In this document: piece by piece, positions 1 to 64,000 of the stretch | Layout of the letters: each line of letters opens with the position of its first letter | Position numbering within the stretch: position 1 is the stretch's first letter | NCBI RefSeq assembly: GCF_014205215.1 | Contig: NZ_JACHNC010000001.1 | Span: 2,361,001-2,425,000, forward strand | Direction: 5' to 3' | Source: Actinoplanes lobatus | GTDB lineage: Bacteria; Actinomycetota; Actinomycetes; Mycobacteriales; Micromonosporaceae | Length of the DNA: 64,000 nucleotides | The notes under the pieces: generated by a model | Seen by the model: the letters and a program-made list of their open reading frames with translations, nothing else | Databases searched by the model: none | Told to the model about the DNA's origin: nothing | Position numbers and translations under genes: made by a program

Positions 1-1135
1 TCGCACTGAGCGCCAGGTTGATCCCGAAGGCCAGGCGGAAACCGTACTGCTGGGACAGGCCGAAGAGCGGCGCCGCCAGGACCTGCCCGATCGGGAAGCT
101 GTTGGTGAACAGTGTGGTGGCCCGTCCCGGCTGCTCCGGCATCAGATCCTGTACGTAGGTGATGCCGAGCCCGGACGTCGCGGCGATGAAGAGCGCGTTC
201 GGGATCTGGGCCGCGACCAGCGTCCCGACCGACGACGAGGTGACCACGACGAGCTGGTACGCGACCGCGCACGCCGTCCCGCCGAGGATGATCCGGCGCA
301 GCGGGACGCGGGTGGACAGGACCCCGAAGCCCAGCATGAGCGGGATCTCCAGGGCGGCGCACAGGCCGAAGAGCAGGCCGGCGTCGCGGACCGAGCCGTT
401 CAGTTCGGTGCTCAGGAACAGCGGCATGACCTGACCGCCCAGCACCATGGTGGTCTGGAGCAGGGCGAAGCCGCACAGGATCGGCCACAGCACCCGGGGC
501 GCGCGGGCGGGCGGCTCGGCCTTCCTCTCCCGCGGTGCGGACGGGGCCTCCACGCCGGGCAGGAAGCGGACCGCGATCAGGGCGGCGAGCAGATAGAGGA
601 GGGCGGCCGCGCCGTAGACGTGGCGGAAGTCGCCGGTGTCGAGCAGCAGGGCGGCCATGGACGGGCCGCCCACCCAGGCGATCGAGAAGACGGTACGCAG
701 TGTGCTGATCCCGAGGGCGGTCCGGCCCGGATCATCTCGTTGCAGCACTTGACGGGCGTACGCGAAGGATTGTGGATAGAGCGCCCCGGACGCGGCCGTG
801 ACCGTCGCGGTGACCGCGAGCAGAATCCAGTAGTCCCGGATGAAGGCGGTCAGCCCGCTGGCGGCGAAGCCGGCCAGCGCGGCCGCGATGAGCAGCGCGC
901 GGCGGATCGGGAAGCGGTCCGAGGCGCGCCCGATGGCCGACGACACCGCCACCCCGGACAGCGAGGCGACGACCAGGAACGTGGCGGTCTGGACCGGTCC
1001 GGCGTGCACCTCGGTGCTGAGGAAGAGGCCGAGGAAGGGCCCGACCACCGCGGTGGCGATGCCCGAGGTCAGAAAGACCATGCCGAGAGGGAGGAGACGA
1101 CGGGACAACCGGAAGGAAACCTTCACGTTACGCAC
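1..1135 (-). CDS. MFS sugar-efflux-like transporter, C-terminus cut by window edge
   Basis: The reverse strand encodes a multi-helix protein beginning VRNVKVSFRLSRRLL with an early helix around GMVFLTSGIATAVVGPFLG. The DRFPIRR stretch after helix 2 resembles the MFS loop 2-3 signature, and the protein resembles SetA/SotB-type sugar efflux permeases. Reading continues without a stop to base 1, so roughly 378 residues are present and the C-terminus is missing. I chose GTG at 1135 because GAGGAG lies 7 nt upstream. A second in-frame GTG at 1126 has no clear ribosome site. The gene is divergent from clpB, and their promoters share about 70 bp. Substrate is unknown. Confidence 0.85.
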   Translation of the reverse strand, partial: MRNVKVSFRLSRRLLPLGMVFLTSGIATAVVGPFLGLFLSTEVHAGPVQTATFLVVASLSGVAVSSAIGRASDRFPIRRALLIAAALAGFAASGLTAFIRDYWILLAVTATVTAASGALYPQSFAYARQVLQRDDPGRTALGISTLRTVFSIAWVGGPSMAALLLDTGDFRHVYGAAALLYLLAALIAVRFLPGVEAPSAPRERKAEPPARAPRVLWPILCGFALLQTTMVLGGQVMPLFLSTELNGSVRDAGLLFGLCAALEIPLMLGFGVLSTRVPLRRIILGGTACAVAYQLVVVTSSSVGTLVAAQIPNALFIAATSGLGITYVQDLMPEQPGRATTLFTNSFPIGQVLAAPLFGLSQQYGFRLAFGINLALSA

Positions 1136-1164
1136 GTTACGGCTCCTCGAACCGGCGCGCTAAA

Positions 1165-1185
1165 GTTGAGCGCGCTACGCTCAAG
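1165..1185. promoter_or_regulatory. HAIR-type HspR operator upstream of clpB
   Basis: TTGAGC (1166-1171), seven bases, GCTCAA (1179-1184) followed by G. This closely matches the HspR-associated inverted repeat CTTGAGT-N7-ACTCAAG, which controls clpB and dnaK in actinobacteria. It sits 22 bp before the clpB start and could also affect the divergent MFS gene. No hspR gene is in the window. Confidence 0.85.
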
Positions 1186-1207
1186 TTTGTCGGCTGCAGG
1201 GGAGCTC

Positions 1208-3796
1208 ATGAACACCGAACGCTTGACCACGAAGAGTCGCGAAGTGATCACCTCCGCGGTCGCGGACGCCGGTCGCCGCGGGCACGCCACGGTCGAGCCC
1301 TGGCACATGTTGCAGGCGCTGCTCGACACCGGTGGCTCCACCGCCACCGCGCTGTTGCGGGCCGTCGGCGCCAACCCGGCCGACATCCGCCGGGCCGCGG
1401 TGCGGGTGATCGAGCAGCTGCCGTCCGCGCGCGGCGCGAGCACCGTCGAGCCCGGTCTGGCCCGGGAATTCGTCAACGCGATCGGCTCGGCCGAACTCAT
1501 CGCCAAGCCCCTCGGCGATGAGTATGTGTCCACCGAGCACCTGCTGGCCGGCCTGGCCCGGGTCGGTGGCGCGGTGTCGCAGGTGCTCAAGGCGGCCGGC
1601 GCCACCGAGGAGGCGCTGGTCGCCGCGTTCCCGCAGGTGCGTGGCGGGGATCGGCGGGTCACCACGGCCGATCCGGAGCAGACCTACAAGTCCCTGGAGA
1701 AGTACAGCGTCGACCTCACCGCGCTGGCCCGGGAGGGAAAGATCGACCCGGTGATCGGCCGGGACGCCGAGATCCGCCGGGTCGTCCAGGTGCTGTCCCG
1801 CCGGACCAAGAACAATCCGGTGCTGATCGGCGAGCCGGGCGTCGGCAAGACCGCGATCGTCGAGGGCCTGGCCCAGCGCATCGTGGCCGGCGACGTCCCG
1901 GAGACGCTGCGCGACAAGAAGCTGGTCTCGCTCGACCTCGGCGCCATGGTCGCCGGCGCTCAGTACCGCGGCCAGTTCGAGGAGCGCCTGAAGAGCGTGC
2001 TCGAGGAGATCCGCAGCTCCAACGGGCAGGTCGTCACGTTCCTCGACGAGCTGCACACGGTCGTCGGCGCCGGTAAGGGCGAGGGCTCGATGGACGCCGG
2101 CAACATGCTCAAGCCGATGCTGGCCCGTGGTGAGCTGCGCATGGTCGGCGCCACCACGCTGGACGAGTACCGGGAACACATCGAGAAGGACCCGGCCCTG
2201 GAGCGCCGGTTCCAGCCGGTCGTCGTCGGTGAGCCCACCGTCGAGGACACCATCGGCATCCTGCGCGGTCTCAAGGGCCGTTACGAGGCGCACCACCGCG
2301 TGCAGATCACCGACGCCGCCCTGGTCGCGGCGGCCAGCCTCTCCGACCGCTACATCAGCGACCGGTTCCTGCCGGACAAGGCGATCGACCTGATCGACGA
2401 GGCCGCCTCCCGGTTGCGGATGGAGATCGACTCCCGTCCCGTCGAGCTGGACCAGCTCCAGCGTCAGGTCGACCGGATGCGGGTGGAGCGGCTCGCCCTG
2501 GAGAAGGAGACCGACCCGGCGTCGAGGGCCCGGTTGGAGCGCCTGATCGCCGACCTGGCCGACCGCGAGGAGGACCTGACCGCCCTCAACGCGCGGTGGG
2601 AGCGGGAGCGCGGCGGGCTGAACCGGGTGGGTGAGCTGAAGAAGCAGCTCGACGAGGCCCGGGCCGCGCAGGAGCGGGCCCAGCGCGACGGCGAGTTGCT
2701 CGCGGCGTCCCGGCTGCTCTACGAGGTGATCCCGGCTCTGGAGAAGGAGATCCAGGCGGCGGCCGACTCCGAGGAGGAGAGCCCCGAACCGCCGATGGTC
2801 AAGGACGAGGTCGGCGCCGACGACATCGCCGAGGTCGTCTCCTCGTGGACCGGCATCCCGGCCGGCCGGATGATGGAGGGCGAGACCGCCAAGCTGCTGC
2901 GCATGGAGGAGTCGCTCGCCGCCAAGGTGATCGGCCAGCGCGAGGCGATCGCGGCGGTGTCCGGTGCGGTGCGCCGGGCCCGGGCCGGGATCGCCGACCC
3001 GGACCGGCCGACCGGCAGCTTCCTCTTCCTCGGTCCCACCGGTGTCGGCAAGACCGAGCTGGTGAAGGCGCTGGCCGGGTTCCTCTTCGACGACGAGCGG
3101 GCCATGGTCCGCATCGACATGAGCGAGTACGGCGAGAAGCACTCGGTGGCCCGTCTGGTCGGCGCCCCGCCCGGCTACGTGGGCTATGAGGAGGGTGGCC
3201 AGCTCACCGAGGCGGTGCGGCGCCGGCCGTACAGCGTGGTCCTGCTGGACGAGGTGGAGAAGGCCCACCCCGACGTCTTCGACGTGCTGCTCCAGGTGCT
3301 CGACGACGGCCGGCTCACCGACGGCCAGGGACGTACGGTCGACTTCCGCAACGCCATCCTGGTGCTGACGTCGAACCTCGGCTCGGCGACCGCCGACTTC
3401 ACGATGAGCGACGAGGAGCGCCACGACGAGGTGCTGGCCGCGGTCCGGGCGCACTTCAAGCCCGAGTTCCTGAACCGGCTGGACGACATCGTGGTCTTCC
3501 ACGCCCTCACCAAGGACGACCTGACCGCGATCGTCGACATCCAGCTGGCCCGGCTGCGGGCCCGGCTGGCCGAGCGGCGCCTCGAGCTCGTGGTCGCCCC
3601 CGGCGCGGTGGACTGGCTGGGCGAGCATGGGTACGACCCGATCTACGGCGCCCGGCCGCTGCGCCGGCTGGTCCAGTCCTCGATCGGCGACCTGCTGGCC
3701 AAGGCGCTGCTGTCCGGCGGGATCCGGGACGGGGACACCGTGGTGGTCGAGCTGAGCGAGAGCAAGGACGGCCTGTCGGTCCGGCGCGGCCTCTGA
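1208..3796 (+). CDS. clpB: ATP-dependent disaggregase ClpB
   Basis: This 862-residue Hsp100 chaperone has the full ClpB plan. An N-terminal Clp_N domain covers residues 1-145. AAA+ module 1 carries Walker A GEPGVGKT near residue 208, and a coiled-coil middle domain lies at about 400-530. AAA+ module 2 carries Walker A GPTGVGKT near 608, followed by the C-terminal ClpB_D2-small domain. It extracts polypeptides from aggregates together with DnaK/DnaJ/GrpE. The start is ATG 1208, with GGGGAG 6 nt upstream. The open frame upstream of it reads antisense through the MFS gene and is not part of the protein. The HAIR operator just upstream predicts HspR-controlled heat-shock induction. Confidence 0.97.
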
Positions 3797-3801
3797 CGGT
3801 G

Positions 3802-3832
3802 AAGGGCCCCGGGGGAGACTCCCGGGGCCCTT
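3802..3832 (+). terminator. Terminator after clpB
   Basis: A 12-bp perfect stem (AAGGGCCCCGGG / CCCGGGGCCCTT) with a 7-nt loop starts 6 bp after the clpB stop. It probably also terminates the convergent small gene at 3835-4020. Confidence 0.85.
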
Positions 3833-3834
3833 CC

Positions 3835-4020
3835 TCACCTGTCCGCCTCCCGCTGCCGGTAGGCCTGTGTCATCAGTACGTCCGTGATGGCGTGTTCGCC
3901 GTCCGCGGACCAGATCCGTATGCCGTCTCGGTGGAGTTGGTACCGGACGTCGGTGAAACGTGTCCGGGTGTCGTCATGGTGAACGACGTCGAGGGTGTCG
4001 GCGTGGGGCATGGGACTCAC
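3835..4020 (-). CDS. Small hypothetical protein (61 aa)
   Basis: The translation begins VSPMPHADTLDVVHHDDTRT and ends in QAYRQREADR. It has no membrane segment or recognised domain, and its composition is charged and His-rich. GTG 4020 is preceded by AAGGA at a good distance, which supports real translation. An internal ATG at 4011 is the alternative start. The gene converges on clpB and shares its terminator. The roughly 300 bp to its right (4021-4316) hold no gene I can support and should contain its promoter and that of the next gene. Function unknown. Confidence 0.55.
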   Translation of the reverse strand: MSPMPHADTLDVVHHDDTRTRFTDVRYQLHRDGIRIWSADGEHAITDVLMTQAYRQREADR

Positions 4021-4316
4021 CGGTCCTTAACAGGTCTGGGGCGGCCGCGGTGTGGTCACGCGGCCGGCGTGATCGGAAGGGCGCCGTCAGCCGGTCTGCC
4101 TCGGCCCCGGGGAGATGTGCGCGGAGCGGGCGACTCGTGCGGGCACGGCGGATCGCTGGAGCTGCTCGCTTCCAGTCGGCCGCCATGGCATCGAAGTTTA
4201 GGTGGCGCCGTCCAGGCCTGCCGCCCCCCGATCGAGCGACGTTTTATGGTCATTCGGGCTCGGTCGCCTCGTCTGGCCTCCGGCGGATACCGTGAATTGA
4301 TCTATAGGAGGGCAGA

Positions 4317-5345
4317 GTGTCCGTACCGACATATCCGGGCCATCATCCACAACCGGCGCGACCGGTCACGGTGACCGCTTCATCGATACTGCTTTATCTC
4401 GTTGTGGCCATGCAGTTGCTGAGCGCCGGTCTGGTGGTGTCGATGATCGGTACGGTCACCGAGGCGTACCAGGACGCCATGGAGGCCGATGACTTTCCCG
4501 CTGAGATCGGCACCTTCATCAGCATCGTGCTGGTGGCGACGGCGGCCTTCTATCTGCTGATCGCGGTCGGCCTCGTCGTCCTGGCGATCTTCAACAACCG
4601 TGGCAAGAACGGGGCGCGCATCACCACGTGGGTGATCGCGGGCCTCGGCCTGTGCTGCAACTCGCTCGGCCTGGGCAGCTCGGTGGCCGACACCGCGGTC
4701 GGCGGGAACGTGCCGTCCACCGAACAGGCCCAGATCGAGGCGGACGTGGCGGCCGCCATGCCGGGCTGGTACGACGCGATCAGTCTCGTCACCTCGGTGA
4801 TCACCGTGCTGGCGCTGCTCGGTGCGGTCATCCTGCTCGCGCTGCCGCAGTCCAACGCGTTCTTCCGCCGCCCGGTGGCGTGGAACCCGGCGATGCCGTT
4901 CGGGCCCTACCCGAGCCTGCCCGGACAGCCCGGTTTCCCGGTCCAACCCGGATATCCGCACCAGGCGGGATATCAGCCGCAGCCCGGGTTCTACCCGCAG
5001 CCCACCTACCCGCCGGCTCAGCCGCCGGTCTTCCCGGTGCAGCCGACGTACCCGGGTGCGCCGACGTATCCGCCGCCACCGCCCAGCCATTTCGGTTCGC
5101 CCGAGCAGTACGGGCGGCCCGGTGAACCGGCTCCCGGCCTGCCGCCCTACCCCGGCCAGCCGGGCAGCGTGCCGCCGCAGGGGCTGGAGCCGTCCAGCGA
5201 TCCGTGGGCGCCCCCGCCGTCCCCGCCACCGCTGTCCTCGGCTCCGCCCGCGTCCTCGCCGTCCTCGGCTCCGCCGGCGCCGGAGCAGCCCCCGGCCGAC
5301 GGGGGAACACCTGAGGACGAGCCGCCCCAGCGGCCCGCCGGCTGA
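4317..5345 (+). CDS. Four-helix membrane protein with proline-rich C-terminal tail
   Basis: The 342-residue protein has four hydrophobic helices: residues about 20-45, 68-92, 100-120 and 155-180. They are followed by a 150-residue tail of Pro/Gln/Tyr/Gly repeats (PGYPHQAGYQPQPGFYPQ type). The tail is probably cytoplasmic and disordered. GTG 4317 is preceded by AGGAGG at 4307-4312, a strong ribosome site. No enzyme motif is visible. The next gene has the same architecture, so the two are likely ancient paralogues. Function unknown. Confidence 0.8.
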   Translation: MSVPTYPGHHPQPARPVTVTASSILLYLVVAMQLLSAGLVVSMIGTVTEAYQDAMEADDFPAEIGTFISIVLVATAAFYLLIAVGLVVLAIFNNRGKNGARITTWVIAGLGLCCNSLGLGSSVADTAVGGNVPSTEQAQIEADVAAAMPGWYDAISLVTSVITVLALLGAVILLALPQSNAFFRRPVAWNPAMPFGPYPSLPGQPGFPVQPGYPHQAGYQPQPGFYPQPTYPPAQPPVFPVQPTYPGAPTYPPPPPSHFGSPEQYGRPGEPAPGLPPYPGQPGSVPPQGLEPSSDPWAPPPSPPPLSSAPPASSPSSAPPAPEQPPADGGTPEDEPPQRPAG

Positions 5346-5353
5346 TCGCTATC

Positions 5354-5385
5354 GGACCGGTCCATCCATCCGGATGGACCGGTCC
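5354..5385 (+). terminator. Strong hairpin between two membrane-protein genes
   Basis: GGACCGGTCCATCC (5354-5367), a 4-nt loop, and its perfect complement (5372-5385) form a 14-bp stem 9 bp after the stop of the preceding gene. No T-tract follows, as is common for actinobacterial terminators. Confidence 0.75.
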
Positions 5386-5446
5386 GGCCACTTCCGGGCC
5401 CGCTACGCGATAGGTTCTTGCCAGCCGAACCCTGCGGGAGCCATCG

Positions 5447-6181
5447 ATGTCGTACGCCGCCCAGCCGCCGCCCGCCGCCGAGCCCCCGGCCACACCCCGG
5501 CCGGCCGCCGTCACCCTGGCGGTGGCCCTGCTCTGGGCCATGGCCGTGGCCGGTCTCATCTATGCGATCGGCATGGTGGCGGTCACGCCCGGGGTGGTCG
5601 GCCGGTTCCGTGACGCCGCCGGCTCGGAGACCGCCGAGAACTTCATCTCCGTGGTCTGGCTGATCTCCGCGCTGGCTCTGGTGCTCGCCTTTCTCGTGGC
5701 GGCCCTCTTCGCGGTGCTCGGGTTGGCGCTGCGGCGCGGCAGCCGCCTCGCCCGCGCGGTGACCCTGGGCGTGTGCGGCCTCGGCATCCTGGGCGGCTGC
5801 GGGACGCTCGCCGTGCTCGCCGCCGAGCGGTCGGGGGAGGCGGTGCCCGGTTCGGTGGGTGAGGCGCTGAGTGAGGCGTACCCCGAAGGGTGGATCGTGC
5901 TCAACATCGCGGTGGCCGTCGCGCAGGTGATCGGCTACCTCGTCGTGGGTGTTCTGCTGCTGACCGCGCCGGGGGAGTTCTTCGGCCGGACCGCCCCCGC
6001 CGGGACCGCTCTGCCGGGTTTTGTGCCGCCCGGCCAATTCGTCGCACCGTCCACCGGGTGGGCTGCTCCACAATCGAAGCCTTTTGTTACCGGCGGGTCC
6101 GAACCCGATCAGTTCTCGGATCAACCGTCGCCGCCGAAGTCGGAACCGAAGCCGGAAGACGAGTACTGGTCACGACCGTAG
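5447..6181 (+). CDS. Four-helix membrane protein, paralogue-like neighbour
   Basis: The 244-residue protein begins MSYAAQPPPAAEPPATPRPA. Its four predicted membrane helices lie at about 22-45, 70-98, 105-125 and 150-172. The tail after TAPGEFFGRTAP is hydrophilic. The helix spacing and a short proline-rich flank resemble the upstream protein at 4317-5345, but a hairpin separates the two, so they need not be co-transcribed. No catalytic motif or named domain is visible. Confidence 0.8.
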   Translation: MSYAAQPPPAAEPPATPRPAAVTLAVALLWAMAVAGLIYAIGMVAVTPGVVGRFRDAAGSETAENFISVVWLISALALVLAFLVAALFAVLGLALRRGSRLARAVTLGVCGLGILGGCGTLAVLAAERSGEAVPGSVGEALSEAYPEGWIVLNIAVAVAQVIGYLVVGVLLLTAPGEFFGRTAPAGTALPGFVPPGQFVAPSTGWAAPQSKPFVTGGSEPDQFSDQPSPPKSEPKPEDEYWSRP

Positions 6182-6558
6182 GAGTACGCGGTTCCGTATC
6201 GACGACTGTGGGTCACTCGAACGGGTACGGTCCGTTTCTGTCGCTGTCACTCGATCGGCTGTCCGGATAGATCGAGATCGGCCGGACGGTGGGTGTTTTC
6301 GCCCGTACGGACAAACGTGATTTCGCGGGTTCACAGGCTCTTCACAGCCCGACCATCAGGTGATCCTGAGGCCGGCGCGGGTACCGTGCAGACGTTAGGT
6401 GCTTTGAGCAGCATCTATGCTCCGAGGAAGGGCCGAGATCAGTTGGTAAATCTGTAAACCTTCTTTACAGAGTAGGCCAAAGCCCTGCGTCAATAGTTCC
6501 GTTCCGTCCTGCCGGGGGGAAAGTTTCCGGTTTCCGAACAGCCAGTACGCTCGATGTC
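6182..6558. other. Intergenic region with a perfect inverted repeat
   Basis: This stretch carries no gene I can support. It contains a perfect 8-bp inverted repeat, TCTGTAAA (6451-6458) and TTTACAGA (6464-6471), with a 5-bp spacer. The local sequence is unusually AT-rich for this genome. It could be an operator or a small transcript's hairpin. Confidence 0.5.
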
Positions 6559-6933
6559 ATGGAAGCAAGGCACGACCTGGGTAAATTCATCACTGAATTG
6601 TCCGTCGCGCAGCGTGGTGTCGTGCTTTCATCGGGTCGTGGGTTGAGTGGCGAACTGATGATCGCGCAGGGTGGCGTGACGGTCTCGACGCGTTCCGTGC
6701 TGAGTCATCGTCGAGGATCGGTGGACCGAAACAATCGACGAAATGACAATGTGGTCCGCCTCACTCCGGAGGCGGGGATCGAGACCCAGACACGGATGGG
6801 TAGCGACCAGAAGGCGACTGAGGCGTTGCAGGAGGCAGAGACCGAAGTCGTCATCGCACGAAAGGTGGACTGGGTGAGGGTGTCCGGTCGGCCGACTCGG
6901 CGATCGATGTCGGCCTTACGGCCCGAAAGTTAG
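6559..6933 (+). CDS. Doubtful small reading frame (124 aa)
   Basis: The frame begins MEARHDLGKFITELSVAQRG and is Arg- and Ser-rich with no recognised domain. Third codon positions are less GC-biased than in surrounding genes (AAA, GAA, TCA and CGA codons are frequent), and no clear ribosome site precedes the ATG. It could be a fast-evolving or recently acquired gene, or simply a chance frame in a regulatory region upstream of the ArsR gene. Confidence 0.3.
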   Translation: MEARHDLGKFITELSVAQRGVVLSSGRGLSGELMIAQGGVTVSTRSVLSHRRGSVDRNNRRNDNVVRLTPEAGIETQTRMGSDQKATEALQEAETEVVIARKVDWVRVSGRPTRRSMSALRPES

Positions 6934-6943
6934 CCGGTTCGTT

Positions 6944-6959
6944 CCTGCACACATGCAGG
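6944..6959. promoter_or_regulatory. Candidate operator upstream of ArsR gene
   Basis: CCTGCA-CACA-TGCAGG is a 6-bp inverted repeat 33 bp before the ArsR start. Its position would suit autoregulation, but this is inference only. Confidence 0.3.
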
Positions 6960-6992
6960 AGAATCGATGCAGTTGGTGGAAGGATGGAGATC

Positions 6993-7361
6993 GTGGGAAC
7001 TGCGTTGGCGGAAATGACGATGCCTCAGATCTCGCCGCTTGCCGGCGAGCCTATTGAACGCGCTGACGCTGAGCGCCTGGCGGGAGTGCTCAAGGCGCTC
7101 GCCGACCCGGCTCGGCTACGGCTGTTGAGCCTTATCCAGTCCGCCACGGATGGTGAGGCGTGCGTCTGCGACCTGACGGCCCCCCTGGGCCTTTCGCAGC
7201 CGACCGTGAGTCACCACCTGCGGATCCTGACGGAGGCGGGTCTGCTGGAGCGTGAGAAGCGTGGTGTGTGGGCGTACTACCGGCTGGTGCCGACCGCTAT
7301 CGCCACCATCGCGGACCTGCTGACCCCGCCGCGGAAGCGGGCCACCAAGAAGGCCCGCTGA
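6993..7361 (+). CDS. ArsR/SmtB-family metalloregulator
   Basis: This winged-helix repressor has 122 residues. The N-terminal helix leads to VLKALADPARLRLLSLI, then ACVCDL, the cysteine pair used by ArsR-type arsenite sensors (CVCD motif). The recognition helix is LSQPTVSHHLRIL. A basic tail ends KRATKKAR. GTG 6993 is preceded by GGAAGG at 9 nt. An upstream in-frame ATG at 6984 abuts that site and is less likely. No arsenate reductase or efflux gene is adjacent, so its target is not evident from context. Confidence 0.9.
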   Translation: MGTALAEMTMPQISPLAGEPIERADAERLAGVLKALADPARLRLLSLIQSATDGEACVCDLTAPLGLSQPTVSHHLRILTEAGLLEREKRGVWAYYRLVPTAIATIADLLTPPRKRATKKAR

Positions 7362-7461
7362 GCTGTCGGTAGCGACCTGGCGTCACTGATTTATGGGGGC
7401 GTGGCGCCAGGCCGAGGACCCCGGCTCAACGGACTGGGCCGGCGGACCTGAGGAGGAACGG

Positions 7462-8136
7462 GTGAACTACGTCCCCGGTGACCTGCGTGATCAACTCGCG
7501 CATGTGGGTTACGACGTGGTGCAGGCCGGCCTCGTGTGTGGATCGGGCGGCAATCTGTCCGCCCGCATTCCCGACGAGGACGCCATCTGGGTCACCGCGA
7601 GTGGATCCTGGCTGGACCGGCTGAGCCGGAGCACCTTCGTGCCGGTGCGGATCTCCGACGCGGCGCCCGCCGTCGTCGGCGCCATACCGCCGGCACGGAT
7701 CGAGCCGACCAGTGAGCTGGCGCTGCACCTCGCGCTCTACCGGGCACGGCCGGACATCAACGCGGTGGTTCATCTCCACCCGCAGACGGCTCTGCTGCTG
7801 GACGCCCTGGGCGAGCACATCCGGATCGTGACCACCGACCACGCGTACTACGTGCGGCGGGTGTCGACCGTGCCGTTCCGGCTTCCGGGCAGCACCGAGC
7901 TGGCCGCGCTGACCGCGGCGATGGCCGCCGACGGCACCGACTGCCTGGTGCTCAGCCAGCACGGGTGCGTGGTGATGGGCGACTCCGTGGAACTCGCCCA
8001 CAAACGGGCACGCAATCTGGAGGAGGCGGCGTCGCTCACGTACCGGGCGCTCACCGCGGGCCGGCTGGAGGACCTTCGGGAGTGCCCGGAGGAGTTCCTG
8101 GAGCGGCTCTCCGGATCCACCGCCGTAACGGTGTAG
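7462..8136 (+). CDS. Class II aldolase/adducin family protein
   Basis: The 224-residue protein matches the L-fuculose/L-ribulose-phosphate aldolase fold. GSGGNLSARI forms the phosphate-binding loop. EPTSELALHLALYRARPDINAVVHLHP carries the catalytic Glu and two zinc-binding His residues. LSQHGCVVMG carries the third zinc His. Such enzymes cleave or epimerise sugar phosphates, and the exact substrate cannot be read. GTG 7462 is chosen because GAGGAGG lies just upstream. The in-frame extension to 7393 lacks a ribosome site. It converges with the DedA gene. Confidence 0.9.
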   Translation: MNYVPGDLRDQLAHVGYDVVQAGLVCGSGGNLSARIPDEDAIWVTASGSWLDRLSRSTFVPVRISDAAPAVVGAIPPARIEPTSELALHLALYRARPDINAVVHLHPQTALLLDALGEHIRIVTTDHAYYVRRVSTVPFRLPGSTELAALTAAMAADGTDCLVLSQHGCVVMGDSVELAHKRARNLEEAASLTYRALTAGRLEDLRECPEEFLERLSGSTAVTV

Positions 8137-8148
8137 GCAGGAACGGAA

Positions 8149-8179
8149 AAGGCCGGCTCCCGATCCCGGGGCCGGCCTT
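8149..8179. terminator. Bidirectional terminator between aldolase and DedA genes
   Basis: AAGGCCGGC (8149-8157) pairs with GCCGGCCTT (8171-8179) between two convergent genes. Confidence 0.8.
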
Positions 8180-8193
8180 CCGTCTGTCCGCCG

Positions 8194-9186
8194 TCAGTTG
8201 CGCGGCGGCCACTGCTGCTGGTCGCCGTAGGGTTGCTGCTGCCCGTACTGCTGGGGCGGGTACTGCGGCTGCGGCTGCGGGTAGGCGGGCTGCCCGTACG
8301 CCTGCTGGTTGGGGTGGGCCTGCGGCTGAGCCTGCTGCGGGTAGGCCGGCTGCTGCGGGGCCTGGTGGTGGTGCTCCTGGAAGTCCTGGAACTCGTGGCG
8401 GGCGGCGTCGGCCATGCCCGCGACGCTGGCCGCGGCGACGACACCGATGGCGGCCGCCGGCTCCGGGCCCTTGTGCAGTCCCTTCTTCTTCGCCTTCCGC
8501 TCACGCAGGATCTCGATACCGATGGGCAGCACCGAGATCAGGACGATCAGCACGACCACCGGCAGGATGTAGTGGTCGATCTGGTCGCCGATGGTGTCGT
8601 AGATCTGTTGCGCCAGCAGGTAGCCGAGCAGGATGATGCCGTCGGTCCAGAGGATGGCGCCCACGATGTTCCACACCAGGAACTGGCGGGCCGGCATGCC
8701 GAGCGTGCCGGCGACCGGGTTGAGGAACGTGCGGACGATCGGGATGAAGCGCGCCAGCACGACGGCCTTGGCCGGGCCGAACTTCTCGAAGTAGTACTCC
8801 GCCTTCTCGACGTACTCCCGCTTGAAGAGTTTCGAGTCCGGCTTGTCGAACATCCGGCGCCCGTACTTCGCGCCCAGCCAGTGCCCGAGCTGGGCGCCGA
8901 TGACGGCACAGACCGGGGCGCCGATCAGCAGCCCGACGATGGACAGCTTCGCGCCCGGACCGAAGATCGAGTCGGCCACCGAGGAGGCCGCGACGCCCGC
9001 CAGGAACAACAGGGAGTCACCGGGGAAGAAGAAGCCGGCCAGCAGGCCGGTCTCCGCGAAGAGAATGGCCAAGACACCCGGCAACCCGAAGGCACTGAGC
9101 AGGTCCTTCGGGTCCATCGGGTTCAGCGCGAGCTGCTCCGTGAGCGCATGGATGTCCACGAGGAGCCAGGGTACCGGCCGATGCAC
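8194..9186 (-). CDS. DedA-family membrane protein with Gln/Pro/Tyr-rich tail
   Basis: The DedA (SNARE-associated, VTT) core spans residues 30-225. Recognisable parts are AETGLLAGFFFPGDSLLF, GHWLGAKYGRR, the conserved Arg-rich segment VVLARFIPIVRTFLNPVAGTLGM, and YLLAQQI. DedA proteins act as phospholipid flippases or scramblases in the inner membrane. Beyond residue 255 is a 75-residue low-complexity tail of Gln, Pro and Tyr repeats ending WPPRN, unusual for the family. The start is uncertain: GTG 9186 is used, and GTG near 9159 (VDIHALTEQ) is possible. Confidence 0.92.
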   Translation of the reverse strand: MHRPVPWLLVDIHALTEQLALNPMDPKDLLSAFGLPGVLAILFAETGLLAGFFFPGDSLLFLAGVAASSVADSIFGPGAKLSIVGLLIGAPVCAVIGAQLGHWLGAKYGRRMFDKPDSKLFKREYVEKAEYYFEKFGPAKAVVLARFIPIVRTFLNPVAGTLGMPARQFLVWNIVGAILWTDGIILLGYLLAQQIYDTIGDQIDHYILPVVVLIVLISVLPIGIEILRERKAKKKGLHKGPEPAAAIGVVAAASVAGMADAARHEFQDFQEHHHQAPQQPAYPQQAQPQAHPNQQAYGQPAYPQPQPQYPPQQYGQQQPYGDQQQWPPRN

Positions 9187-9234
9187 GGCCGGTACCTGTA
9201 TGAATGCTGTGCTATTCAGAAAGTAACCGACCGG

Positions 9235-11730
9235 TCACAAGCGGGGATCCACCGGTTCCGACTCGGCTGCCAGGATCGCGAAGACCAGCTCGTGCACCCG
9301 CCAGGCCGGAGAACCCTCGGCCAGCCGGTCCAGCGCCGCCAGACCGAGACCGTGCTCACGCAGAGCCAGCGACCGTTTCCGGCCCAGGTTCCGCCGGCGG
9401 AGCTGGTCCAGCTGTTCCGGCCGGGTGTACTCCGGGCCGTAGATGATCCGCAGGTACTCACGGCCACGGCACTTCACGCCGGGCTGAACGAGACGGCCCT
9501 TCGCGTCGGTCCGGGCGAGCCCGGCCCACGGCTTGACCACCATGCCCTCCCCGCCGGCCGCCGTCAGTGTCAGCCACCACTCGGTGGCGGCGGCCTCCGC
9601 CGCCGGATCGTCCAGGTCGACGATCATCCGCCGGGTGGGCGTGAAGAGCTCCGGGTCTGCCGCGACCAGGCGGTCCGCCAGCGCCAGGTGCCAGTCGTGG
9701 TCCCTGTTCGCGTACGAGACCCCGGCGCCCGCCAGCACGGCGAACGGAGCGAGGGTGACCCCGGAGAGGCCGTCGGTCGGTTTCACATAGGCCCGGTAGG
9801 CCGCCGAGAATCCCTCGATCTCGGTGGCCCGCAGCTCCAGCCGGTCCCGCAGTCCGCCGACGTCGAGCCCGCGCCCGGCCACCCGCTCCAGCACCGTGAG
9901 CGCGGCGGGGAGTGCGGCCCGGCCGGCCGCACCGACCCCGGCGTACTGGTCCCGGATGAGGCTGCCCGCCTTCGCCGACCAGGGCAGCAACTCGGTGTCC
10001 AGGAGCAGCCAGCCGGTCTCCAGCTCGGCGAAGAGCGGGGCGGCCGCGGCCCGGATGCGGGCCAGCAACGGCCCGTCCAGCTCCGGGCCGAAGAACGGGC
10101 GGCCGGTCCGGGTCCAGACGGCGTCGCCCGTGCCGGTGACGGAGACCCGCACCACGGCCCGGGAGCCCATGTGCTTCTCCTCGCACACCACCCGCTCCAC
10201 CCCGGCGGCACGCAGGTCCGCGAAGGCCGAGGACGGGTGCTCCAGGTAGCCCTCCACGGTCGAGCTCGTGCACGGCGCCATCGTGGGCGGCAGCCAGACC
10301 AGGGTCTCCGGGTCGACCGAGAACCGCCCCATGACCTCCAGGGCCGCGGCCGCGTTCTCGGCGGGGACGGTGGTCTGCCCGTACCCGTAATCGATGTGCC
10401 GACGGCCCGTCACGTCCGCGATGTCCAGGCCCTGATCGGGTTTGGCCGGAGTCGTGAGCAGAGGCCGGACCGGCGCGTAGTACTCCTTCGCGGCCGGGAC
10501 CGCGACCAGCTCGCGCGACGGCCAGCGGAGCGCGGTGAGCGCGCCGCCGAAGACGCAACCGGTGTCCAGGCAGATGGTGTTGTTGATCCACTCCGGGACC
10601 GGGGTGGGGACGTGGCCGTAGACGACGGCGGCCGAGCCGCGGTACTCCCGGGCCCAGGGGTAGCGGACCGGCAGACCGTACTCGTCGGTCTCGCCGGTGG
10701 TCTCGCCGTAGAGCGCGAAACTGCGCACCCGGCCCGAGGCCCGCCCGTGGTAGGCCTCCTTGAGACCGGCGTGCGCCACCACCAGGTTGCCGTCGTCGAG
10801 CACGTAGTGGCTGACCAGGCCGTCGATGAAGACCCGCACCTCGGCGACGAACGCCGGGTCCTCCGCCTCGAGCTGCTCCAGGGTCTCCGGCAGACCGTGG
10901 GTGAGCTGGACGTTGCGCCCGTTCAGCTTGCGAGCCAGCTTCTGCTCGTGGTTGCCCGGCACACAGATCGCGTGCCCGGCCGCCACCATGCCCATGACCA
11001 GCCGCAGGACTCCCGGCGAATCCGGGCCGCGGTCGACCAGGTCACCGACGAAGACCGCCTTGCGGCCCTCCGGGTGCACGGCGTCGACCGGCCGGTCGCG
11101 CTCGTCGCGGACCAGCTGCCAGCCCAGCTTGCCGAGCAGCGCCTCCAGCTCGGCCCGGCAGCCGTGCACGTCGCCGATGATGTCGAACGGCCCGTGCTCG
11201 CTCTTCAGGTCGTTGAAGAGCTTCTCGTAGCGGATCTCGGCGGCGGCGATCTCGTCCACCCCGCGCAGCACGTGGATCTTGCGGAAGCCCTCCTTGGCCA
11301 GCTGCCCGAGAGAACGCCGCAGGTCACGGTGCATCCGGGTGATCACCTGGCGCCCGAAGGTCCGGTCCGTACGGGCCTGCGTGCGCTCCCAGGCCAGTGA
11401 CTCCGGCACGTCCAGCACGATCGCCGTCGGCAGCACGTCGTGCTCGCGGGCCACCTTGACCAGGCCGGCCCGGGCGTGCGACTGGAGGTTGGTGGCGTCC
11501 ACCACGGTCAGCCGGCCGGCGGCCAGCCGCTTGCCGGCCACGTAGTGCAGCACGTCGAACGCGTCGGACGAGGCGGACTGGTCGTTCTCGTCGTCGGCCA
11601 CCAGGCCACGGAAGAAGTCCGAGGAGAGGACCTGGGTGGGCGCCCAGTGCCGGGCCGCGAAGGTCGACTTGCCGGAACCGGAGATGCCGACCAGGGCCAC
11701 GAGCGACAGCTCGGGAACGTCGAGGATCAT
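9235..11730 (-). CDS. pnkp: Bacterial Pnkp: polynucleotide kinase-phosphatase-ligase
   Basis: The 831-residue three-domain RNA end-healing enzyme begins with an N-terminal 5'-OH kinase domain whose P-loop GISGSGKST is at residues 15-23. A central calcineurin-like 2',3'-phosphatase follows (DIIGDVHGC, VGDLVDRGPDS, GNHEQ). The C-terminal adenylyltransferase/ligase domain carries lysine motif EEKHMGSR, with later ligase motifs ending in VKPWAG. Bacterial Pnkp repairs tRNAs cut by ribotoxins, and full ligation requires Hen1. The ATG at 11730 overlaps the hen1 stop (ATGA), so the two are translationally coupled. Length and domain order are normal for the family. Confidence 0.95.
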   Translation of the reverse strand: MILDVPELSLVALVGISGSGKSTFAARHWAPTQVLSSDFFRGLVADDENDQSASSDAFDVLHYVAGKRLAAGRLTVVDATNLQSHARAGLVKVAREHDVLPTAIVLDVPESLAWERTQARTDRTFGRQVITRMHRDLRRSLGQLAKEGFRKIHVLRGVDEIAAAEIRYEKLFNDLKSEHGPFDIIGDVHGCRAELEALLGKLGWQLVRDERDRPVDAVHPEGRKAVFVGDLVDRGPDSPGVLRLVMGMVAAGHAICVPGNHEQKLARKLNGRNVQLTHGLPETLEQLEAEDPAFVAEVRVFIDGLVSHYVLDDGNLVVAHAGLKEAYHGRASGRVRSFALYGETTGETDEYGLPVRYPWAREYRGSAAVVYGHVPTPVPEWINNTICLDTGCVFGGALTALRWPSRELVAVPAAKEYYAPVRPLLTTPAKPDQGLDIADVTGRRHIDYGYGQTTVPAENAAAALEVMGRFSVDPETLVWLPPTMAPCTSSTVEGYLEHPSSAFADLRAAGVERVVCEEKHMGSRAVVRVSVTGTGDAVWTRTGRPFFGPELDGPLLARIRAAAAPLFAELETGWLLLDTELLPWSAKAGSLIRDQYAGVGAAGRAALPAALTVLERVAGRGLDVGGLRDRLELRATEIEGFSAAYRAYVKPTDGLSGVTLAPFAVLAGAGVSYANRDHDWHLALADRLVAADPELFTPTRRMIVDLDDPAAEAAATEWWLTLTAAGGEGMVVKPWAGLARTDAKGRLVQPGVKCRGREYLRIIYGPEYTRPEQLDQLRRRNLGRKRSLALREHGLGLAALDRLAEGSPAWRVHELVFAILAAESEPVDPRL

Positions 11731-13088
11731 GCGGTCACCTCCGAGATCTTGAAGAGAGCGAGCTGGGTGGGTGCGCCGGTGACCTCGTCCGCCTCGCCGA
11801 CCCCACGGATCGTCACCGTGTAGCCGTGCGCGGCGGCGACCGACTCCGCCCACGCGGCGAACTCGGCCCGGGTCCACTCGAAGCGGTGGTCCGAGTGACG
11901 CATCCCGGACAGCCCCTCGTAGTGCACGTTGTACTCCACGTTCGGCGTGGTCACGATCACGGCGCCGGGCCGCGCGTGGCCGAAGACGGCGGCCTCCAGA
12001 GCGGGCAGCCGGGGCAGGTCGATGTGCTCGATGACCTCCATCAGCACCGCCGCGTCGAAACCGCGGAGCCGGTCGTCGCGGTAGGTCAGCGCGGTCTGGA
12101 TCAACCGGATCCGGTCCTTCTGCCGTTCGGGCAGCCGGTCCAGCCGGAGCCGGCGGGCCGCCTGCTCCAGCGAGCGGGTGGACACGTCGGCGCCGACGAT
12201 CTCGGTGAGGCCCCGGTCCTTGACCAGGGCGGTCAGCAGCGCGCCGCCACCGCAGCCCAGGTCCAGGACGCGGGACGCGCCCACCTCGGTGAGAGCGGCA
12301 AGCACGGCCTCCCGGCGCTGCTCGGCCAGCGGGGCGCGGCGGGCCACCGGCAGCTCGGCCTCCTCCTCGGTGGCCGGCTGATCCGCCTCCAGCAGTTCGA
12401 GGGCGGTGGTCGCCAGCGACCGGCGGTGCGCCAGGTACCGCCGGGCGATCAGCACCTTCTCCGGGTGGGCGGCGAGCCAGCCCTCACCGGAGCGCAGCAG
12501 CTTCTCGATCTCGTCCGGAGCGACCCAGTAGTGCTTCCCGTCGTCCAGCACCGGCAGCAGCACGTACAGATGGTTCAGCGCGTCGGCGACCCGAAGCTCG
12601 CCGGACAGGTGCACGTCGACATAGCGGCTGTCGCCGCCGATTTCCGCCTCGAACGGGATCGGGGTGGCCGTGACCTGCCAGCCGAGCGGGGTGAACAGGC
12701 GGCTCACCAGCTCCGGGGTGCCGCGCAGCACCGGCACGTGGATCTCCAGCGGGATGCTGGTGGCGGCCAGCTCGGGCCGGTCCCGTGAGGCGCCGCGCAG
12801 GGCGCTGCGGAACACCTTGGCCAGGGCGCTCGCCAGCAGGCTGGAGGCCGCGTACGGCCGATCGTTCACGTACTGGCTCAGCTCGAACGCGTCCCGCTGC
12901 GCCCGCAGCCGCTGTGGGTCGATGTCCAGCAGCAGGGCCGCGGTGCACCGGTCCTCCTCCGCCTCGGGGTAGAGGACGTGCGCCGTGCCGGTGGGCACGT
13001 CGAAGGAGTGCACCTTGCCGGGATGCTTGACCAGCAGATAGCCCAGGTCGGTGGCGGGCCGATGGGTGGTCGTCAGGGTGAGCAGCAC
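11727..13088 (-). CDS. hen1: Hen1: 3'-terminal RNA ribose 2'-O-methyltransferase
   Basis: The protein has 453 residues. The N-terminal half is the bacterial Hen1 ligase-activating domain that partners Pnkp. The C-terminal half is the methyltransferase, with SAM loop VLDLGCGGGALL and metal-binding cluster EVIEHIDLPRL plus the downstream SDHRFEWTR histidine. It methylates the 2'-OH at the cleavage site during repair, making the RNA resistant to re-cutting. The GTG start at 13088 is the first in frame. It is the upstream gene of the hen1-pnkp operon, in the usual bacterial order. Confidence 0.95.
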   Translation of the reverse strand: MLLTLTTTHRPATDLGYLLVKHPGKVHSFDVPTGTAHVLYPEAEEDRCTAALLLDIDPQRLRAQRDAFELSQYVNDRPYAASSLLASALAKVFRSALRGASRDRPELAATSIPLEIHVPVLRGTPELVSRLFTPLGWQVTATPIPFEAEIGGDSRYVDVHLSGELRVADALNHLYVLLPVLDDGKHYWVAPDEIEKLLRSGEGWLAAHPEKVLIARRYLAHRRSLATTALELLEADQPATEEEAELPVARRAPLAEQRREAVLAALTEVGASRVLDLGCGGGALLTALVKDRGLTEIVGADVSTRSLEQAARRLRLDRLPERQKDRIRLIQTALTYRDDRLRGFDAAVLMEVIEHIDLPRLPALEAAVFGHARPGAVIVTTPNVEYNVHYEGLSGMRHSDHRFEWTRAEFAAWAESVAAAHGYTVTIRGVGEADEVTGAPTQLALFKISEVTA

Positions 13089-13141
13089 GCGTCGATCGTG
13101 TCAGGAGCCCGCGACTCCGGCGATCGATTTGTGCCGGCCGC

Positions 13142-13327
13142 TCAGCGGTAGTCGTCGTCGAATTCGACCACGCGGCCCTGCTCCTGGGCGTCCCACTCGC
13201 TGACGTCGTCGGTGTGGGGCAGCTCGTCGTCCGAGTCGTCGTCCTGCAGGCTGGGTACCGCGATCATCGCCTGCTCGGCCGCGTCGACCTCGGGTGTCTC
13301 CAGGTCGATCTCCATCGGCTGCGTCAT
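13142..13327 (-). CDS. Small acidic hypothetical protein (61 aa)
   Basis: The translation begins MTQPMEIDLETPEVDAAEQA and ends VEFDDDYR. About a third of the residues are Asp or Glu, so the protein is probably disordered. ATG 13327 has AGGAAG 7 nt upstream, a convincing ribosome site. It lies 53 bp upstream of hen1 on the same strand and might be co-transcribed with the RNA repair genes. Function unknown. Confidence 0.7.
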   Translation of the reverse strand: MTQPMEIDLETPEVDAAEQAMIAVPSLQDDDSDDELPHTDDVSEWDAQEQGRVVEFDDDYR

Positions 13328-13687
13328 CCTCGGCTTCCTTCCGTGCTCGGCGGCTATCGGCTCCGGGGTGGTCCGGTCTCTCTGGTGCTCGGGTCGTGTG
13401 GTCCTCGTCTCATGGTGCGCGTTGCCCGGCCGCGATGCCGCCCAAACGGGCAGGTGCCGCATCTTCTGGCGGTGGCGAGGGCGGCCCGATCACGGAGCGC
13501 AAGGGGAACAAGGGCCACAGTCGGCGCGAACCGGCCGGGCGATTGCCGCTTATATACCAATCGCGGGTCTCGTAGTACGGATTTCGGGGCGATTTCCGCT
13601 ACGCAACGCGACTGCGGAATACTGCCTGCTGGAGGACAGCGCGGTCCTGCCCTCTGCTGCCCGTACCAAAGAGCAAGGAGCGCACCG
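13328..13687. other. Divergent promoter region upstream of fba
   Basis: There is no supportable gene in these 360 bp. An AT-rich patch (TTATATACC) at 13550-13558 stands out and may contain the fba promoter. The fba ribosome site AAGGAG is at 13675-13680. Confidence 0.5.
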
Positions 13688-14713
<1,026 letters not shown>

Positions 14714-14720
14714 TTCCGCG

Positions 14721-14757
14721 ACGACGGCCGGTCCCCTTCGTGGGGACCGGCCGTCGT
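14721..14757 (+). terminator. Terminator after fba
   Basis: A perfect 16-bp stem (14721-14736 with 14742-14757) and a 5-nt TTCGT loop, 7 bp after the fba stop. Confidence 0.92.
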
Positions 14758-14816
14758 TGTCTTGCGGGGTCACGCAGAGGCACGGGTACCATCGACCGAT
14801 CAAGATCGGCGGGACG

Positions 14817-15338
14817 GTGGTCGTGCTCGGAATCGAGGGCTGGAAACCCGAGTGGCATCACGATGCCGAAGCCCTCGCCGCCGCCCATCGACACATGTTC
14901 GTGCGGCTCATCGGCCGGAAACTGCGATCAAGCCACCTCATGTGGGATGTGGCTCAGCGTGGTTGGTTCGCCGACGGTCCGGTGATCCTCGACTTCGGAT
15001 TGAGTCGCGTAGAGATCACTCACCGTAAATTCGATGAGTGCGCGATCACCTGGGACCAGATCGACATGAGCGTCCCGATCGACTGGTACGAACACTTCGA
15101 CTGGCGGTCCGACCCGAACGCCGCGCTGCGCCAGGCCCGCGACCGCCCGCTTCGCGCCGTCAACATCATCGAGCGGACCACCTCGGCCGACTGGCGGCCC
15201 CGCGTGCTGCACGCCGTCGAATTCCTCTTCGACGGCGCGCGCCTCGCGATCTACAACGCCATGGACGAGAACGGCATCACCGACGTCCCCGAAGCCGAGC
15301 TGCCCGCCGCACACTGGCGGCGCGTGCACGTCGCCTGA
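14817..15338 (+). CDS. Hypothetical protein (about 173 aa)
   Basis: The translation runs VVVLGIEGWKPEWHHDAEAL and ends HWRRVHVA. It is soluble, rich in Trp and His, with no signal or membrane segment. A conserved-looking core is DFGLSRVEITHRKFDECAI. I do not recognise the family. The start is uncertain between GTG 14817 and GTG 14823, with only a weak GGGACG upstream. It sits alone between the fba terminator and a convergent gene 5 bp away. Confidence 0.7.
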   Translation: MVVLGIEGWKPEWHHDAEALAAAHRHMFVRLIGRKLRSSHLMWDVAQRGWFADGPVILDFGLSRVEITHRKFDECAITWDQIDMSVPIDWYEHFDWRSDPNAALRQARDRPLRAVNIIERTTSADWRPRVLHAVEFLFDGARLAIYNAMDENGITDVPEAELPAAHWRRVHVA

Positions 15339-15343
15339 CGGGG

Positions 15344-15685
15344 TCAGTAGCTGCCGCCACCGCCGCTGTCGCCGCCGCCGCTCCAGCCACCGCCACTGTC
15401 GCCGCCGCCCCAGCCGCCACCGCCGCTGTCGGAGCCGCTCCATCCGCCACCGCCGCTGTCGGAGCCGCTCCATCCGCCGCCGCTGTCACTCGACGACGAA
15501 CCGCTGTCGCTCCACGAGTGGTCATCCGAGGAGCCACCGTCGTGGTGGTGACTGTGCGAGGCCGCCGCCCAGCCACCACCGGAGTGGGACCGGTGGGCGC
15601 GCCGGCCGGCACCCCTGGTGAGCTTGAAAACGAGCACGACCGCCAACAGCGCGATGACAACGATGAAGAACACGGTCAGATCCAT
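15344..15685 (-). CDS. Small membrane protein with Gly/Ser/Trp repeat tail
   Basis: The 113-residue protein begins with a single helix (MDLTVFFIVVIALLAVVLVF), followed by a basic and His-rich stretch. It ends in a tail of Gly-Gly-Trp-Ser-Gly-Ser-Asp-Ser repeats closing with GGGGSY. Tandem repeats are visible in the DNA at 15360-15480. Proteins with one N-terminal helix and a GSW-rich tail are common in actinomycetes, and their role is unknown. It is 23 bp downstream of, and co-directional with, the LOG-family gene. Confidence 0.7.
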   Translation of the reverse strand: MDLTVFFIVVIALLAVVLVFKLTRGAGRRAHRSHSGGGWAAASHSHHHDGGSSDDHSWSDSGSSSSDSGGGWSGSDSGGGGWSGSDSGGGGWGGGDSGGGWSGGGDSGGGGSY

Positions 15686-15708
15686 GGATGCAGTGTGCGA
15701 TACCCCCG

Positions 15709-16920
15709 CTACTTCGCCGATGGCGCAGGTGAGAGGGCTGCCATGGCCTCGTCCAGTGAGTCGGTGACGACGAGCAGACCGGACTGGTCGCCGTGCGGGG
15801 AACGGGCCAGCAACGGTCCGAGGAGATCCACCACCGGCAGCGCGGACCAGTGCTCCACACCGAGGAACACGTACGCCCCGGACGGCCCGTCGGTGGCGTA
15901 GAACGTCTTGGTCGCCGCCTGGAAGATCTCCTGCACGGTCCCGGCCCAGCCCGGCGCGAACACGATCCCGCCCCGGGACAGCCGCAGGATCGAGTCCTCC
16001 CGCACCGCGTTGGAGAAGTACTTGCCGATCTGGCCGGCGAACAGGTTGGCCGGCTCGTGCCCGTACAGCCAGGTGGGCAGGGCCAGGCCGCCGTGCTGGA
16101 GCCGGCCGGCCACGTCGAGCTGCGGCAGCGGCCAGGTGGCCCGCACCGCCAGCGCGGCCGCGGTGTACGGCACGTGGTCCAGGAACTGCGGCGCGACCGC
16201 GAGCCGGTCGATCGCGACGGTGAGGTCGGACTCCGGGAACGAGGAGAAGTAGGCGCCCAGGTTGGCGGCCTCCATCACGCCCGGGCCGCCGCCGGTCACG
16301 ATCAGGCGCCCGGCGGCGGCCAGGCGGCGGGCCAGGGCCGCGACCATCCGGTACGGCCCCGAGCCCCGTGGCGCGGCATGGCCGCCCATGATCCCGATCG
16401 CCCCGCCCGGCCCATGCGCCGACACCCACGCGTTGAGCGCCTTGCCCAGCGCGTTGTCGATCCCGGCGTCGTGCAGCCGCTGGGCGAGTGCCTCCCGGAT
16501 GTCCGGAACAGCGCCGCCGTGCGCCACGAAATGGTCGTAGACGGCGGTGTCGTACATTCCGGCGAAGCCGTGCTCGGCGAACCCGGCGGACAGGTCCTCC
16601 GCCGTGTAGAGCAGCGCCGGATGCGTCGGGTAGGGCCGCCCGTCGAAGGGCGGGACCACCTGCGCCCCGCGCCGGATCAGGTCGGCCTCCACCTCCAGCC
16701 CGGCCAGATGGCAGCCGACGAAGACGGTGTCGCGGACGTCGATGCCGCTCAGATCGGGCGGGTCCTGGTCCAGGCGCAGGCCCAGGACACACAGGCCGGC
16801 CAGGGTGTTCCGGGCCAGGTGCACGTTCAGTTCGGCTCGGGTCTCGATCTCGTCGGCGGTTGCGTCGAAGGGCGTGTCGCCGCCGAGCACTGGTTGCAGG
16901 GGATCGGGCATACCGTCCAT
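15709..16920 (-). CDS. LOG-family Rossmann nucleotide-binding protein
   Basis: The protein has about 403 residues. The core carries IGIMGGHAAPRGSG, VTGGGPGVMEAANLGAY and FAPGWAGTVQEIFQAA. These correspond to the GGG.xGxME and PGGxGTxxE motifs of the lysine-decarboxylase-like (LOG) fold that hydrolyses nucleoside 5'-monophosphates. The first 130 residues are an extra domain not found in short LOG proteins, so it is a long actinobacterial variant. The start is set at ATG 16920; GTG 16938 and ATG 16911 are also in frame without clear ribosome sites. Confidence 0.82.
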   Translation of the reverse strand: MDGMPDPLQPVLGGDTPFDATADEIETRAELNVHLARNTLAGLCVLGLRLDQDPPDLSGIDVRDTVFVGCHLAGLEVEADLIRRGAQVVPPFDGRPYPTHPALLYTAEDLSAGFAEHGFAGMYDTAVYDHFVAHGGAVPDIREALAQRLHDAGIDNALGKALNAWVSAHGPGGAIGIMGGHAAPRGSGPYRMVAALARRLAAAGRLIVTGGGPGVMEAANLGAYFSSFPESDLTVAIDRLAVAPQFLDHVPYTAAALAVRATWPLPQLDVAGRLQHGGLALPTWLYGHEPANLFAGQIGKYFSNAVREDSILRLSRGGIVFAPGWAGTVQEIFQAATKTFYATDGPSGAYVFLGVEHWSALPVVDLLGPLLARSPHGDQSGLLVVTDSLDEAMAALSPAPSAK

Positions 16921-16968
16921 CTTGCTCGCACCGAGCACGTCGTTGACGCACTACCTAGAGTTGTCGAT

Positions 16969-17961
16969 ATGCGTGCTGCGTCGGGGTCACTGTTCGGATT
17001 GGCGTACGGGGATTCGCTCGGGAAGCCGACCGAGTTCCAGGAGTACGCGTCGATCGTCGCCCGGTACGGTCCCGGCGGCCCACGGCAGCTGGTCGGCGAG
17101 CCGGCCCTGGTCACCGACGACACGCAGATGGCCCTGGCGGTCGGCGAGGCGCTGCTCGAGGTCGGCGCCGACGTCACCCCGGCCGCTCTCGAGCCGGTGC
17201 TGCGCCGACGCTTCCTGGCCTGGGCGGCCAGCCCGGAGAACGACCGGGCGCCCGGCATGACCTGCCTGCGGGCCATCGGGCTGCTCGCCGACGGCCGGCC
17301 GTGGACCCGGGCCACCCAGGCCGACTCGAAGGGCTGCGGCGCCAACATGCGGGTCACCCCGGTGGGCCTGGTTCCCGGGCTCACCGACGACCAGCGGGCC
17401 GGGGTGGCACAGTTCCAGGCGGCCCTCACGCACGGCCATCCGACCGGGCTGGCGGCGAGCGAGCTCACCGCGTACGCCTGCCTCTGGCTCCGGAACGGCC
17501 TCGCGCCGGCCGATCTGCTCGCCGCCCTCCGGGATCGCTGCTCCGCGCAGCGGAAGGTCTATCGGGGCGACTGGCTCGGGGAGCTGTGGCAGCGCCCGAC
17601 GGTGACCTCGCCGGAGGACTTCATCGCCCGCGGCTGGGACGAGTGCGCCGCCGCGCTGGACCGGGTCGAGGCCGCGCTCGCGAAGGGCGATCACGCCGGT
17701 GACCCGTGCCTGGCCACCGGCGCCGGCTGGATCGCCGAGGAGGCGCTGGCCACCGCCCTCTACTGCTACCTGATCTCCCCGCACGACCCGGTCACCGTCG
17801 TCGGCCGTGGCGCGGCCTCGTCCGGCGACTCGGATTCCATCGCCTGCCTGGCGGGGGCCTTCGCGGGCGCGTCGCTCGGCCTCTCCGCGTGGCCGGACGA
17901 GTGGCAGACCCAGATCGAGTACGCCGACCGGCTGTTCCGCCTCGGCGGGGCCTGGGACTGA
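16969..17961 (+). CDS. ADP-ribosylglycohydrolase family protein
   Basis: The 330-residue DraG/ARH-type hydrolase removes ADP-ribose from modified targets. The metal-binding set is intact: AYGDSLGKPTEF near the N-terminus, TDDTQMALA, and SSGDSDSIACLAGAFAGA near the C-terminus, giving the Asp residues that hold two Mg ions. ATG 16969 fits the reading. It is divergent from the LOG gene with about 48 bp between starts, so the promoter is very short. Confidence 0.92.
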   Translation: MRAASGSLFGLAYGDSLGKPTEFQEYASIVARYGPGGPRQLVGEPALVTDDTQMALAVGEALLEVGADVTPAALEPVLRRRFLAWAASPENDRAPGMTCLRAIGLLADGRPWTRATQADSKGCGANMRVTPVGLVPGLTDDQRAGVAQFQAALTHGHPTGLAASELTAYACLWLRNGLAPADLLAALRDRCSAQRKVYRGDWLGELWQRPTVTSPEDFIARGWDECAAALDRVEAALAKGDHAGDPCLATGAGWIAEEALATALYCYLISPHDPVTVVGRGAASSGDSDSIACLAGAFAGASLGLSAWPDEWQTQIEYADRLFRLGGAWD

Positions 17962-18024
17962 AAAGGCCGCACGAAACGCGGTCTTGAAGGGAATGCGGTC
18001 GCTCCGGACGGGTTGAATGGGGTC

Positions 18025-18447
18025 ATGCAGAACCTCCTTCCCGAGCCGCCGGCCACCCGCCTGCCCGCCGACGCCGAGGCCGACAAGGCTCTCGCCGAGG
18101 CCACCGCCGCGGGCACCGACGAGGCCTTCAAGGCGGTCGCCGCCAAGTACCCCGCGTACAGCGCCGCCTGGGCGCCCCTGGCCGCCGCGGCGCTGGCCGC
18201 CGATGAGCCGGTCACCGCGTACGCGTACGCCCGCACCGGATACCACCGCGGCCTGGACGCGCTGCGCCGTAACGGCTGGAAGGGCCACGGCCCGGTGCCC
18301 TGGGCGCACGAGCCGAACCAGGGCTTCCTGCGCTGCCTGCACGTCCTGTCGCAGGCCGCCGCCGTGATCGGTGAGGCGGACGAGGCGGCCCGTTGCGCCC
18401 AGTTCCTGCGGGACAGCGACCCGGCGGCGGCCGACGCCCTGACCTGA
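18025..18447 (+). CDS. DUF3151 family protein
   Basis: The 140-residue soluble protein begins MQNLLPEPPATRLPADAEAD. It contains the conserved core YAYARTGYHRGLDALRRNGWKG and VPWAHEPNQGFLRCL typical of DUF3151. In mycobacteria the same family is encoded close to fba, as here. TTG 18013 in frame could extend it by four residues. Function is unknown; the Ala-rich helical pattern is TPR-like. Confidence 0.9.
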   Translation: MQNLLPEPPATRLPADAEADKALAEATAAGTDEAFKAVAAKYPAYSAAWAPLAAAALAADEPVTAYAYARTGYHRGLDALRRNGWKGHGPVPWAHEPNQGFLRCLHVLSQAAAVIGEADEAARCAQFLRDSDPAAADALT

Positions 18448-18459
18448 TCCGTTCCGGTC

Positions 18460-18489
18460 GACGGCGGGCGTCCCGTGGCGCCCGCCGTC
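18460..18489 (+). terminator. Terminator after DUF3151 gene
   Basis: GACGGCGGGCG (18460-18470) pairs perfectly with CGCCCGCCGTC (18479-18489) over an 8-nt loop. Confidence 0.85.
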
Positions 18490-18562
18490 CCTCCTATGTG
18501 TTTGCTGTGTGGAGAGTTCCCGTTAATTCGCCCGCCAGATAGCGGGTCCAGCATGGCGATCC

Positions 18563-19420
18563 GTGACGGCGAGCGACAGACATTCCGGATTCCGGCCGGA
18601 CATCGAGGGACTGCGTGCCATCGCCGTCACCCTGGTGGTTCTCGGTCACGCCGGGGTCCCCGGGCTGGCGGGTGGCTACGTCGGCGTGGACGTGTTCTTC
18701 GTGATCTCCGGCTGCCTGATCACCGCACTGCTGCTGCGGGAACTCGACCGGACCGGCACCGTCTCGCTGGCCGGCTTCTACGCACGCCGGGCCACCCGCC
18801 TGCTGCCCGCCTCGACGGTCGTGGCCGTCGCGACGCTGATCGGGGCCTGGCTGTGGCTGCCGCCGACCCGCTTCGCGTCGATCTCCACGGACGCCCTGTT
18901 CAGCACGTTCTACGGGATCAACTGGCGGCTCGCGGCCGAGGGCACCGACTACTTCAACGCCGCGGCCGACCCGTCACCCCTGCAACATCTCTGGTCGCTC
19001 GCCGTCGAGGAGCAGTTCTACCTGGTCTGGCCGCTGCTCCTGCTGGTCGTCACCGGCCGCCGGTCGTTGCGGATCGTGCTCGGCGCGGTGATCGCCGCCT
19101 CGCTCGCGGTCAGTGTGTGGCAGAGCGGCGCGGCCGTCTCCTGGGCCTACTTCGGGGCGCACACCCGGGCCCATGAGCTGGCGATCGGGGCGCTGGTGGC
19201 GGTCTCCGCGGGTGCGCTCGCCCGGCTGCCGAGAGCCGTCGCCACTTCGCTGGCCTGGGCCGGGATCGCCGCCGTGCTGATCGCGGCGCTGACCTGGGCG
19301 CCGGGATGGGCGCTCTCGCGCTGGTCGCCTCCCTGTTCACGCCGCCGCTGCCGTACGGGCCGGCCGCCGAGGACACCATCGCCGCGATCAGCGCCGCCGG
19401 GGACCCGCTGGCCGAGGTGA
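18563..19420 (+). pseudogene. Acyltransferase-3 (OafA/YrhL type) N-terminal part, broken
   Basis: GTG 18563 opens a clear acyltransferase-3 membrane domain: GFRPDIEGLRAIAVTLVVLG, YVGVDVFFVISGCLI, FYARRATRLLPAS and LQHLWSLAVEEQFYLVWPL. These enzymes O-acylate cell-surface glycans. Family-like sequence stops at LTWAPGWAL near 19310, and the frame then runs into an Arg/Pro-rich nonsense tail to 19420. The helices normally found next, including the LYLWHWP and LVENP segments, are absent. The SGNH domain continues in another frame. I read this as an internal deletion of a few hundred bases plus a frame change. A sequencing or assembly error is possible. Confidence 0.8.
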
Positions 19421-20292
19421 CCCGTCTGGTCGCCGACGGCGCCCGGCAGCGGCGGATCCCGGCCAACGTGACCCCGGAGATCACCACCGCCAACGGCGAC
19501 GTGCCACGGGTCTACCCGGACGGGTGCAGCATCACCTACGCCGGGACACGACAGGAGAACGCCTGCACGTACGGGGACCCGAACGGCCGCGAGGCCATCT
19601 ACCTGATCGGCGACTCGCACGGCGCGCACTGGTTCCCCGCGTTCGACACCGTCGCCAGGGACCGCGGCATGCGGTTCGTCTCGCTCACCAAGACCGGCTG
19701 CCAGGTCCCGTCCGTGACCGTCTACAACAAGGTGCTCAAGCGGGCCTACACCGAGTGTGTGGCCTGGCGGGAGTGGGTGATCGAGAAGATCCGCCGGGAC
19801 CGGCCCGCCATGGTGGTGATGTCGTCCAACAGCAGCGACGAGGGCGGGCTCATCGACGCGGACGGCGAACGGGCGCCGGCCGGGGACGACCGGCTGTGGG
19901 TGGACGGCTGGCGTGCCACGATCAGCCGGCTCCAGGCGCCCGGCCGGCAGCTCGTGATGATCAGCGACACGCCGTGGCCCTACCGCAGCGCCCCCGACTG
20001 CGCCGCCGTGCACCCGCGGGAGCTGACCGCCTGCGGCCGCCCCGCGGGCCGGTCCCTCCAGGAGCCGGCCCGCCGTGCGGCGGTCGCCGGGACGGCCGCG
20101 TCGCTCGGCGTCACGGTCATCGACCCGATGCCGTGGTTCTGCACCCGGACGTTCTGCCCGGTCGTGGTCGGCAACGTCCTCGTCTACAAGGACTTCAACC
20201 ACATCTCGACCGGGTACGCCCGGGCCCTCGCCCCGCTGATCGCCGCCGAACTGCCGGTCACAGCCCCTCAGCGACCGCAGCGGCGATCTTGA
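19306..20292 (+). CDS. SGNH hydrolase-type C-terminal part of the broken acyltransferase
   Basis: This frame encodes a 328-residue periplasmic-type SGNH domain as found at the C-terminus of OafA-like acyltransferases. Block I is YLIGDSHGAHWFPAFD, a substrate region lies around TKTGCQVPS, and the C-terminal Asp/His pair is in DFNHISTGYA. It begins with a residual hydrophobic stretch, MGALALVASLF, which matches the end of the missing membrane part. No convincing ribosome site precedes ATG 19306. If made separately it would lack most of its anchor. It overlaps the convergent ParA-like gene by 35 bp. Confidence 0.75.
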   Translation: MGALALVASLFTPPLPYGPAAEDTIAAISAAGDPLAEVTRLVADGARQRRIPANVTPEITTANGDVPRVYPDGCSITYAGTRQENACTYGDPNGREAIYLIGDSHGAHWFPAFDTVARDRGMRFVSLTKTGCQVPSVTVYNKVLKRAYTECVAWREWVIEKIRRDRPAMVVMSSNSSDEGGLIDADGERAPAGDDRLWVDGWRATISRLQAPGRQLVMISDTPWPYRSAPDCAAVHPRELTACGRPAGRSLQEPARRAAVAGTAASLGVTVIDPMPWFCTRTFCPVVVGNVLVYKDFNHISTGYARALAPLIAAELPVTAPQRPQRRS

Positions 20293-21967
20293 GCCAGGCG
20301 TCCTTGGTGCTGCTGGAGAGCTCGCCGTAACGGATCGGCTCGCCGGAGTCGATCAGCCGCTCGTAGGGGGCCAGCAGCACGGCCCTGGTCCGGGCCGCGA
20401 AGTGCTGCTGGATCCAGGGCAGGTCGATGTCCTTGCGGGTCGGCGGCATGGTGACGATGGTCACCGCCTGGCGGACCAGGCGCCGGCGTCCGCTCTGCTC
20501 CAGGTGGTCGAGCGCCCGGGCCGCGGTCTCGGCCGAGTCGTTACGGGCCGACATGGTGATCACCAGCTGGTCGGTGGCGTCCATGGCGGCCTGCCAGTTC
20601 TCCGCGCGGACGTTGTTGCCGGTGTCCACGAAGATCAGCTTGTAGAACCGGCTCACCACGTCACGGATCTCGGCGAACGAGTCCGCGGTCAGCATCTCGC
20701 CGGCGGTCGCCGACTCGTCCGAGGCGAGCACGTCGAACATGCCCTCGCCCTGGGCCCGGACATACTGCGACAGGTCACCGACCCGGCCCTGCGCGCCCTG
20801 GAAGAGATGCAGGTCACGCATCATGTCCCGGACCGTACGGGCGTGGAAGTCCTGCTGCGCCCGCATGCCCAGCGTGCCCTGCGTCTCGTTGTTGTCCCAG
20901 GCCAGGACGTAGCCGCCGCGTTTCTGCCCGAACGTCATCGCCAGCAGCAGCACGGCCACCGTCTTCCCGGCGCCGCCCTTCGGGTTCACCACGGTCACCT
21001 GGCGCAGCCCGCCGAAGTTGCGGCGAACCATCTCGACGTCCTGCTTGTACTCCAGCTCCTGCTGGCCCGGAGCCATGTTGAGCAGCCCGAACGTGCTCTT
21101 CCGGAGCATTGCCCGGGCACCCATCGTGGCGCTCTGCTGGGACGGCCGGGCGAGCCGCCGCCGGGCGAACTCCTCCGCCGTCGGCGTCGCGTCGAGCAGG
21201 TCCTGGAACGGGTCGATCTCGGCGGCGCCGGGCGGCGGCCCCTGCTGCTGAGGCGGCGACAGCGGCGTCGTGTGCACGGGCGCCTCACCGACGGCCTGCG
21301 GCGGCCACGGCGCGGCCTCCGCGGGGTTCGGCGTCGTGACGGCGGCCTGCTCCGGCGGCCACGGCGCGGCCTCCGTGGGGCTGGGCGTCCCGACGGCGGC
21401 CTGCGGGGGCGCCGGCTGTTCAAACGGCGGGGGTACGACGGAGGCGCCGACCGCCGGTACGACCGGCTGGACCGAAACGGGCTCCACCGGCGCGGGCTGG
21501 ACGGAGACCGGCTCGGCAGGTCCCGGCCATGCGGGTTGGGTGGGGACCGGTTCGGCGGGTCCGGGCCAGGCGGGCTGGGCCGACAGCGGCGAGACCGGCT
21601 GCACCGGGACCGGCTGGGTGGCCGGCGGCATCGGGGCGCTCTCCGCCGGACGCTGCGGCGGCTGCGCCCACGGGGAGTCGGTCACGGCCGGGACGACCGG
21701 CTCCGGACCGGGCCACGGCGCGGACTCGGCCGGCGGCCGCTGGCTGGGCAGGTGCACCCCGGGTGGCAGGGACGTGTCCCCGGAGGGCCGGTAGACGCCC
21801 GGCTCGACCTGCGTCATCCCGACCGGTGGCATCCGATCGGTCAGTGGCACGGCACGGCCGTGCACCGGCGTCTCGGGCTCGTCGGCCCAGAACGGCTCCA
21901 CGTCCCGGGCGGGCGGAGCGGACTCGGCCCCCGGGGCATGGACACGGTCGGCGTTCTCGTCCGCCAC
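20258..21967 (-). CDS. MinD/ParA-like ATPase with long proline-rich N-terminus
   Basis: The protein has 569 residues. The first 270 or so are Pro/Ala/Gln-rich repeats (PAWPGPAEPV and TEAAPWPP types). The C-terminal ATPase has deviant Walker A VVNPKGGAGKTVAV, AWDNNETQGTLG, a Walker B-like LIFVDTGNN and a dimer-interface region. The arrangement recalls EspI/EccA-associated MinD-like proteins of mycobacterial type VII secretion and actinobacterial ParA-like proteins. No ESX gene is in the window, so the role is open. GTG 21967 is chosen because CGGAGG lies 8 nt upstream. Confidence 0.88.
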   Translation of the reverse strand: MADENADRVHAPGAESAPPARDVEPFWADEPETPVHGRAVPLTDRMPPVGMTQVEPGVYRPSGDTSLPPGVHLPSQRPPAESAPWPGPEPVVPAVTDSPWAQPPQRPAESAPMPPATQPVPVQPVSPLSAQPAWPGPAEPVPTQPAWPGPAEPVSVQPAPVEPVSVQPVVPAVGASVVPPPFEQPAPPQAAVGTPSPTEAAPWPPEQAAVTTPNPAEAAPWPPQAVGEAPVHTTPLSPPQQQGPPPGAAEIDPFQDLLDATPTAEEFARRRLARPSQQSATMGARAMLRKSTFGLLNMAPGQQELEYKQDVEMVRRNFGGLRQVTVVNPKGGAGKTVAVLLLAMTFGQKRGGYVLAWDNNETQGTLGMRAQQDFHARTVRDMMRDLHLFQGAQGRVGDLSQYVRAQGEGMFDVLASDESATAGEMLTADSFAEIRDVVSRFYKLIFVDTGNNVRAENWQAAMDATDQLVITMSARNDSAETAARALDHLEQSGRRRLVRQAVTIVTMPPTRKDIDLPWIQQHFAARTRAVLLAPYERLIDSGEPIRYGELSSSTKDAWLKIAAAVAEGL

Positions 21968-22120
21968 GGATGAGACCTCCGGTATCACGATCGGCTGAAG
22001 TGCCCGTCCAGAGTTGCACGGACCTCGGATCCTTGTCTCCTGCGGTCGCGGGCGGCAGCGGCCCGGCCCGCATGAAATCGTATGCGTGCATGCCGGACAC
22101 CCGGTGTTACGCTCGCTGCG

Positions 22121-23164
22121 ATGCCACCCTCGCCGCGTTCCGTGGTCACGATGCGGGACATCGCGGCCGCCTCCGGGGTCTCGCAGAGCACCGTGTCACG
22201 GGTGCTCAACAACGCGCCCACCCGGGTGCCGATCGCCCCGGAGACCCGGGAGCGGGTGATCCGGGCGGCACGCGAGCTGGGTTACCGGCCCAATCCGCTG
22301 GCCCGGGGGCTGCGCGGCGCGTCGACCAACCTGATCGGCGCGGTGGTCCGGGACTTCAGTGACGTCTTCTACGCCGGGGTCATCGAGGCGCTCGTCGTCG
22401 AGTCGATGGCGCACGGTTACAACGTGGTCCTCGGCCACGTCCACGGCCGGCTGGACGCCGGGACCCCGCTCACCACCGTGCTGGAGACCCGGCACACGGA
22501 CGCGATCATCCTGCTCGGTGACATGCAGGCGTACCCGGAGCTTCTCGACGACCTGCGCGGATCGACGGTGCCGGTAGTGGGGCTGTGGCAGGGCGTGAGC
22601 CCGCTCGAGTTCCCGGCCGTCAACCCGGACGACCGGGCCGGTGTGCGGGCGGGTCTGGAGCATCTCGCGTCGCTCGGGCACCGCCGGATCGGGTTCCTCA
22701 GCGCGGAGCTGCCCAACGAGTACCGCATCCGCGAGGAGGCGTACGCCGATTTCATGCGGGAGCGGTTCGGCGGGGTCCCCTCCGGCTATCTGCGGCGCTG
22801 CCCCGGCACCCTGGACGGCGGCGAGACGGCGCTGACCGACCTGATGAGCCTGCCGGAGCCGCCGACCGCGGTGGCCGCCTCCACCGACCTGGTCGGCGTG
22901 GGCGCGCTGCATGCCGCGCACGGTCTCGGCATCCCGGTGCCCGGCCGGCTGTCGGTGGTCGGTTTCGACGACATCCTCATCGCGTCGCACACCGTGCCCG
23001 CGCTCACCACACTGCGGATGCCGATCGCGGAGATCGTCGGCTTCGGCGTGGCCCGGGCGGTGTCGCTGGCCCGGGATCCGTCGGGCGCCCGCGAGCCGGA
23101 CGTGACCGTGTTCCAGCTGCCGCTGGTCGTGCGGGACTCCACCGCGCCGCCGGAGCGACCCTGA
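22121..23164 (+). CDS. LacI-family transcriptional regulator
   Basis: The 347-residue repressor has the N-terminal helix-turn-helix TMRDIAAASGVSQSTVSRVLN with the hinge helix NPLARGLRG. The periplasmic-binding-protein-like sensor runs from about residue 65, with typical STDLVGVGALHAAHGLGIPVPGRLSVVGFDD. It converges on the GH127 gene and ABC importer operon and most likely controls them in response to an oligosaccharide or arabinose-type inducer. ATG 22121 (MPPSPRSVVTMRD) is used; an upstream in-frame codon at 22082 is not needed by the family. Confidence 0.93.
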   Translation: MPPSPRSVVTMRDIAAASGVSQSTVSRVLNNAPTRVPIAPETRERVIRAARELGYRPNPLARGLRGASTNLIGAVVRDFSDVFYAGVIEALVVESMAHGYNVVLGHVHGRLDAGTPLTTVLETRHTDAIILLGDMQAYPELLDDLRGSTVPVVGLWQGVSPLEFPAVNPDDRAGVRAGLEHLASLGHRRIGFLSAELPNEYRIREEAYADFMRERFGGVPSGYLRRCPGTLDGGETALTDLMSLPEPPTAVAASTDLVGVGALHAAHGLGIPVPGRLSVVGFDDILIASHTVPALTTLRMPIAEIVGFGVARAVSLARDPSGAREPDVTVFQLPLVVRDSTAPPERP

Positions 23165-24985
23165 TCAGCGGGGGATCCAGACCCGCATGGCACCCGGTTC
23201 GCGGTTGGCCCACGCGAAGTAGGGGATGGCTCCGGCCGTCGCCGGTGCACCGGACCGGCGGCGTAGCACCGGGACGGTGACGCCGACCATCGCCTCGGCG
23301 ACGTCGGGCCGCGGCTGCACGGCCGGTTCCCGGCTCGGATCCCAGATCAACTCCTCGATCTCGGTACGCCCCGGCGCGTCCGCGGTCTCGATGCAGTAGA
23401 CGAGCGGGCCGCGTTCCACCGCCACGCACCCGCGTACCGCGTCGATCCGCGGGTCGGGCTCGACGATCCGGGCCGGCAGGTCGAGGCTCAGTTCGACGAC
23501 GTCGCCGGGCTGCCACCGCCGGTGCCGCTTGACCATCCCGGCGCCGACCGCGAGGGTGCCGTCCGGCCCGGTCAGGGTCGCCGACCGGCACCACCGAGGC
23601 ACCCGCAGGGACAGGGTCCACGGCTCGGCCGGTGTCTCCAGCAGGGACAGGACGATGCGGCCGTCCCAGGGGTAGCCGGTGTCGATCCGCAGCCGGGCCG
23701 GGCCGGACGGCAGTTCGGTCCGCACCTCGGCGGCGGCGTACTGGTGCACCTGGATGCCGCTGTCGTCGCAGGTCGCCAGGTACTGCTGCCACGAGCTGAG
23801 CAGGCGCATCAGGTTGGGCGGGCAGCAGGCGCACGGATACCAGGGCAGTCGCGGCCCGGCGCCGTCGAGGACGCGGTGGGTACGGCGTTGCAGCGGGTTG
23901 GTGTAGAAGAACCGGGTTCCGGTGAGCGAGATGCCGGGCAGGACACCGTTGTACATGGTCCGCTCGATCGCGTCGGCGTACCCGGCCTCGCCGGTGGCCA
24001 GCAGCAGGCGCCAGGCGAGCATCACGCTGGCGACGGCCGCGCAGGTCTCGGCGTAGGCCCGGTCCGGTGGCAGCTCGTACGGGTCACCGAAGGCCTCGTC
24101 GCGGTGCCGGCTGCCGAGCCCCCCGGTGAGGTAGGTACGGGTCCGGATCATGTCGTCCCAGCGCCGCCGGACCGCGCCGAGCAGCCGGTCGTCGCCGAGT
24201 TCGACGGCCACGTCGACGGCGCCGCAGTCCAGGTAGAGCTGCCGGACGGCATGGCCGGCGACGGTGGCCGCGTCGCGTACCGGCTCATGGTCCTGCCAGT
24301 AACCGGCGCCGAACCGCGCGCCGGGCAGCGTGCCGTGACCACGCAGTTCGAGCATCCGGGCGGCCGTCGTCAGACGGCGCCGGTCCCCGGTCACCCGCGC
24401 GAGCTCCACCAGCGCCATCTCGATGTTGGGATGGCCGTCGACGAGCGGGCCGGGCAGGTGGTCGACGGCCCGGATCGCGACGTCGAGCAGCCGGTCGTCG
24501 CCGAGCGCACGATGCCAGGCCACCGCGGCCTGGATCAGGTGCCCGAGGCAGTAGAGCTCGTGACCCCAGGACAGGTCACGGTACGGCTCGCCGTCGCCGG
24601 CCTGGACGTAGCTGTTCAGATAGCCGTCGGCCCGCTGCGTGGTGGTGACCAGGGCTATCACCTCGCCGGCGGCCGCGGCCAGGTCCGGGTCGGGTCCGCG
24701 GGCGAGCTCCCACCCGACCGCCTCGAGCCACTTGTACACATCGGAGTCGAGGAACGGCAGGGTGGCCCCGGTCGAGTCGGCGGCGGCACGGTACCCGTCC
24801 GCGAGCCGCAGATTGTCCAGCGTCCCGGCACGGCGGAGCTGGTCGAGACCGTGCGGGATGGTGCGTTCCCGGTTGATCCGGACCCGGTCGGCCCAGAAGC
24901 CGGTGCGCAGATCGACCTGCCGGGCGCCGAACGGACGGAGCCGGGACCAGGCGGTCCGGGACGGCTGCACCACTGACACGCTCAT
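23165..24985 (-). CDS. GH127 glycoside hydrolase (beta-L-arabinofuranosidase type)
   Basis: The 606-residue protein is of the former DUF1680, now GH127. An alpha/alpha-barrel spans residues 30-420 with beta-sandwich domains after it. The Cys cluster WYPCACCPPNLMRL and the upstream Glu in YAETCAAVASVMLAWRLL match the zinc-held Cys nucleophile and acid/base of HypBA1-type enzymes. There is no signal peptide, so it acts in the cytoplasm on imported oligosaccharides. Its ATG overlaps the permease stop (ATGA), placing it last in the importer operon. Arabinofuranoside specificity is inferred from family only. Confidence 0.93.
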   Translation of the reverse strand: MSVSVVQPSRTAWSRLRPFGARQVDLRTGFWADRVRINRERTIPHGLDQLRRAGTLDNLRLADGYRAAADSTGATLPFLDSDVYKWLEAVGWELARGPDPDLAAAAGEVIALVTTTQRADGYLNSYVQAGDGEPYRDLSWGHELYCLGHLIQAAVAWHRALGDDRLLDVAIRAVDHLPGPLVDGHPNIEMALVELARVTGDRRRLTTAARMLELRGHGTLPGARFGAGYWQDHEPVRDAATVAGHAVRQLYLDCGAVDVAVELGDDRLLGAVRRRWDDMIRTRTYLTGGLGSRHRDEAFGDPYELPPDRAYAETCAAVASVMLAWRLLLATGEAGYADAIERTMYNGVLPGISLTGTRFFYTNPLQRRTHRVLDGAGPRLPWYPCACCPPNLMRLLSSWQQYLATCDDSGIQVHQYAAAEVRTELPSGPARLRIDTGYPWDGRIVLSLLETPAEPWTLSLRVPRWCRSATLTGPDGTLAVGAGMVKRHRRWQPGDVVELSLDLPARIVEPDPRIDAVRGCVAVERGPLVYCIETADAPGRTEIEELIWDPSREPAVQPRPDVAEAMVGVTVPVLRRRSGAPATAGAIPYFAWANREPGAMRVWIPR

Positions 24986-25815
24986 TTCACGGCTCCGCTC
25001 ATCAGACCGGCCATGTAGTACCGCTGGAGCAACAGGTAGACGAGCACGCAGGGGATGACCGAGATGGTGACGCCGGCCTGGAGCATGCCCCAGTCGGTGC
25101 CGCCGAGACTGGTCTCGGTCCGCGCCGTCGCCAGGATCACGGGCAGGGTGAACTTCGCGCTCGAACTCATCATCACCAGCGCGCCGAGGAACTCGTTCCA
25201 GGACGTGATGAAGGCGAACAGGGTGACGGTGACGACGGCCGGCACCGTCGGCGGGAGGAACACCCGCAGCAGGATCTGCAACGAGCCGGCCCCGTCCATG
25301 ACGGCGGCCTCCTCGATCTCACGCGGCACCGCGGCGAACGTGTTGCGCAGGATGTAGAGGCTGAACGGCAGCTGGATGCTGGTGTGCAGGACGGCCAGCC
25401 CGGCCAGCGAGTTGGTCAGGCCGACCCGGGCGAACATCAGGAACATCGGGGTCAGCAGAGCCTGGTACGGAATGATCAGCGCGAGCAGGAGCACCACGAA
25501 GATCACCTCGCGGCCGGGGACCGGGAAGCGCGACAGCCCGTACCCGGCGGGCACCGTCAGCAGCAGCGTGAAGACGATCGTCAGCAGCGCCGTGCCGAAG
25601 CTGTTGCCCAGATAGGTGAGCAGCCCCTCCTGGTAGTCCCAGAGCCGCCGGTAGCTGTCCAGGCTCACCCCGTGCGGCAGGTAGGTGGGCGGGGTGGCGG
25701 CCGCCTCGGCGGTCGGCTTGATCGAGGCCAGCATCGAGTAGACCAGCGGCAGCAGCATGACCGTGCTGATCGCGACGCAGGCCGCCGTCACCAGGTATCC
25801 GGTGCGCGCGGTCAC
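24982..25815 (-). CDS. Sugar ABC transporter permease, MalG/UgpE type
   Basis: The 277-residue inner-membrane permease has six helices. The EAA loop reads EEAAVMDGAGSLQILLRVFLP, and the conserved start of helix 5 is FAFITSWNEFLGALVMMSS. GTG 25815 overlaps the preceding permease stop in a GTGA junction. It pairs with the MalF-type permease and the lipoprotein upstream. No ATPase gene is in the operon, so a shared MsiK-type ATPase elsewhere is expected, as in streptomycetes. Confidence 0.95.
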   Translation of the reverse strand: MTARTGYLVTAACVAISTVMLLPLVYSMLASIKPTAEAAATPPTYLPHGVSLDSYRRLWDYQEGLLTYLGNSFGTALLTIVFTLLLTVPAGYGLSRFPVPGREVIFVVLLLALIIPYQALLTPMFLMFARVGLTNSLAGLAVLHTSIQLPFSLYILRNTFAAVPREIEEAAVMDGAGSLQILLRVFLPPTVPAVVTVTLFAFITSWNEFLGALVMMSSSAKFTLPVILATARTETSLGGTDWGMLQAGVTISVIPCVLVYLLLQRYYMAGLMSGAVK

Positions 25816-26690
25816 GACTCGCTCCGGCGGGTGAGCACGAGCTGCACGATGGTGAACGCCAGGATGGTCACCGCGAGGATCAGCGACAGGGCGGCGCCGT
25901 AACCCAGCCTCAGGTACGGGAACGAGTTGAGGTAGACGAAGAACACCGAGGTCGCGGTCTCGTTCTGCGGCTGCCCGGCGGTCATGATGTAGAACTGGTC
26001 GAACGCCAGCAGCGAGCCGATCACGCTGAGCAGGGTGACCAGCAGGACCGTGCGCATGGTGAGCGGCAGGACCACGCGGGTGACCCGTTGCCGGTAGCCG
26101 GCGCCGTCCACCAGGCTCGACTCGGTGATCTCGGTGGGGATGGCCTGGATCGCGCCGACGAACAGGATCATCCCGAAGCCGATCACCTTCCAGACCACCG
26201 ACGTGCTGATCGCGAAGTTCGACGTGCCGGCGTCCACCCCGAGCCAGAGCACCGGCTGGTCGATGACACCGAGGTCGAGCAGGATCCGGTTGATCACCCC
26301 GAAATCCGTGCTGAACAGCCAGTACCAGAGCAGGCTGGAAACCCCTAGACCGATAACGACAGGGACGAATATCACGGTACGGGTGACAGCGCGCACCCGT
26401 GACGGCGGCGCGGTCAGCAGGGCCAGCAGGTAGCCGCCCACGATGAGGACGGGGGTGATCAGCACCGTGTACATCAGAGTGAACCGGAACGACGTCCAGA
26501 ACTGCTGGTCGCCGAACGCCCGCCGGAAGTTGTCCAGGCCGATGAAGTGTGGCTCGGCGATCAGCGACCACTCGTGCAGTGACATCCAGATCATCCGGCC
26601 CAGCGGGTAGACCGTGAACACCAGCACGAACACCAGTGCCGGGGCCACGTACGCCAGGCCGGTCCATCTGTTCCGCCGCGTACCCTGCAT
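25812..26690 (-). CDS. Sugar ABC transporter permease, MalF/UgpA type
   Basis: The 292-residue permease begins with helix YVAPALVFVLVFTVYPLG. A periplasmic loop GLDNFRRAFGDQQFWTSF follows, and the EAA motif is ESSLVDGAGYRQRVTRVVLPLT. The start at 26690 is supported by GGAGGGG 6 nt upstream. It forms the heterodimeric channel with the downstream permease and lies 14 bp after the binding protein. Confidence 0.95.
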   Translation of the reverse strand: MQGTRRNRWTGLAYVAPALVFVLVFTVYPLGRMIWMSLHEWSLIAEPHFIGLDNFRRAFGDQQFWTSFRFTLMYTVLITPVLIVGGYLLALLTAPPSRVRAVTRTVIFVPVVIGLGVSSLLWYWLFSTDFGVINRILLDLGVIDQPVLWLGVDAGTSNFAISTSVVWKVIGFGMILFVGAIQAIPTEITESSLVDGAGYRQRVTRVVLPLTMRTVLLVTLLSVIGSLLAFDQFYIMTAGQPQNETATSVFFVYLNSFPYLRLGYGAALSLILAVTILAFTIVQLVLTRRSES

Positions 26691-26704
26691 GGTTTTCCCC
26701 TCCG

Positions 26705-28021
26705 TCAGGACTTCGCGGCGATCTCCTTCATTTCCTTCTTGGCGTCGGCGATGACCGTGTCGAGGTCGTCGTCGGAGTAGTAGGCGCGCTGGAGCATCTT
26801 GAGCCAGGGGCCCTGCGGCGAGTTGATCTGCTCGAAGAAGGTCAGCGTGTACGGCGTGCGGCCGACGGTCAGCGCCTTCGCCACGTCCTGGACCAGCGGC
26901 TCGGCCTGGAAGTACTTGTTGTCGACCATGTCGCTGCGCGTGGTCAGGTTCAGCGCCTTGGCGTACACCTCGACCTGGACGTCGTCGGAGAGCAGGAACT
27001 TCATGAAGTTGACCGCGTCGTTGACCCGCTTGCTGCCCTTGGGCACCACGACGAGGTCGCCGCCGATGAACGAGGCGCTGGAGTTCGGCGCCACGCCGGG
27101 CAGCAGGGCGATGCCGAAGTCCATCCCGGGGTTCTGCTGGCGGGCGAGCGTGATGTTGAAGTTGCCGGTGCCCATCATGCCGACCTTGCCGGAGCCGAAC
27201 TGGAGGTGGAACGTCTCGCCGTTCTCGGTGCGGTCGCCGTCGTGGACGTTGCCGGCCTTCACCATGTCCCGCTCGAACTGGAGCACCTGCTTCACGCCGT
27301 CGCCGACGAGCGGCTCGTCACCCGGGCCGGCCGCCTCGATCTTGGCGCCGGAGGCCCACATCAGCGGCCCGACCGTGAAGATGTTGCAGCCCGCGCAGTT
27401 GCCCGGCAGGTAGTAGCCCTTCACGTCCCCGCCCAGCGCGGTGATCCTGTCGGCGTAGGACCGCAGCTCGGACAGGCTGGCCGGCGGCTTCGCCGGGTCG
27501 AGTCCGGCCTTCTTGAAGAGGTCCTTGTTGTAGAAGAGCGCCGACACGTCGGCGTAGAGCGGGACGCCGTAGAGCCGTTGGTCGTAGGTCGCGACCGTCA
27601 TGTGCCCGCTGCTGGCGGTCGCCAGCTCGGGCCAGGCGCGGATCCGGTCGGTGAGGTCGACGAGCTGGCCGGCCTTCTCGAACTGGGGCGCGTAGATCAG
27701 ATCCATGCCCATCAGGTCGGGCACCTGCCCGGAGGCGATGCCCTGGGCGATCTTGCCGACCATCTCGGTGTGCGGAATGTAGGTCAGTGCGATCTTGCAG
27801 TCGGGATTCTTCGTGTTCCACGCCGCGACCAGCATGTCCACCATGTCCTTGTTGCCGCCCGAGCGCTCCCACATGGTGAGTTCGCCGTTGGCGGCGCAGC
27901 TGGTCGTGGCGGCCACGTTCTGCTCGGCCGTGGATTCGGTTGACTCAGTCCCCTGGGAGCAGCCGGTGACCCCGATCATGGCCGCGACGGTCAGGAGGGA
28001 CAACCGCTGACGGGTCCTCAT
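26705..28021 (-). CDS. Extracellular sugar-binding lipoprotein of ABC importer
   Basis: The 438-residue family 1 solute-binding protein has a lipoprotein signal ending GVTGC with Cys21 as the lipidation site. The mature part follows the cluster 1 sugar-binder pattern: MVGKIAQGIASGQVPDLMGMDL, LYGVPLYADVSALFYNKDLF and FIGGDLVVVPKGSK. ATG 28021 has AGGAGG at a suitable distance. It is the first gene of the importer-GH127 operon and lies just behind the candidate LacI-type operator. Confidence 0.95.
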   Translation of the reverse strand: MRTRQRLSLLTVAAMIGVTGCSQGTESTESTAEQNVAATTSCAANGELTMWERSGGNKDMVDMLVAAWNTKNPDCKIALTYIPHTEMVGKIAQGIASGQVPDLMGMDLIYAPQFEKAGQLVDLTDRIRAWPELATASSGHMTVATYDQRLYGVPLYADVSALFYNKDLFKKAGLDPAKPPASLSELRSYADRITALGGDVKGYYLPGNCAGCNIFTVGPLMWASGAKIEAAGPGDEPLVGDGVKQVLQFERDMVKAGNVHDGDRTENGETFHLQFGSGKVGMMGTGNFNITLARQQNPGMDFGIALLPGVAPNSSASFIGGDLVVVPKGSKRVNDAVNFMKFLLSDDVQVEVYAKALNLTTRSDMVDNKYFQAEPLVQDVAKALTVGRTPYTLTFFEQINSPQGPWLKMLQRAYYSDDDLDTVIADAKKEMKEIAAKS

Positions 28022-28086
28022 CCCACGTGCCTCCTGTCGAGTCAGCCCCGACCCGAGTGCCGGGTTGCCGGGACCGTACCGCGTAC

Positions 28087-28114
28087 CGCATACGTTTGCG
28101 TACATACGTTTGCT
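28087..28114. promoter_or_regulatory. Candidate LacI-family operator pair
   Basis: CGCATACGTTTGCG (28087-28100) is a near-perfect palindrome with a central CG, the usual form of a LacI-family site. A second copy of the element, ACATACGTTTGC, is centred 14 bp away. Both lie about 65-95 bp upstream of the binding-protein start. Binding by the regulator at 22121-23164 is inference. Confidence 0.55.
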
Positions 28115-28167
28115 CGGTCCGCCACGACCCGTGGAACCCGACATAGACCAGAAACCGGAGAAACAGC

Positions 28168-28200
28168 GCGACCCCGGTTCCGCATCGGAACCGGGGTCGC
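28168..28200 (-). terminator. Terminator after the DAG-kinase-like gene
   Basis: A 15-bp perfect stem (28168-28182 with 28186-28200) with a 3-nt loop, 14 bp beyond the end of the lipid-kinase-like gene. Confidence 0.88.
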
Positions 28201-28214
28201 CCAGAAGGATCGCG

Positions 28215-29162
28215 TCAGCTCGTGAACACCGCCCAGGCGCCCGGCTCGGTCCACCACGAACGCTTGCGGCTGGTGGAACCCGCCACCCCGTCGTCGAGGA
28301 ACTGCAGGTCACCCTCGCGGGGCAGCACGGACACCGCACGGCCGCGCGCCCGGCGCACCTCCACCCGTACCCTCGTGCCCTTGAAACGCTGTTTGACCAC
28401 GACCGGGACCGCCACCGCGACCTCGACCCGCCCGTCGGTGGGGTCGCCGTCGGCGAGCAGCCGCAGGCCGTCGAACTCGGCGTAACCGGCCGCGTTGCCG
28501 ACCACACAGGCCAGCACCGGCTCCTCACCGTCGGTGAGCAGGGCGTCGTCGACCTCGACCCGGCCCCGCCACGGCACCGCCCGGCCCTCGTCGTCGGAAC
28601 CGCCGAGCAGAGCGCCGTCCAGCGTCACCGAACCGCCGTCGTTGCGCAGCAGGTCGAGGCGGCGGACCGGGCCGTTCATCACGGCCGCGGCCACCTCGGC
28701 CGGGGTCCGCGGGAGGCCGAGCTGGGCGGCCAGATCGCCGGAGTTGCCCGGGTCGAGCGGCAGGATCGCGAGCGGCGGGAGATCCGGCACGGTGCGGCCG
28801 GCCGCCAGGTCGGAGGGGCGCTTGCTGGGCGGCGGAGCGTACCGCCGGACCAGCCGGCGCACGACGGCGCGCAACTGGCCGTCGGTGGCGCTCGCCACCA
28901 CCAGCCTCAGCTTGGTGTCCGGGTCCGGCCAGGCGAGACCGTCCGGCCGTGCCGGCCCGTCGAAACGGGCCAGCACCGCGTCGATCTCCTGATCCGAACC
29001 GGCCAGCACGGTCTCCACCCGGGCGCCGGCCTCACGCAGCGCGTCCGCGCAGGCCAACACGGGGGTACGCGGAGTCGCGCAGGCAGAGGCACAGCCACCG
29101 CACCCGGAACCGCAGCCGTCGCCCGACCCCTCGGCCAGGCTGAGGAGCACCACGTCGTACAC
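28215..29162 (-). CDS. Diacylglycerol-kinase-like protein with Cys-rich N-terminus
   Basis: The 315-residue protein has a central segment PLAILPLDPGNSGDLAAQLGLP that corresponds to the nucleotide-binding GTGND region of DAG/sphingosine kinase-fold proteins. A C-terminal beta-rich part ends FKGTRVRVEVRRARG. The GTGND loop is altered (DPGNSGD), so activity is uncertain. Residues 13-30 hold six cysteines (GDGCGSGCGGCASACAT), an unusual possible metal site. GTG 29162 lies 2 bp after the purA stop, so the two are co-transcribed. Confidence 0.72.
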   Translation of the reverse strand: MYDVVLLSLAEGSGDGCGSGCGGCASACATPRTPVLACADALREAGARVETVLAGSDQEIDAVLARFDGPARPDGLAWPDPDTKLRLVVASATDGQLRAVVRRLVRRYAPPPSKRPSDLAAGRTVPDLPPLAILPLDPGNSGDLAAQLGLPRTPAEVAAAVMNGPVRRLDLLRNDGGSVTLDGALLGGSDDEGRAVPWRGRVEVDDALLTDGEEPVLACVVGNAAGYAEFDGLRLLADGDPTDGRVEVAVAVPVVVKQRFKGTRVRVEVRRARGRAVSVLPREGDLQFLDDGVAGSTSRKRSWWTEPGAWAVFTS

Positions 29163-29164
29163 GG

Positions 29165-30514
<1,350 letters not shown>

Positions 30515-30534
30515 TTACTGGACGGTGACGCAGG

Positions 30535-30540
30535 TAGGAT
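30535..30540 (+). promoter_or_regulatory. Likely -10 element of a leaderless purD promoter
   Basis: TAGGAT ends 8 nt before the purD GTG, with no ribosome site between, which suggests transcription starts at or next to the start codon. No convincing -35 hexamer is seen. Confidence 0.5.
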
Positions 30541-30548
30541 GGGCCGTC

Positions 30549-31790
30549 GTGCGCGTACTTCTGATCGGCTCCGGTGGGCGCGAGCACGCGCTTGCCGTCG
30601 GGCTCTCCGCCGACCCGTCCGTCGACTTCCTGGCCGCCGCGCCGGGCAACCCGGGCATCGCCCAGGTCGCCGAGCTGCATGAGGTCAAAGTCACCGATCC
30701 CGCCGCGGTCGCGGCGCTCGCCGTCGAGCTGAGCGCCGACCTGGTCGTGGTCGGCCCGGAGGCCCCGCTGGTCGCCGGTGTGGCCGACGCGGTGCGGGCC
30801 AAGGGCATCGCCTGTTTCGGTCCGTCGGCCGCGGCCGCGCGGCTGGAGGGCTCGAAGACCTTCGCCAAGGAGGTCATGACCGCGGCCGGGGTGCCGACCG
30901 CGCGTTCCTTCGCCTGCTCGGACATGGAGGCGGTCCGCGCCGCCCTCACCGAGCTGGGCGCCCCCTACGTGGTGAAGAACGACGGCCTGGCCGCCGGCAA
31001 GGGCGTCGTGGTGACCGACGATCTCGACGAGGCCCTGATCCACGCCGAGGCGTGCGGCAAGGTCGTCATCGAGGAGTACCTGTCCGGCCCCGAGGTCTCG
31101 CTCTTCGTGGTCACCGACGGCACCGCGGCCGCCCCGCTGATGCCGGCCCAGGACTTCAAGCGGCTGGCCGACGGCGACGAGGGCCCGAACACCGGTGGCA
31201 TGGGGGCGTACGCGCCGCTGGACTGGGCGCCGGCCGACCTCACCGAGCGGGTGCTGCGGGAGACCGTCGAGCCGACCCTGGCCGAGATGCGCAAACGCGG
31301 CACCCCGTTCTCCGGCCTGCTCTACGTCGGGCTCGCGCTCACCCCGGACGGTCCGAAGGTGATCGAGTTCAACGCCCGGTTCGGCGACCCGGAGACCCAG
31401 GTGGTGCTGGCGCTGCTGGACACCCCGCTGGCCGGGCTGCTCAACGCCGCCGCCACCGGAACCCTGGCCGAGCACGGACCGCTGCGCTGGAAGGACGGCT
31501 CGGCGATCACGATCGTCGTGGCGAGCCACAACTACCCCGGCGTCCCGCGGACCGGCGACGTCATCGAGGGGGCCGAGCGCCCGGGCGTCATCCACGCCGG
31601 CACCGCCCGCGACGCCGACGGCGCGCTGGTCTCGGCCGGCGGCCGGGTGCTGAGCGTCACCGCGGCCGGCGCCGACCTGCCCGCCGCCCGCGCGGCCGCC
31701 TACGCCCTGGTCGAGGGCGTCCGGCTGGACGGCGCGCAGTACCGCACGGACATCGCCCTGCGCGCCGTCGAGGGCCGGATCACGCTGTGA
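30549..31790 (+). CDS. purD: Phosphoribosylamine-glycine ligase (GAR synthetase)
   Basis: The 413-residue ATP-grasp enzyme carries out step 2 of IMP synthesis. It begins VRVLLIGSGGREHALAVGL, the N-terminal nucleotide fold. ATP-grasp motifs VKNDGLAAGKGVVV and GPNTGGMGAYAP and the metal-binding FNARFGDPETQ are intact. It starts at GTG 30549 without a ribosome site, probably leaderless. Its 3' end overlaps the convergent membrane-protein gene by 11 bp. Confidence 0.97.
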   Translation: MRVLLIGSGGREHALAVGLSADPSVDFLAAAPGNPGIAQVAELHEVKVTDPAAVAALAVELSADLVVVGPEAPLVAGVADAVRAKGIACFGPSAAAARLEGSKTFAKEVMTAAGVPTARSFACSDMEAVRAALTELGAPYVVKNDGLAAGKGVVVTDDLDEALIHAEACGKVVIEEYLSGPEVSLFVVTDGTAAAPLMPAQDFKRLADGDEGPNTGGMGAYAPLDWAPADLTERVLRETVEPTLAEMRKRGTPFSGLLYVGLALTPDGPKVIEFNARFGDPETQVVLALLDTPLAGLLNAAATGTLAEHGPLRWKDGSAITIVVASHNYPGVPRTGDVIEGAERPGVIHAGTARDADGALVSAGGRVLSVTAAGADLPAARAAAYALVEGVRLDGAQYRTDIALRAVEGRITL

Positions 31791-32361
31791 CGAGCGCCGG
31801 CCGGCCGGCGTCCCGCAGCAGGGCCACCGACAGCCACAGCACACCCAGGCTGCCGGCGATCAGCCCGGAGAGGTAGAGCCACTCGGGTGCCGCGGCTCGC
31901 AGGGCCGCGGCACTCAGGCCCAGCACGTACAGCGCCACGGCGCCCCGGGGCAGCACTCCGGCCCGCCATGACGCGGCGCCGAAGAGCAGCACCCCGGCCA
32001 GGAAGATCAGCGCCACCACCAGGAAGTACGGCCGCCCCGGCCCGGTGAGCACGGCCTCCCGGGTCGCGGCGTCCTGGTATTGCAGGACCGCGTGGGTGAG
32101 GAACTCGATCGCGAACAGCCCGGTCAGGCCGAGGTGGTTCAGCACGAAACCGGCCAGGCCCAGCCGGCCCGACTCCTGCCGCTGGCACAGGTAGAGCGCG
32201 GTGAGGGTGAGCAGCAGCAGCGCGCTGGCCGGCGGAGCCAGGGCGTGGGTGAACCCGTTCTCCGGCAGCAGCCCGGCACGGCGGGCCACGGCCACCAGGG
32301 TGAGAACGCCGCCGGCCAGGCCGGCCAGGGCGGCGAGACGGTACAGATCCCGTTCGGACAT
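31780..32361 (-). CDS. Six-helix integral membrane protein
   Basis: The 193-residue protein begins MSERDLYRLAALAGLAGGVL and has six predicted membrane helices with few charged residues between them. It resembles actinobacterial DUF4386-like hypothetical membrane proteins only loosely, so I leave it unnamed. ATG 32361 has AAGGAG upstream. A clear inverted repeat at 32375-32395 sits right before the start. It converges on purD with an 11-bp overlap. Confidence 0.8.
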   Translation of the reverse strand: MSERDLYRLAALAGLAGGVLTLVAVARRAGLLPENGFTHALAPPASALLLLTLTALYLCQRQESGRLGLAGFVLNHLGLTGLFAIEFLTHAVLQYQDAATREAVLTGPGRPYFLVVALIFLAGVLLFGAASWRAGVLPRGAVALYVLGLSAAALRAAAPEWLYLSGLIAGSLGVLWLSVALLRDAGRPALVTA

Positions 32362-32374
32362 TGTCGGACTCCTT

Positions 32375-32395
32375 CGGTATCGGACGTCGATACCG
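32375..32395. promoter_or_regulatory. Inverted repeat upstream of the membrane-protein gene
   Basis: CGGTATC (32375-32381) and GATACCG (32389-32395) are perfect 7-bp arms with a 7-bp spacer, 14 bp before the start codon of the gene at 31780-32361. This is operator-like, in the style of TetR sites. Confidence 0.5.
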
Positions 32396-32533
32396 TGCCC
32401 GGCCGGCCCGGACCGGGGACAGTGCCGCGCGGCCAGGAGCGGCGGGCGGTCGCCGGCCGGACGGCACATGACGAATGGCCAAACCTGAGCGCCGGGCATG
32501 GGCGTGGATGCCCCGGCCACCTAGCGTGACGGT

Positions 32534-33685
32534 ATGGCTCTCGACGCACCGCCGCTGCGCTGGATGGCCTCGCTGCTCTACGGGGCGGTGATGCTGACCG
32601 GGCTCTACTACGTCGTCGCCGGTCTGGCACCGGACTGGTCCGGCGCCGAGCTGGCGGTCTTCGTGGGGGGCCTGCTCGCCCTGCTGGCCGTCGAGCAGTT
32701 CGACTGGCGGCGGCCCCGGTCACGGCGCTGGGCGGTGGCCCTGCTGGTGGTCCGGATCGTGCTGCTGGAGACCGTCAACTCCGCCGATCAGGCCGGCTTC
32801 TCCCAGGCCCTCTTCGTCCTGGTGCCGTTCTTCGCGTACCTCTGGCTGGGCCGTGCCGCCGGGATCGGCCTGGCGGTGTTCTACCTGTCCGCCGCGCTGG
32901 TCCGGGCCAGTACCGTGACCGGCGGCTGGACCGATCCCGAGGTGGTCTCCGATCTGTTCATGCTCTTCATCGGCCTGGTCCTGACGGTGGCCACCGCGGC
33001 CGTCGCGGCCGAGCAGCGACAGAGCCGGCTGCGGGCCGAGCGGCTGGTGGCCGAGCTGACCGCCTCGCAGCAGCGGGTGGCCGAGCTGAGCGCCGCGAGC
33101 GAGCGCAACCGGCTGGCCCGGGACATCCACGACAGCGTCGGCCATCATCTGACCGCGATCAGCGTCCAGCTGGCCAAGGCGGAGGCGTTCCGGGACCGCG
33201 ACCCGGAGGTGGCGGACCGGGCGGTCGCGGACGCCCACCGGGCCGCGGGACGGGCGCTCCGCGAGGTACGGGAGTCGGTCGGCGCCCTCCGAGACGAGCC
33301 GTTCTCCCTGGCCACGGCCCTGTTCGCGCTGGTGGAAGGGCTGGACGACGTGGATTTCCGGGTGGTGCTCGACGTCGGCGACGCGGACCTGGACCAGGGG
33401 CGGGCCGGCTCGGAGGCGCTCTACCGGGTCGCTCAGGAGGCGCTCACCAACGCCCGCCGGCACGCCGGTGCGGACCTCGTGCGGGTGGCGGTCCGGCGCG
33501 GCGAGGACGGCGCGGTCCTCGAAGTGGAGGACAACGGCCAGGGCTTCGCCCCGGACACCGTGGCCGGTAGTGGGCTCAGCGGCATGCGCGAGCGCCTGGC
33601 CGTTCTCGGCGGCAGCGTACGGGTGGAGTCGACGCCCGGACACGGCACCCGGATCGTGGCGAGTGTCCCGGCGGGGACCCGGTGA
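32534..33685 (+). CDS. Sensor histidine kinase, NarL-partner (HisKA_3) type
   Basis: The 383-residue membrane kinase has five to six helices in residues 10-160 and a short coiled coil at 165-190. The phosphoacceptor is in RLARDIHDSVGHHLTAISVQL (His near residue 198). The ATPase domain contains ALYRVAQEALTNARRHAGA, DNGQGF and GLSGMRERL. There is no extracellular sensor domain, so it probably senses within the membrane. Its stop overlaps the regulator's GTG (GTGA). Confidence 0.95.
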   Translation: MALDAPPLRWMASLLYGAVMLTGLYYVVAGLAPDWSGAELAVFVGGLLALLAVEQFDWRRPRSRRWAVALLVVRIVLLETVNSADQAGFSQALFVLVPFFAYLWLGRAAGIGLAVFYLSAALVRASTVTGGWTDPEVVSDLFMLFIGLVLTVATAAVAAEQRQSRLRAERLVAELTASQQRVAELSAASERNRLARDIHDSVGHHLTAISVQLAKAEAFRDRDPEVADRAVADAHRAAGRALREVRESVGALRDEPFSLATALFALVEGLDDVDFRVVLDVGDADLDQGRAGSEALYRVAQEALTNARRHAGADLVRVAVRRGEDGAVLEVEDNGQGFAPDTVAGSGLSGMRERLAVLGGSVRVESTPGHGTRIVASVPAGTR

Positions 33686-34329
33686 CCGCCGACGCCCCGG
33701 TGCGGGTTCTCGTCGCCGACGACCAGGCGCTGATCCGGGAGGGCATCGCCTCGCTGCTCGGCATCGAGCCGGGTATCGAGGTGGTCGGCACCGCGGCGGA
33801 CGGCCGTGCCGCGGTGGAGCTCGCCCTCGCCACGGTGCCGGACGTCGTGCTCATGGACGTACGCATGCCGGTCTTGGATGGTCTTCGTGCCGCCGAACTG
33901 CTCCGCGAGAGGCTGCCGGCCTGTCGCGTCCTGATGCTGACGACCTTCGACGACGAGGAGTACGTGATCCGGGCGCTGCGGGCCGGGACGGGCGGCTACC
34001 TGCTCAAGGACCTGCCGCCGCGGGATCTTGCCCGGGCCGTGCGGCTGGCCCGGTCCGGCGTCGACCAGCACGACAGCGCGGTGGTGCGGCGCCTGGTGTC
34101 GGCCCTGGACCGCGGGGAGCCGATGTCGACGCCCCGCGCCGACCTGACCGACCGGGAGCACGCGGTGCTGCGGCTGATCGCCCGGGGCGCGACGAACCGG
34201 GAGATCGCCGCCAAGCTCTACGTGAGCGAGGGGACGGTCAAGAACCACGTCTCGCACATCCTCGCGAGGCTGGGCCTGCGGGACCGGACGCAGGCCGCGA
34301 TCTACGCCCGGGACCACGGCCTGCTGTGA
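33682..34329 (+). CDS. LuxR/NarL-family response regulator
   Basis: The 215-residue protein has a receiver domain at residues 7-120 with phosphoacceptor Asp59 in VVLMDVRMP and Lys109. The C-terminal LuxR helix-turn-helix is LTDREHAVLRLIARGATNREIAAKLYVSEGTVKNHV. It is coupled to the histidine kinase by a 4-bp overlap, so the two form one signalling pair. The target is unknown; the membrane-protein gene on the other side is a possible regulon member. Confidence 0.96.
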   Translation: MTADAPVRVLVADDQALIREGIASLLGIEPGIEVVGTAADGRAAVELALATVPDVVLMDVRMPVLDGLRAAELLRERLPACRVLMLTTFDDEEYVIRALRAGTGGYLLKDLPPRDLARAVRLARSGVDQHDSAVVRRLVSALDRGEPMSTPRADLTDREHAVLRLIARGATNREIAAKLYVSEGTVKNHVSHILARLGLRDRTQAAIYARDHGLL

Positions 34330-34332
34330 GGG

Positions 34333-34782
34333 TCAGCCCTTCGGGATGTCGAAGAGCTTCGGGATGCTGGTGGCCAGGTTCAGGTTGCCCTTCGCCTTGA
34401 TCTTGCCGGTCATGAACAGCATCATCGGGTTCCCGGCGCCGGTGATGGTCTTCAGGAACGTGAGCGCGTCCATGGTCATGGCCAGCTCGGGCTTGCGGAC
34501 CGGCTCGCTGGTGACGGTGCAGGTCTTGTCCTCGATCACCGTCTCGTAGGTGTCCTGGCCGCTCGGCCCGCCCGTGATGATCCAGTGGATGACGGTGGAG
34601 GTGTCCCCGGACCGCTCCGCGCGGAAGAGCCCGGGCATCCGGTTGAACACCTCGTCCAGGATCTTGGTGCGGGTGTCGGACGCCATCACCTCGGCGATCT
34701 TCGAGTCCGGGGTGGACTTGACCAGCTGAGTGAACTCCTTCGGGCCGATCGCGGCGAGCGACTCGGGGCTGAAATCCGTCAT
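34333..34782 (-). CDS. SCP2 sterol-binding domain protein
   Basis: The 149-residue protein ends in GAGNPMMLFMTGKIKAKGNLNLATSIPKLF, the typical C-terminus of SCP2-fold lipid-carrier proteins. The upstream part has TSTVIHWIITGG and DALTFLKTI. It has no signal peptide and probably binds a hydrophobic ligand in the cytoplasm. ATG 34782 follows AAAGGA. It converges on the response regulator with a 3-bp gap. Confidence 0.9.
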   Translation of the reverse strand: MTDFSPESLAAIGPKEFTQLVKSTPDSKIAEVMASDTRTKILDEVFNRMPGLFRAERSGDTSTVIHWIITGGPSGQDTYETVIEDKTCTVTSEPVRKPELAMTMDALTFLKTITGAGNPMMLFMTGKIKAKGNLNLATSIPKLFDIPKG

Positions 34783-34869
34783 CAGTAGTCCTTTCGGGGA
34801 TCGGCCAGGCTACCCACCGGTAACCCTAGCGAGGATGCCGGTTGGCCCGTGCAGTGTGCCACTCTCAAA

Positions 34870-34886
34870 CAACTGTTGGACAGTTG
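34870..34886. promoter_or_regulatory. Operator-like inverted repeat before the ArsR-MFS-purB run
   Basis: CAACTGT-TGG-ACAGTTG, perfect 7-bp arms with a 3-bp spacer, 28 bp upstream of the regulator start. The TTGGAC inside it resembles a -35 hexamer, with TACATA downstream as a possible -10, so occupancy would block the promoter. Confidence 0.6.
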
Positions 34887-34913
34887 CCCCACCGGATACA
34901 TAGACTCCCCAAC

Positions 34914-35438
34914 ATGTCTTTGGGAGATGCCGAGTCCGGCGGCACGGCCGCGCTCCGAGCGCTGGCCCATCCGGTACGCCTACAGATCATGTCCCTGCTC
35001 ACCGGGGCCGCACTGACCGCCGCCGAAGTCGCGAGGGAACTCGGGATCACCCACGCCAATGCCAGCTACCACCTGCGCAACCTCCAGTCCGGCGGCCTGA
35101 TCGTGGTGGCCGGCGAGGAGAAGATCCGCGGCGGGGTGGCGAAGCGGTACCGCTACGACGCGGTGAACGACCGCGGCCCACTCGCTTCGGAGGGAAAGCG
35201 GGCGCTCTACCCGGCTGCCGCACAGGAACTGATCCGAAGGTCGGCGGGAGGTCCCGGCCCCGGACCCGGGGTTCTGGGCGATGGGGAGTTCTGGGTCGAT
35301 CCGGACGTGTGGAAGGAGATTCGTGACCGGATCGCCGCCGCGCTGGTCGACCTGCACGCGGCCGCGCAGCCGCCGCGCACTCCCGGCACGATCCGGACCA
35401 GCACCACGGTCGCCCTCTTCGAGATGGCAGCGGAATGA
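34914..35438 (+). CDS. ArsR-like winged-helix regulator
   Basis: The 174-residue regulator begins MSLGDAESGGTAALRALAHPVRLQIMSLL. Its recognition helix is in VARELGITHANASYHLRNLQSGGLIVVAGEEK, and a C-terminal extension follows. The CVC metal motif of classic ArsR is absent, so it is likely a non-metal member. It precedes and overlaps an MFS transporter (ATGA), the usual layout for a self-regulated efflux operon. The palindrome at 34870-34886 is the likely operator. Confidence 0.92.
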   Translation: MSLGDAESGGTAALRALAHPVRLQIMSLLTGAALTAAEVARELGITHANASYHLRNLQSGGLIVVAGEEKIRGGVAKRYRYDAVNDRGPLASEGKRALYPAAAQELIRRSAGGPGPGPGVLGDGEFWVDPDVWKEIRDRIAAALVDLHAAAQPPRTPGTIRTSTTVALFEMAAE

Positions 35439-36670
35439 CCGGCCCGCTGCGCCACCGCAACTTCCGGCTCCTGCTGGCCGGGCGGACCGTCAACGCCCTG
35501 GGCAACGCGATCGCCCCGATCGCTCTCTCCTTCGCCGTTCTCGACCTGACCGGTTCGGTCCGCGACCTCGGTCTCGTCGTCGGGGTCCGGACCCTGACCA
35601 ACGTGTTGTTCCTGCTTTTCGGCGGGGTGCTGGCGGACCGGCTGCCACGCGGCCTGGTGCTGGTCGGCGCCGGCCTCGCCGCAGCCGCCACCCAGGGTGT
35701 GGTGGCTGCCCTGGTGCTCACCGGCACCGCGACGATCCCGCTGCTCGTCGGCGTCTCGGCGGTCAACGGCGTGGTGGCCGCCCTGGCTCTGCCGGCCACC
35801 GCGGCGGTGGTGCCGCAGACCGTTCCGGAGGATGTCCGGCAGCAGGCCAACGCGCTGAACCGGATGTGCTCCAACGGCGCGATGATCCTGGGCGCCCCGC
35901 TGGGCGGCGTGCTGGTCGCCGTCGTGGGGCCGGGCTGGGGCATCGCCGTGGACGCCACCACCTTCGCGGTCTCGGCGCTCTGTTTCGCGTTCCTCCGACT
36001 GCCCTCCCGGCCGGTTTCGGTGCGGCCCGGTGTCCTCACCGAGCTGCGCGGCGGCTGGACCGAGTTCCGCTCCCGCGAGTGGCTGTGGGTGGTGGTGGCC
36101 TGCGCCTGCATCGGCAACGTGGCGTGGTCCGGCTCGGCGAACGTGCTGGGCCCGGTGGTCGCCGACCAGACCTTCGGGCGGACGGCATGGGGCCTGATCC
36201 TCGCGGCGCAGACCCTCGGCATGATGGCCGGGGCGATGCTGGCGATCCGGTTGCGCATCCGGCGGTTGCTGCTCTGGGGGACCTTCGGGTGCGGCCTGGT
36301 CACCCTGCCGATGCTGGCCCTCGGCGTCCGGCCGACCGTGCCGGTGCTGCTGGTCACCGGGTTCATCGCCGGGGTTGGGCTGGAGCAGTTCGGCATCGCC
36401 TGGGACACCACGATGCAGGAGCACGTGCCGGCCGACAAGCTGGCGCGGGTGTACTCGTACGACATGCTCGGATCGTTCCTGGCCATGCCGGTCGGTGAGG
36501 TGCTGGTCGGGCCGATCGCCGAGGCGGCCGGGCTGCGGCCCACCCTGATCGGGTGCGCGGTGCTGATGTTCCTGTCCGTCGCCGCGATGCTGCTCAGCCG
36601 TGATGTCCGTACCCTGCGTCACCGGCTGCCGGGAGACGCCGTCCAGCCCGTGAAAGAATCAGTGCCGTGA
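35435..36670 (+). CDS. MFS efflux transporter
   Basis: The 411-residue, 12-helix transporter begins MTGPLRHRNFRLLLAGRTVN, the usual start of actinobacterial drug-efflux MFS proteins (enterobactin exporter EntS-like). The loop 2-3 signature is GGVLADRLPRGLVL. It is translationally coupled to the upstream regulator, and its stop overlaps the purB GTG. The substrate is unknown. Confidence 0.92.
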   Translation: MTGPLRHRNFRLLLAGRTVNALGNAIAPIALSFAVLDLTGSVRDLGLVVGVRTLTNVLFLLFGGVLADRLPRGLVLVGAGLAAAATQGVVAALVLTGTATIPLLVGVSAVNGVVAALALPATAAVVPQTVPEDVRQQANALNRMCSNGAMILGAPLGGVLVAVVGPGWGIAVDATTFAVSALCFAFLRLPSRPVSVRPGVLTELRGGWTEFRSREWLWVVVACACIGNVAWSGSANVLGPVVADQTFGRTAWGLILAAQTLGMMAGAMLAIRLRIRRLLLWGTFGCGLVTLPMLALGVRPTVPVLLVTGFIAGVGLEQFGIAWDTTMQEHVPADKLARVYSYDMLGSFLAMPVGEVLVGPIAEAAGLRPTLIGCAVLMFLSVAAMLLSRDVRTLRHRLPGDAVQPVKESVP

Positions 36671-38088
36671 CCATCCCGAACGTGCTCGCTGCCCGGTACG
36701 CCTCCGCCGACCTCGTCACCCTCTGGTCCCCGGAGGAGAAGATCCGGATGGAGCGCAAGCTGTGGCTCGCGGTCCTGAAGGCCCAGCGTGATCTCGGCGT
36801 CGACGTTCCGGAGGGCGCCGTCGAGGCGTACGAGGCGGTGCTCGACCGGGTCGACCTGGCGTCGATCGCGGCCCGTGAGCGGATCACCCGGCACGACGTG
36901 AAGGCCCGCATCGAGGAGTTCTCCGAGCTGGCCGGGTTCGAGCAGATCCACAAGGGGATGACCTCCCGCGACCTCACGGAGAACGTCGAACAGCTCCAGA
37001 TCCGGGCGTCGCTCGAGCTGATCCGGGACCGGGTGGTGGCCGCGCTGTCCCGGCTCGCGGCGCTCGCCGTCGAGCACTCCGACCTGGTGCTGACCGGTCG
37101 CTCGCACAACGTCGCGGCGCAGGCGACCACGCTGGGCAAGCGGTTCGCCTCGGCGGCGGAGGAGCTGCTGATCGCGTACGAGCGTCTCGACGACCTGATC
37201 GGCCGCTACCCGCTGCGTGGCATCAAGGGCCCGGTCGGCACCGCGGCCGACCAGCTCGACCTTTTCGACGGCTCCTTCGACAAGGCTGCGGAGCTGGAGA
37301 AGAAGGTCGCCGAGCACCTCGGGTTCGCAAGGGTGCTGTCCAGCGTCGGCCAGGTCTACCCGCGCTCGCTCGACTTCGACGTGGTCTCGGCGCTGGCCCA
37401 GATCGTCGCCGGCCCGTCGTCGCTGGCCACCACCATCCGGCTGATGGTCGGCCAGGAGCTGGTGACCGAGGGCTTCAAGCCCGGCCAGGTCGGCTCCTCG
37501 GCGATGCCGCACAAGATGAACACCCGGTCCTCGGAGCGGGTCAACGGCCTCGCGGTGATCGTCCGCGGCTACCTGTCGATGACCGGCGAGCTGGCCGGCG
37601 ACCAGTGGAACGAGGGCGACGTCTCCTGTTCCGTGGTCCGCCGGATCGCGCTGCCGGACGCGTTCTTCGCCACCGACGGGCTGTTCCAGACGTTCCTCAC
37701 GGTGCTCGACGAGTTCGGGGCCTACCCCGCGGTGGTCGCCCGGGAGCTGGACCGCTTCCTGCCCTTCCTGGCCACCACGAAGGTGCTGGTCGCCGCGGTG
37801 CGCAAGGGCGTCGGCCGGGAGGTCGCGCACGAGGTGATCAAGGAGCACTCGGTCGCCGTGGCGCTGGCCATGCGGGAGAAGGGCGCCGCGGTCAACGACC
37901 TGTTCGACCGGCTGGCCGCCGACGAGCGCCTGCGGCTCTCGCGCGCCGAGATCGACACGCTCGTCGCGGACCGCGCCGCGTTCGTGGGCGCGGCCCCGGC
38001 GCAGGTCCAGGCGGTTGCCGCGCGGATCGCCGAGATCGTGGCCCAGAACCCCCAGGCGGCGGGGTACGCTCCCGCGCCCATCCTCTGA
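36667..38088 (+). CDS. purB: Adenylosuccinate lyase
   Basis: The 473-residue enzyme of the fumarase/aspartase fold acts twice in purine synthesis, on SAICAR and on adenylosuccinate. The signature loop GSSAMPHKMNTRSSERV is intact, as are TSRDLTENVEQ and GRSHNVAAQATTLGKRF. GTG 36667 overlaps the efflux gene stop (GTGA), so purB appears to be read in the same transcript as the ArsR-MFS pair. A GC hairpin follows 10 bp after the stop. Confidence 0.97.
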   Translation: MTIPNVLAARYASADLVTLWSPEEKIRMERKLWLAVLKAQRDLGVDVPEGAVEAYEAVLDRVDLASIAARERITRHDVKARIEEFSELAGFEQIHKGMTSRDLTENVEQLQIRASLELIRDRVVAALSRLAALAVEHSDLVLTGRSHNVAAQATTLGKRFASAAEELLIAYERLDDLIGRYPLRGIKGPVGTAADQLDLFDGSFDKAAELEKKVAEHLGFARVLSSVGQVYPRSLDFDVVSALAQIVAGPSSLATTIRLMVGQELVTEGFKPGQVGSSAMPHKMNTRSSERVNGLAVIVRGYLSMTGELAGDQWNEGDVSCSVVRRIALPDAFFATDGLFQTFLTVLDEFGAYPAVVARELDRFLPFLATTKVLVAAVRKGVGREVAHEVIKEHSVAVALAMREKGAAVNDLFDRLAADERLRLSRAEIDTLVADRAAFVGAAPAQVQAVAARIAEIVAQNPQAAGYAPAPIL

Positions 38089-38097
38089 CGAAGTTGT

Positions 38098-38125
38098 GGT
38101 CCGGGCGCTCCGTTGCGCCCGGACC
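38098..38125. terminator. Terminator between purB and the serine protease
   Basis: GGTCCGGGCGC (38098-38108) pairs with GCGCCCGGACC (38115-38125) around a 6-nt loop, between convergent genes. Confidence 0.85.
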
Positions 38126-38134
38126 GCATCTCTT

Positions 38135-38812
38135 CTAGACGCCGGCCACCGAGGTGATCCACGCCCGGTTGTAGGCGACGCTGCCGTAGTACTGCCGGCT
38201 CGAGCCGTCGGCGGTCGACGCGACACCCACCTGGGCGCCGTTGTAGACCTGCGGCCCACCCGAGTCGCCCCGCCAGGCGTTCCCGTTGACGCGGGTGCTG
38301 GCGATCGCCCGGCCGTTGTAGGCGTCGGTCGCGTTGGTCGACGTCACCGAGACCGTGGCGGTCTTCAGCGTGGTCGACGCGTCGCAGCCGGAGTAGCAGG
38401 TCATGCCCCAGCCGTAGATGCTGTTGGTGGAGCCGACCGGCGGGTACGCGCTGGACAGCGGCATGTAGGTGGTGCTCACCGAGCTGCTCAGGCGCAGCAG
38501 CGCGAGGTCGTACCGGGTGGAGCTGGACGAGACGGTCCGGGTGACGCCGCCGGAGGTCCGGTTCACGCTGCCGACGCGTACCGACATCGTCCCGCTGACG
38601 CAGTGCCGTGCGGTGAGGACGTAGTTGGCCGAGATGATCGTGCCGGAGCAGGTGAAGCTGCCGTTGCTGAAGACGGCCGCGGCCCAGGGCGCGGACGAGA
38701 CCGTGCTCCCGCCGATGATGTAGGGGGTGACCGGGTCGGCGGCCTGCGCGGCGGACGGGGCGACCAGGGCCGCGATCACACCGGTGGCGGCGGCCAGAAG
38801 GCGAATGCGCAC
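38135..38812 (-). CDS. Secreted trypsin-like serine protease
   Basis: The 225-residue S1 protease has a Sec signal peptide of about 25 residues ending AAQA, a very short propeptide and mature start IIGGS. The catalytic triad is His70 in LTARHC, Asp102 in YDLALL and Ser185 in RGDSGGP. Cysteine pairs are present. The GTG start at 38812 is followed by basic residues MRIRLL. A perfect palindrome lies 50 bp upstream. It probably acts outside the cell in protein degradation. Confidence 0.94.
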   Translation of the reverse strand: MRIRLLAAATGVIAALVAPSAAQAADPVTPYIIGGSTVSSAPWAAAVFSNGSFTCSGTIISANYVLTARHCVSGTMSVRVGSVNRTSGGVTRTVSSSSTRYDLALLRLSSSVSTTYMPLSSAYPPVGSTNSIYGWGMTCYSGCDASTTLKTATVSVTSTNATDAYNGRAIASTRVNGNAWRGDSGGPQVYNGAQVGVASTADGSSRQYYGSVAYNRAWITSVAGV

Positions 38813-38861
38813 GTCGAGTTTCCTTTCTGGGGATCGGGTCGACGAGGTACGCGTATTGATC

Positions 38862-38877
38862 CCATCGAATTCGATGG
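38862..38877. promoter_or_regulatory. 16-bp perfect palindrome upstream of the protease
   Basis: CCATCGAATTCGATGG is fully self-complementary and lies 50 bp before the protease start codon, in the 258-bp divergent gap with purS. It is a likely operator; the regulator is unknown. Confidence 0.55.
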
Positions 38878-39070
38878 ATGAAACCTAGGTCGCCGGTGCC
38901 GCCGGCCTCTCAGCCCAATTGATACATATCACTGTGGGATGTCCCGGGATCTGGCACGCCTTGCCTGCTCAATGACGCTCGGGTCGGCCTGCCGACACCG
39001 ACCCGTGGGTCGTCGCAAGGCCTCACCAGGTAGGCTTCGGGCTGCTTACATCTATCAGTCAGGAGTGCCC

Positions 39071-39322
39071 GTGGCTCGCGTCGTGGTCGACGTCATGCTC
39101 AAGCCGGAGATCCTGGACCCGCAGGGTCAAGCGGTGGCCAATGCGCTGCCCCGGCTCGGCGTCACCGATGTCTCGTCTGTCCGCATCGGTCGTCGGATCG
39201 AGATCGATTTCACCGGGGAGGCCGACCTCGATCGGGCCCGGGAGATCGCCGACAAGCTGCTCGCCAACCCGGTGATCGAGGACTACGAGGTTCGCCTCGT
39301 CGAGGGCGCGGAGGTCGCCTGA
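39071..39322 (+). CDS. purS: FGAM synthase subunit PurS
   Basis: The 83-residue protein begins [21 protein letters not shown] and carries the conserved [11 protein letters not shown]. PurS docks PurQ onto PurL and helps pass ammonia. The start is GTG 39071, with AGGAG 5 nt upstream. The gene is 2 bp from purQ and heads the purSQL operon. Confidence 0.96.
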
Positions 39323-39324
39323 CC

Positions 39325-40020
39325 ATGCGGATCGGTGTGGTCACCTTCCCTGGTTCACTGGACGACGGGGACGCCGCCCGCGCCGCCCGGATCGCCGGGG
39401 CCGAGGCCGTGCGTCTCTGGCACGGCGACCCGGATCTGCACGGGGTCGACGCGGTCGTCCTTCCCGGCGGGTTCTCGTACGGCGACTATCTGCGCTGCGG
39501 CGCCATCGCCCGGTTCGCGCCGGTGATGGAGTCCATCATCGATGCGGCACGCGGCGGTCTGCCCGTGCTCGGCATCTGCAACGGTTTCCAGGTCCTCTGC
39601 GAGGCGCACCTGCTGCCCGGCGCGCTGACCCGGAACCAGCACCTGCACTTCCGTAACCGCGACCAGTGGCTCAAGGTCGAGGCCACCGGCACCGCCTGGA
39701 CCAACGCCTTCACCCCCGGTCAGGAGATCCTGATCCCGGTGAAGAACGGTGAGGGCTGCTTCGTCGCGGACACCCGCACGCTCGACGCGCTCGAGGCGGA
39801 GGGCCGGGTCATCGCCCGCTACATCAAGGGCAACCCGAACGGCTCGCAGCGCGACATCGCCGGAATCACCAACGAGGCCGGCAACGTCGTCGGCATCATG
39901 CCGCACCCGGAACACGCCGTGGAGGCGCTGACCGGCCCGTCGCTCGACGGCCTCGGCTTCTTCACCTCCGTCCTGCGCAGTCTGGCGAAGGACGGTCAGC
40001 TCGCAGGGGGACAACAGTGA
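39325..40020 (+). CDS. purQ: FGAM synthase glutaminase subunit PurQ
   Basis: The 231-residue class I glutamine amidotransferase has nucleophile Cys85 in [13 protein letters not shown] and the His/Glu pair in [10 protein letters not shown]. It supplies ammonia to PurL. It begins 2 bp after purS, and its stop overlaps the purL GTG (GTGA). Length is typical of actinobacterial PurQ. Confidence 0.97.
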
Positions 40021-42494
40021 CGACGCAGCAGAGTGGCTTCGCTGCGACCGACGTGCTCGCCACCGGCTCCGACGAGCCCGACACCGTCGAGCGGGCGGAG
40101 AAGTCTCCGGACGACCTCCAGCCCTTCGGTGAGCTGGGCCTGAAGGACGACGAGTACGCCAGGATCCGGGAGATCCTCGGCCGCCGGCCGACCGCCTCCG
40201 AACTGGCGATGTACTCGATCATGTGGAGTGAGCACTGCTCGTACAAGTCGAGCAAGGTGCACCTCAAGCAGTTCAGCGAGAAGGCCCCGAAGAACATCCG
40301 GATGCTCGCCGGCATCGGTGAGAACGCCGGTGTGGTGCAGATCTCCGAGAAGATCGCGGTCACCTTCAAGGTCGAGTCGCACAACCACCCCAGCTACGTG
40401 GAGCCCTACCAGGGCGCGGCCACCGGCGTCGGCGGCATCGTCCGCGACATCCTGGCCATGGGCGCCCGGCCGATCGCGGTGATGGACCCGCTGCGCTTCG
40501 GTGCGGCCGACCACCCCGACACCGCCCGGGTGCTGCCCGGCGTGGTGGCCGGCATCGGCGGCTACGGCAACTGCCTGGGCCTGCCCAACATCGGTGGCGA
40601 GATCGTCTTCGACCCGTGCTACCAGGGCAACCCGCTGGTCAACGCGCTGTCGATCGGTGTCCTGCCGGTCGAGCGGCTCCAGAAGAAGGAAGCCACCGGC
40701 ACCGGCAACATCGTGGTGCTCCTCGGCGCGCGTACCGGCCGGGACGGCATCGGCGGTGTCTCCGTGCTGGCCTCGGCGACCTTCGACGAGGAGGCCGAGC
40801 AGCGCCGCCCGTCGGTGCAGGTCGGCGACCCGTTCATGGAGAAGCTCCTGATCGAGAGCTGCCTCGAGCTGTACGACGCCGGCCTGGTCAGCGGCATCCA
40901 GGACCTCGGCGGCGCGGGCCTCACCTGTGCCCTCACCGAGACCGCCGCGGCCGCCGGCACCGGCATGCGGGTCTGGCTGGAGCGGGTTCCGCTGCGCGAG
41001 CCGTCGATGTCGCCGACCGAGATCCTGGCCAGCGAGTCCCAGGAGCGCATGCTCCTGATCGTCACGCCGGAGAACCTGGACGCGGTGCTCAAGGTCGCCG
41101 AGAAGTGGGGCGTCTGGGCCACCGCCATCGGCGAGGTCACCGCGGCCGCCGAGGACGGCACCCCGGGCCGCCTGCACATCACCTGGAACGACCACGTCGT
41201 CGTCGACGTGCCGCCGGGTTCGCTCGCCGACGACGGCCCGGTCTACAACCGGCCGTTCCGTGAGCCGAACGACGTGATGCTGCTCCAGGCCGACCGTGCC
41301 GAGACGCTGCCCCGCCCGTCGACCGGCGACGAACTGCGCGCCACCCTGCTGCGGATGGCCGGCTCGCCGAACCTGTGCGACAAGACCTGGGTCACCGAGC
41401 AGTACGACCGGTATGTTCTCGGCAACACGATCCTGGCCCAGCCGGAGGACTCCGGCATCCTGCGGATCGACGAGGAGACCGGGCTCGGGGTCGCGCTGTC
41501 CGTCGACGGCAACGGCCGGTTCGCCCGGCTCGACCCGTACGAGGGGGCCAGGCTCGCGCTCGCCGAGTCGTACCGGAACGTGGCCGTCACCGGCGCCGAG
41601 CCGGTCGCGATCACCGACTGCCTCAACTTCGGCTCCCCCGAGGACCCGACCGTGATGTGGCAGTTCTCCGAGGCCTGCCGTGGTCTCGCCGACGGCTGCC
41701 TGGAGCTGGGCACCCCGGTCACCGGTGGCAACGTCAGCTTCTACAACCAGACCGGCGCGGCCGCCATCCACCCGACCCCCGTGGTCGGTGTGCTCGGCGT
41801 CTTCGACGACGTGTCCCGCCGTATCCCGATGGGCTTCCCGCCGCCCGCCAAGGCCGGCGGCGACCTGCTCTTCCTGCTCGGCGAGACCCGCGTGGAGCTG
41901 TCCGGCTCGGAGTGGGCCTGGGTGACCCACGGCCACCTCGGCGGCCGCCCGCCGAAGGTCGACCTCGCGGCCGAGCAGGCGCTCGCCAAGGTGATGGCCC
42001 AGGCCTCCAGGTCCGGGCTGGTCAGCGCGGCGCACGACCTCTCCGACGGTGGTCTGGCACAGGTGCTGGTGGAGAGCACGCTGCGGCGCGGCATCGGCGC
42101 CAAGGTGACCTTCCCGGAGGACGGCAACTCGCCGTTCGTCCACCTGTTCAGCGAGTCCGCGAGCCGCGTGCTCGTGGCCGTGCCGCGCGGGCACGACAAG
42201 GCGTTCCTCGCCCTCGTGGCGGAGCACGGCGTGCCGGTCACCCCGCTCGGCGTCACCTCCGAGGAGCCGGCGCTCCAGGTGGAGGGCCAGTTCAGCATCC
42301 CGCTGGACGAGCTGCGCGAGGTCTGGTCGTCGACGCTGCGGAACCTGTTCGGCGGCACCGCCGAGCTGGTCAACCGGCACGCCGACACCGAGCCCGCCGA
42401 GCAGCCCGAGGCGCCCGCCCCGGTCCGCTCGGTCACGCTCGAGCTGAGCCCGCAGGTGCCGGGTGGGCCGATCAACCCGTCGGCCGACGCCTGA
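40017..42494 (+). CDS. purL: FGAM synthase large subunit PurL
   Basis: The 825-residue small-type PurL uses ATP and ammonia to make FGAM from FGAR. Visible are [12 protein letters not shown], the substrate region [34 protein letters not shown], and the second AIRS-like half with [12 protein letters not shown] and [12 protein letters not shown]. The first 35 residues and the last 50 are extra and acidic or Pro-rich. It is translationally coupled to purQ and ends at a very strong hairpin. Confidence 0.97.
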
Positions 42495-42500
42495 GCAAGC

Positions 42501-42545
42501 CATGAAGAAAGGCCCCGCGCGGATCGCGCGGGGCCTTTCTTCATG
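42501..42545. terminator. 20-bp bidirectional terminator after purL
   Basis: A perfect 20-bp stem (42501-42520 with 42526-42545) and a 5-nt loop lie between purL and a convergent gene. A-rich and T-rich arms (GAAGAAA / TTTCTTC) make it work in both directions. Confidence 0.93.
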
Positions 42546-42560
42546 CGTCAGGTTTCAGTT

Positions 42561-44381
42561 TCAGTTGCCGTCCCAGTCGCGGTTCGGGCGAGGATTCCCG
42601 TACGTGCCACGCTGCTGGTCGCCGTAGCCACCCTGCTGCTGCTGGTCGTAGCCGCCGTAGTTGCCGCCCTGCTGCTGGTCGTAGCCACCGTCGTCGTAGC
42701 CGCCACCACCGTAGGCGCCGCCCTGCTGCTGCTCGTACCCTCCGCCGTAGCTGCCGCCCTGCTGCTGCTGGTCGTAGCCACCCTGCGGCCCGTAGCCGCC
42801 GGCGTCCTGACCGCCCCAGCCGCCCTGGTCGCCGTAGCCACCCTGCTGCTGGTCGTAGCCGCCCTGGTCGTAGCCGCCGCCACCGTAGTTGCCACCCTGC
42901 TGCTGCGGGTAGCCGCCCGGCTCGGGCTGGTAGAGGTTGGTGTGCTCGTCGTACCGCTGAGCCTGCTGCGGCTGCTGCGGCTGCTCCGGCTGGTACAGGT
43001 TGGTGTGCTCGTCGTAGCGCTGCTGGCCCTGGTCGTTGTAGCCACCCTGACCGGGGTCGTTGTAGCCGCCCTGGTCGGCGGCGCCGTAACCGCCGCCCTG
43101 CTGCCCGTAGGTCTGCGTGGCGCCACCGTAGGCGCCGCCCTGGTCGGCACCCCACTGGTTACCGCCGCCGGCGAAGCCACCGCCGGCCGGCATCGGAGCG
43201 CCGTACGGGTCCGGGAACTCGTCCTCGACCGGCGGCCGGTGGATCATCGTGGGGGCGTCGGCCAGGCTGCCGCCCATGCCGCCGCGCTGAGCACCCATGC
43301 CGCCCGCCGGAGCGACCATCGTGGCGTCGCCGCCGCGCCCACCGCCGACCGGCGCGGCCACCCGGGTGGCGTCGAAGCCGCCGGCCGCCGCCGGGACGGC
43401 CTTGCCGAGGCCGGTGTCCGAGCCGAGGTCGTCGTTCGCGTTCTTACGCCGCATCCAGACCAGCACCATGGCGCCGATACCGGCGGCCACCAGCAGCACA
43501 CCCATGATGATGAGCAGCCAGTTGCTGCCCTCTTCCTCGGTGCCGGAGGTGTTGTCCAGCCCCTGGTCGGCCAGCGGCGCCGTGGTCTCGGCGGTCTCCT
43601 CGTCGGTGACCTCCTCTTCCGGCGCGGCAGTCGCCGAGGTGCTCGGCGTCGGCGTCGGCGAGGTGGTCTCCGCGGCGACCTTCTTGATGGTCAGCGGCAC
43701 GTTGACGGTCCGGCCGGCGGTGCCCTCCACGGTCACCGTGGTGGCGTCGTAGCCGTCCTTGGCCGCGCCCACCGTGATCGAGCCGGCCGCGATCGGCTTG
43801 GCGTCCGACGAGGAGAAGGCGTATTCGCCGTTGTTGCCGGTGGTGGTGCTGTACGAGTGGCCCGCGCTGTCCTGGATCGCGACCTGCACACCCGCGACCC
43901 GGGCGCCGCCGTCGTCCTTGATGCGGCCGCTGACCTGCCGGACAGTGGTCGGCGCCGCGGGCCCGTTGACGGTGATCGTCTCGGAGGCGGTGCCGGTCTC
44001 GCCGTTCAGCGTGACCGTCACGGTGACCGTGACGGACCGGTTCTGCCCGGCGCTCACGGTCGGTGCGGTCAGCGTGGCGTTGAAGTCAGCGGTGGCGTCG
44101 GGCTGAATCGGCTGGCCTGAAGGGCTGCATTGACCGGAGCAGCTCATGCCGGTGACCCGGATGGAGGCCCGGTTGTCACCCTGCTGGTCCTGGCCCCCGG
44201 GGTTACGCACGGTGTACTGCATGGTTACAGTACTTCCAGAGTCGACCTCGGTGTTCGAGAGCTGGATCTGGATTTCTGGGGGGTCAGCCAGGGCAGGAGA
44301 TTGCACACCGGCCACCAAGCCGGCGGCCAGCGCCAGGAACGCACCGGCCTGGGCCGTCCGGGCTCGTAGGTGCGTGGTCAC
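42561..44381 (-). CDS. Surface-anchored Ig-like protein with Gly/Gln/Tyr-rich C-terminal tail
   Basis: The 606-residue protein starts with a signal peptide (VTTHLRARTAQ... ending ALADPPE). An Ig-like region covers residues 35-140. A carboxypeptidase-regulatory/CNA-B-like beta domain covers 145-240 (VSGRIKDDGGARVAGVQVAI). Then come a Thr/Glu-rich linker, a membrane helix (WLLIIMGVLLVAAGIGAMVLVWM) and RRK. About 260 cytoplasmic residues of Gly-Gly-Tyr-Asp-Gln-Gln repeats follow, including two copies of RYDEHTNLYQPE. The tail composition is prion-like. GTG 44381 is supported by GGAAGG upstream. Function unknown; a sensor or scaffold at the membrane is plausible. Confidence 0.82.
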   Translation of the reverse strand: MTTHLRARTAQAGAFLALAAGLVAGVQSPALADPPEIQIQLSNTEVDSGSTVTMQYTVRNPGGQDQQGDNRASIRVTGMSCSGQCSPSGQPIQPDATADFNATLTAPTVSAGQNRSVTVTVTVTLNGETGTASETITVNGPAAPTTVRQVSGRIKDDGGARVAGVQVAIQDSAGHSYSTTTGNNGEYAFSSSDAKPIAAGSITVGAAKDGYDATTVTVEGTAGRTVNVPLTIKKVAAETTSPTPTPSTSATAAPEEEVTDEETAETTAPLADQGLDNTSGTEEEGSNWLLIIMGVLLVAAGIGAMVLVWMRRKNANDDLGSDTGLGKAVPAAAGGFDATRVAAPVGGGRGGDATMVAPAGGMGAQRGGMGGSLADAPTMIHRPPVEDEFPDPYGAPMPAGGGFAGGGNQWGADQGGAYGGATQTYGQQGGGYGAADQGGYNDPGQGGYNDQGQQRYDEHTNLYQPEQPQQPQQAQRYDEHTNLYQPEPGGYPQQQGGNYGGGGYDQGGYDQQQGGYGDQGGWGGQDAGGYGPQGGYDQQQQGGSYGGGYEQQQGGAYGGGGYDDGGYDQQQGGNYGGYDQQQQGGYGDQQRGTYGNPRPNRDWDGN

Positions 44382-44534
44382 GTCCACCGCCTTCCGGTCG
44401 CGCGGTTCCCGGTTTCGGGTGCCCGGTGAGATCCCGCGACGTGTACACCGTCGGCAACTATGCCTTGTCATACGTCACTCGCGCGACCCAGGGCGGTGTG
44501 CCGTTGTCGGCAGACCGGGTCGTATTGTCCTGAC

Positions 44535-44897
44535 ATGTCACCTGCGCACAATAATTCCGACTCGGTGGCGGAGGCGTTGGACGCGCTGGACCGGGGTGTC
44601 GAACCCGGCCGCGTGGTGCTCCGTGACGCGGTGCGAGCACTGCTGACCGAGTTGTCCCGTCGAGCGCCTGGCCGTTCGGTGGAGGTGCGAATTCCACCTT
44701 TCGGCGCGATTCAGTGCGTCGCCGGTCCGCGGCACACCCGCGGCACACCGCCCAATGTGGTCGAAACGGATCCGATGACCTGGCTGCTCCTGGCTTCCGG
44801 GCGTCTCGACTGGGCGGCCGCGGTCGCCGACGGGCGCCTCCGGGCCAGTGGGGTACGGACCGATCTCACTGAGTACCTGCCGCTCATCGGTCGATGA
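44535..44897 (+). CDS. Sterol-carrier family protein
   Basis: The 120-residue protein reads SRRAPGRSVEVRIPPFGAIQCVAGPRHTRGTPPNVVETDPMTWLLLASGRLDWAAAVADGRLRASG. This matches the actinobacterial sterol-carrier family protein usually found just before purF. ATG 44535 is used. Conserved placement next to purF suggests a housekeeping role, which is not known. Confidence 0.88.
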   Translation: MSPAHNNSDSVAEALDALDRGVEPGRVVLRDAVRALLTELSRRAPGRSVEVRIPPFGAIQCVAGPRHTRGTPPNVVETDPMTWLLLASGRLDWAAAVADGRLRASGVRTDLTEYLPLIGR

Positions 44898-44994
44898 GCC
44901 CGGGTGGCGTTCCCTCCGGCTCGCGTACACTGGGCGGTCGGACGGACCAGCGAGTTCGCGGTCCGTGCAGACCCTGACATGAGGGAGCAAGCAG

Positions 44995-46605
44995 GTGCCC
45001 CGAGGCGACGGCCGACTGACCGACGATCTCGACCCCCAGGAGCGCGGCCCCCAGGATGCCTGCGGCGTCTTCGGTGTCTGGGCCCCCGAGGAAGAGGTCG
45101 CCAAACTCACCTACTTCGGGCTCTACGCACTCCAGCACCGCGGCCAGGAGGCAGCCGGCATCGCGGTGAGTGACGGCTCCGGCGTGGTGGTGTACAAGGA
45201 CATCGGCCTGGTCTCCCAGGTCTTCGACGAGCCGACCCTGGCCAGCCTGCGCGGCCACCTCGCGATCGGCCACGCGCGCTATTCCACGACCGGCGGTTCC
45301 AACTGGGAGAACGCGCAGCCCACCATCCGGGCCACCCCGGCCGGCACGACGATCGCGCTGGCCCACAACGGCAACCTGGTCAACACCGCCGAGCTGGCCA
45401 AGGAGGTCGCCGCCCGCGGCCTCGAGGTGGGCGACGCCACCTCCGACACCGCCCTGGTGACCACCCTCCTGGCCGGTCGCCCCGACCTTTCGGTCGAGGC
45501 CGCGGCGCTCGAGCTGCTGCCGACTCTGCGGGGCGCCTTCAGCTTCGTCTTCATGGACGAGCACACGCTGTACGCGGCTCGCGATCCGCAGGGCGTCCGC
45601 CCCCTGGTGCTGGGCCGGATGGAGCGCGGCTGGGTGGTCGCGAGCGAGACCGCCGCGCTGGACATCACCGGCGCCAGCTTCGTCCGTGAGGTCGAGCCGG
45701 GCGAGATCATCGCGATAGACGAACACGGTCTGCGGTCCAGCCGGTTCGCCGCCCCGGAGCCCAAGGGCTGCCTCTTCGAGTACGTGTACCTTGCCCGCCC
45801 GGACACCACGATCGCCGGCCGCAACATCTACTCGGCCCGCGTCGAGGTCGGCCGCAAGCTGGCCAAGGAGCACCCGGTCGAGGCGGACCTGGTGATCGGC
45901 GTGCCCGAGTCCGGCATTCCCGCCGCTATCGGGTACGCGGAAGCCTCCGGTATCCCGTACAGCGCCGGCTTCATGAAGAACGCGTATGTCGGCCGGACCT
46001 TCATCCAGCCGTCGCAGACCATCCGGCAGCTCGGTATTCGGCTGAAGCTGAACCCGCTGCGCGAGGTGGTCCGCGGCAAGCGGATCGTCGTGGTCGACGA
46101 CTCGATCGTCCGCGGGAACACCCAGCGCGCCCAGATCCGGATGCTGCGTGAGGCCGGCGCCCTCGAGGTGCACGTGCGGATCTCCTCGCCGCCGGTGAAG
46201 TGGCCGTGCTTCTACGGCATCGACTTCGCCACCCGGGCCGAGCTGATCGCCAACGGCCTGGAGATCGACGGGATCCGCCGCTCGATCGGCGCCGACAGCC
46301 TCGGCTACGTTTCGCTGGACGGACTCGTCCAGGCGACCGAGCAGCCGAAGTCCCGGCTCTGCATGGCCTGCTTCGACGGGGAGTACCCGATCGAGCTGCC
46401 GGCCAGCGACCTGATCGGCAAGCACGTCCTGGAGGGTGTCGGCCGGCGTGCCAGCATGCCGGGCGCCACGAAGGAGGCGGCCACGGCCGCGGTCGCCGAC
46501 CTCGAGTCCGACTACGAGACCCGCGAGTATGCGGGCGACGATCGGACGGCATCGGCGCCGCTGGTCGCCAGCCCCGGCGGCGCGAACGCGCTGCACCACC
46601 CGTGA
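44995..46605 (+). CDS. purF: Amidophosphoribosyltransferase
   Basis: The 536-residue first enzyme of purine synthesis transfers glutamine ammonia to PRPP. The short propeptide (22 residues) ends before catalytic Cys23 in DACGVFGVW. The glutaminase part has GLYALQHRGQEAAGIAV and ARYSTTGGSNWENAQP. The PRTase part has the PRPP loop RIVVVDDSIVRGNT. Cysteines in RLCMACFDGEYP suit the 4Fe-4S cluster of the Bacillus-type enzyme. GTG 44995 is used. purM follows after 34 bp. Confidence 0.97.
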   Translation: MPRGDGRLTDDLDPQERGPQDACGVFGVWAPEEEVAKLTYFGLYALQHRGQEAAGIAVSDGSGVVVYKDIGLVSQVFDEPTLASLRGHLAIGHARYSTTGGSNWENAQPTIRATPAGTTIALAHNGNLVNTAELAKEVAARGLEVGDATSDTALVTTLLAGRPDLSVEAAALELLPTLRGAFSFVFMDEHTLYAARDPQGVRPLVLGRMERGWVVASETAALDITGASFVREVEPGEIIAIDEHGLRSSRFAAPEPKGCLFEYVYLARPDTTIAGRNIYSARVEVGRKLAKEHPVEADLVIGVPESGIPAAIGYAEASGIPYSAGFMKNAYVGRTFIQPSQTIRQLGIRLKLNPLREVVRGKRIVVVDDSIVRGNTQRAQIRMLREAGALEVHVRISSPPVKWPCFYGIDFATRAELIANGLEIDGIRRSIGADSLGYVSLDGLVQATEQPKSRLCMACFDGEYPIELPASDLIGKHVLEGVGRRASMPGATKEAATAAVADLESDYETREYAGDDRTASAPLVASPGGANALHHP

Positions 46606-46639
46606 CTTTCAGTTTCACAGAACCGCTAAGGGGAGAACC

Positions 46640-47791
46640 GTGACGCACGTGTCCGAGCGCAGCAGTGCCGGATCCAACGGCGCCGAAGGAGGGGACCGTC
46701 AGCTGTGGACGGCCGGCTCCGGCCGGGGCGCGCGCAAGCGCCCGGCCACGTACGCGGAAGCGGGTGTCTCCATCCACGCCGGCGACCGGGCCGTCGAGCT
46801 GCTCAAGTCCAAGGTGAAGAAGACCTCCCGGCCCGAGGTGATCGGTGACCTTGGCGGCTTTTCCGGCCTGTTCCGGCTGAACACGGCGAAGTACAAGAGC
46901 CCGATCCTGGCCTCCTCCACCGACGGCGTGGGCACCAAGCTGGTCATCGCCCAGCAGCTCGACATCCACGACACGATCGGCATCGACCTGGTCGCCATGG
47001 TCGTCGACGACCTGGTGGCCTGCGGCGCGGAGCCGCTGTTCCTGCTCGACTACATCGCTTGCGGCGAGGTCGTCCCGGACAAGGTCGCCGAGATCGGCGC
47101 CGGTATCGCCGACGGCTGCCGGTACGCCGGCTGTGCCCTGCTGGGCGGCGAGACCGCCGAGCACCCCGGCGTGCTGCGCCCGGACGAGTACGACGTCTCC
47201 GCCACCGGCGTCGGCGTGGTCGAGGAGAGCGAGATCCTCGGCAAGGAGCGGGTCGAGCTGGGCGACGCGATCATCGCGATGCGCTCGTCCGGTCTGCACT
47301 CCAACGGCTACTCGCTGGTCCGGCACGTCCTGCTGGGCGCCGGCCGGATGCGGCTGGACACCGTGGTCGACGACTTCGGCACGCAGCGCACCCTGGGTGA
47401 GGAGCTGCTCACCCCCACCAAGATCTACGCCAAGGACTGCCTGGGCCTGATCGAGGAGACCGAGGTCCGGGCGTTCTCGCACGTCACCGGCGGCGGCATC
47501 CCCGGCAACCTGAACCGGGTCCTTCCCGACACCATGGACGCCGTGGTGGACCGTTCGACCTGGCGCCCGCAGCCGATCTTCGACCTGATCCAGGCCAAGG
47601 GCCGGATCGAGGACACGGAGATGGAGGCCACCTTCAACATGGGCGTCGGCATGTTCGCGGTCGTCTCCTCCGACGACGCGGACCGTGCGATGGCGTACCT
47701 GACCGGCCGCGGCGTCGAGGCGTGGCAGGTGGGCGAGGTCGTCGAGGGCACCGGTGAGGTGCAGATGATGAGCTCGTACACCCGCGGCTGA
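46640..47791 (+). CDS. purM: AIR synthetase (phosphoribosylformylglycinamidine cyclo-ligase)
   Basis: The 383-residue ATP-dependent enzyme closes the imidazole ring of AIR. Conserved parts are TYAEAGVSIHAGDRAVELLK, ASSTDGVGTKLVIA, DLVACGAEPLFLLDYIA, LLGGETAEHPG, and SGLHSNGYSLVRHVL. The first 35 residues are an actinobacterial extension. GTG 46640 follows GGGGAG by 4 nt. It is co-transcribed with purF. Confidence 0.97.
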   Translation: MTHVSERSSAGSNGAEGGDRQLWTAGSGRGARKRPATYAEAGVSIHAGDRAVELLKSKVKKTSRPEVIGDLGGFSGLFRLNTAKYKSPILASSTDGVGTKLVIAQQLDIHDTIGIDLVAMVVDDLVACGAEPLFLLDYIACGEVVPDKVAEIGAGIADGCRYAGCALLGGETAEHPGVLRPDEYDVSATGVGVVEESEILGKERVELGDAIIAMRSSGLHSNGYSLVRHVLLGAGRMRLDTVVDDFGTQRTLGEELLTPTKIYAKDCLGLIEETEVRAFSHVTGGGIPGNLNRVLPDTMDAVVDRSTWRPQPIFDLIQAKGRIEDTEMEATFNMGVGMFAVVSSDDADRAMAYLTGRGVEAWQVGEVVEGTGEVQMMSSYTRG

Positions 47792-47832
47792 CCGCCAGGT
47801 ACTTCTGGTTGGTAACAGTCCGAGCGTGAAAT

Positions 47833-47867
47833 GATCCGCGTGTGTCGATGTCCGGCACATGCGGATC
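47833..47867 (+). terminator. Terminator after purM
   Basis: GATCCGC (47833-47839) pairs with GCGGATC (47861-47867), helped by TGTG/CACA inside, and is followed by TTT. Confidence 0.75.
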
Positions 47868-47903
47868 TTTCGCGTTCTGGTGGACTGGGTGCCCTAACCT
47901 GAC

Positions 47904-48150
47904 CGGGCGGCTAGCGCCGCACGGTCCGACCCGGGCGGCTGGCGCCGCACGGGTCACTGGCTCAAGGTTTTATCGGGCCGGGCGGCTTGCGCCGCACGGT
48001 CCGACCCCGGGCGGCTGGCGCTGCGCGGGTTGCTCAAGGTTTTACCAGGCCGGGCGGCTTGCGCCGTGCGGTTCGATCCCGGGCGGTTTGTGCCGCACGG
48101 TTCTGACCCGGGCGGCTGGCCGTCGTGCGGGTCACTGGCTCAAGGTTTTC
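47904..48150. repeat. GC-rich composite tandem repeat array (7 units)
   Basis: Seven copies of CGGGCGGCTnGCGCCGC start at 47904, 47932, 47979, 48008, 48051, 48080 and 48109. Gaps are 28, 47, 29, 43, 29 and 29 bp. Units 2, 4 and 7 are followed by a shared GCTCAAGGTTTT segment, giving a higher-order period of about 75 bp. Most units can fold as a small hairpin (GCGGC/GCCGC). The array fills the noncoding gap between purM and the radical SAM gene. It is not a CRISPR and encodes no credible protein. Confidence 0.85.
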
Positions 48151-48214
48151 GCCGGGGCTAGCTGAGTGTGTGTGTCAGCGGTTGCCGGCAGAGGCCGGAC
48201 GGAGGTGCGTGACC

Positions 48215-49339
48215 ATGGCGGTCGCGTGGAGCGGGATGCGGGGCGTCTCGGCGGAGCCGGGGTACGTTGTCATGCAGCCCACTACGCTCTGCAATCTGGC
48301 GTGCGACTACTGCTACCTGCCGTTCCGGCGGGAGAACCGGAAGATGCCGGTCGCGGTGGCTGAGGCGGTGGCGGCCGGAGTCGCCGGCTTCGCACGTACC
48401 GGAAGGTTCTCGGTCGTGTGGCACGGGGGTGAGCCGCTCGCGGCGGGCCGGGAGCACCTGGCCGCGCTGTTCGCGCCGTTCGGTGCGGGTGTCGAGCATC
48501 ACGTGCAGACCAACGCCACCCTGATCGACGACGACTGGTGCGAGTTCTTCACCGAGCACGACGTCCGGGTCAGCGTCAGCGTGGACGGGCCGCGCCGGCG
48601 TAACGGCGACCGGGTGGACCGGGGCGGCAAACCCGCCTACGACCTGATCATCCGCGGCATCGACCGGCTGCGCGCCCACGGCATCCCGTTCTCCACCCTG
48701 TGCGTGGTCGGCGATCCCGGTCCCGGCGTCGCCACCGAGCTGTACGAGTACTTCCTCGGCCTGGGCTGCGAGGTGCTCGGCATCAACGTGGAGGAGCTGG
48801 AGGGCGTCAACACCCGGCTGAACCAGCACGATCCGGCCGCGGTGAGCGCCTTCTGGGCCGAGCTGGTCGGGGCATGGCGCCGCGATCCGCGGATTCACCT
48901 GCGGGAGGTCGAGTGGTCGCTGCGCTACGCCGCCGCGGTCCTCGACGGCAGCGCGGACGAGCTGCTCCCGCGCCGGCACGACCCGATCCCGACGATCGCC
49001 CACGACGGGTCGGTGGTGCTGCTCTCGCCCGAGCTGGCCGGCTTCCACGACCCGCGGTACGGCGACTTCACCAGTGGCAACGTGCTGACCACCCCGCTGC
49101 CCGAGATCCTGGCCGGCGCCACCGGGACGCCCTGGATCCAGGAGTTCCTCCGCGGTGTCGAGGCATGCCGCAGCGCCTGCCCGTACTTCGGCTTCTGCGG
49201 TGGCGCACACGCCGCCAACCGGTACTTCGAACACGGCAGGTTCGACGTCACCGAGACGAACCACTGCCGGAACAGCAAGATTCGCCTATTGGAGGGAGTG
49301 CTGGATCATGCCCGAGATCACGAAGCCACGGCTGTCTGA
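48215..49339 (+). CDS. Radical SAM/SPASM peptide maturase, cyclophane-forming type
   Basis: The 374-residue enzyme has radical SAM motif CNLACDYC near residue 30, which binds the catalytic 4Fe-4S cluster, and the glycine-rich VVWHGGEPL. Its C-terminal SPASM domain carries cysteines in ACRSACPYFGFCGG and TNHC for auxiliary clusters. The overlapping peptide gene supplies the likely substrate. Family features and partner suggest it joins aromatic side chains to a beta-carbon two residues on (three-residue cyclophanes), as in XyeB/AmcB-type maturases. That activity is inferred. ATG 48215 follows GGAGG by 9 nt; GTG 48209 is also in frame. Confidence 0.88.
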   Translation: MAVAWSGMRGVSAEPGYVVMQPTTLCNLACDYCYLPFRRENRKMPVAVAEAVAAGVAGFARTGRFSVVWHGGEPLAAGREHLAALFAPFGAGVEHHVQTNATLIDDDWCEFFTEHDVRVSVSVDGPRRRNGDRVDRGGKPAYDLIIRGIDRLRAHGIPFSTLCVVGDPGPGVATELYEYFLGLGCEVLGINVEELEGVNTRLNQHDPAAVSAFWAELVGAWRRDPRIHLREVEWSLRYAAAVLDGSADELLPRRHDPIPTIAHDGSVVLLSPELAGFHDPRYGDFTSGNVLTTPLPEILAGATGTPWIQEFLRGVEACRSACPYFGFCGGAHAANRYFEHGRFDVTETNHCRNSKIRLLEGVLDHARDHEATAV

Positions 49340-49535
49340 CGGCGTGGAGACGGATCCGGTGACGGCACGGGTGCACGACACCCGGGCCGGACTGGCCGCG
49401 CTCATCGCGGAGGCGGAAGTGGCCCGCAGGCAGCGCGCCGAGGAGACGCCGCAGGATGGCGGATCGGCGGTCTGCGCCTGGAACCACTTCGAGAACATTC
49501 CTACGTTCTACAACTGGAATAACCGGCCACGCTGA
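49308..49535 (+). CDS. RiPP precursor peptide with four aromatic-X-Asn/His motifs
   Basis: The 75-residue peptide starts at ATG 49308 inside the maturase gene, overlapping its end by 32 bp, with GGAGGGAG 9 nt upstream. Residues 1-52 form a charged helical leader (LAALIAEAEVARRQRAEE). Residues 53-75 are the core and contain W58-N-H60, F61-E-N63, F67-Y-N69 and W70-N-N72, four tripeptides of the form aromatic-X-Asn/His. This is the pattern modified by triceptide (cyclophane) radical SAM enzymes. A single Cys56 precedes them. No dedicated protease or exporter gene is adjacent. Confidence 0.85.
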   Translation: MPEITKPRLSDGVETDPVTARVHDTRAGLAALIAEAEVARRQRAEETPQDGGSAVCAWNHFENIPTFYNWNNRPR

Positions 49536-49548
49536 GGCGTGATTCGGT

Positions 49549-49583
49549 CGAAGCCCACGCGGAGAGAGCCCGCGTGGGCTTCG
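49549..49583. terminator. Terminator after the RiPP locus
   Basis: CGAAGCCCACGCGG (49549-49562) pairs perfectly with CCGCGTGGGCTTCG (49570-49583), 7-nt loop, 13 bp after the precursor stop. Confidence 0.9.
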
Positions 49584-49659
49584 TTGTCAACCGTAGGACT
49601 CGTGACCACGTGACACACCGGAGCACGCGGTCAGTCCGCGTGCTCTGTGCAAAACGGGG

Positions 49660-49905
49660 TCAGCGCCGCCTTGTCGGCGACCAGGGGTCCTGGTCCCAGG
49701 TGTCCTGGTCGTCGTCCGCAGCGTCGTCCTCGTCATCGTCCTCGTCATCGTCGACGAACTCGTCGTTGTCGTCGTCGAAGTGACGGTCCGATTGGCGGGC
49801 ACCCGCCAATTCGCGCTGCAAGGCGGTGAGGTCGGTGTTCGGGGAGTGATACTTCAACTCCCGGGCCACCTTCGTCTGCTTGGCCTTAGCACGGCCGCGC
49901 CCCAT
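49660..49905 (-). CDS. DUF3073 family protein
   Basis: The 81-residue protein begins MGRGRAKAKQTKVARELKYHSP, the hallmark of DUF3073. An extremely acidic Asp-rich stretch follows and the end is basic (PTRRR). The family is found across actinobacteria next to purM (for example beside purM in mycobacteria). Here the RiPP locus separates it from purM. ATG 49905 is the conserved start. Function unknown; it is small and probably nucleic-acid- or ribosome-associated given its charge. Confidence 0.93.
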   Translation of the reverse strand: MGRGRAKAKQTKVARELKYHSPNTDLTALQRELAGARQSDRHFDDDNDEFVDDDEDDDEDDAADDDQDTWDQDPWSPTRRR

Positions 49906-50086
49906 GGCTCGACCCCCTCGCACAGAATTCGGGGCAGCCCGAAGGCGGTCCCCGATGACGTCAGGCATCTCTCGTGGGTCTTACGGTACATGGACGACGG
50001 CGCGTTCGGCACCTCGGGTTGCGTGTGACACTGCCGCGCGTCGCGGATGAGTTTCTCCAGCGGCGCGCGGCAGGCCCTCGAAGACC

Positions 50087-51151
50087 TCAGCCGAGGTAGA
50101 TCGAGCGGAGGCGGCCGACCTCCGCCATTCGCCGCTCAGCGAGCCGGTCGGCGGCGATCGCGGGCGGCACACCCTCGTCGCCGGCGAGCTGGAGGATGCG
50201 CCCGGTGGTCTCGAAGATCCCGGTGGCCCGCAGCTTGGCCCGCTCGAAGTTGAAGCCCTGGATCTCGTCGGCCACCTGGATGACGCCGCCGGCGTTCACC
50301 AGATAGTCCGGGGTGTAGAGGATGCCGCGGTCCTCCAGCAGCTTGCTGACGCCGGGGTGGGCCAGCTGGTTGTTGGCCGCGCCGGTCACCACCCGGGCCC
50401 GCAGCACCGGGACCGTGTCGTCGTTCAGCGCGCCGCCGAGGGCGCACGGGGCGTACACGTCGATGTCCGAGGTGATCAGGGCGGTCGTGTCCGGCACGAG
50501 CGTGATCTGCGGGTGGGTGGTGCGGGCCCAGGTGCGGGCGGCCTCGCTGACATCGGTGGCGACCACGGTGGCGCCGTCGTCGAGCAGGTGCCCGCACAGG
50601 TACCGGCCGACCTTGCCGAGGCCGGCGACACCGACCGTGCGGCCCCGCAGCGACGGGGTGCCCCAGGTGTGCTCGGCGGCGGCGCGCATGCCCTGGAAGA
50701 CGCCCCAGGCGGTGAGCACCGAGGAGTCGCCGGCGCCGCCGTGCTCCACGCTGCGGCCGGTCGCGTACCGGGTCTCGCGGGCGACCACGTCCATGTCCTG
50801 CACGTAGGTGCCGACGTCGCAGGCGGTGTAGTAGCGGCCGTTCAGGGACTCGACGAACCGCCCGTACGCCCGGAGCAGCGCCTCACTCTTCAGCCGGGCC
50901 GGGTCGCCCCAGATGACCGCCTTGCCGCCGCCCAGGTCCAGTCCGGCCAGGGCGTTCTTGTAGGCCATGCCACGGGAGAGGTTGAGCACGTCGGCGAGGG
51001 CGTCCGACTCGCTCGCGTACGGGTAGAAACGGGTGCCGCCGAGCGCGGGACCGAGCGCCGTGGAATAGATGCCGATGATCGCCTTCAGGCCGGTCTCCCG
51101 GTCCTGACAGAAGACGACCTGTTCGTGCCCACTGGCGTCAAACACGTCCAT
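50087..51151 (-). CDS. vdh: Valine/leucine dehydrogenase (branched-chain amino acid dehydrogenase)
   Basis: The 354-residue Glu/Leu/Phe/Val dehydrogenase family member has catalytic lysines in [21 protein letters not shown], an NAD-binding loop [13 protein letters not shown], and the [13 protein letters not shown] and [10 protein letters not shown] stretches. It deaminates branched-chain amino acids oxidatively with NAD. Its place between DUF3073 and bldC equals that of vdh in Streptomyces coelicolor as I recall it. ATG 51151 follows AGGAGT. Confidence 0.93.
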
Positions 51152-51301
51152 GGTTGGACTCCTGATCTCTTGCGAGGCCTTCGTGGGGCCATGTGCCCGG
51201 CGGGGTTGAGCCGGTCACCAGGAGCGTAGTCGTGCGAATGGCGCGGCGATTACGTCCGTGCGGGAAGTTCCACCCGGCCGATTTCGTGAAAGGATCGCGC
51301 C

Positions 51302-52141
51302 GTGCCGTCACTGTTCGCGTCGTACCTACGGGTTTACGAGCCACTGACCGCCTTCGACCGGGAGCGGCAGGTCTTCTGGCGCGAGTACGCGCGGGAGGGC
51401 CGCGACCTGGGCCTCGTGGAGGGCCCGGCCCGCCAGCGCACCGCCGTGCTCGAGGCGCTCGGCGCCGGCTGGACCCGCCTGCCCGACCTGCCCGACGAGG
51501 CCTATGTCCTGGAGTGGGACGGCGCCGTGCTGGTCTGTCCGTGGAACCTGCGCCTGCGGGTGGCCGAGGCCGCGCTGAACGCGCGTGACGGTGTGCCGGC
51601 CGTGCTGGCCGACGCCTTCGTGCCGCCGGTGCTGGCCGGTCAGGCGAAGGCGGTGGTGGAGGACTGGCGCAGCGGCGCGAAGGTCCTCGAACAGGGTGTG
51701 CCCCGGGTGCACGAGCAGATCGCCACGTGGGGTGTGCCGTTGCGCTGGTTCGCCTTCGTCGACCTGGAGGAGCGGGAGATCTCGCTGGCCAGCCGGCGGC
51801 GGGTGCTGCGCTACCGGACCGAGATCTCGAAGGCGCGGCGCCGTGCCCACCGGGCGGTCTCGGTGCTGCGCAAGTCCCTGGGCGACGCGCCGATCACCGA
51901 GGCGGTCGAGGAGGGCACCCGCTGGCTGGAGGAGTTCCATCCACGGTCGGTGGTGGAGCTCGATTACGGCGGCCTCGTCAACCTCCTCCCGGAGGACAGC
52001 CTGACAGCGGACGATTCCCCCGGACTGGTGGCAGCCGGACTTTCGGCACTTTCTCGCGGTGACGCTGAGTCAGCAACCGAGGCATATGAGGAGCTGGTGG
52101 CGCGCTGGCGTGTCGTCCAACTTCTTGAACGGTGCAATTGA
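51302..52141 (+). CDS. Conserved actinobacterial hypothetical protein
   Basis: The 279-residue soluble protein begins VPSLFASYLRVYEPLTAFDRERQVFWREYAREG. It contains FVDLEEREISLASRRRVLRYRTEISKARRRAHRAVSVLRKSL, a long basic helix. It lies between vdh and bldC, a placement conserved in streptomycetes. There are no membrane segments or catalytic motifs I recognise. GTG 51302 is used without an obvious ribosome site. Confidence 0.88.
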   Translation: MPSLFASYLRVYEPLTAFDRERQVFWREYAREGRDLGLVEGPARQRTAVLEALGAGWTRLPDLPDEAYVLEWDGAVLVCPWNLRLRVAEAALNARDGVPAVLADAFVPPVLAGQAKAVVEDWRSGAKVLEQGVPRVHEQIATWGVPLRWFAFVDLEEREISLASRRRVLRYRTEISKARRRAHRAVSVLRKSLGDAPITEAVEEGTRWLEEFHPRSVVELDYGGLVNLLPEDSLTADDSPGLVAAGLSALSRGDAESATEAYEELVARWRVVQLLERCN

Positions 52142-52370
52142 CCTGCGGAAATGGGACAGACAGGCACGTAACCCTGCCCGTGGAAGCGCTCCCGAAGCGA
52201 GCACTCTTCGTAATCACCGCCGGGCGAAGCGTGATAATCGGACTAAACGAGACACTATCTGGCGTAGAAAACACGCAAAAATCGGGCATGCTTCATCCGT
52301 CTATCTGGGGACGTTCGTCCGTTCGGCCCATGTCGGACATCGGGGACTAGCCGGACCATGAGAGACGCAC

Positions 52371-52399
52371 CGGCCGGCGGGACCCCGGCCGATGTTTTT
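52371..52399 (+). terminator. Hairpin plus T-tract in the bldC leader (attenuator-like)
   Basis: CGGCCGG (52371-52377) and CCGGCCG (52385-52391), followed by ATG and TTTTT at 52395-52399. It ends 11 nt before the bldC ribosome site GGAGGAG. The rest of the 281-bp gap upstream (52142-52370) holds no gene. It contains an 11-bp palindrome ATGTCGGACAT at 52330-52340, a possible operator. Confidence 0.5.
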
Positions 52400-52422
52400 A
52401 GGCACCTGTGGAGGAGTGACCG

Positions 52423-52632
52423 ATGGCATCGCGTACGCACGATCCTGAGCCGCTACTAACGCCGGCCGAGGTGGCGTCGATGTTCCGTGTCGACCCGAAG
52501 ACCGTGACTCGGTGGGCGAAGGCGGGCAAGCTCAGCGCAATTCGCACGTTGGGTGGCCACCGTCGCTATCGGGAGTCGGAGGTTCGTGCCCTGCTGCAGG
52601 GGCAGATTCCCACGCAGCGCCAGGGCGACTGA
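52423..52632 (+). CDS. bldC: BldC developmental regulator (MerR-like, DNA-binding domain only)
   Basis: The 69-residue protein is almost entirely a winged-helix MerR-type DNA-binding domain: LLTPAEVASMFRVDPKTVTRWAKAGKLSAIRTLGGHRRY. This matches BldC, which holds back sporulation in Streptomyces by binding cooperatively to direct repeats. It lacks an effector domain, as in the family. The start follows GGAGGAG by 6 nt. In this sporangium-type actinomycete it probably governs development. The leader hairpin just upstream may affect expression. Confidence 0.97.
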   Translation: MASRTHDPEPLLTPAEVASMFRVDPKTVTRWAKAGKLSAIRTLGGHRRYRESEVRALLQGQIPTQRQGD

Positions 52633-52655
52633 CCCAGTCGACCGAAAATCGTTGC

Positions 52656-52738
52656 AAGGGGCGAGCGCTGGGGAAGGCGATCGCCCCTTCTTCGTTTGAA
52701 GGCTTTGTTGGAAGGCGCCGGCATTCGTCGGCGCCTTC
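52656..52738 (+). terminator. Two tandem terminators after bldC
   Basis: The first stem is AAGGGGCGA (52656-52664) with TCGCCCCTT (52681-52689). The second is GAAGGCGCCG (52711-52720) with CGGCGCCTTC (52729-52738), followed by TTCCTTTT. Confidence 0.85.
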
Positions 52739-52762
52739 TTCCTTTTCCGGGTACGGGGGAAG

Positions 52763-53134
52763 TCAGTCGACCAATACGGCGACAGTGCCGTCAATGCCAC
52801 GCCGCAGCCGGCTGCCGAGCATGGTGAGCCGGCCGATAATTCCGTACTTCTTCTTGATTTCCTCGCCGACGCGCAGCCGGTCGCCGTGGTCGCCGATCCG
52901 CGCGGTCGCCTCGATCGCCTCGCCGGTGGGGTTGCCCCGCATGTCGCAGGCGGCCACCGTGACGCGGCCGCTGTTGCGGATCCGCTTCAGCTTTCCGCTG
53001 CCCGCCACGGTCCAGAAGCCCAGACCGGAGCCGTCGGGCACCACCCACAGTGGGGTCGACACCGCCCGCCCGTCCCGGCGGAACGTGGTGAGCAGGACGT
53101 ACTTCTCCGAGCCTAGTTGCTCCAGTGCGGCCAT
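52763..53134 (-). CDS. PPOX-class F420-dependent oxidoreductase
   Basis: The 123-residue split-barrel flavin/deazaflavin protein reads YVLLTTFRRDGRAVSTPLWVVPDGSGLGFWTVAGSGKLKRIRNSGRVTVAACDMRGNP, typical of the Rv2061c-like PPOX/F420 group. These small enzymes bind F420 and reduce diverse substrates. The gene is divergent from the methyltransferase gene with only 18 bp between starts. Confidence 0.92.
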   Translation of the reverse strand: MAALEQLGSEKYVLLTTFRRDGRAVSTPLWVVPDGSGLGFWTVAGSGKLKRIRNSGRVTVAACDMRGNPTGEAIEATARIGDHGDRLRVGEEIKKKYGIIGRLTMLGSRLRRGIDGTVAVLVD

Positions 53135-53152
53135 GCGTCAAGAGTAGTGACC

Positions 53153-53929
53153 ATGACAGAGCCGACGACCGGCGACGCCTTCGGCGAGATGATCCGGGAC
53201 GCGTACGCGGTGCACATCGGGGCCGGGCGACGTCCCCTGGCCGGCGGGCGGTACCCGCGACCGGTGATCGAGGTGATCGAGCGCGACGACGGGCTGATCA
53301 ACGGGGCGCTCGCGGCGCACTACCTGAGCGAGCCGGCGGACTGGCGGCCCTTCGACCACCGGGCCATGACGTTCTGCCGGGGCCGGGTGCTCGACGTCGG
53401 GGTGGGCGCCGGGCGGACGGCGATCGAGTTGCAGCGCCGCGGGATTGCGATCACCGGGCTGGACACCTCGGCCGGCGCGATCGAGGTGGCCCGGAAGCGG
53501 GGGCTGCGCGACACCGTGCTGAACACGGTGGACGAGTTCTCCCGGGCGAGCGTCCGGTACGACACGTTCCTTCTGCTCGGCAACAACCTGGGGCTGATCG
53601 AGGGCCGGGAGCGGGCGCCGGCGTTCCTGGCCGCGCTGGCCCGGCTGGCGGCGCCCGGCGCGCGGATCGTGGCGCAGGGCACCGACCCGTACGGGACGAC
53701 CGATCCGGTGCAGGTGGCCTATCACGAGGAGAACCGGGCCCGCGGGCGGTTCGGCGGGCAACTGCGGATCCGGTTGCGCTACCGGGAGGTGGCCAGCGAC
53801 TGGTTCGACTACCTGAACTGCTCGGTCGACGAGCTGGAGGAGCTGCTCAAGGGCACCGGATGGCGCCTGAAATCCGTCGACGACCAGGACCACCCGTACT
53901 ACCTTGCGGTCATGGAGTTGATGGAATGA
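53153..53929 (+). CDS. SAM-dependent class I methyltransferase
   Basis: The 258-residue protein has SAM motif I in VLDVGVGAGRTAIELQRRGI, motif II acidic residue in TGLDTSAGAIEVARKRG, and NNLGLIEG further on. N-terminal residues 1-70 form a helical cap. The target is unknown. Its stop overlaps the kptA start (ATGA), so the methyltransferase and the RNA 2'-phosphotransferase are made together, which may hint at an RNA or nucleotide substrate. ATG 53153 is used; GTG 53147 is possible. Confidence 0.88.
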   Translation: MTEPTTGDAFGEMIRDAYAVHIGAGRRPLAGGRYPRPVIEVIERDDGLINGALAAHYLSEPADWRPFDHRAMTFCRGRVLDVGVGAGRTAIELQRRGIAITGLDTSAGAIEVARKRGLRDTVLNTVDEFSRASVRYDTFLLLGNNLGLIEGRERAPAFLAALARLAAPGARIVAQGTDPYGTTDPVQVAYHEENRARGRFGGQLRIRLRYREVASDWFDYLNCSVDELEELLKGTGWRLKSVDDQDHPYYLAVMELME

Positions 53930-54492
53930 CAGTTCTCAACCGCGACCAGGTCCGCCTCAGCAAGCGGATGTCCCTGGTTCTGCGGCACCGGCCGGAGACG
54001 GCCGGTCTGACCCTCGACGCGAACGGCTGGGTGCCGGTCGCCGAGCTGCTGGCCGCGCTCGGCATGACCCGTGCCGAGCTCGACCTGGTGGTCGCGCACA
54101 ACGACAAGGCACGCTTCGCGGTGTCCACCGGCCCGGACGGTGTCGACCGGATCCGGGCCAGCCAGGGGCACTCCCGGCGGGTCGCGGTGGATCTCGATCT
54201 GCCGCCCGCGTCCCCGCCCGCCGAGCTGTTCCACGGCACCCCGCGGGCGAACCTGGAGGCGATCCTCCGGGAGGGGTTGCGCCCGCGGAGCCGTCATCAC
54301 GTACACCTGTCGGTCGACGTGCCGACGGCCGTGACCGTCGGTCGCCGGCGCTCGCCGGACGTGGTCGTCCTCCGCGTCGCGGCGGGGGTGATGGTGGAGC
54401 AGGGACACGTGTTCCACCGCAGTGACAACGGGGTGTGGCTTACCGCGATCGTGCCGTCACAGCACTTATCGGAAAAACGGACAAATCCGTAA
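53926..54492 (+). CDS. kptA: RNA 2'-phosphotransferase (Tpt1/KptA)
   Basis: The 188-residue protein carries KRMSLVLRHRPETAGLTLDANGWV, the N-terminal winged-helix part with the catalytic Arg-His-Arg. The NAD-binding part is ELFHGTPRANLEAILREGLRPRSRHHVHLS, and it ends GHVFHRSDNGVWLTAIVP. Tpt1 enzymes move an internal RNA 2'-phosphate to NAD. Bacteria lack the tRNA splicing that creates such ends, so the natural substrate is unclear. It is coupled to the upstream methyltransferase. Confidence 0.95.
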   Translation: MTVLNRDQVRLSKRMSLVLRHRPETAGLTLDANGWVPVAELLAALGMTRAELDLVVAHNDKARFAVSTGPDGVDRIRASQGHSRRVAVDLDLPPASPPAELFHGTPRANLEAILREGLRPRSRHHVHLSVDVPTAVTVGRRRSPDVVVLRVAAGVMVEQGHVFHRSDNGVWLTAIVPSQHLSEKRTNP

Positions 54493-54574
54493 TCTGCCAG
54501 GTTGATCGACCATCCACTGTGTCCGGACTTCGGTTCTCCGGACAGCGGCGGGTAACCGCCGTTAGCTTGGACGG

Positions 54575-55156
54575 ATGGGGAGGGTCACTCGGCGTCAACT
54601 CACCGACCTGCCCGGCACCCTGAGTCTGCTCACCGCCCTCGCGCTGGCATCGATTCTGGCCGTTCTCGCCTTCGGTCTCCCCGCCCTGGACCGGGCACTT
54701 CCGGCCGAACGACCGGTCGCGGCCGGTGAGCCCTACCGGGTCGCCGCGGGCGTGACGATCGTGCCGCCGGACGGGGCGAGCCTCGACGCCACCGGCACCA
54801 GGCCGGGCGCCGAGCGCGGGACCGCACTGTTCCGGCTCGGCCGCGTGCAGTACGCGATCGGCGTCGAGCCCTTCAAGGGCGACCTCACCGCCGCGGCCGT
54901 CCGACTGCGGCAGCGCATCACCGGCACCTCCGGGAACCAGATCACCGGCACCCACCTCACGGTCTCCACGGCCGGAGGGCTCGCCGGGGTCGAGGGCGGG
55001 TACACCGCCGGTGACCGGGACGGGCGGTACGCGGTCTTCGTCGCCGACGGGCTCATCATCGAGGTCATGGTCAGCGGGGACGACGCCGACCTGGAGAAGA
55101 TGCTCCCGCGGATCGACGCCAGCACCCGCACCCTGCGCTTCGAGACGGAGAAATGA
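54575..55156 (+). CDS. Single-helix membrane-anchored hypothetical protein
   Basis: The 193-residue protein begins MGRVTRRQLTDLPGT, with one membrane helix at residues 15-38 (LSLLTALALASILAVLAFGLPAL). An extracytoplasmic alpha/beta domain follows, ending LPRIDASTRTLRFETEK. No family is recognised. TTAGCT 8 nt before the ATG and no ribosome site suggest a leaderless message. Its stop overlaps the PrsW start (ATGA), so the pair probably works together at the membrane. Confidence 0.8.
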   Translation: MGRVTRRQLTDLPGTLSLLTALALASILAVLAFGLPALDRALPAERPVAAGEPYRVAAGVTIVPPDGASLDATGTRPGAERGTALFRLGRVQYAIGVEPFKGDLTAAAVRLRQRITGTSGNQITGTHLTVSTAGGLAGVEGGYTAGDRDGRYAVFVADGLIIEVMVSGDDADLEKMLPRIDASTRTLRFETEK

Positions 55157-56412
55157 GCGACGCCGTCCGGCCCGGGACCACCCGGTCGGCCGCGTTCCTC
55201 CGGCAGCCCGCGTTCTGGGTGGTCATCACGATCCTGGCGGCCGGCGCCGTACGGATCTCCCAGATCGCCGTGCTGTTCTTCACCGCCTACCCGGTGGCCA
55301 CGATCACCGCGATCCTGCTGTTCGCCCTGCTCGCCGTACCGTTCTGGCTGTTCGTCTCGGAACTGGACTTCCTGGAACGCGAGCCACCGAGCCTGCGCGT
55401 GCTCGCCTTCGCCTGGGGCGGCCTGGTCGCCACCAGCGTGTCGATCCCGGGCAGCATCGCGCTGGACAACCTGATCGCCAAGATCGGCTCACCCGACCTC
55501 GCCGCCGAGTGGGGCGCCGCGCTGGCGGGGCCGACGGTCGAGGAGATCGCCAAGACGCTCGGTGTGGTGGCGATCGTGCTGATCGCCCGGGCCCAGGTCA
55601 ACAGCGTGCTCGACGGCATCGTCTACGGGGCGCTGGTCGGCCTGGGTTTCCAGATCGTCGAGGACGTGGTCTTCGCGATCGGGGCGGTGCAGCAGGCCGG
55701 CCAGGGCGACCAGGTGCAGCCGGTGATCACCACGTTCCTGGTCCGCGGGTTCCTGGCCGGGGTCTGGAGCCACACCCTGTTCGGCGCGCTGGCCGGAGCC
55801 GGCATCGGCTACCTGGTGGTGAACCGGCACCGGTCCCGCGGCCGCCGGATCGCGGTCGCCGCCCTGGCCCTGTTCGCCGCCTGGGCCTCGCACTCGCTGT
55901 GGAACTCGCCGCTGTTCCGGGAGAGCCTCGGTGACGGTGCGCCGGCCCTGCTCGCGGTGCTCGTCTTCAAAGGGCTGCCGCCCCTGCTGCTGGTCCTCTA
56001 CCTGGTGCGGCGGGCACACGACCGGGAGGCGGCCTACTACGTGGGCGTCCTGGGCTCGGTCCGCGATCCGGCGCTGATCACCGAGGGCGAGCTGCGGGTG
56101 CTCGGGTCCGGCTCCCGGCGGGGCGCGGCCCGGCGGCACGCCGCGGTGCACGCAGGCCGACAAGCCAGATCAGCGGTACGCCGTCTGCAGCGCGCCCAGG
56201 CCGCCCTCGCCGTCGCGCTGAGCCGTGACCCGGACGACCCGGCCGAACCGGAGGCCACCGCGGTACGCGAGCACCGCGCCACCCTCGCCGCTCTCGGGCA
56301 TCCGGAGGCGGTCGAGGGGGCACGATCCTGGCGGCACACCGCCTCGACGGTGGGCACCGCCGCGCTGGCCATCGCCGTGCTGTGGGTGGCGCTGTCAGCT
56401 CTGGGAAGTTGA
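55153..56412 (+). CDS. PrsW-family intramembrane metalloprotease
   Basis: The 419-residue protein has about nine helices. PrsW motifs are AGPTVEEIAKTLGVVAIV (EExxK), GLGFQIVEDVVFAIGA (FxxxE) and GVWSHTLFGALAGAGIG (H). These give the Glu and His ligands for a membrane-embedded metal. Related enzymes cut membrane anti-sigma factors. The C-terminal 130 residues form a cytoplasmic helical extension and end in one more helix. No anti-sigma gene is adjacent; the coupled upstream anchored protein is a candidate substrate or partner. Confidence 0.9.
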   Translation: MSDAVRPGTTRSAAFLRQPAFWVVITILAAGAVRISQIAVLFFTAYPVATITAILLFALLAVPFWLFVSELDFLEREPPSLRVLAFAWGGLVATSVSIPGSIALDNLIAKIGSPDLAAEWGAALAGPTVEEIAKTLGVVAIVLIARAQVNSVLDGIVYGALVGLGFQIVEDVVFAIGAVQQAGQGDQVQPVITTFLVRGFLAGVWSHTLFGALAGAGIGYLVVNRHRSRGRRIAVAALALFAAWASHSLWNSPLFRESLGDGAPALLAVLVFKGLPPLLLVLYLVRRAHDREAAYYVGVLGSVRDPALITEGELRVLGSGSRRGAARRHAAVHAGRQARSAVRRLQRAQAALAVALSRDPDDPAEPEATAVREHRATLAALGHPEAVEGARSWRHTASTVGTAALAIAVLWVALSALGS

Positions 56413-56417
56413 CGGCG

Positions 56418-56663
56418 TCAGGCCGGGGGAAGGCCGCCGTCCCCGTCGACGATCAGGTCCGGGGTGCCGTCCTCGTCCAGGTCGACCATGGTCAGGTCGA
56501 CCTTCCCGTCCCCGTCGATGTCGAACTGGTAGAGGTCGGGCTTGCCGTTGCCGTCGGTGTCCGACACCCAGACGTCCGGCCGGCCGTCGCCGCTCGTGTC
56601 CTTGGCCAGCAGGTCGACGCGATCGTCGCCGCGGGTCTCCACGATCTCCTGCGGATCCGTCAT
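56418..56663 (-). CDS. Small calcium-binding repeat protein
   Basis: The 81-residue protein consists of four consecutive acidic repeats of the form DTSGDGRPDVWVSD, DTDGNGKPDLYQF, DIDGDGKVDLTMV and DLDEDGTPDLIVD. They resemble EF-hand/thrombospondin-3-type calcium loops. There is no signal peptide. ATG 56663 follows AAAGGAG. It converges on the PrsW gene with a 5-bp gap. The role is unknown; it may act as a calcium buffer or structural module in the cytoplasm. Confidence 0.8.
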   Translation of the reverse strand: MTDPQEIVETRGDDRVDLLAKDTSGDGRPDVWVSDTDGNGKPDLYQFDIDGDGKVDLTMVDLDEDGTPDLIVDGDGGLPPA

Positions 56664-56793
56664 GGTGCTCCTTTCGTCGGCCGATGGGCCGGCCGTCACG
56701 GCCGCTCAGTACCCATCGGTTCAATCGATCAGTCCCCGGTCCTGTGATGGTTGTCGCTGGTCCGGCCCGGTAACGGGCGTAACGTACGCCGAC

Positions 56794-57213
56794 GTGGATA
56801 TCGCTGAGGACGGCAAGCAACACCTGTTCACCAGCGGTGGCGGCGGTGCGCTCGCGGAACGGATGGGCATCGAGATCACCGAGGCCACCGCGGAACGGGT
56901 CGTAGGCATCATGCCCGTCGAGGGCAACACCCAGCCGTACGGTCTGCTGCACGGCGGTGCCTCCTGCGTGCTCGCCGAGACGCTCGGCTCGGTCGGTGCC
57001 GTGCTGCACGGGCTGACCGTGGACCGGCCGTTCGCCGTCGGCGTCGACATCAACGCCACCCACCACAAGGCGGCCCGCTCCGGGCTGGTCACCGGCGTGG
57101 CCGTTCCGGTCCATCGGGGCCGGGCGGTGGCGACCTACGAGGTGGTCATCACCGACGAGGGCGGCGACCGTGTCTGCACCGCCCGGATCACCTGTCTTCT
57201 CCGTGGTGCCTGA
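56794..57213 (+). CDS. PaaI-type hotdog-fold thioesterase
   Basis: The 139-residue protein has YGLLHGGASCVLAETLGSVGAV, the catalytic hotdog helix with the HGG motif. It ends with AVATYEVVITDEGGDRVCTARITCLL. Hotdog thioesterases of this group hydrolyse acyl-CoAs such as aromatic or 1,4-dihydroxy-2-naphthoyl-CoA. The substrate here is unknown. GTG 56794 has no ribosome site and lies 8 nt after TAACGT, so the message is probably leaderless. Confidence 0.92.
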   Translation: MDIAEDGKQHLFTSGGGGALAERMGIEITEATAERVVGIMPVEGNTQPYGLLHGGASCVLAETLGSVGAVLHGLTVDRPFAVGVDINATHHKAARSGLVTGVAVPVHRGRAVATYEVVITDEGGDRVCTARITCLLRGA

Positions 57214-57263
57214 ATTCCCTCGTCGCCGTGCGTTCCTTGACGGTCCGACGTACCTTTTCTGAC

Positions 57264-57653
57264 GTGACCGAAGTACCACAGCACGCATTCGACGACGCCG
57301 CGCAGGTCCTGCAGTGTGCGCTCAGCGGCGACAGCACGGCTGTGGCCGACACCTTCGACGCGGTCGTCGACCGGGACGGCGTCGTCGGTGCCTGGGACGT
57401 CGCCTGGTGCCTCGCGGCGACCATGGTCGGGCAGGTTCCCGGCGGTGGCGCCTGGACCCTCGAGTTCCCCGGGATCGACGACGCGCGCTACGACAAGCGG
57501 TGGGTGGCCCGGTTCGTCAGTGCGTATGTGAACGGGGACTTCCCGACCGGTGAGGCGCTGTTCGGTGCGGCGATCGCCGACGGGACCCTGCCGGACTGCC
57601 TGCTCGCGCTGGCCGGGTCCACGGTCGCGACACTGCGCCATCGGGCCGCGTGA
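57264..57653 (+). CDS. Hypothetical protein (129 aa)
   Basis: The sequence begins VTEVPQHAFDDAAQVLQCAL and contains VVGAWDVAWCLAATMVGQVPGGGAWTLEFPGIDD. It is soluble and acidic, with no domain I can name. GTG 57264 lacks a ribosome site; TACCTT lies 7 nt upstream, so it may be leaderless. It is co-directional with its neighbours and 50 bp after the thioesterase. Confidence 0.75.
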   Translation: MTEVPQHAFDDAAQVLQCALSGDSTAVADTFDAVVDRDGVVGAWDVAWCLAATMVGQVPGGGAWTLEFPGIDDARYDKRWVARFVSAYVNGDFPTGEALFGAAIADGTLPDCLLALAGSTVATLRHRAA

Positions 57654-57674
57654 ACCGCTTCACGCGTACCCCTG

Positions 57675-58358
57675 ATGTCTGACGCCCTGCTGGCCCGGGT
57701 GCGCAAGCTGCTCGCCATGGCCGAGGATCCGGCCTGTATGCCCGGCGAAGCCGAGGCGTTCACCGCGAAGGCCGCCGAGCTGATCGCCAAATACGGCGTC
57801 GACCAGGCGATGCTCGCCGCCGAGGATCCCACGGCGGACCCGGTGGGCGACCGGGTCGTCACCGTCGATCCGCCCTACGCGCGGGACAAGGCCGGGCTGC
57901 TCGCCGCCGTGGCCGCCCCGATGCGCTGCCGGGTGGTCCACCTGGAGCGGCGCGGGCTGGCCCGCAGCCACCTCTTCGGGCACACGGCCGACCTGGAGCG
58001 GGTCGAGCTGCTCTTCACCTCTCTTCTGGTGCAGGCCGCGCACGGCCTCGCCGCCAGCCCGGTGCCGGAGGGCGAGCACGCGGCGGCCTACCGTCGATCG
58101 TGGATGGCCGGTTACACCCAGGCGATCAGCGGGCGCCTGTGGGCGGCCGAACGGTCCGCGGCCGCCGGGACGCCGGGCGCGGAGATCGTGCTCGTCGACC
58201 GGACCGACCTGGTCGAGCGGCGGCGCGACGAGGCCTACCCCCGACTGGCCCGGATGAGGCCGCGACGGCTGCGGGGCGGTGGAATCCTCCGCGGCTTCCA
58301 GGCCGGGCAGGCCGCCCACCTGGGTGGCACCGAGGTGACCGGGGTCACTTCGCTTTGA
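57675..58358 (+). CDS. DUF2786-domain protein
   Basis: The 227-residue protein opens with LLARVRKLLAMAEDPACMPGEAEAFTAKAAELIAKYGVDQAML, the DUF2786 helical domain found in actinobacterial and phage proteins. The rest contains FTSLLVQAAHGL and a basic C-terminus (RMRPRRLRGGG). The function of the family is unknown. It begins 21 bp after the previous gene and overlaps the convergent gene by 14 bp. Confidence 0.88.
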   Translation: MSDALLARVRKLLAMAEDPACMPGEAEAFTAKAAELIAKYGVDQAMLAAEDPTADPVGDRVVTVDPPYARDKAGLLAAVAAPMRCRVVHLERRGLARSHLFGHTADLERVELLFTSLLVQAAHGLAASPVPEGEHAAAYRRSWMAGYTQAISGRLWAAERSAAAGTPGAEIVLVDRTDLVERRRDEAYPRLARMRPRRLRGGGILRGFQAGQAAHLGGTEVTGVTSL

Positions 58359-58653
58359 GGTAGAGAGCCTTCGCGTACTGAGCGGCGGCGGCGTTGTTGT
58401 ACATCGACGCCTGCGACATGAAGAAGCTGTTGTCGGCGATCGCGCGAGCCGCCTGCGACGTGCCGGACCAGCGGATGTCCGCCTCCGCCTCGGAGAGGCC
58501 GCGAGCCTTGAACTGGCGGCGCATCGCCATCTTCCCGGCGCGGAACGCCTCGGCCGCCTCCTCCGCGTGCTTCATGCACGACAGCGCCTTCTCACTGAGC
58601 GCCTCGGCAAGCGTGTAGGCCGCCTGCTCCGCATCGTTCGTGAAAGTCTGCAC
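58345..58653 (-). CDS. Small helical hypothetical protein (102 aa)
   Basis: The sequence begins VQTFTNDAEQAAYTLAEALSEKALSCMKHAEEAAEAF and is almost wholly alpha-helical and Ala/Glu-rich, without a membrane segment. GTG 58653 is preceded by GGAGG at 8 nt. It converges on the DUF2786 gene. No family is recognised; such short helical proteins are common in actinobacterial accessory DNA. Confidence 0.75.
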   Translation of the reverse strand: MQTFTNDAEQAAYTLAEALSEKALSCMKHAEEAAEAFRAGKMAMRRQFKARGLSEAEADIRWSGTSQAARAIADNSFFMSQASMYNNAAAAQYAKALYLKAK

Positions 58654-58785
58654 GACGACGCCTCCTCGCGTCCGGGTTGACCGATCCCGATAACACACTC
58701 TGGAGGACCGGACGGGACCGTACAAGGCCCGTTCATAAGCCTGTGGACAACCGTATGCGGGCGCGCTGAGATAACTTCTCGCTTC

Positions 58786-59181
58786 ATGACCGACGGGGAA
58801 GTGTTCGATGTGGAGCGGAATCGGCGCTGGGTCCTGCTCCTGGCGGTGGCCGCGGTCACGCTGATCCTCGGGGCGGCCTCGGCCACCGGGGTCATGTACT
58901 ACGCCGGCTGGCGGCACATGCCCGAGCGTGAGTTCACCATCGCGGTGTACATGGTGCCGGACGCGAGCGTGGCGGAGCGCTCGGCGGTGCGGGAGGCGCT
59001 CGGCGGGTTGCCGGCCGTCGACGGGGTGCGGGTGGAGGACGAGGCTCTTCATCTGACCGCGCTGGGGCGTGACTTCGACTGCTCGTTGATTCCGGTGATC
59101 CGTGAGTCGGCGGGGGTGGACCGGGTGCGGGTCACGATGCGCCCGCTTGGCCACCGGGTCGGGGCTGTGCTTGGCTGCTGA
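58786..59181 (+). CDS. Single-helix protein with FtsX-extracellular-domain-like region
   Basis: The 131-residue protein has a membrane helix at residues 15-42 (WVLLLAVAAVTLILGAASATGVMYY). An outside domain follows: FTIAVYMVPDASVAERSAVREALGGLPAVDGVRVED. The wording resembles the extracellular loop of FtsX, but the permease part and FtsE are absent. The likeness is by eye only. It lies upstream of the RTX cluster on the same strand. Confidence 0.72.
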   Translation: MTDGEVFDVERNRRWVLLLAVAAVTLILGAASATGVMYYAGWRHMPEREFTIAVYMVPDASVAERSAVREALGGLPAVDGVRVEDEALHLTALGRDFDCSLIPVIRESAGVDRVRVTMRPLGHRVGAVLGC

Positions 59182-59200
59182 CACACGTACGAAATGATTT

Positions 59201-59256
59201 AGTGACATGCGTCACTGTGAACGGGTCAGCGGGCCGAAACGGTATCGTTCTACGAT
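59201..59256 (+). promoter_or_regulatory. Regulatory region of RTX gene 1
   Basis: AGTGAC-ATGC-GTCACT (59201-59216) is followed 37 bp later (start to start) by AACGGTATCGTT (59238-59249) and a TACGAT -10-like hexamer (59251-59256). Both palindromes recur upstream of RTX gene 3, and the second upstream of RTX gene 2. Confidence 0.65.
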
Positions 59257-59305
59257 CTTTCTCCGTGGACGGCTTCCGCCCGCTCTTGAACGGGGAGTTC
59301 TTTCG

Positions 59306-60403
59306 ATGTCTTTGATCAACCGCAAAACGCTTGCCACCGTTGGCGCCACCGCTGTCGCGATCGCCACCACCGCCCTCTTCGCGACCCCGGCCCAGGCGGC
59401 TTCGGCCGGCCTGGCGAAGGTCGTCGGCACCAAGACGGTCCAGTTCCAGGCACTCCTGGGTAAGTCGAACTCGGTGAAGCTGAGCATCTCCGGCCGCACC
59501 GTCACGATCACCGACAAGGTCGCCATCAAGGCCGGCAAGGGCTGCAAGTCGGTCAACTCGAAGAAGGTCCGCTGCACCACCTCGGCGAAGACCGCGAAGC
59601 TGAGCGTCGCGCTGGGCGACAAGAACGACTATGTGCGCAACTACACCAACGTCTACATGCTCGCCGACGCCGGCACCGGCAATGACACCGTGATCGGTGG
59701 CAACGCCAGCGAGGAACTGCAGGGCGACTACGGCAACGACAAGCTCTACGGCAACGGCGGCAACGACAAGCTGATCGCCGAGAGCGGCGACGACTACGTG
59801 GTCGGCGGCGCCGGCAACGACCAGATCTGGGGCGGCACGGGCGCCGACAAGCTGTACGGCAACGCCGGCCTGGACAAGTTCAGCGGCGGCACCGGCAACG
59901 ACCTCCTCTACGGCGGCACCGAGGTCGACGTCCTCAGCGGCAACGAGGGCAACGACTACATCTACGCCGGTGCGGGCGAGTACACCTCGGGCGAGTACGT
60001 CTACGGCGACACCGTCTACGGCGACGCCGGCAACGACACCATCTACGGCGAGGGCGACACCGACCTCATCGAGGGTGGCGTCGGCAACGACCGCATCGCC
60101 GGTGGCGCCGACTGGGACGTCATCGAGGGCAGCGCCGGCAACGACCAGGTCTGGGGCAACGAGGGTGACGACATCCTCGCCGGTGACAGCTACGACCCGT
60201 ACAACTACACCCCCGTCGGCAGCGCCACCGCGGCGGACCGCGTGGACGGCGGCGCCCACGTCACCTACGGCGACCTCTGCCTGGTGACCGGCTCCTCCAC
60301 GATCACCAACTGCGAGGCGACCGGCCCGAGCGCGGCCGGCCTGTCGGCCGGTGCTAGCTCCGAGCTGACCGCCCGCCTCGCCACGATCCGCCCGGCGAAG
60401 TAG
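59306..60403 (+). CDS. Secreted RTX-type calcium-binding repeat protein 1
   Basis: The 365-residue protein has a Sec signal peptide (MSLINRKTLATVGATAVAIATTALF... ending AQA). A roughly 100-residue N-terminal domain with a Cys pair (KGCKSVNSKKVRCTT) follows, and then a long run of RTX nonapeptides such as GGNGNDKLY and GGAGNDQIW that form a calcium-bound beta-roll. The closing segment LCLVTGSSTITNC holds another Cys pair. No type I secretion genes are nearby, so export is by Sec. ATG 59306 follows GGGGAG. First of three tandem paralogues. Confidence 0.93.
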   Translation: MSLINRKTLATVGATAVAIATTALFATPAQAASAGLAKVVGTKTVQFQALLGKSNSVKLSISGRTVTITDKVAIKAGKGCKSVNSKKVRCTTSAKTAKLSVALGDKNDYVRNYTNVYMLADAGTGNDTVIGGNASEELQGDYGNDKLYGNGGNDKLIAESGDDYVVGGAGNDQIWGGTGADKLYGNAGLDKFSGGTGNDLLYGGTEVDVLSGNEGNDYIYAGAGEYTSGEYVYGDTVYGDAGNDTIYGEGDTDLIEGGVGNDRIAGGADWDVIEGSAGNDQVWGNEGDDILAGDSYDPYNYTPVGSATAADRVDGGAHVTYGDLCLVTGSSTITNCEATGPSAAGLSAGASSELTARLATIRPAK

Positions 60404-60418
60404 GCAACACCCTTCTTG

Positions 60419-60455
60419 GGAACGGCCCGGCTGCTTCTTGCGGCCGGGCCGTTCC
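60419..60455 (+). terminator. Terminator after RTX gene 1
   Basis: GGAACGGCCCGGC (60419-60431) pairs with GCCGGGCCGTTCC (60443-60455), followed by TTCTT. Confidence 0.88.
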
Positions 60456-60495
60456 TTCTTGTCTGTGGATCATCTGTTCGGCTGAGGCGCGTCGA

Positions 60496-60514
60496 AACGG
60501 TAGCGTTCTACGAT
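60496..60514 (+). promoter_or_regulatory. Regulatory motif of RTX gene 2
   Basis: AACGGTAGCGTT (60496-60507) followed by TACGAT (60509-60514), the same arrangement as upstream of RTX gene 1. The upstream AGTGAC palindrome is missing here. Confidence 0.6.
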
Positions 60515-60567
60515 CTTTGCCGATGTGTCGGCGGCGCCGACCCTGATCGGTACTCACGGGGGATCAC

Positions 60568-61806
60568 ATGTTCCTGATCAATCGCAGGATGCTGGCCGTC
60601 ATCGGCGCCAGCGCCGCCGCGGTCGCCTCCACCGCCTTCCTCGGCGCGCCCGCGCAGGCGGCCGCCGGCGGTGCGGCCAAGGTCGTCGGCAGCAAGACCG
60701 TCCAGTTCCGGGCCGCCACCGGCAAGGCCAACGGCCTCACCATCACCATCTCCGGCCGGACCGTCACCCTCGACGACAAGGTCGCCATCACCCCCGGCAA
60801 GGGCTGCAAGGCCGTCTCCGGGGACCGGACCAAGGTCCGCTGCACCACCTCGGCCAAGACCGCCACCCTCGACGTCAACCTCGGCGACAAGAACGACTGG
60901 GTGCGCAACAAGACCTCGGTCTACCTGGTGGCCACCGGCAGCCTGGGCAACGACACCCTGATCGGCGGCGCGGCGGGCGAGGAGCTGCGCGGCGGCGGCG
61001 GCAACGACACCCTGTACGGCAACGGCGGCATCGACAAGCTGTACGGCGAGGGCGGCAACGACACCCTGCGCGGCGGGACCGGTCACGACCAGATCTACGC
61101 GGGCACCGGTAACGACCGGGCGTACGGCGAGGCCGGCGACGACCTCATCGAGGGCGCGAGCGGAACCGACGTCCTCATCGGCGGTGCGGGCGGCGACGGC
61201 ATCAGGGGCGGCTCCGGCAACGACAGCATCTACGGCGAGGCCGGCGAGGACTTCCTGCTCGGTGACGACGGCGACGACCGGATCCTCGGTGGCGCCGACG
61301 CCGACTCGGTCCTGGCCGGCGCCGGCCGGGACGTCGTCTACGCGGGTGCCGGTGAGGTGACCTTCACCGACGAGGAGGGCGAGTTCGTCTTCGGCGACTT
61401 CGTCGACGGCGGTGAGGGCGACGACCGGCTCTTCGGCGAGGGCGACGTCGACGTCCTCTTCGGTTCCGAGGGCGACGACCTGATCTCCGGCGGCACCGGT
61501 GACGACGTCGCGTTCGGTGAGGGCGGCAACGACGAGATCTACGGCAGTGACGGCGACGACATCCTGGTGAACGAGGACGTCGACGAGAACGACGCCCCGA
61601 TCGGCAGCGCCACCGCGACCGACCTGGTCAACGGCGGCGCCCACGCGACCATCGGCGACATCTGCCTGGTGACCCCGGGTGCCCGGACCGCCGGTTGCGA
61701 GCTCTTCGAGTTCCCCGAGGAGGCGGGCGCCAAGTCGGTCGCTCCGTCGGCGGAGGTCGCCACGATCCTCGACCGGGTCGCGAAGATCCGGGCCTCGCAC
61801 TCCTGA
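60568..61806 (+). CDS. Secreted RTX-type calcium-binding repeat protein 2
   Basis: The 412-residue paralogue of the preceding gene has signal peptide MFLINRRMLAVIGASAAAVASTAFLGAPAQA. The same N-terminal domain (KTVQFRAATGKANGLTITISGRTV, KGCKAVSGDRTKVRCTT) precedes a longer series of glycine/aspartate nonapeptides (GGGGNDTLY, GGADADSVL). It ends with ICLVTPGARTAGCELFEF. ATG 60568 follows GGGGG. It has its own promoter motif, so the three genes are likely separate transcripts under one control. Confidence 0.93.
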   Translation: MFLINRRMLAVIGASAAAVASTAFLGAPAQAAAGGAAKVVGSKTVQFRAATGKANGLTITISGRTVTLDDKVAITPGKGCKAVSGDRTKVRCTTSAKTATLDVNLGDKNDWVRNKTSVYLVATGSLGNDTLIGGAAGEELRGGGGNDTLYGNGGIDKLYGEGGNDTLRGGTGHDQIYAGTGNDRAYGEAGDDLIEGASGTDVLIGGAGGDGIRGGSGNDSIYGEAGEDFLLGDDGDDRILGGADADSVLAGAGRDVVYAGAGEVTFTDEEGEFVFGDFVDGGEGDDRLFGEGDVDVLFGSEGDDLISGGTGDDVAFGEGGNDEIYGSDGDDILVNEDVDENDAPIGSATATDLVNGGAHATIGDICLVTPGARTAGCELFEFPEEAGAKSVAPSAEVATILDRVAKIRASHS

Positions 61807-61815
61807 CGTCAACCC

Positions 61816-61870
61816 AGTGACGTGAGTCACTGAATAATGGTATGACGTCGAAACGGTACCGTTCTATTAT
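61816..61870 (+). promoter_or_regulatory. Regulatory region of RTX gene 3
   Basis: AGTGAC-GTGA-GTCACT (61816-61831), then AACGGTACCGTT (61852-61863, a perfect palindrome) and TATTAT (61865-61870) as -10. Spacing between the two palindromes is 36 bp, against 37 bp upstream of gene 1. Confidence 0.65.
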
Positions 61871-61922
61871 CATCGGCATCACTGGCTGGTTCTTCGGCCG
61901 GATTCACCACGGGGGTTCCTAC

Positions 61923-62987
61923 ATGTACCTGCCCAACCGCAAGATCCTTGCCATGATCGGCGCGACCGCCGCGGCCGTCGGCTCCACCGCTCTGCTCGCC
62001 GCCCCGGCCCAGGCCGCCGCGGTCGGCTCGGTGAAGGTCGACGCGAACGGCGTGGTCGCCTTCGCTGCCTGGGGCGGCAAGACCAACGGGCTCACCATCA
62101 CCGGCTCCGGACAGACCGTCACCTTCGACGACCTGGTCGCCATCAAGGCCGGTGCCGGGTGCACTGCGGTCGCCGGTGACGCGACCAAGGTCACCTGCAC
62201 CGCCACGAAGATCAGCTACCTCAGCGTCAGCCTCGGCGACAAGAACGACTGGGTCAAGAACAAGACCGCGTTCGGGAGCGTCATCGACGGCGGCGCCGGC
62301 AACGACACCCTCGTCGGCGGTTCGTCGAACGACCGCATCATCGGCGCCACCGGCAACGACAAGATCTACGGCGGCGCCGGCGGCGAGGTCATCTACGGCA
62401 ACGCCGGCAACGACATCGTCTACGGCGGCGCGGGCCCGGACAACGTCTCCGGCGGCGCCGGCGACGACAAGATCTACGGCCAGGACGGCGACGACCAGGC
62501 GTACGGCGGGGCCGGCGCGGACCTGATCAACGGTGCCGCGGGCCGGGACCGTCTGCACGGTGGCGCGGGCGCCGACAAGATCTACGCGGGCGCCGGCACC
62601 GGCACCGCGACCGAATTCGGCGACCAGGTCTGGGGCGACTCCGGCAACGACAAGATCTACGGCGAGGCCGGCGACGACGAGATCAACGCCGGCTCCGGCA
62701 ACGACATCGTGGACGCCGGCTCCGGCGACGACGGCGTGCTCGGCCAGTCCGGCAACGACACCATCAACGGTGGCTCCGGCGACGACCTCCTCGCCGGCGA
62801 GAACATCAACGACCAGCTCAAGGCCATCGGCAGCTCCAAGGCCAAGGACAAGCTGACCGGCGGCTCCGGCGTCGACCTCTGCCTGGTGCTCAAGAGCGGC
62901 AAGGCGTCCTGCGAGTACAAGTCCTTCCAGGACTACATCGGCAACCTGTCCGCGTCCCGCGCGGCCATCATCGGCCGCCTCGGCTGA
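61923..62987 (+). CDS. Secreted RTX-type calcium-binding repeat protein 3
   Basis: The 354-residue third paralogue has signal peptide MYLPNRKILAMIGATAAAVGSTALLAAPAQA, then GLTITGSGQTVTFDDLVAIKAGAGCTAV. RTX nonapeptides follow (GGAGNDTLV, GGAGPDNVS, GDSGNDKIY), and the end is LCLVLKSGKASCEYKSF. The start is ATG 61923 after GGGGG; a longer in-frame opening at 61842 covers the promoter and is rejected. It probably shares a cell-surface or matrix function with its two neighbours. Confidence 0.93.
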   Translation: MYLPNRKILAMIGATAAAVGSTALLAAPAQAAAVGSVKVDANGVVAFAAWGGKTNGLTITGSGQTVTFDDLVAIKAGAGCTAVAGDATKVTCTATKISYLSVSLGDKNDWVKNKTAFGSVIDGGAGNDTLVGGSSNDRIIGATGNDKIYGGAGGEVIYGNAGNDIVYGGAGPDNVSGGAGDDKIYGQDGDDQAYGGAGADLINGAAGRDRLHGGAGADKIYAGAGTGTATEFGDQVWGDSGNDKIYGEAGDDEINAGSGNDIVDAGSGDDGVLGQSGNDTINGGSGDDLLAGENINDQLKAIGSSKAKDKLTGGSGVDLCLVLKSGKASCEYKSFQDYIGNLSASRAAIIGRLG

Positions 62988-63005
62988 CCATCACGCTCCA
63001 CCGGG

Positions 63006-63036
63006 ACGGTCCGGCCGCGTTCAGCGGCCGGGCCGT
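63006..63036 (+). terminator. Terminator after RTX gene 3
   Basis: ACGGTCCGGCCGC (63006-63018) pairs with GCGGCCGGGCCGT (63024-63036), with one G-T pair, followed by TTCCCTTT. Confidence 0.85.
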
Positions 63037-63062
63037 TTCCCTTTCCAAGACCAGAACCGGGA

Positions 63063-63371
63063 TCAGAACAACGGCGCCGGATCGACTCCGAGAGCCTTCA
63101 TGATCGTCGTCACGAGGAGCGCGATGCCCATCCCGGCGGCGATGAAGACGGCTATCCCGAGCAGCGCCACCACCACGCTCTTCCCGACACCGAGCAGATC
63201 CCCGCGCATGATCTTGCCGTAGTCGGTGCGCTGCCACACGATCGGCGGCAACTTGCCGCCGCCCGGCGGACGGGATGAGGCCGTCCCCGTAGGTATCGGG
63301 GCATCATGACTCGACCCGATCCGGTAGCCGTTCTGCCCGGAACCTTTTGCTGACGAAGACGCCTGCACCAT
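63063..63371 (-). CDS. Small membrane protein (102 aa)
   Basis: The sequence begins MVQASSSAKGSGQNGYRIGS. A hydrophilic N-terminal half is followed by DYGKIMRGDLLGVGKSVVVALLGIAVFIAAGMGIALLVTTIMKALG, one long or two close membrane helices near the C-terminus. AAGGAGG precedes ATG 63371. No family is recognised. It converges on RTX gene 3. Confidence 0.78.
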   Translation of the reverse strand: MVQASSSAKGSGQNGYRIGSSHDAPIPTGTASSRPPGGGKLPPIVWQRTDYGKIMRGDLLGVGKSVVVALLGIAVFIAAGMGIALLVTTIMKALGVDPAPLF

Positions 63372-63487
63372 GATGCCGCCTCCTTTGGCCACAACCAGCG
63401 CGATAGTTGTCCCTCCCATCGGCAGGGAACGGTCACGCCGAGAGGGGCCGTTCGGCCCATCTTCGCCGCCGGGTTCCATCCCGCGTG

Positions 63488-63550
63488 GGTTCGGTCGGAG
63501 CCTTTCGCGGTCTCGCGCTGCCGCTTGGCCTCAACGTCGGCGATGCCGTG
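63488..63550 (-). repeat. Remnant copy of the small gene at 63781-63918
   Basis: About 63 bp are nearly identical to 63774-63837, with a few substitutions and one single-base deletion. In the small intact gene the matching part encodes HGIADAEAKRRRETAK; here it reads HGIADVEAKRQRETAK without the membrane part or a start. The rest of the gap 63372-63780 holds no gene beyond the tRNA fragment and hairpin listed separately. Confidence 0.75.
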
Positions 63551-63583
63551 CGGTCGCCGGGGTATCGGACCCGAGAAAAGACG

Positions 63584-63617
63584 AAGCCCTCGACCGCGTG
63601 ATCGCAGGTGAGGGCTT
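63584..63617 (-). terminator. Terminator-like hairpin downstream of the tRNA-Phe fragment
   Basis: AAGCCCTC (63584-63591) pairs with GAGGGCTT (63610-63617), 21 bp past the 3' end of the tRNA fragment on the minus strand. This is where a tRNA terminator would lie. Confidence 0.6.
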
Positions 63618-63638
63618 GCGTGCCAGCTTCTTGGAGAG

Positions 63639-63679
63639 TGGCCAGGGGCGGGGTCGAACCGCCGACCTTCCGATTTCAG
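63639..63679 (-). other. tRNA-Phe 3' fragment (candidate att site)
   Basis: The minus strand reads CTGAAAT (anticodon loop with GAA), then CGGAAGGTC. The T-arm follows as GGCGG-TTCGACC-CCGCC, then acceptor strand CCTGGCC and discriminator A. These match the 3' part of actinobacterial tRNA-Phe. The expected 5' half is not found: the bases before the loop do not pair with the stem and no GGCCAGG start is present. A 41-bp 3' piece alone is what integration of a mobile element into a tRNA gene leaves behind. Confidence 0.75.
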
Positions 63680-63720
63680 TCAGAGACAAAAGGCCAGTTC
63701 AGTACGGGTGAGACCGGGCC

Positions 63721-63987
63721 GCGTGCAGTGAACGTGCAACATCGGCCCGGGCGTGCATCCGGTGAGCCGTACCGGTTCGGTCAGGGCCTTTTCGCGGTCT
63801 CGCGCCGCCGCTTGGCCTCAGCGTCGGCGATGCCGTGTGCGACAGCCGTCCTGATAACCCGGTACAGCAGAGCGATGCCTAGCAAACCGAGTAACACCCC
63901 GCCAATTCCCGAATTCATGTCATGAGGCTAAGTCATGCGCATCTGAGCAGGTCAGGCTGGGTGACGCTTGGGCTGCGTGCAGTGAAC
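63721..63987. repeat. 13-bp direct repeats flanking the small gene
   Basis: GCGTGCAGTGAAC occurs at 63721-63733 and again at 63975-63987. Placement close to the tRNA fragment suggests integrase arm-type sites, by inference only. Confidence 0.45.
63781..63918 (-). CDS. Very small membrane protein (45 aa)
   Basis: ATG 63918 opens a 45-codon gene: one membrane helix (GIGGVLLGLLGIALLYRVI) followed by a charged tail HGIADAEAKRRRETAKRP. A decayed copy of its 3' half lies 290 bp away across the tRNA-Phe fragment, which shows it is a real conserved sequence. It is probably part of the element integrated at tRNA-Phe. Function unknown. Confidence 0.6.
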   Translation of the reverse strand: MNSGIGGVLLGLLGIALLYRVIRTAVAHGIADAEAKRRRETAKRP

Positions 63988-64000
63988 AGTTGAGCCCCTG

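What the first reader, a model, noticed from the sequence alone, without database searches (positions are those of the whole stretch)
48215..49535. Candidate multi-cyclophane RiPP: radical SAM/SPASM enzyme overlapping a peptide with four aromatic-X-Asn/His motifs
Seen: a CxxxCxxC radical SAM enzyme with SPASM cysteines overlaps by 32 bp a 75-residue peptide. The peptide's last 18 residues contain WNH, FEN, FYN and WNN. Known: XyeB/AmcB-type maturases join an aromatic ring to the beta-carbon of the third residue in such triplets. Inferred: up to four cyclophanes in one short peptide. The maturase-first order with overlap and the lack of a local protease or exporter are unusual.
Basis: partly seen in the sequence, partly recalled or inferred. 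Interest (0 to 1): 0.8.

Follow-up and report, generated by a model that had tools for sequence, protein, structure and literature searches.

The report
Cyclophane peptide pair at conserved locus
This is a known kind of enzyme-and-peptide pair predicted to make ring-locked peptides; what stands out is that it sits at the same place beside purine genes in most sampled genera of one bacterial family, with a nearly unchanging peptide in most of those, which suggests that it serves the producer rather than acting as a variable antibiotic.

Summary
The identification is right but not new: both proteins pass NCBI's curated cut-offs for maturase AmcB and 'multiple cyclophane-containing RiPP AmcA'. 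Maturase-first order, overlap and housekeeping flanks are the norm for this locus. Comparison supports three aromatic-x-acceptor triplets; WNH is lost in eight sister genera. In the 24 genera with this core type the core is almost fixed (pN 0.009, near BldC's 0.014); over all 34 genera the last two triplets vary more (pN 0.165) but keep their aromatic and terminal Asn positions. Best reading: a core-genome triceptide with a role for its producer. Cross-links and function are untested. Two rare AmcB-AmcA fusions were seen.

The parts
48215..49339 (+). amcB, radical SAM/SPASM cyclophane-forming maturase, 374 aa
   Evidence: NF041718 523 bits vs cut-off 425; PF04055; CxxxCxxC and C-terminal Cys conserved in 33 of 33
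49308..49535 (+). amcA, precursor peptide, 75 aa, overlaps amcB by 32 bp
   Evidence: NF041722 114 bits vs cut-off 65; 1081 homologs
49308..49466 (+). AmcA leader, residues 1-53, variable
   Evidence: pN 0.58 over the 36 codons before the core, compared without gaps, so an overestimate
49467..49532 (+). AmcA core, residues 54-75, AVCAWNHFENIPTFYNWNNRPR
   Evidence: 24 of 34 locus-linked genera have it, with Tyr68 to Phe in 5 and one RPSR end; pN 0.0085 over 21 codons in these 24
49479..49487 (+). triplet WNH (58-60), least supported
   Evidence: lost in the eight FED-type peptides
49488..49496 (+). triplet FEN (61-63)
   Evidence: FED or FSD in the FED-type peptides, WTD in G023
49506..49514 (+). 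triplet FYN (67-69)
   Evidence: FFN, FYQ, FYE, FWE, FTE, YYN in relatives
49515..49523 (+). triplet WNN (70-72)
   Evidence: WNN, FTN or FSN in 34 of 34 locus-linked genera
49291..49298 (+). ribosome-binding site of amcA inside amcB, suggesting translational coupling
   Evidence: sequence; overlap in 109 of 111 loci
47894..47901 (+). degenerate copy of a promoter-like element (TTCACC-N18-TAGCCT in relatives, read by eye)
   Evidence: core motif upstream of amcB in 16 of 33 loci vs 12 of 1083 control tiles; motif chosen after seeing the sequences
46652..47791 (+). purM, conserved upstream neighbour (start not examined)
   Evidence: AIRS domains; synteny
49660..49968 (-). DUF3073 gene, conserved downstream neighbour (start not examined)
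   Evidence: PF11273; synteny

Best explanation
AmcB binds the variable leader of AmcA and, by radical SAM chemistry, joins aromatic rings (Phe61, Phe67, Trp70, perhaps Trp58) to the beta-carbon of the residue two places on (Asn63, Asn69, Asn72, perhaps His60), giving three or possibly four three-residue cyclophanes in the C-terminal 18 residues. The overlap couples translation of enzyme and substrate. The pair was gained once between purM and DUF3073 in an ancestor of most of the family and is kept there; in most genera the peptide core is under very strong purifying selection. The product therefore most likely has a fixed role for the producer itself (developmental or cell-cell signal, envelope factor, or peptide cofactor), and any leader removal or export uses unlinked general machinery. 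Shown: gene anatomy, family membership, synteny, distribution in the sample, selection on the peptide. Inferred: the cross-links, their number, leader recognition, the single gain, and the self-directed role.
For: Curated models. amcB in 259 of 300 family genomes at E <= 1e-80; AmcA_3a in 249 of 300 at E <= 1e-3. Locus-linked in 34 of 44 one-per-genus genomes; each of the 24 AmcA_3a hits over the cut-off, found without reference to the enzyme, lies beside an amcB hit. In the PurF+PurM tree the 31 locus-bearing tips form one clade (support 0.952); nine genera without amcB and one with only a remote copy fall outside it. 80 of 80 named loci have purM before and DUF3073 after, but these were found through the core motif. 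In the 24 type-3a loci core pN/pS is 0.0085/0.39, BldC 0.014/0.44, AmcB 0.164/0.47: the constraint is on the peptide, not the DNA. In 34 of 34 locus-linked genera the last seven positions compared read aromatic-x-N/Q/E-aromatic-x-N (the search pattern demanded this form).
Against: No cross-link is shown here. Acceptors named in the passages I saw are Arg, Asn, Asp, Ser and Ala, not His; and Gln or Glu stands at the acceptor place of the second triplet in relatives. The near-fixity holds for the 3a type only, which defined the 24 loci: over all 34 locus-linked genera the last two triplets have pN 0.165 and pS 0.40, no lower than AmcB among the 24. Eight of 34 genera carry the FED-type core and 2 are more divergent. 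Enzyme tree and species proxy disagree over some lineages, so alleles have probably been replaced. Of 41 family genomes without amcB only 20 were listed, so losses among the other 21 cannot be excluded. No expression data were seen.
Confidence: 0.55

Rival explanations
1. AmcA is a conventional antimicrobial or competition RiPP that happens to lie in a conserved genomic place.
For: Other cyclophane-type RiPPs are antibiotics: darobactin (abstract of PMC9055067 in the listing) and dynobactin (figure legend in PMC11002830 passages). The core does change between genera.
Against: Near-fixed core in 24 genera, no loss among the 34 locus-linked genera's clade in the sample, no exporter recognised among the neighbours scanned. 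That competition peptides usually diversify is general knowledge, not tested here.
Confidence: 0.2
2. The core is fixed only because AmcB is a fastidious enzyme, not because the product has a conserved target.
For: Enzyme and peptide go together.
Against: Among the 24 loci AmcB changes about twenty times more at nonsynonymous sites than the core (0.164 vs 0.0085), and related AmcBs go with FED-type and FDN-repeat cores. It does not explain retention.
Confidence: 0.13
3. AmcA acts as a small protein with a conserved C-terminus, and AmcB's modification is incidental or different in kind.
For: No linked protease recognised among the neighbours scanned; no mature product known to me.
Against: The triplets keep aromatic and mostly Asn/Asp-like places while residues swap (FEN/FED/WTD, WNN/FTN/FSN); AmcA_3a hits lie beside amcB in 24 of 24.
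Confidence: 0.12

Closest known systems
AmcB/AmcA actinobacterial triceptides (NF041718 with NF041722 AmcA_3a)
   Same: Both proteins pass the curated cut-offs; the peptide matches model positions 1-58 of 58. NCBI already names the Actinoplanes missouriensis peptide AmcA.
   Different: Nothing tested sets the window's pair apart; it is a typical member. The primary paper (Phan and Morinaka 2022, doi 10.1021/acschembio.2c00621) was seen only as a title in reference lists and was not held; that it describes this family is recalled.
AmcA_3b (NF041723)
   Same: Two of the eight FED-type peptides at the same locus were scanned and pass the cut-off with 104 and 101.7 bits.
   Different: No Cys and no WNH triplet; the window peptide scores 37.6, below the cut-off of 65.
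AmcA with FDN/WDN repeats (AmcA_1, NF041721; model tested only on L091)
   Same: amcB-amcA order, repeated aromatic-x-Asn triplets; L091 tail 56.8 bits vs cut-off 40.
   Different: Not at the purM site; enzyme about 40-47% identical to the window's.
GrrM/OscB and XyeB cyclophane maturases
   Same: Radical SAM/SPASM architecture; OscB and XncB join Trp or Phe to the beta-carbon of Asn (PMC11002830 passages).
   Different: Window AmcB is below both cut-offs: 232.9 of 310 and 62.8 of 450.

Membership tests
AmcB (NF041718) | score above the curated cut-off | tested here: met
   523.3 vs 425 bits
AmcB (NF041718) | CxxxCxxC plus C-terminal SPASM-type cysteines | tested here: met
   Cys26/30/33 and 318/322/328/351, 33 of 33 locus-linked sequences; that these four are the SPASM set is inference
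AmcA (NF041722) | score above the curated cut-off | tested here: met
   114 vs 65 bits, model positions 1-58 of 58
Triceptide precursor | several aromatic-x-Asn/Asp-like triplets conserved among homologs | tested here: met
   three of four kept in class in 3a and FED types, with Gln/Glu at the acceptor of the second in FED types; WNH not kept
Triceptide | ring carbon to beta-carbon cross-links i to i+2 | not testable with these tools
   needs MS/NMR
XyeB | score above the curated cut-off | tested here: not met
   62.8 vs 450 bits
GrrM/OscB | score above the curated cut-off | tested here: not met
   232.9 vs 310 bits

The most novel reading that the evidence does not exclude
A 'housekeeping' triceptide: a multiply cyclophane-locked peptide that belongs to the core genome of most of an actinobacterial family and in most genera is fixed in sequence like a regulator or cofactor, acting as an endogenous signal, morphogen or cofactor rather than an antibiotic.
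Probability: 0.45. Interest if true: 0.75.

Novelty: new member of a known kind. Interest (0 to 1): 0.45.

Why it matters
[quoted passage not shown] A locus that sits at one place, shows no loss within its clade in a one-per-genus sample, and keeps its peptide nearly unchanged in most of those genera makes the question 'what do triceptides do for their makers' testable by deletion in genera that grow in the laboratory, such as Actinoplanes and Micromonospora.

Tried and rejected
Rfam gave no real hit near the pair (one match, 18.5 bits against a gathering score of 45). The sigma-70 consensus scan found no promoter; an element shared by relatives was seen by comparison instead. The direct repeats at 47903-48150 were considered as part of the system and rejected: the same unit occurs elsewhere in the genome (27 matches vs 6 for the reversed control pattern), while the purM-amcB spacer in relatives varies from near zero to about 400 nt. 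Linkage to bldC was considered as a functional clue and set aside: purF, purM, vdh and bldC share a block in Streptomyces too (PMC13118837 passages), and purM-DUF3073-LeuDH-bldC without an amcB match is present in outgroups G820, G862 and G708. Solved structures: three remote radical SAM sequences. Structure prediction was not run because it would not decide the open questions. Literature: searches for AmcA/AmcB, triceptides, three-residue cyclophanes and Micromonosporaceae listed no title or abstract that describes this locus as core genome; I judged by the listings and the passages read, and most subscription papers are not in that library. A search on RiPP precursor-enzyme fusions listed 8 papers; none was opened.

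Full report
Observation. The peptide ends AVCAWNHFENIPTFYNWNNRPR.

Identity. NCBIfam calls the enzyme AmcB (523 bits, cut-off 425) and the peptide AmcA type 3a (114 bits, cut-off 65); XyeB, GrrM/OscB and FxsB models are below their cut-offs. A protein search found 1081 relatives of the peptide, of which the best 120 were listed; several carry NCBI's name 'multiple cyclophane-containing RiPP AmcA'. Of those 120 plus the window, 119 of 121 have the identical 22-residue core; that list is ranked by similarity and so biased towards identity. In a second, also biased set (loci found by the AmcA model or the core motif, plus the one-per-genus and outgroup loci), 134 of 160 sources matched a loose core pattern: 126 identical, 5 with FFN, 1 with Val64, 1 RPSR and 1 RPRQ end (some genomes may be in it twice). 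The genome is probably an Actinoplanes: the best named AmcA match, 97% identical, is Actinoplanes utahensis.

Sampling by genus. I took one genome from each of the 44 genera that appeared in a 300-genome draw of the family, found amcB first, then looked at what follows it. amcB passes the cut-off in 34 of 44, and a contig-split copy lies in one more (G043). One of these 35 (G041) has only a remote copy. Of the 34 peptides, 24 have the 3a core (19 FYN, 5 FFN; G006 ends RPSR), 8 a FED-type core and 2 are divergent (G023, G033). Two FED-type peptides were scanned and pass the AmcA_3b cut-off; the G023 peptide does not (21.5 of 65 bits). Searched without reference to the enzyme, AmcA_3a passes its cut-off in 24 of 44, each time beside an amcB hit.

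Triplets. Read by eye, the unit before the IPT/FPT spacer is FEN, FED, FSD or WTD; the next is FYN, FFN, FYQ, FYE, FWE, FTE or YYN; the last is WNN, FTN or FSN. The last two fit aromatic-x-N/Q/E-aromatic-x-N in 34 of 34 (the pattern demanded this form). G033 has only the last two recognisable. The first unit, WNH, is replaced by WRP, WRA or PRP in FED-type peptides. So three cyclophanes are supported by comparison and the fourth is open.

Distribution and history. Over 300 genomes of the family amcB is found in 259 (E <= 1e-80) and AmcA_3a in 249 (E <= 1e-3). Of the 41 genomes without amcB 20 were listed: 18 belong to the nine genera that lack it, one is the contig-split G043 and one (G059) an 82%-complete genome of genus g33; the other 21 were not shown. 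In a PurF+PurM tree (46 tips; three locus-bearing genomes had no usable purF-purM pair and were left out) the 31 locus-bearing tips form one clade (support 0.952), and the nine genera without amcB, and G041, lie outside; some deeper nodes are weak. In those ten, DUF3073 lies 0.4 kb (G014), 1.0 kb (G040), 3.0 kb (G012) or 8.0 kb (G035) after purM without an amcB match, and was not seen in the stretch fetched for the other six, two of which end at contig ends. This fits one gain and no loss in this sample. Outside the family the enzyme is sparse: 2 of 396 phylum genomes at E <= 1e-60, both of this family; 12 of 394 class genomes at E <= 1e-40, 3 of them of this family. The enzyme tree puts the locus-linked copies together, with 3a nested among FED types, and disagrees with the species proxy for some lineages, so replacement of alleles is likely.

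Selection. In the 24 type-3a loci the core (21 codons compared) has pN 0.0085 and pS 0.39; BldC (23 loci) 0.014 and 0.44; PurF (22) 0.089 and 0.41; AmcB (24) 0.164 and 0.47. Synonymous sites in the core change about as in neighbouring genes, so the constraint is on the peptide. The leader figure (pN 0.58) is inflated by unaligned indels. These 24 were chosen because they have the 3a core. As a control over all 34 locus-linked genera, the seven codons of the last two triplets have pN 0.165 and pS 0.40: near-fixity is a feature of the 3a type, not of the locus as a whole.

Architecture. By a script that picks an ATG with a ribosome-binding-like sequence, 109 of 111 loci overlap, 80 of them by 32 nt (80 of the 111 are named loci found through the core motif). 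All 80 named loci have purM before and DUF3073 after. Of ten frames scanned at window 44.5-54.5 kb none is recognised as a protease or exporter; one had no Pfam hit. Flanks of relatives were compared only for these same genes. A promoter-like element TTCACC-N18-TAGCCT precedes amcB in many genera: its core motif occurs in 16 of 33 upstream regions vs 12 of 1083 control tiles. The motif was chosen after seeing the sequences, so this is descriptive.

Interpretation. A conserved place, retention within the clade, and a product nearly fixed in most genera point away from a competition peptide and towards an endogenous role. This is inference; no function or cross-link was tested.

Novelty. The molecule family is known and annotated. 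What I did not find in the listings of the library searched is a description of this locus as core genome with a near-invariant core; the primary paper was not readable here, so this may already be in print.

Noticed in passing
L091:3894-5204 (G862; same protein listed as Frankia canadensis) and L081:5507-6793 (G033; listed as a Dactylosporangium sp. MAG): AmcB and an AmcA-like tail are in one open frame with no stop between (437 and 429 codons). The Frankia frame matches AmcB (418.9 bits, just under the cut-off of 425) and AmcA_1 (56.8, cut-off 40). Each tail found only one protein, 100% identical to itself, in a search limited to relatives sharing short words, so these look rare; the MAG case could be an assembly error.
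   Followed up: partly
L093:1427-2530 (G708): A broken amcB-like copy with internal stops whose 3' part also runs in frame into a FDN/WDN tail.
   Followed up: no
window 47903-48150: Six imperfect copies of a 33-nt G+C-rich unit between purM and amcB; a 22-nt part of it matches 27 places in the genome with up to 2 mismatches, control 6. Looks like a dispersed repeat in the amcB 5' region.
   Followed up: partly
L046, L047, L048, L075: Further amcB-amcA pairs away from purM with FDN/WDN-repeat precursors; many genus g4 genomes show a second amcB match.
   Followed up: no
window 53125-54492: RNA 2'-phosphotransferase (Tpt1/KptA) domain in the C-terminal part of this frame.
   Followed up: no
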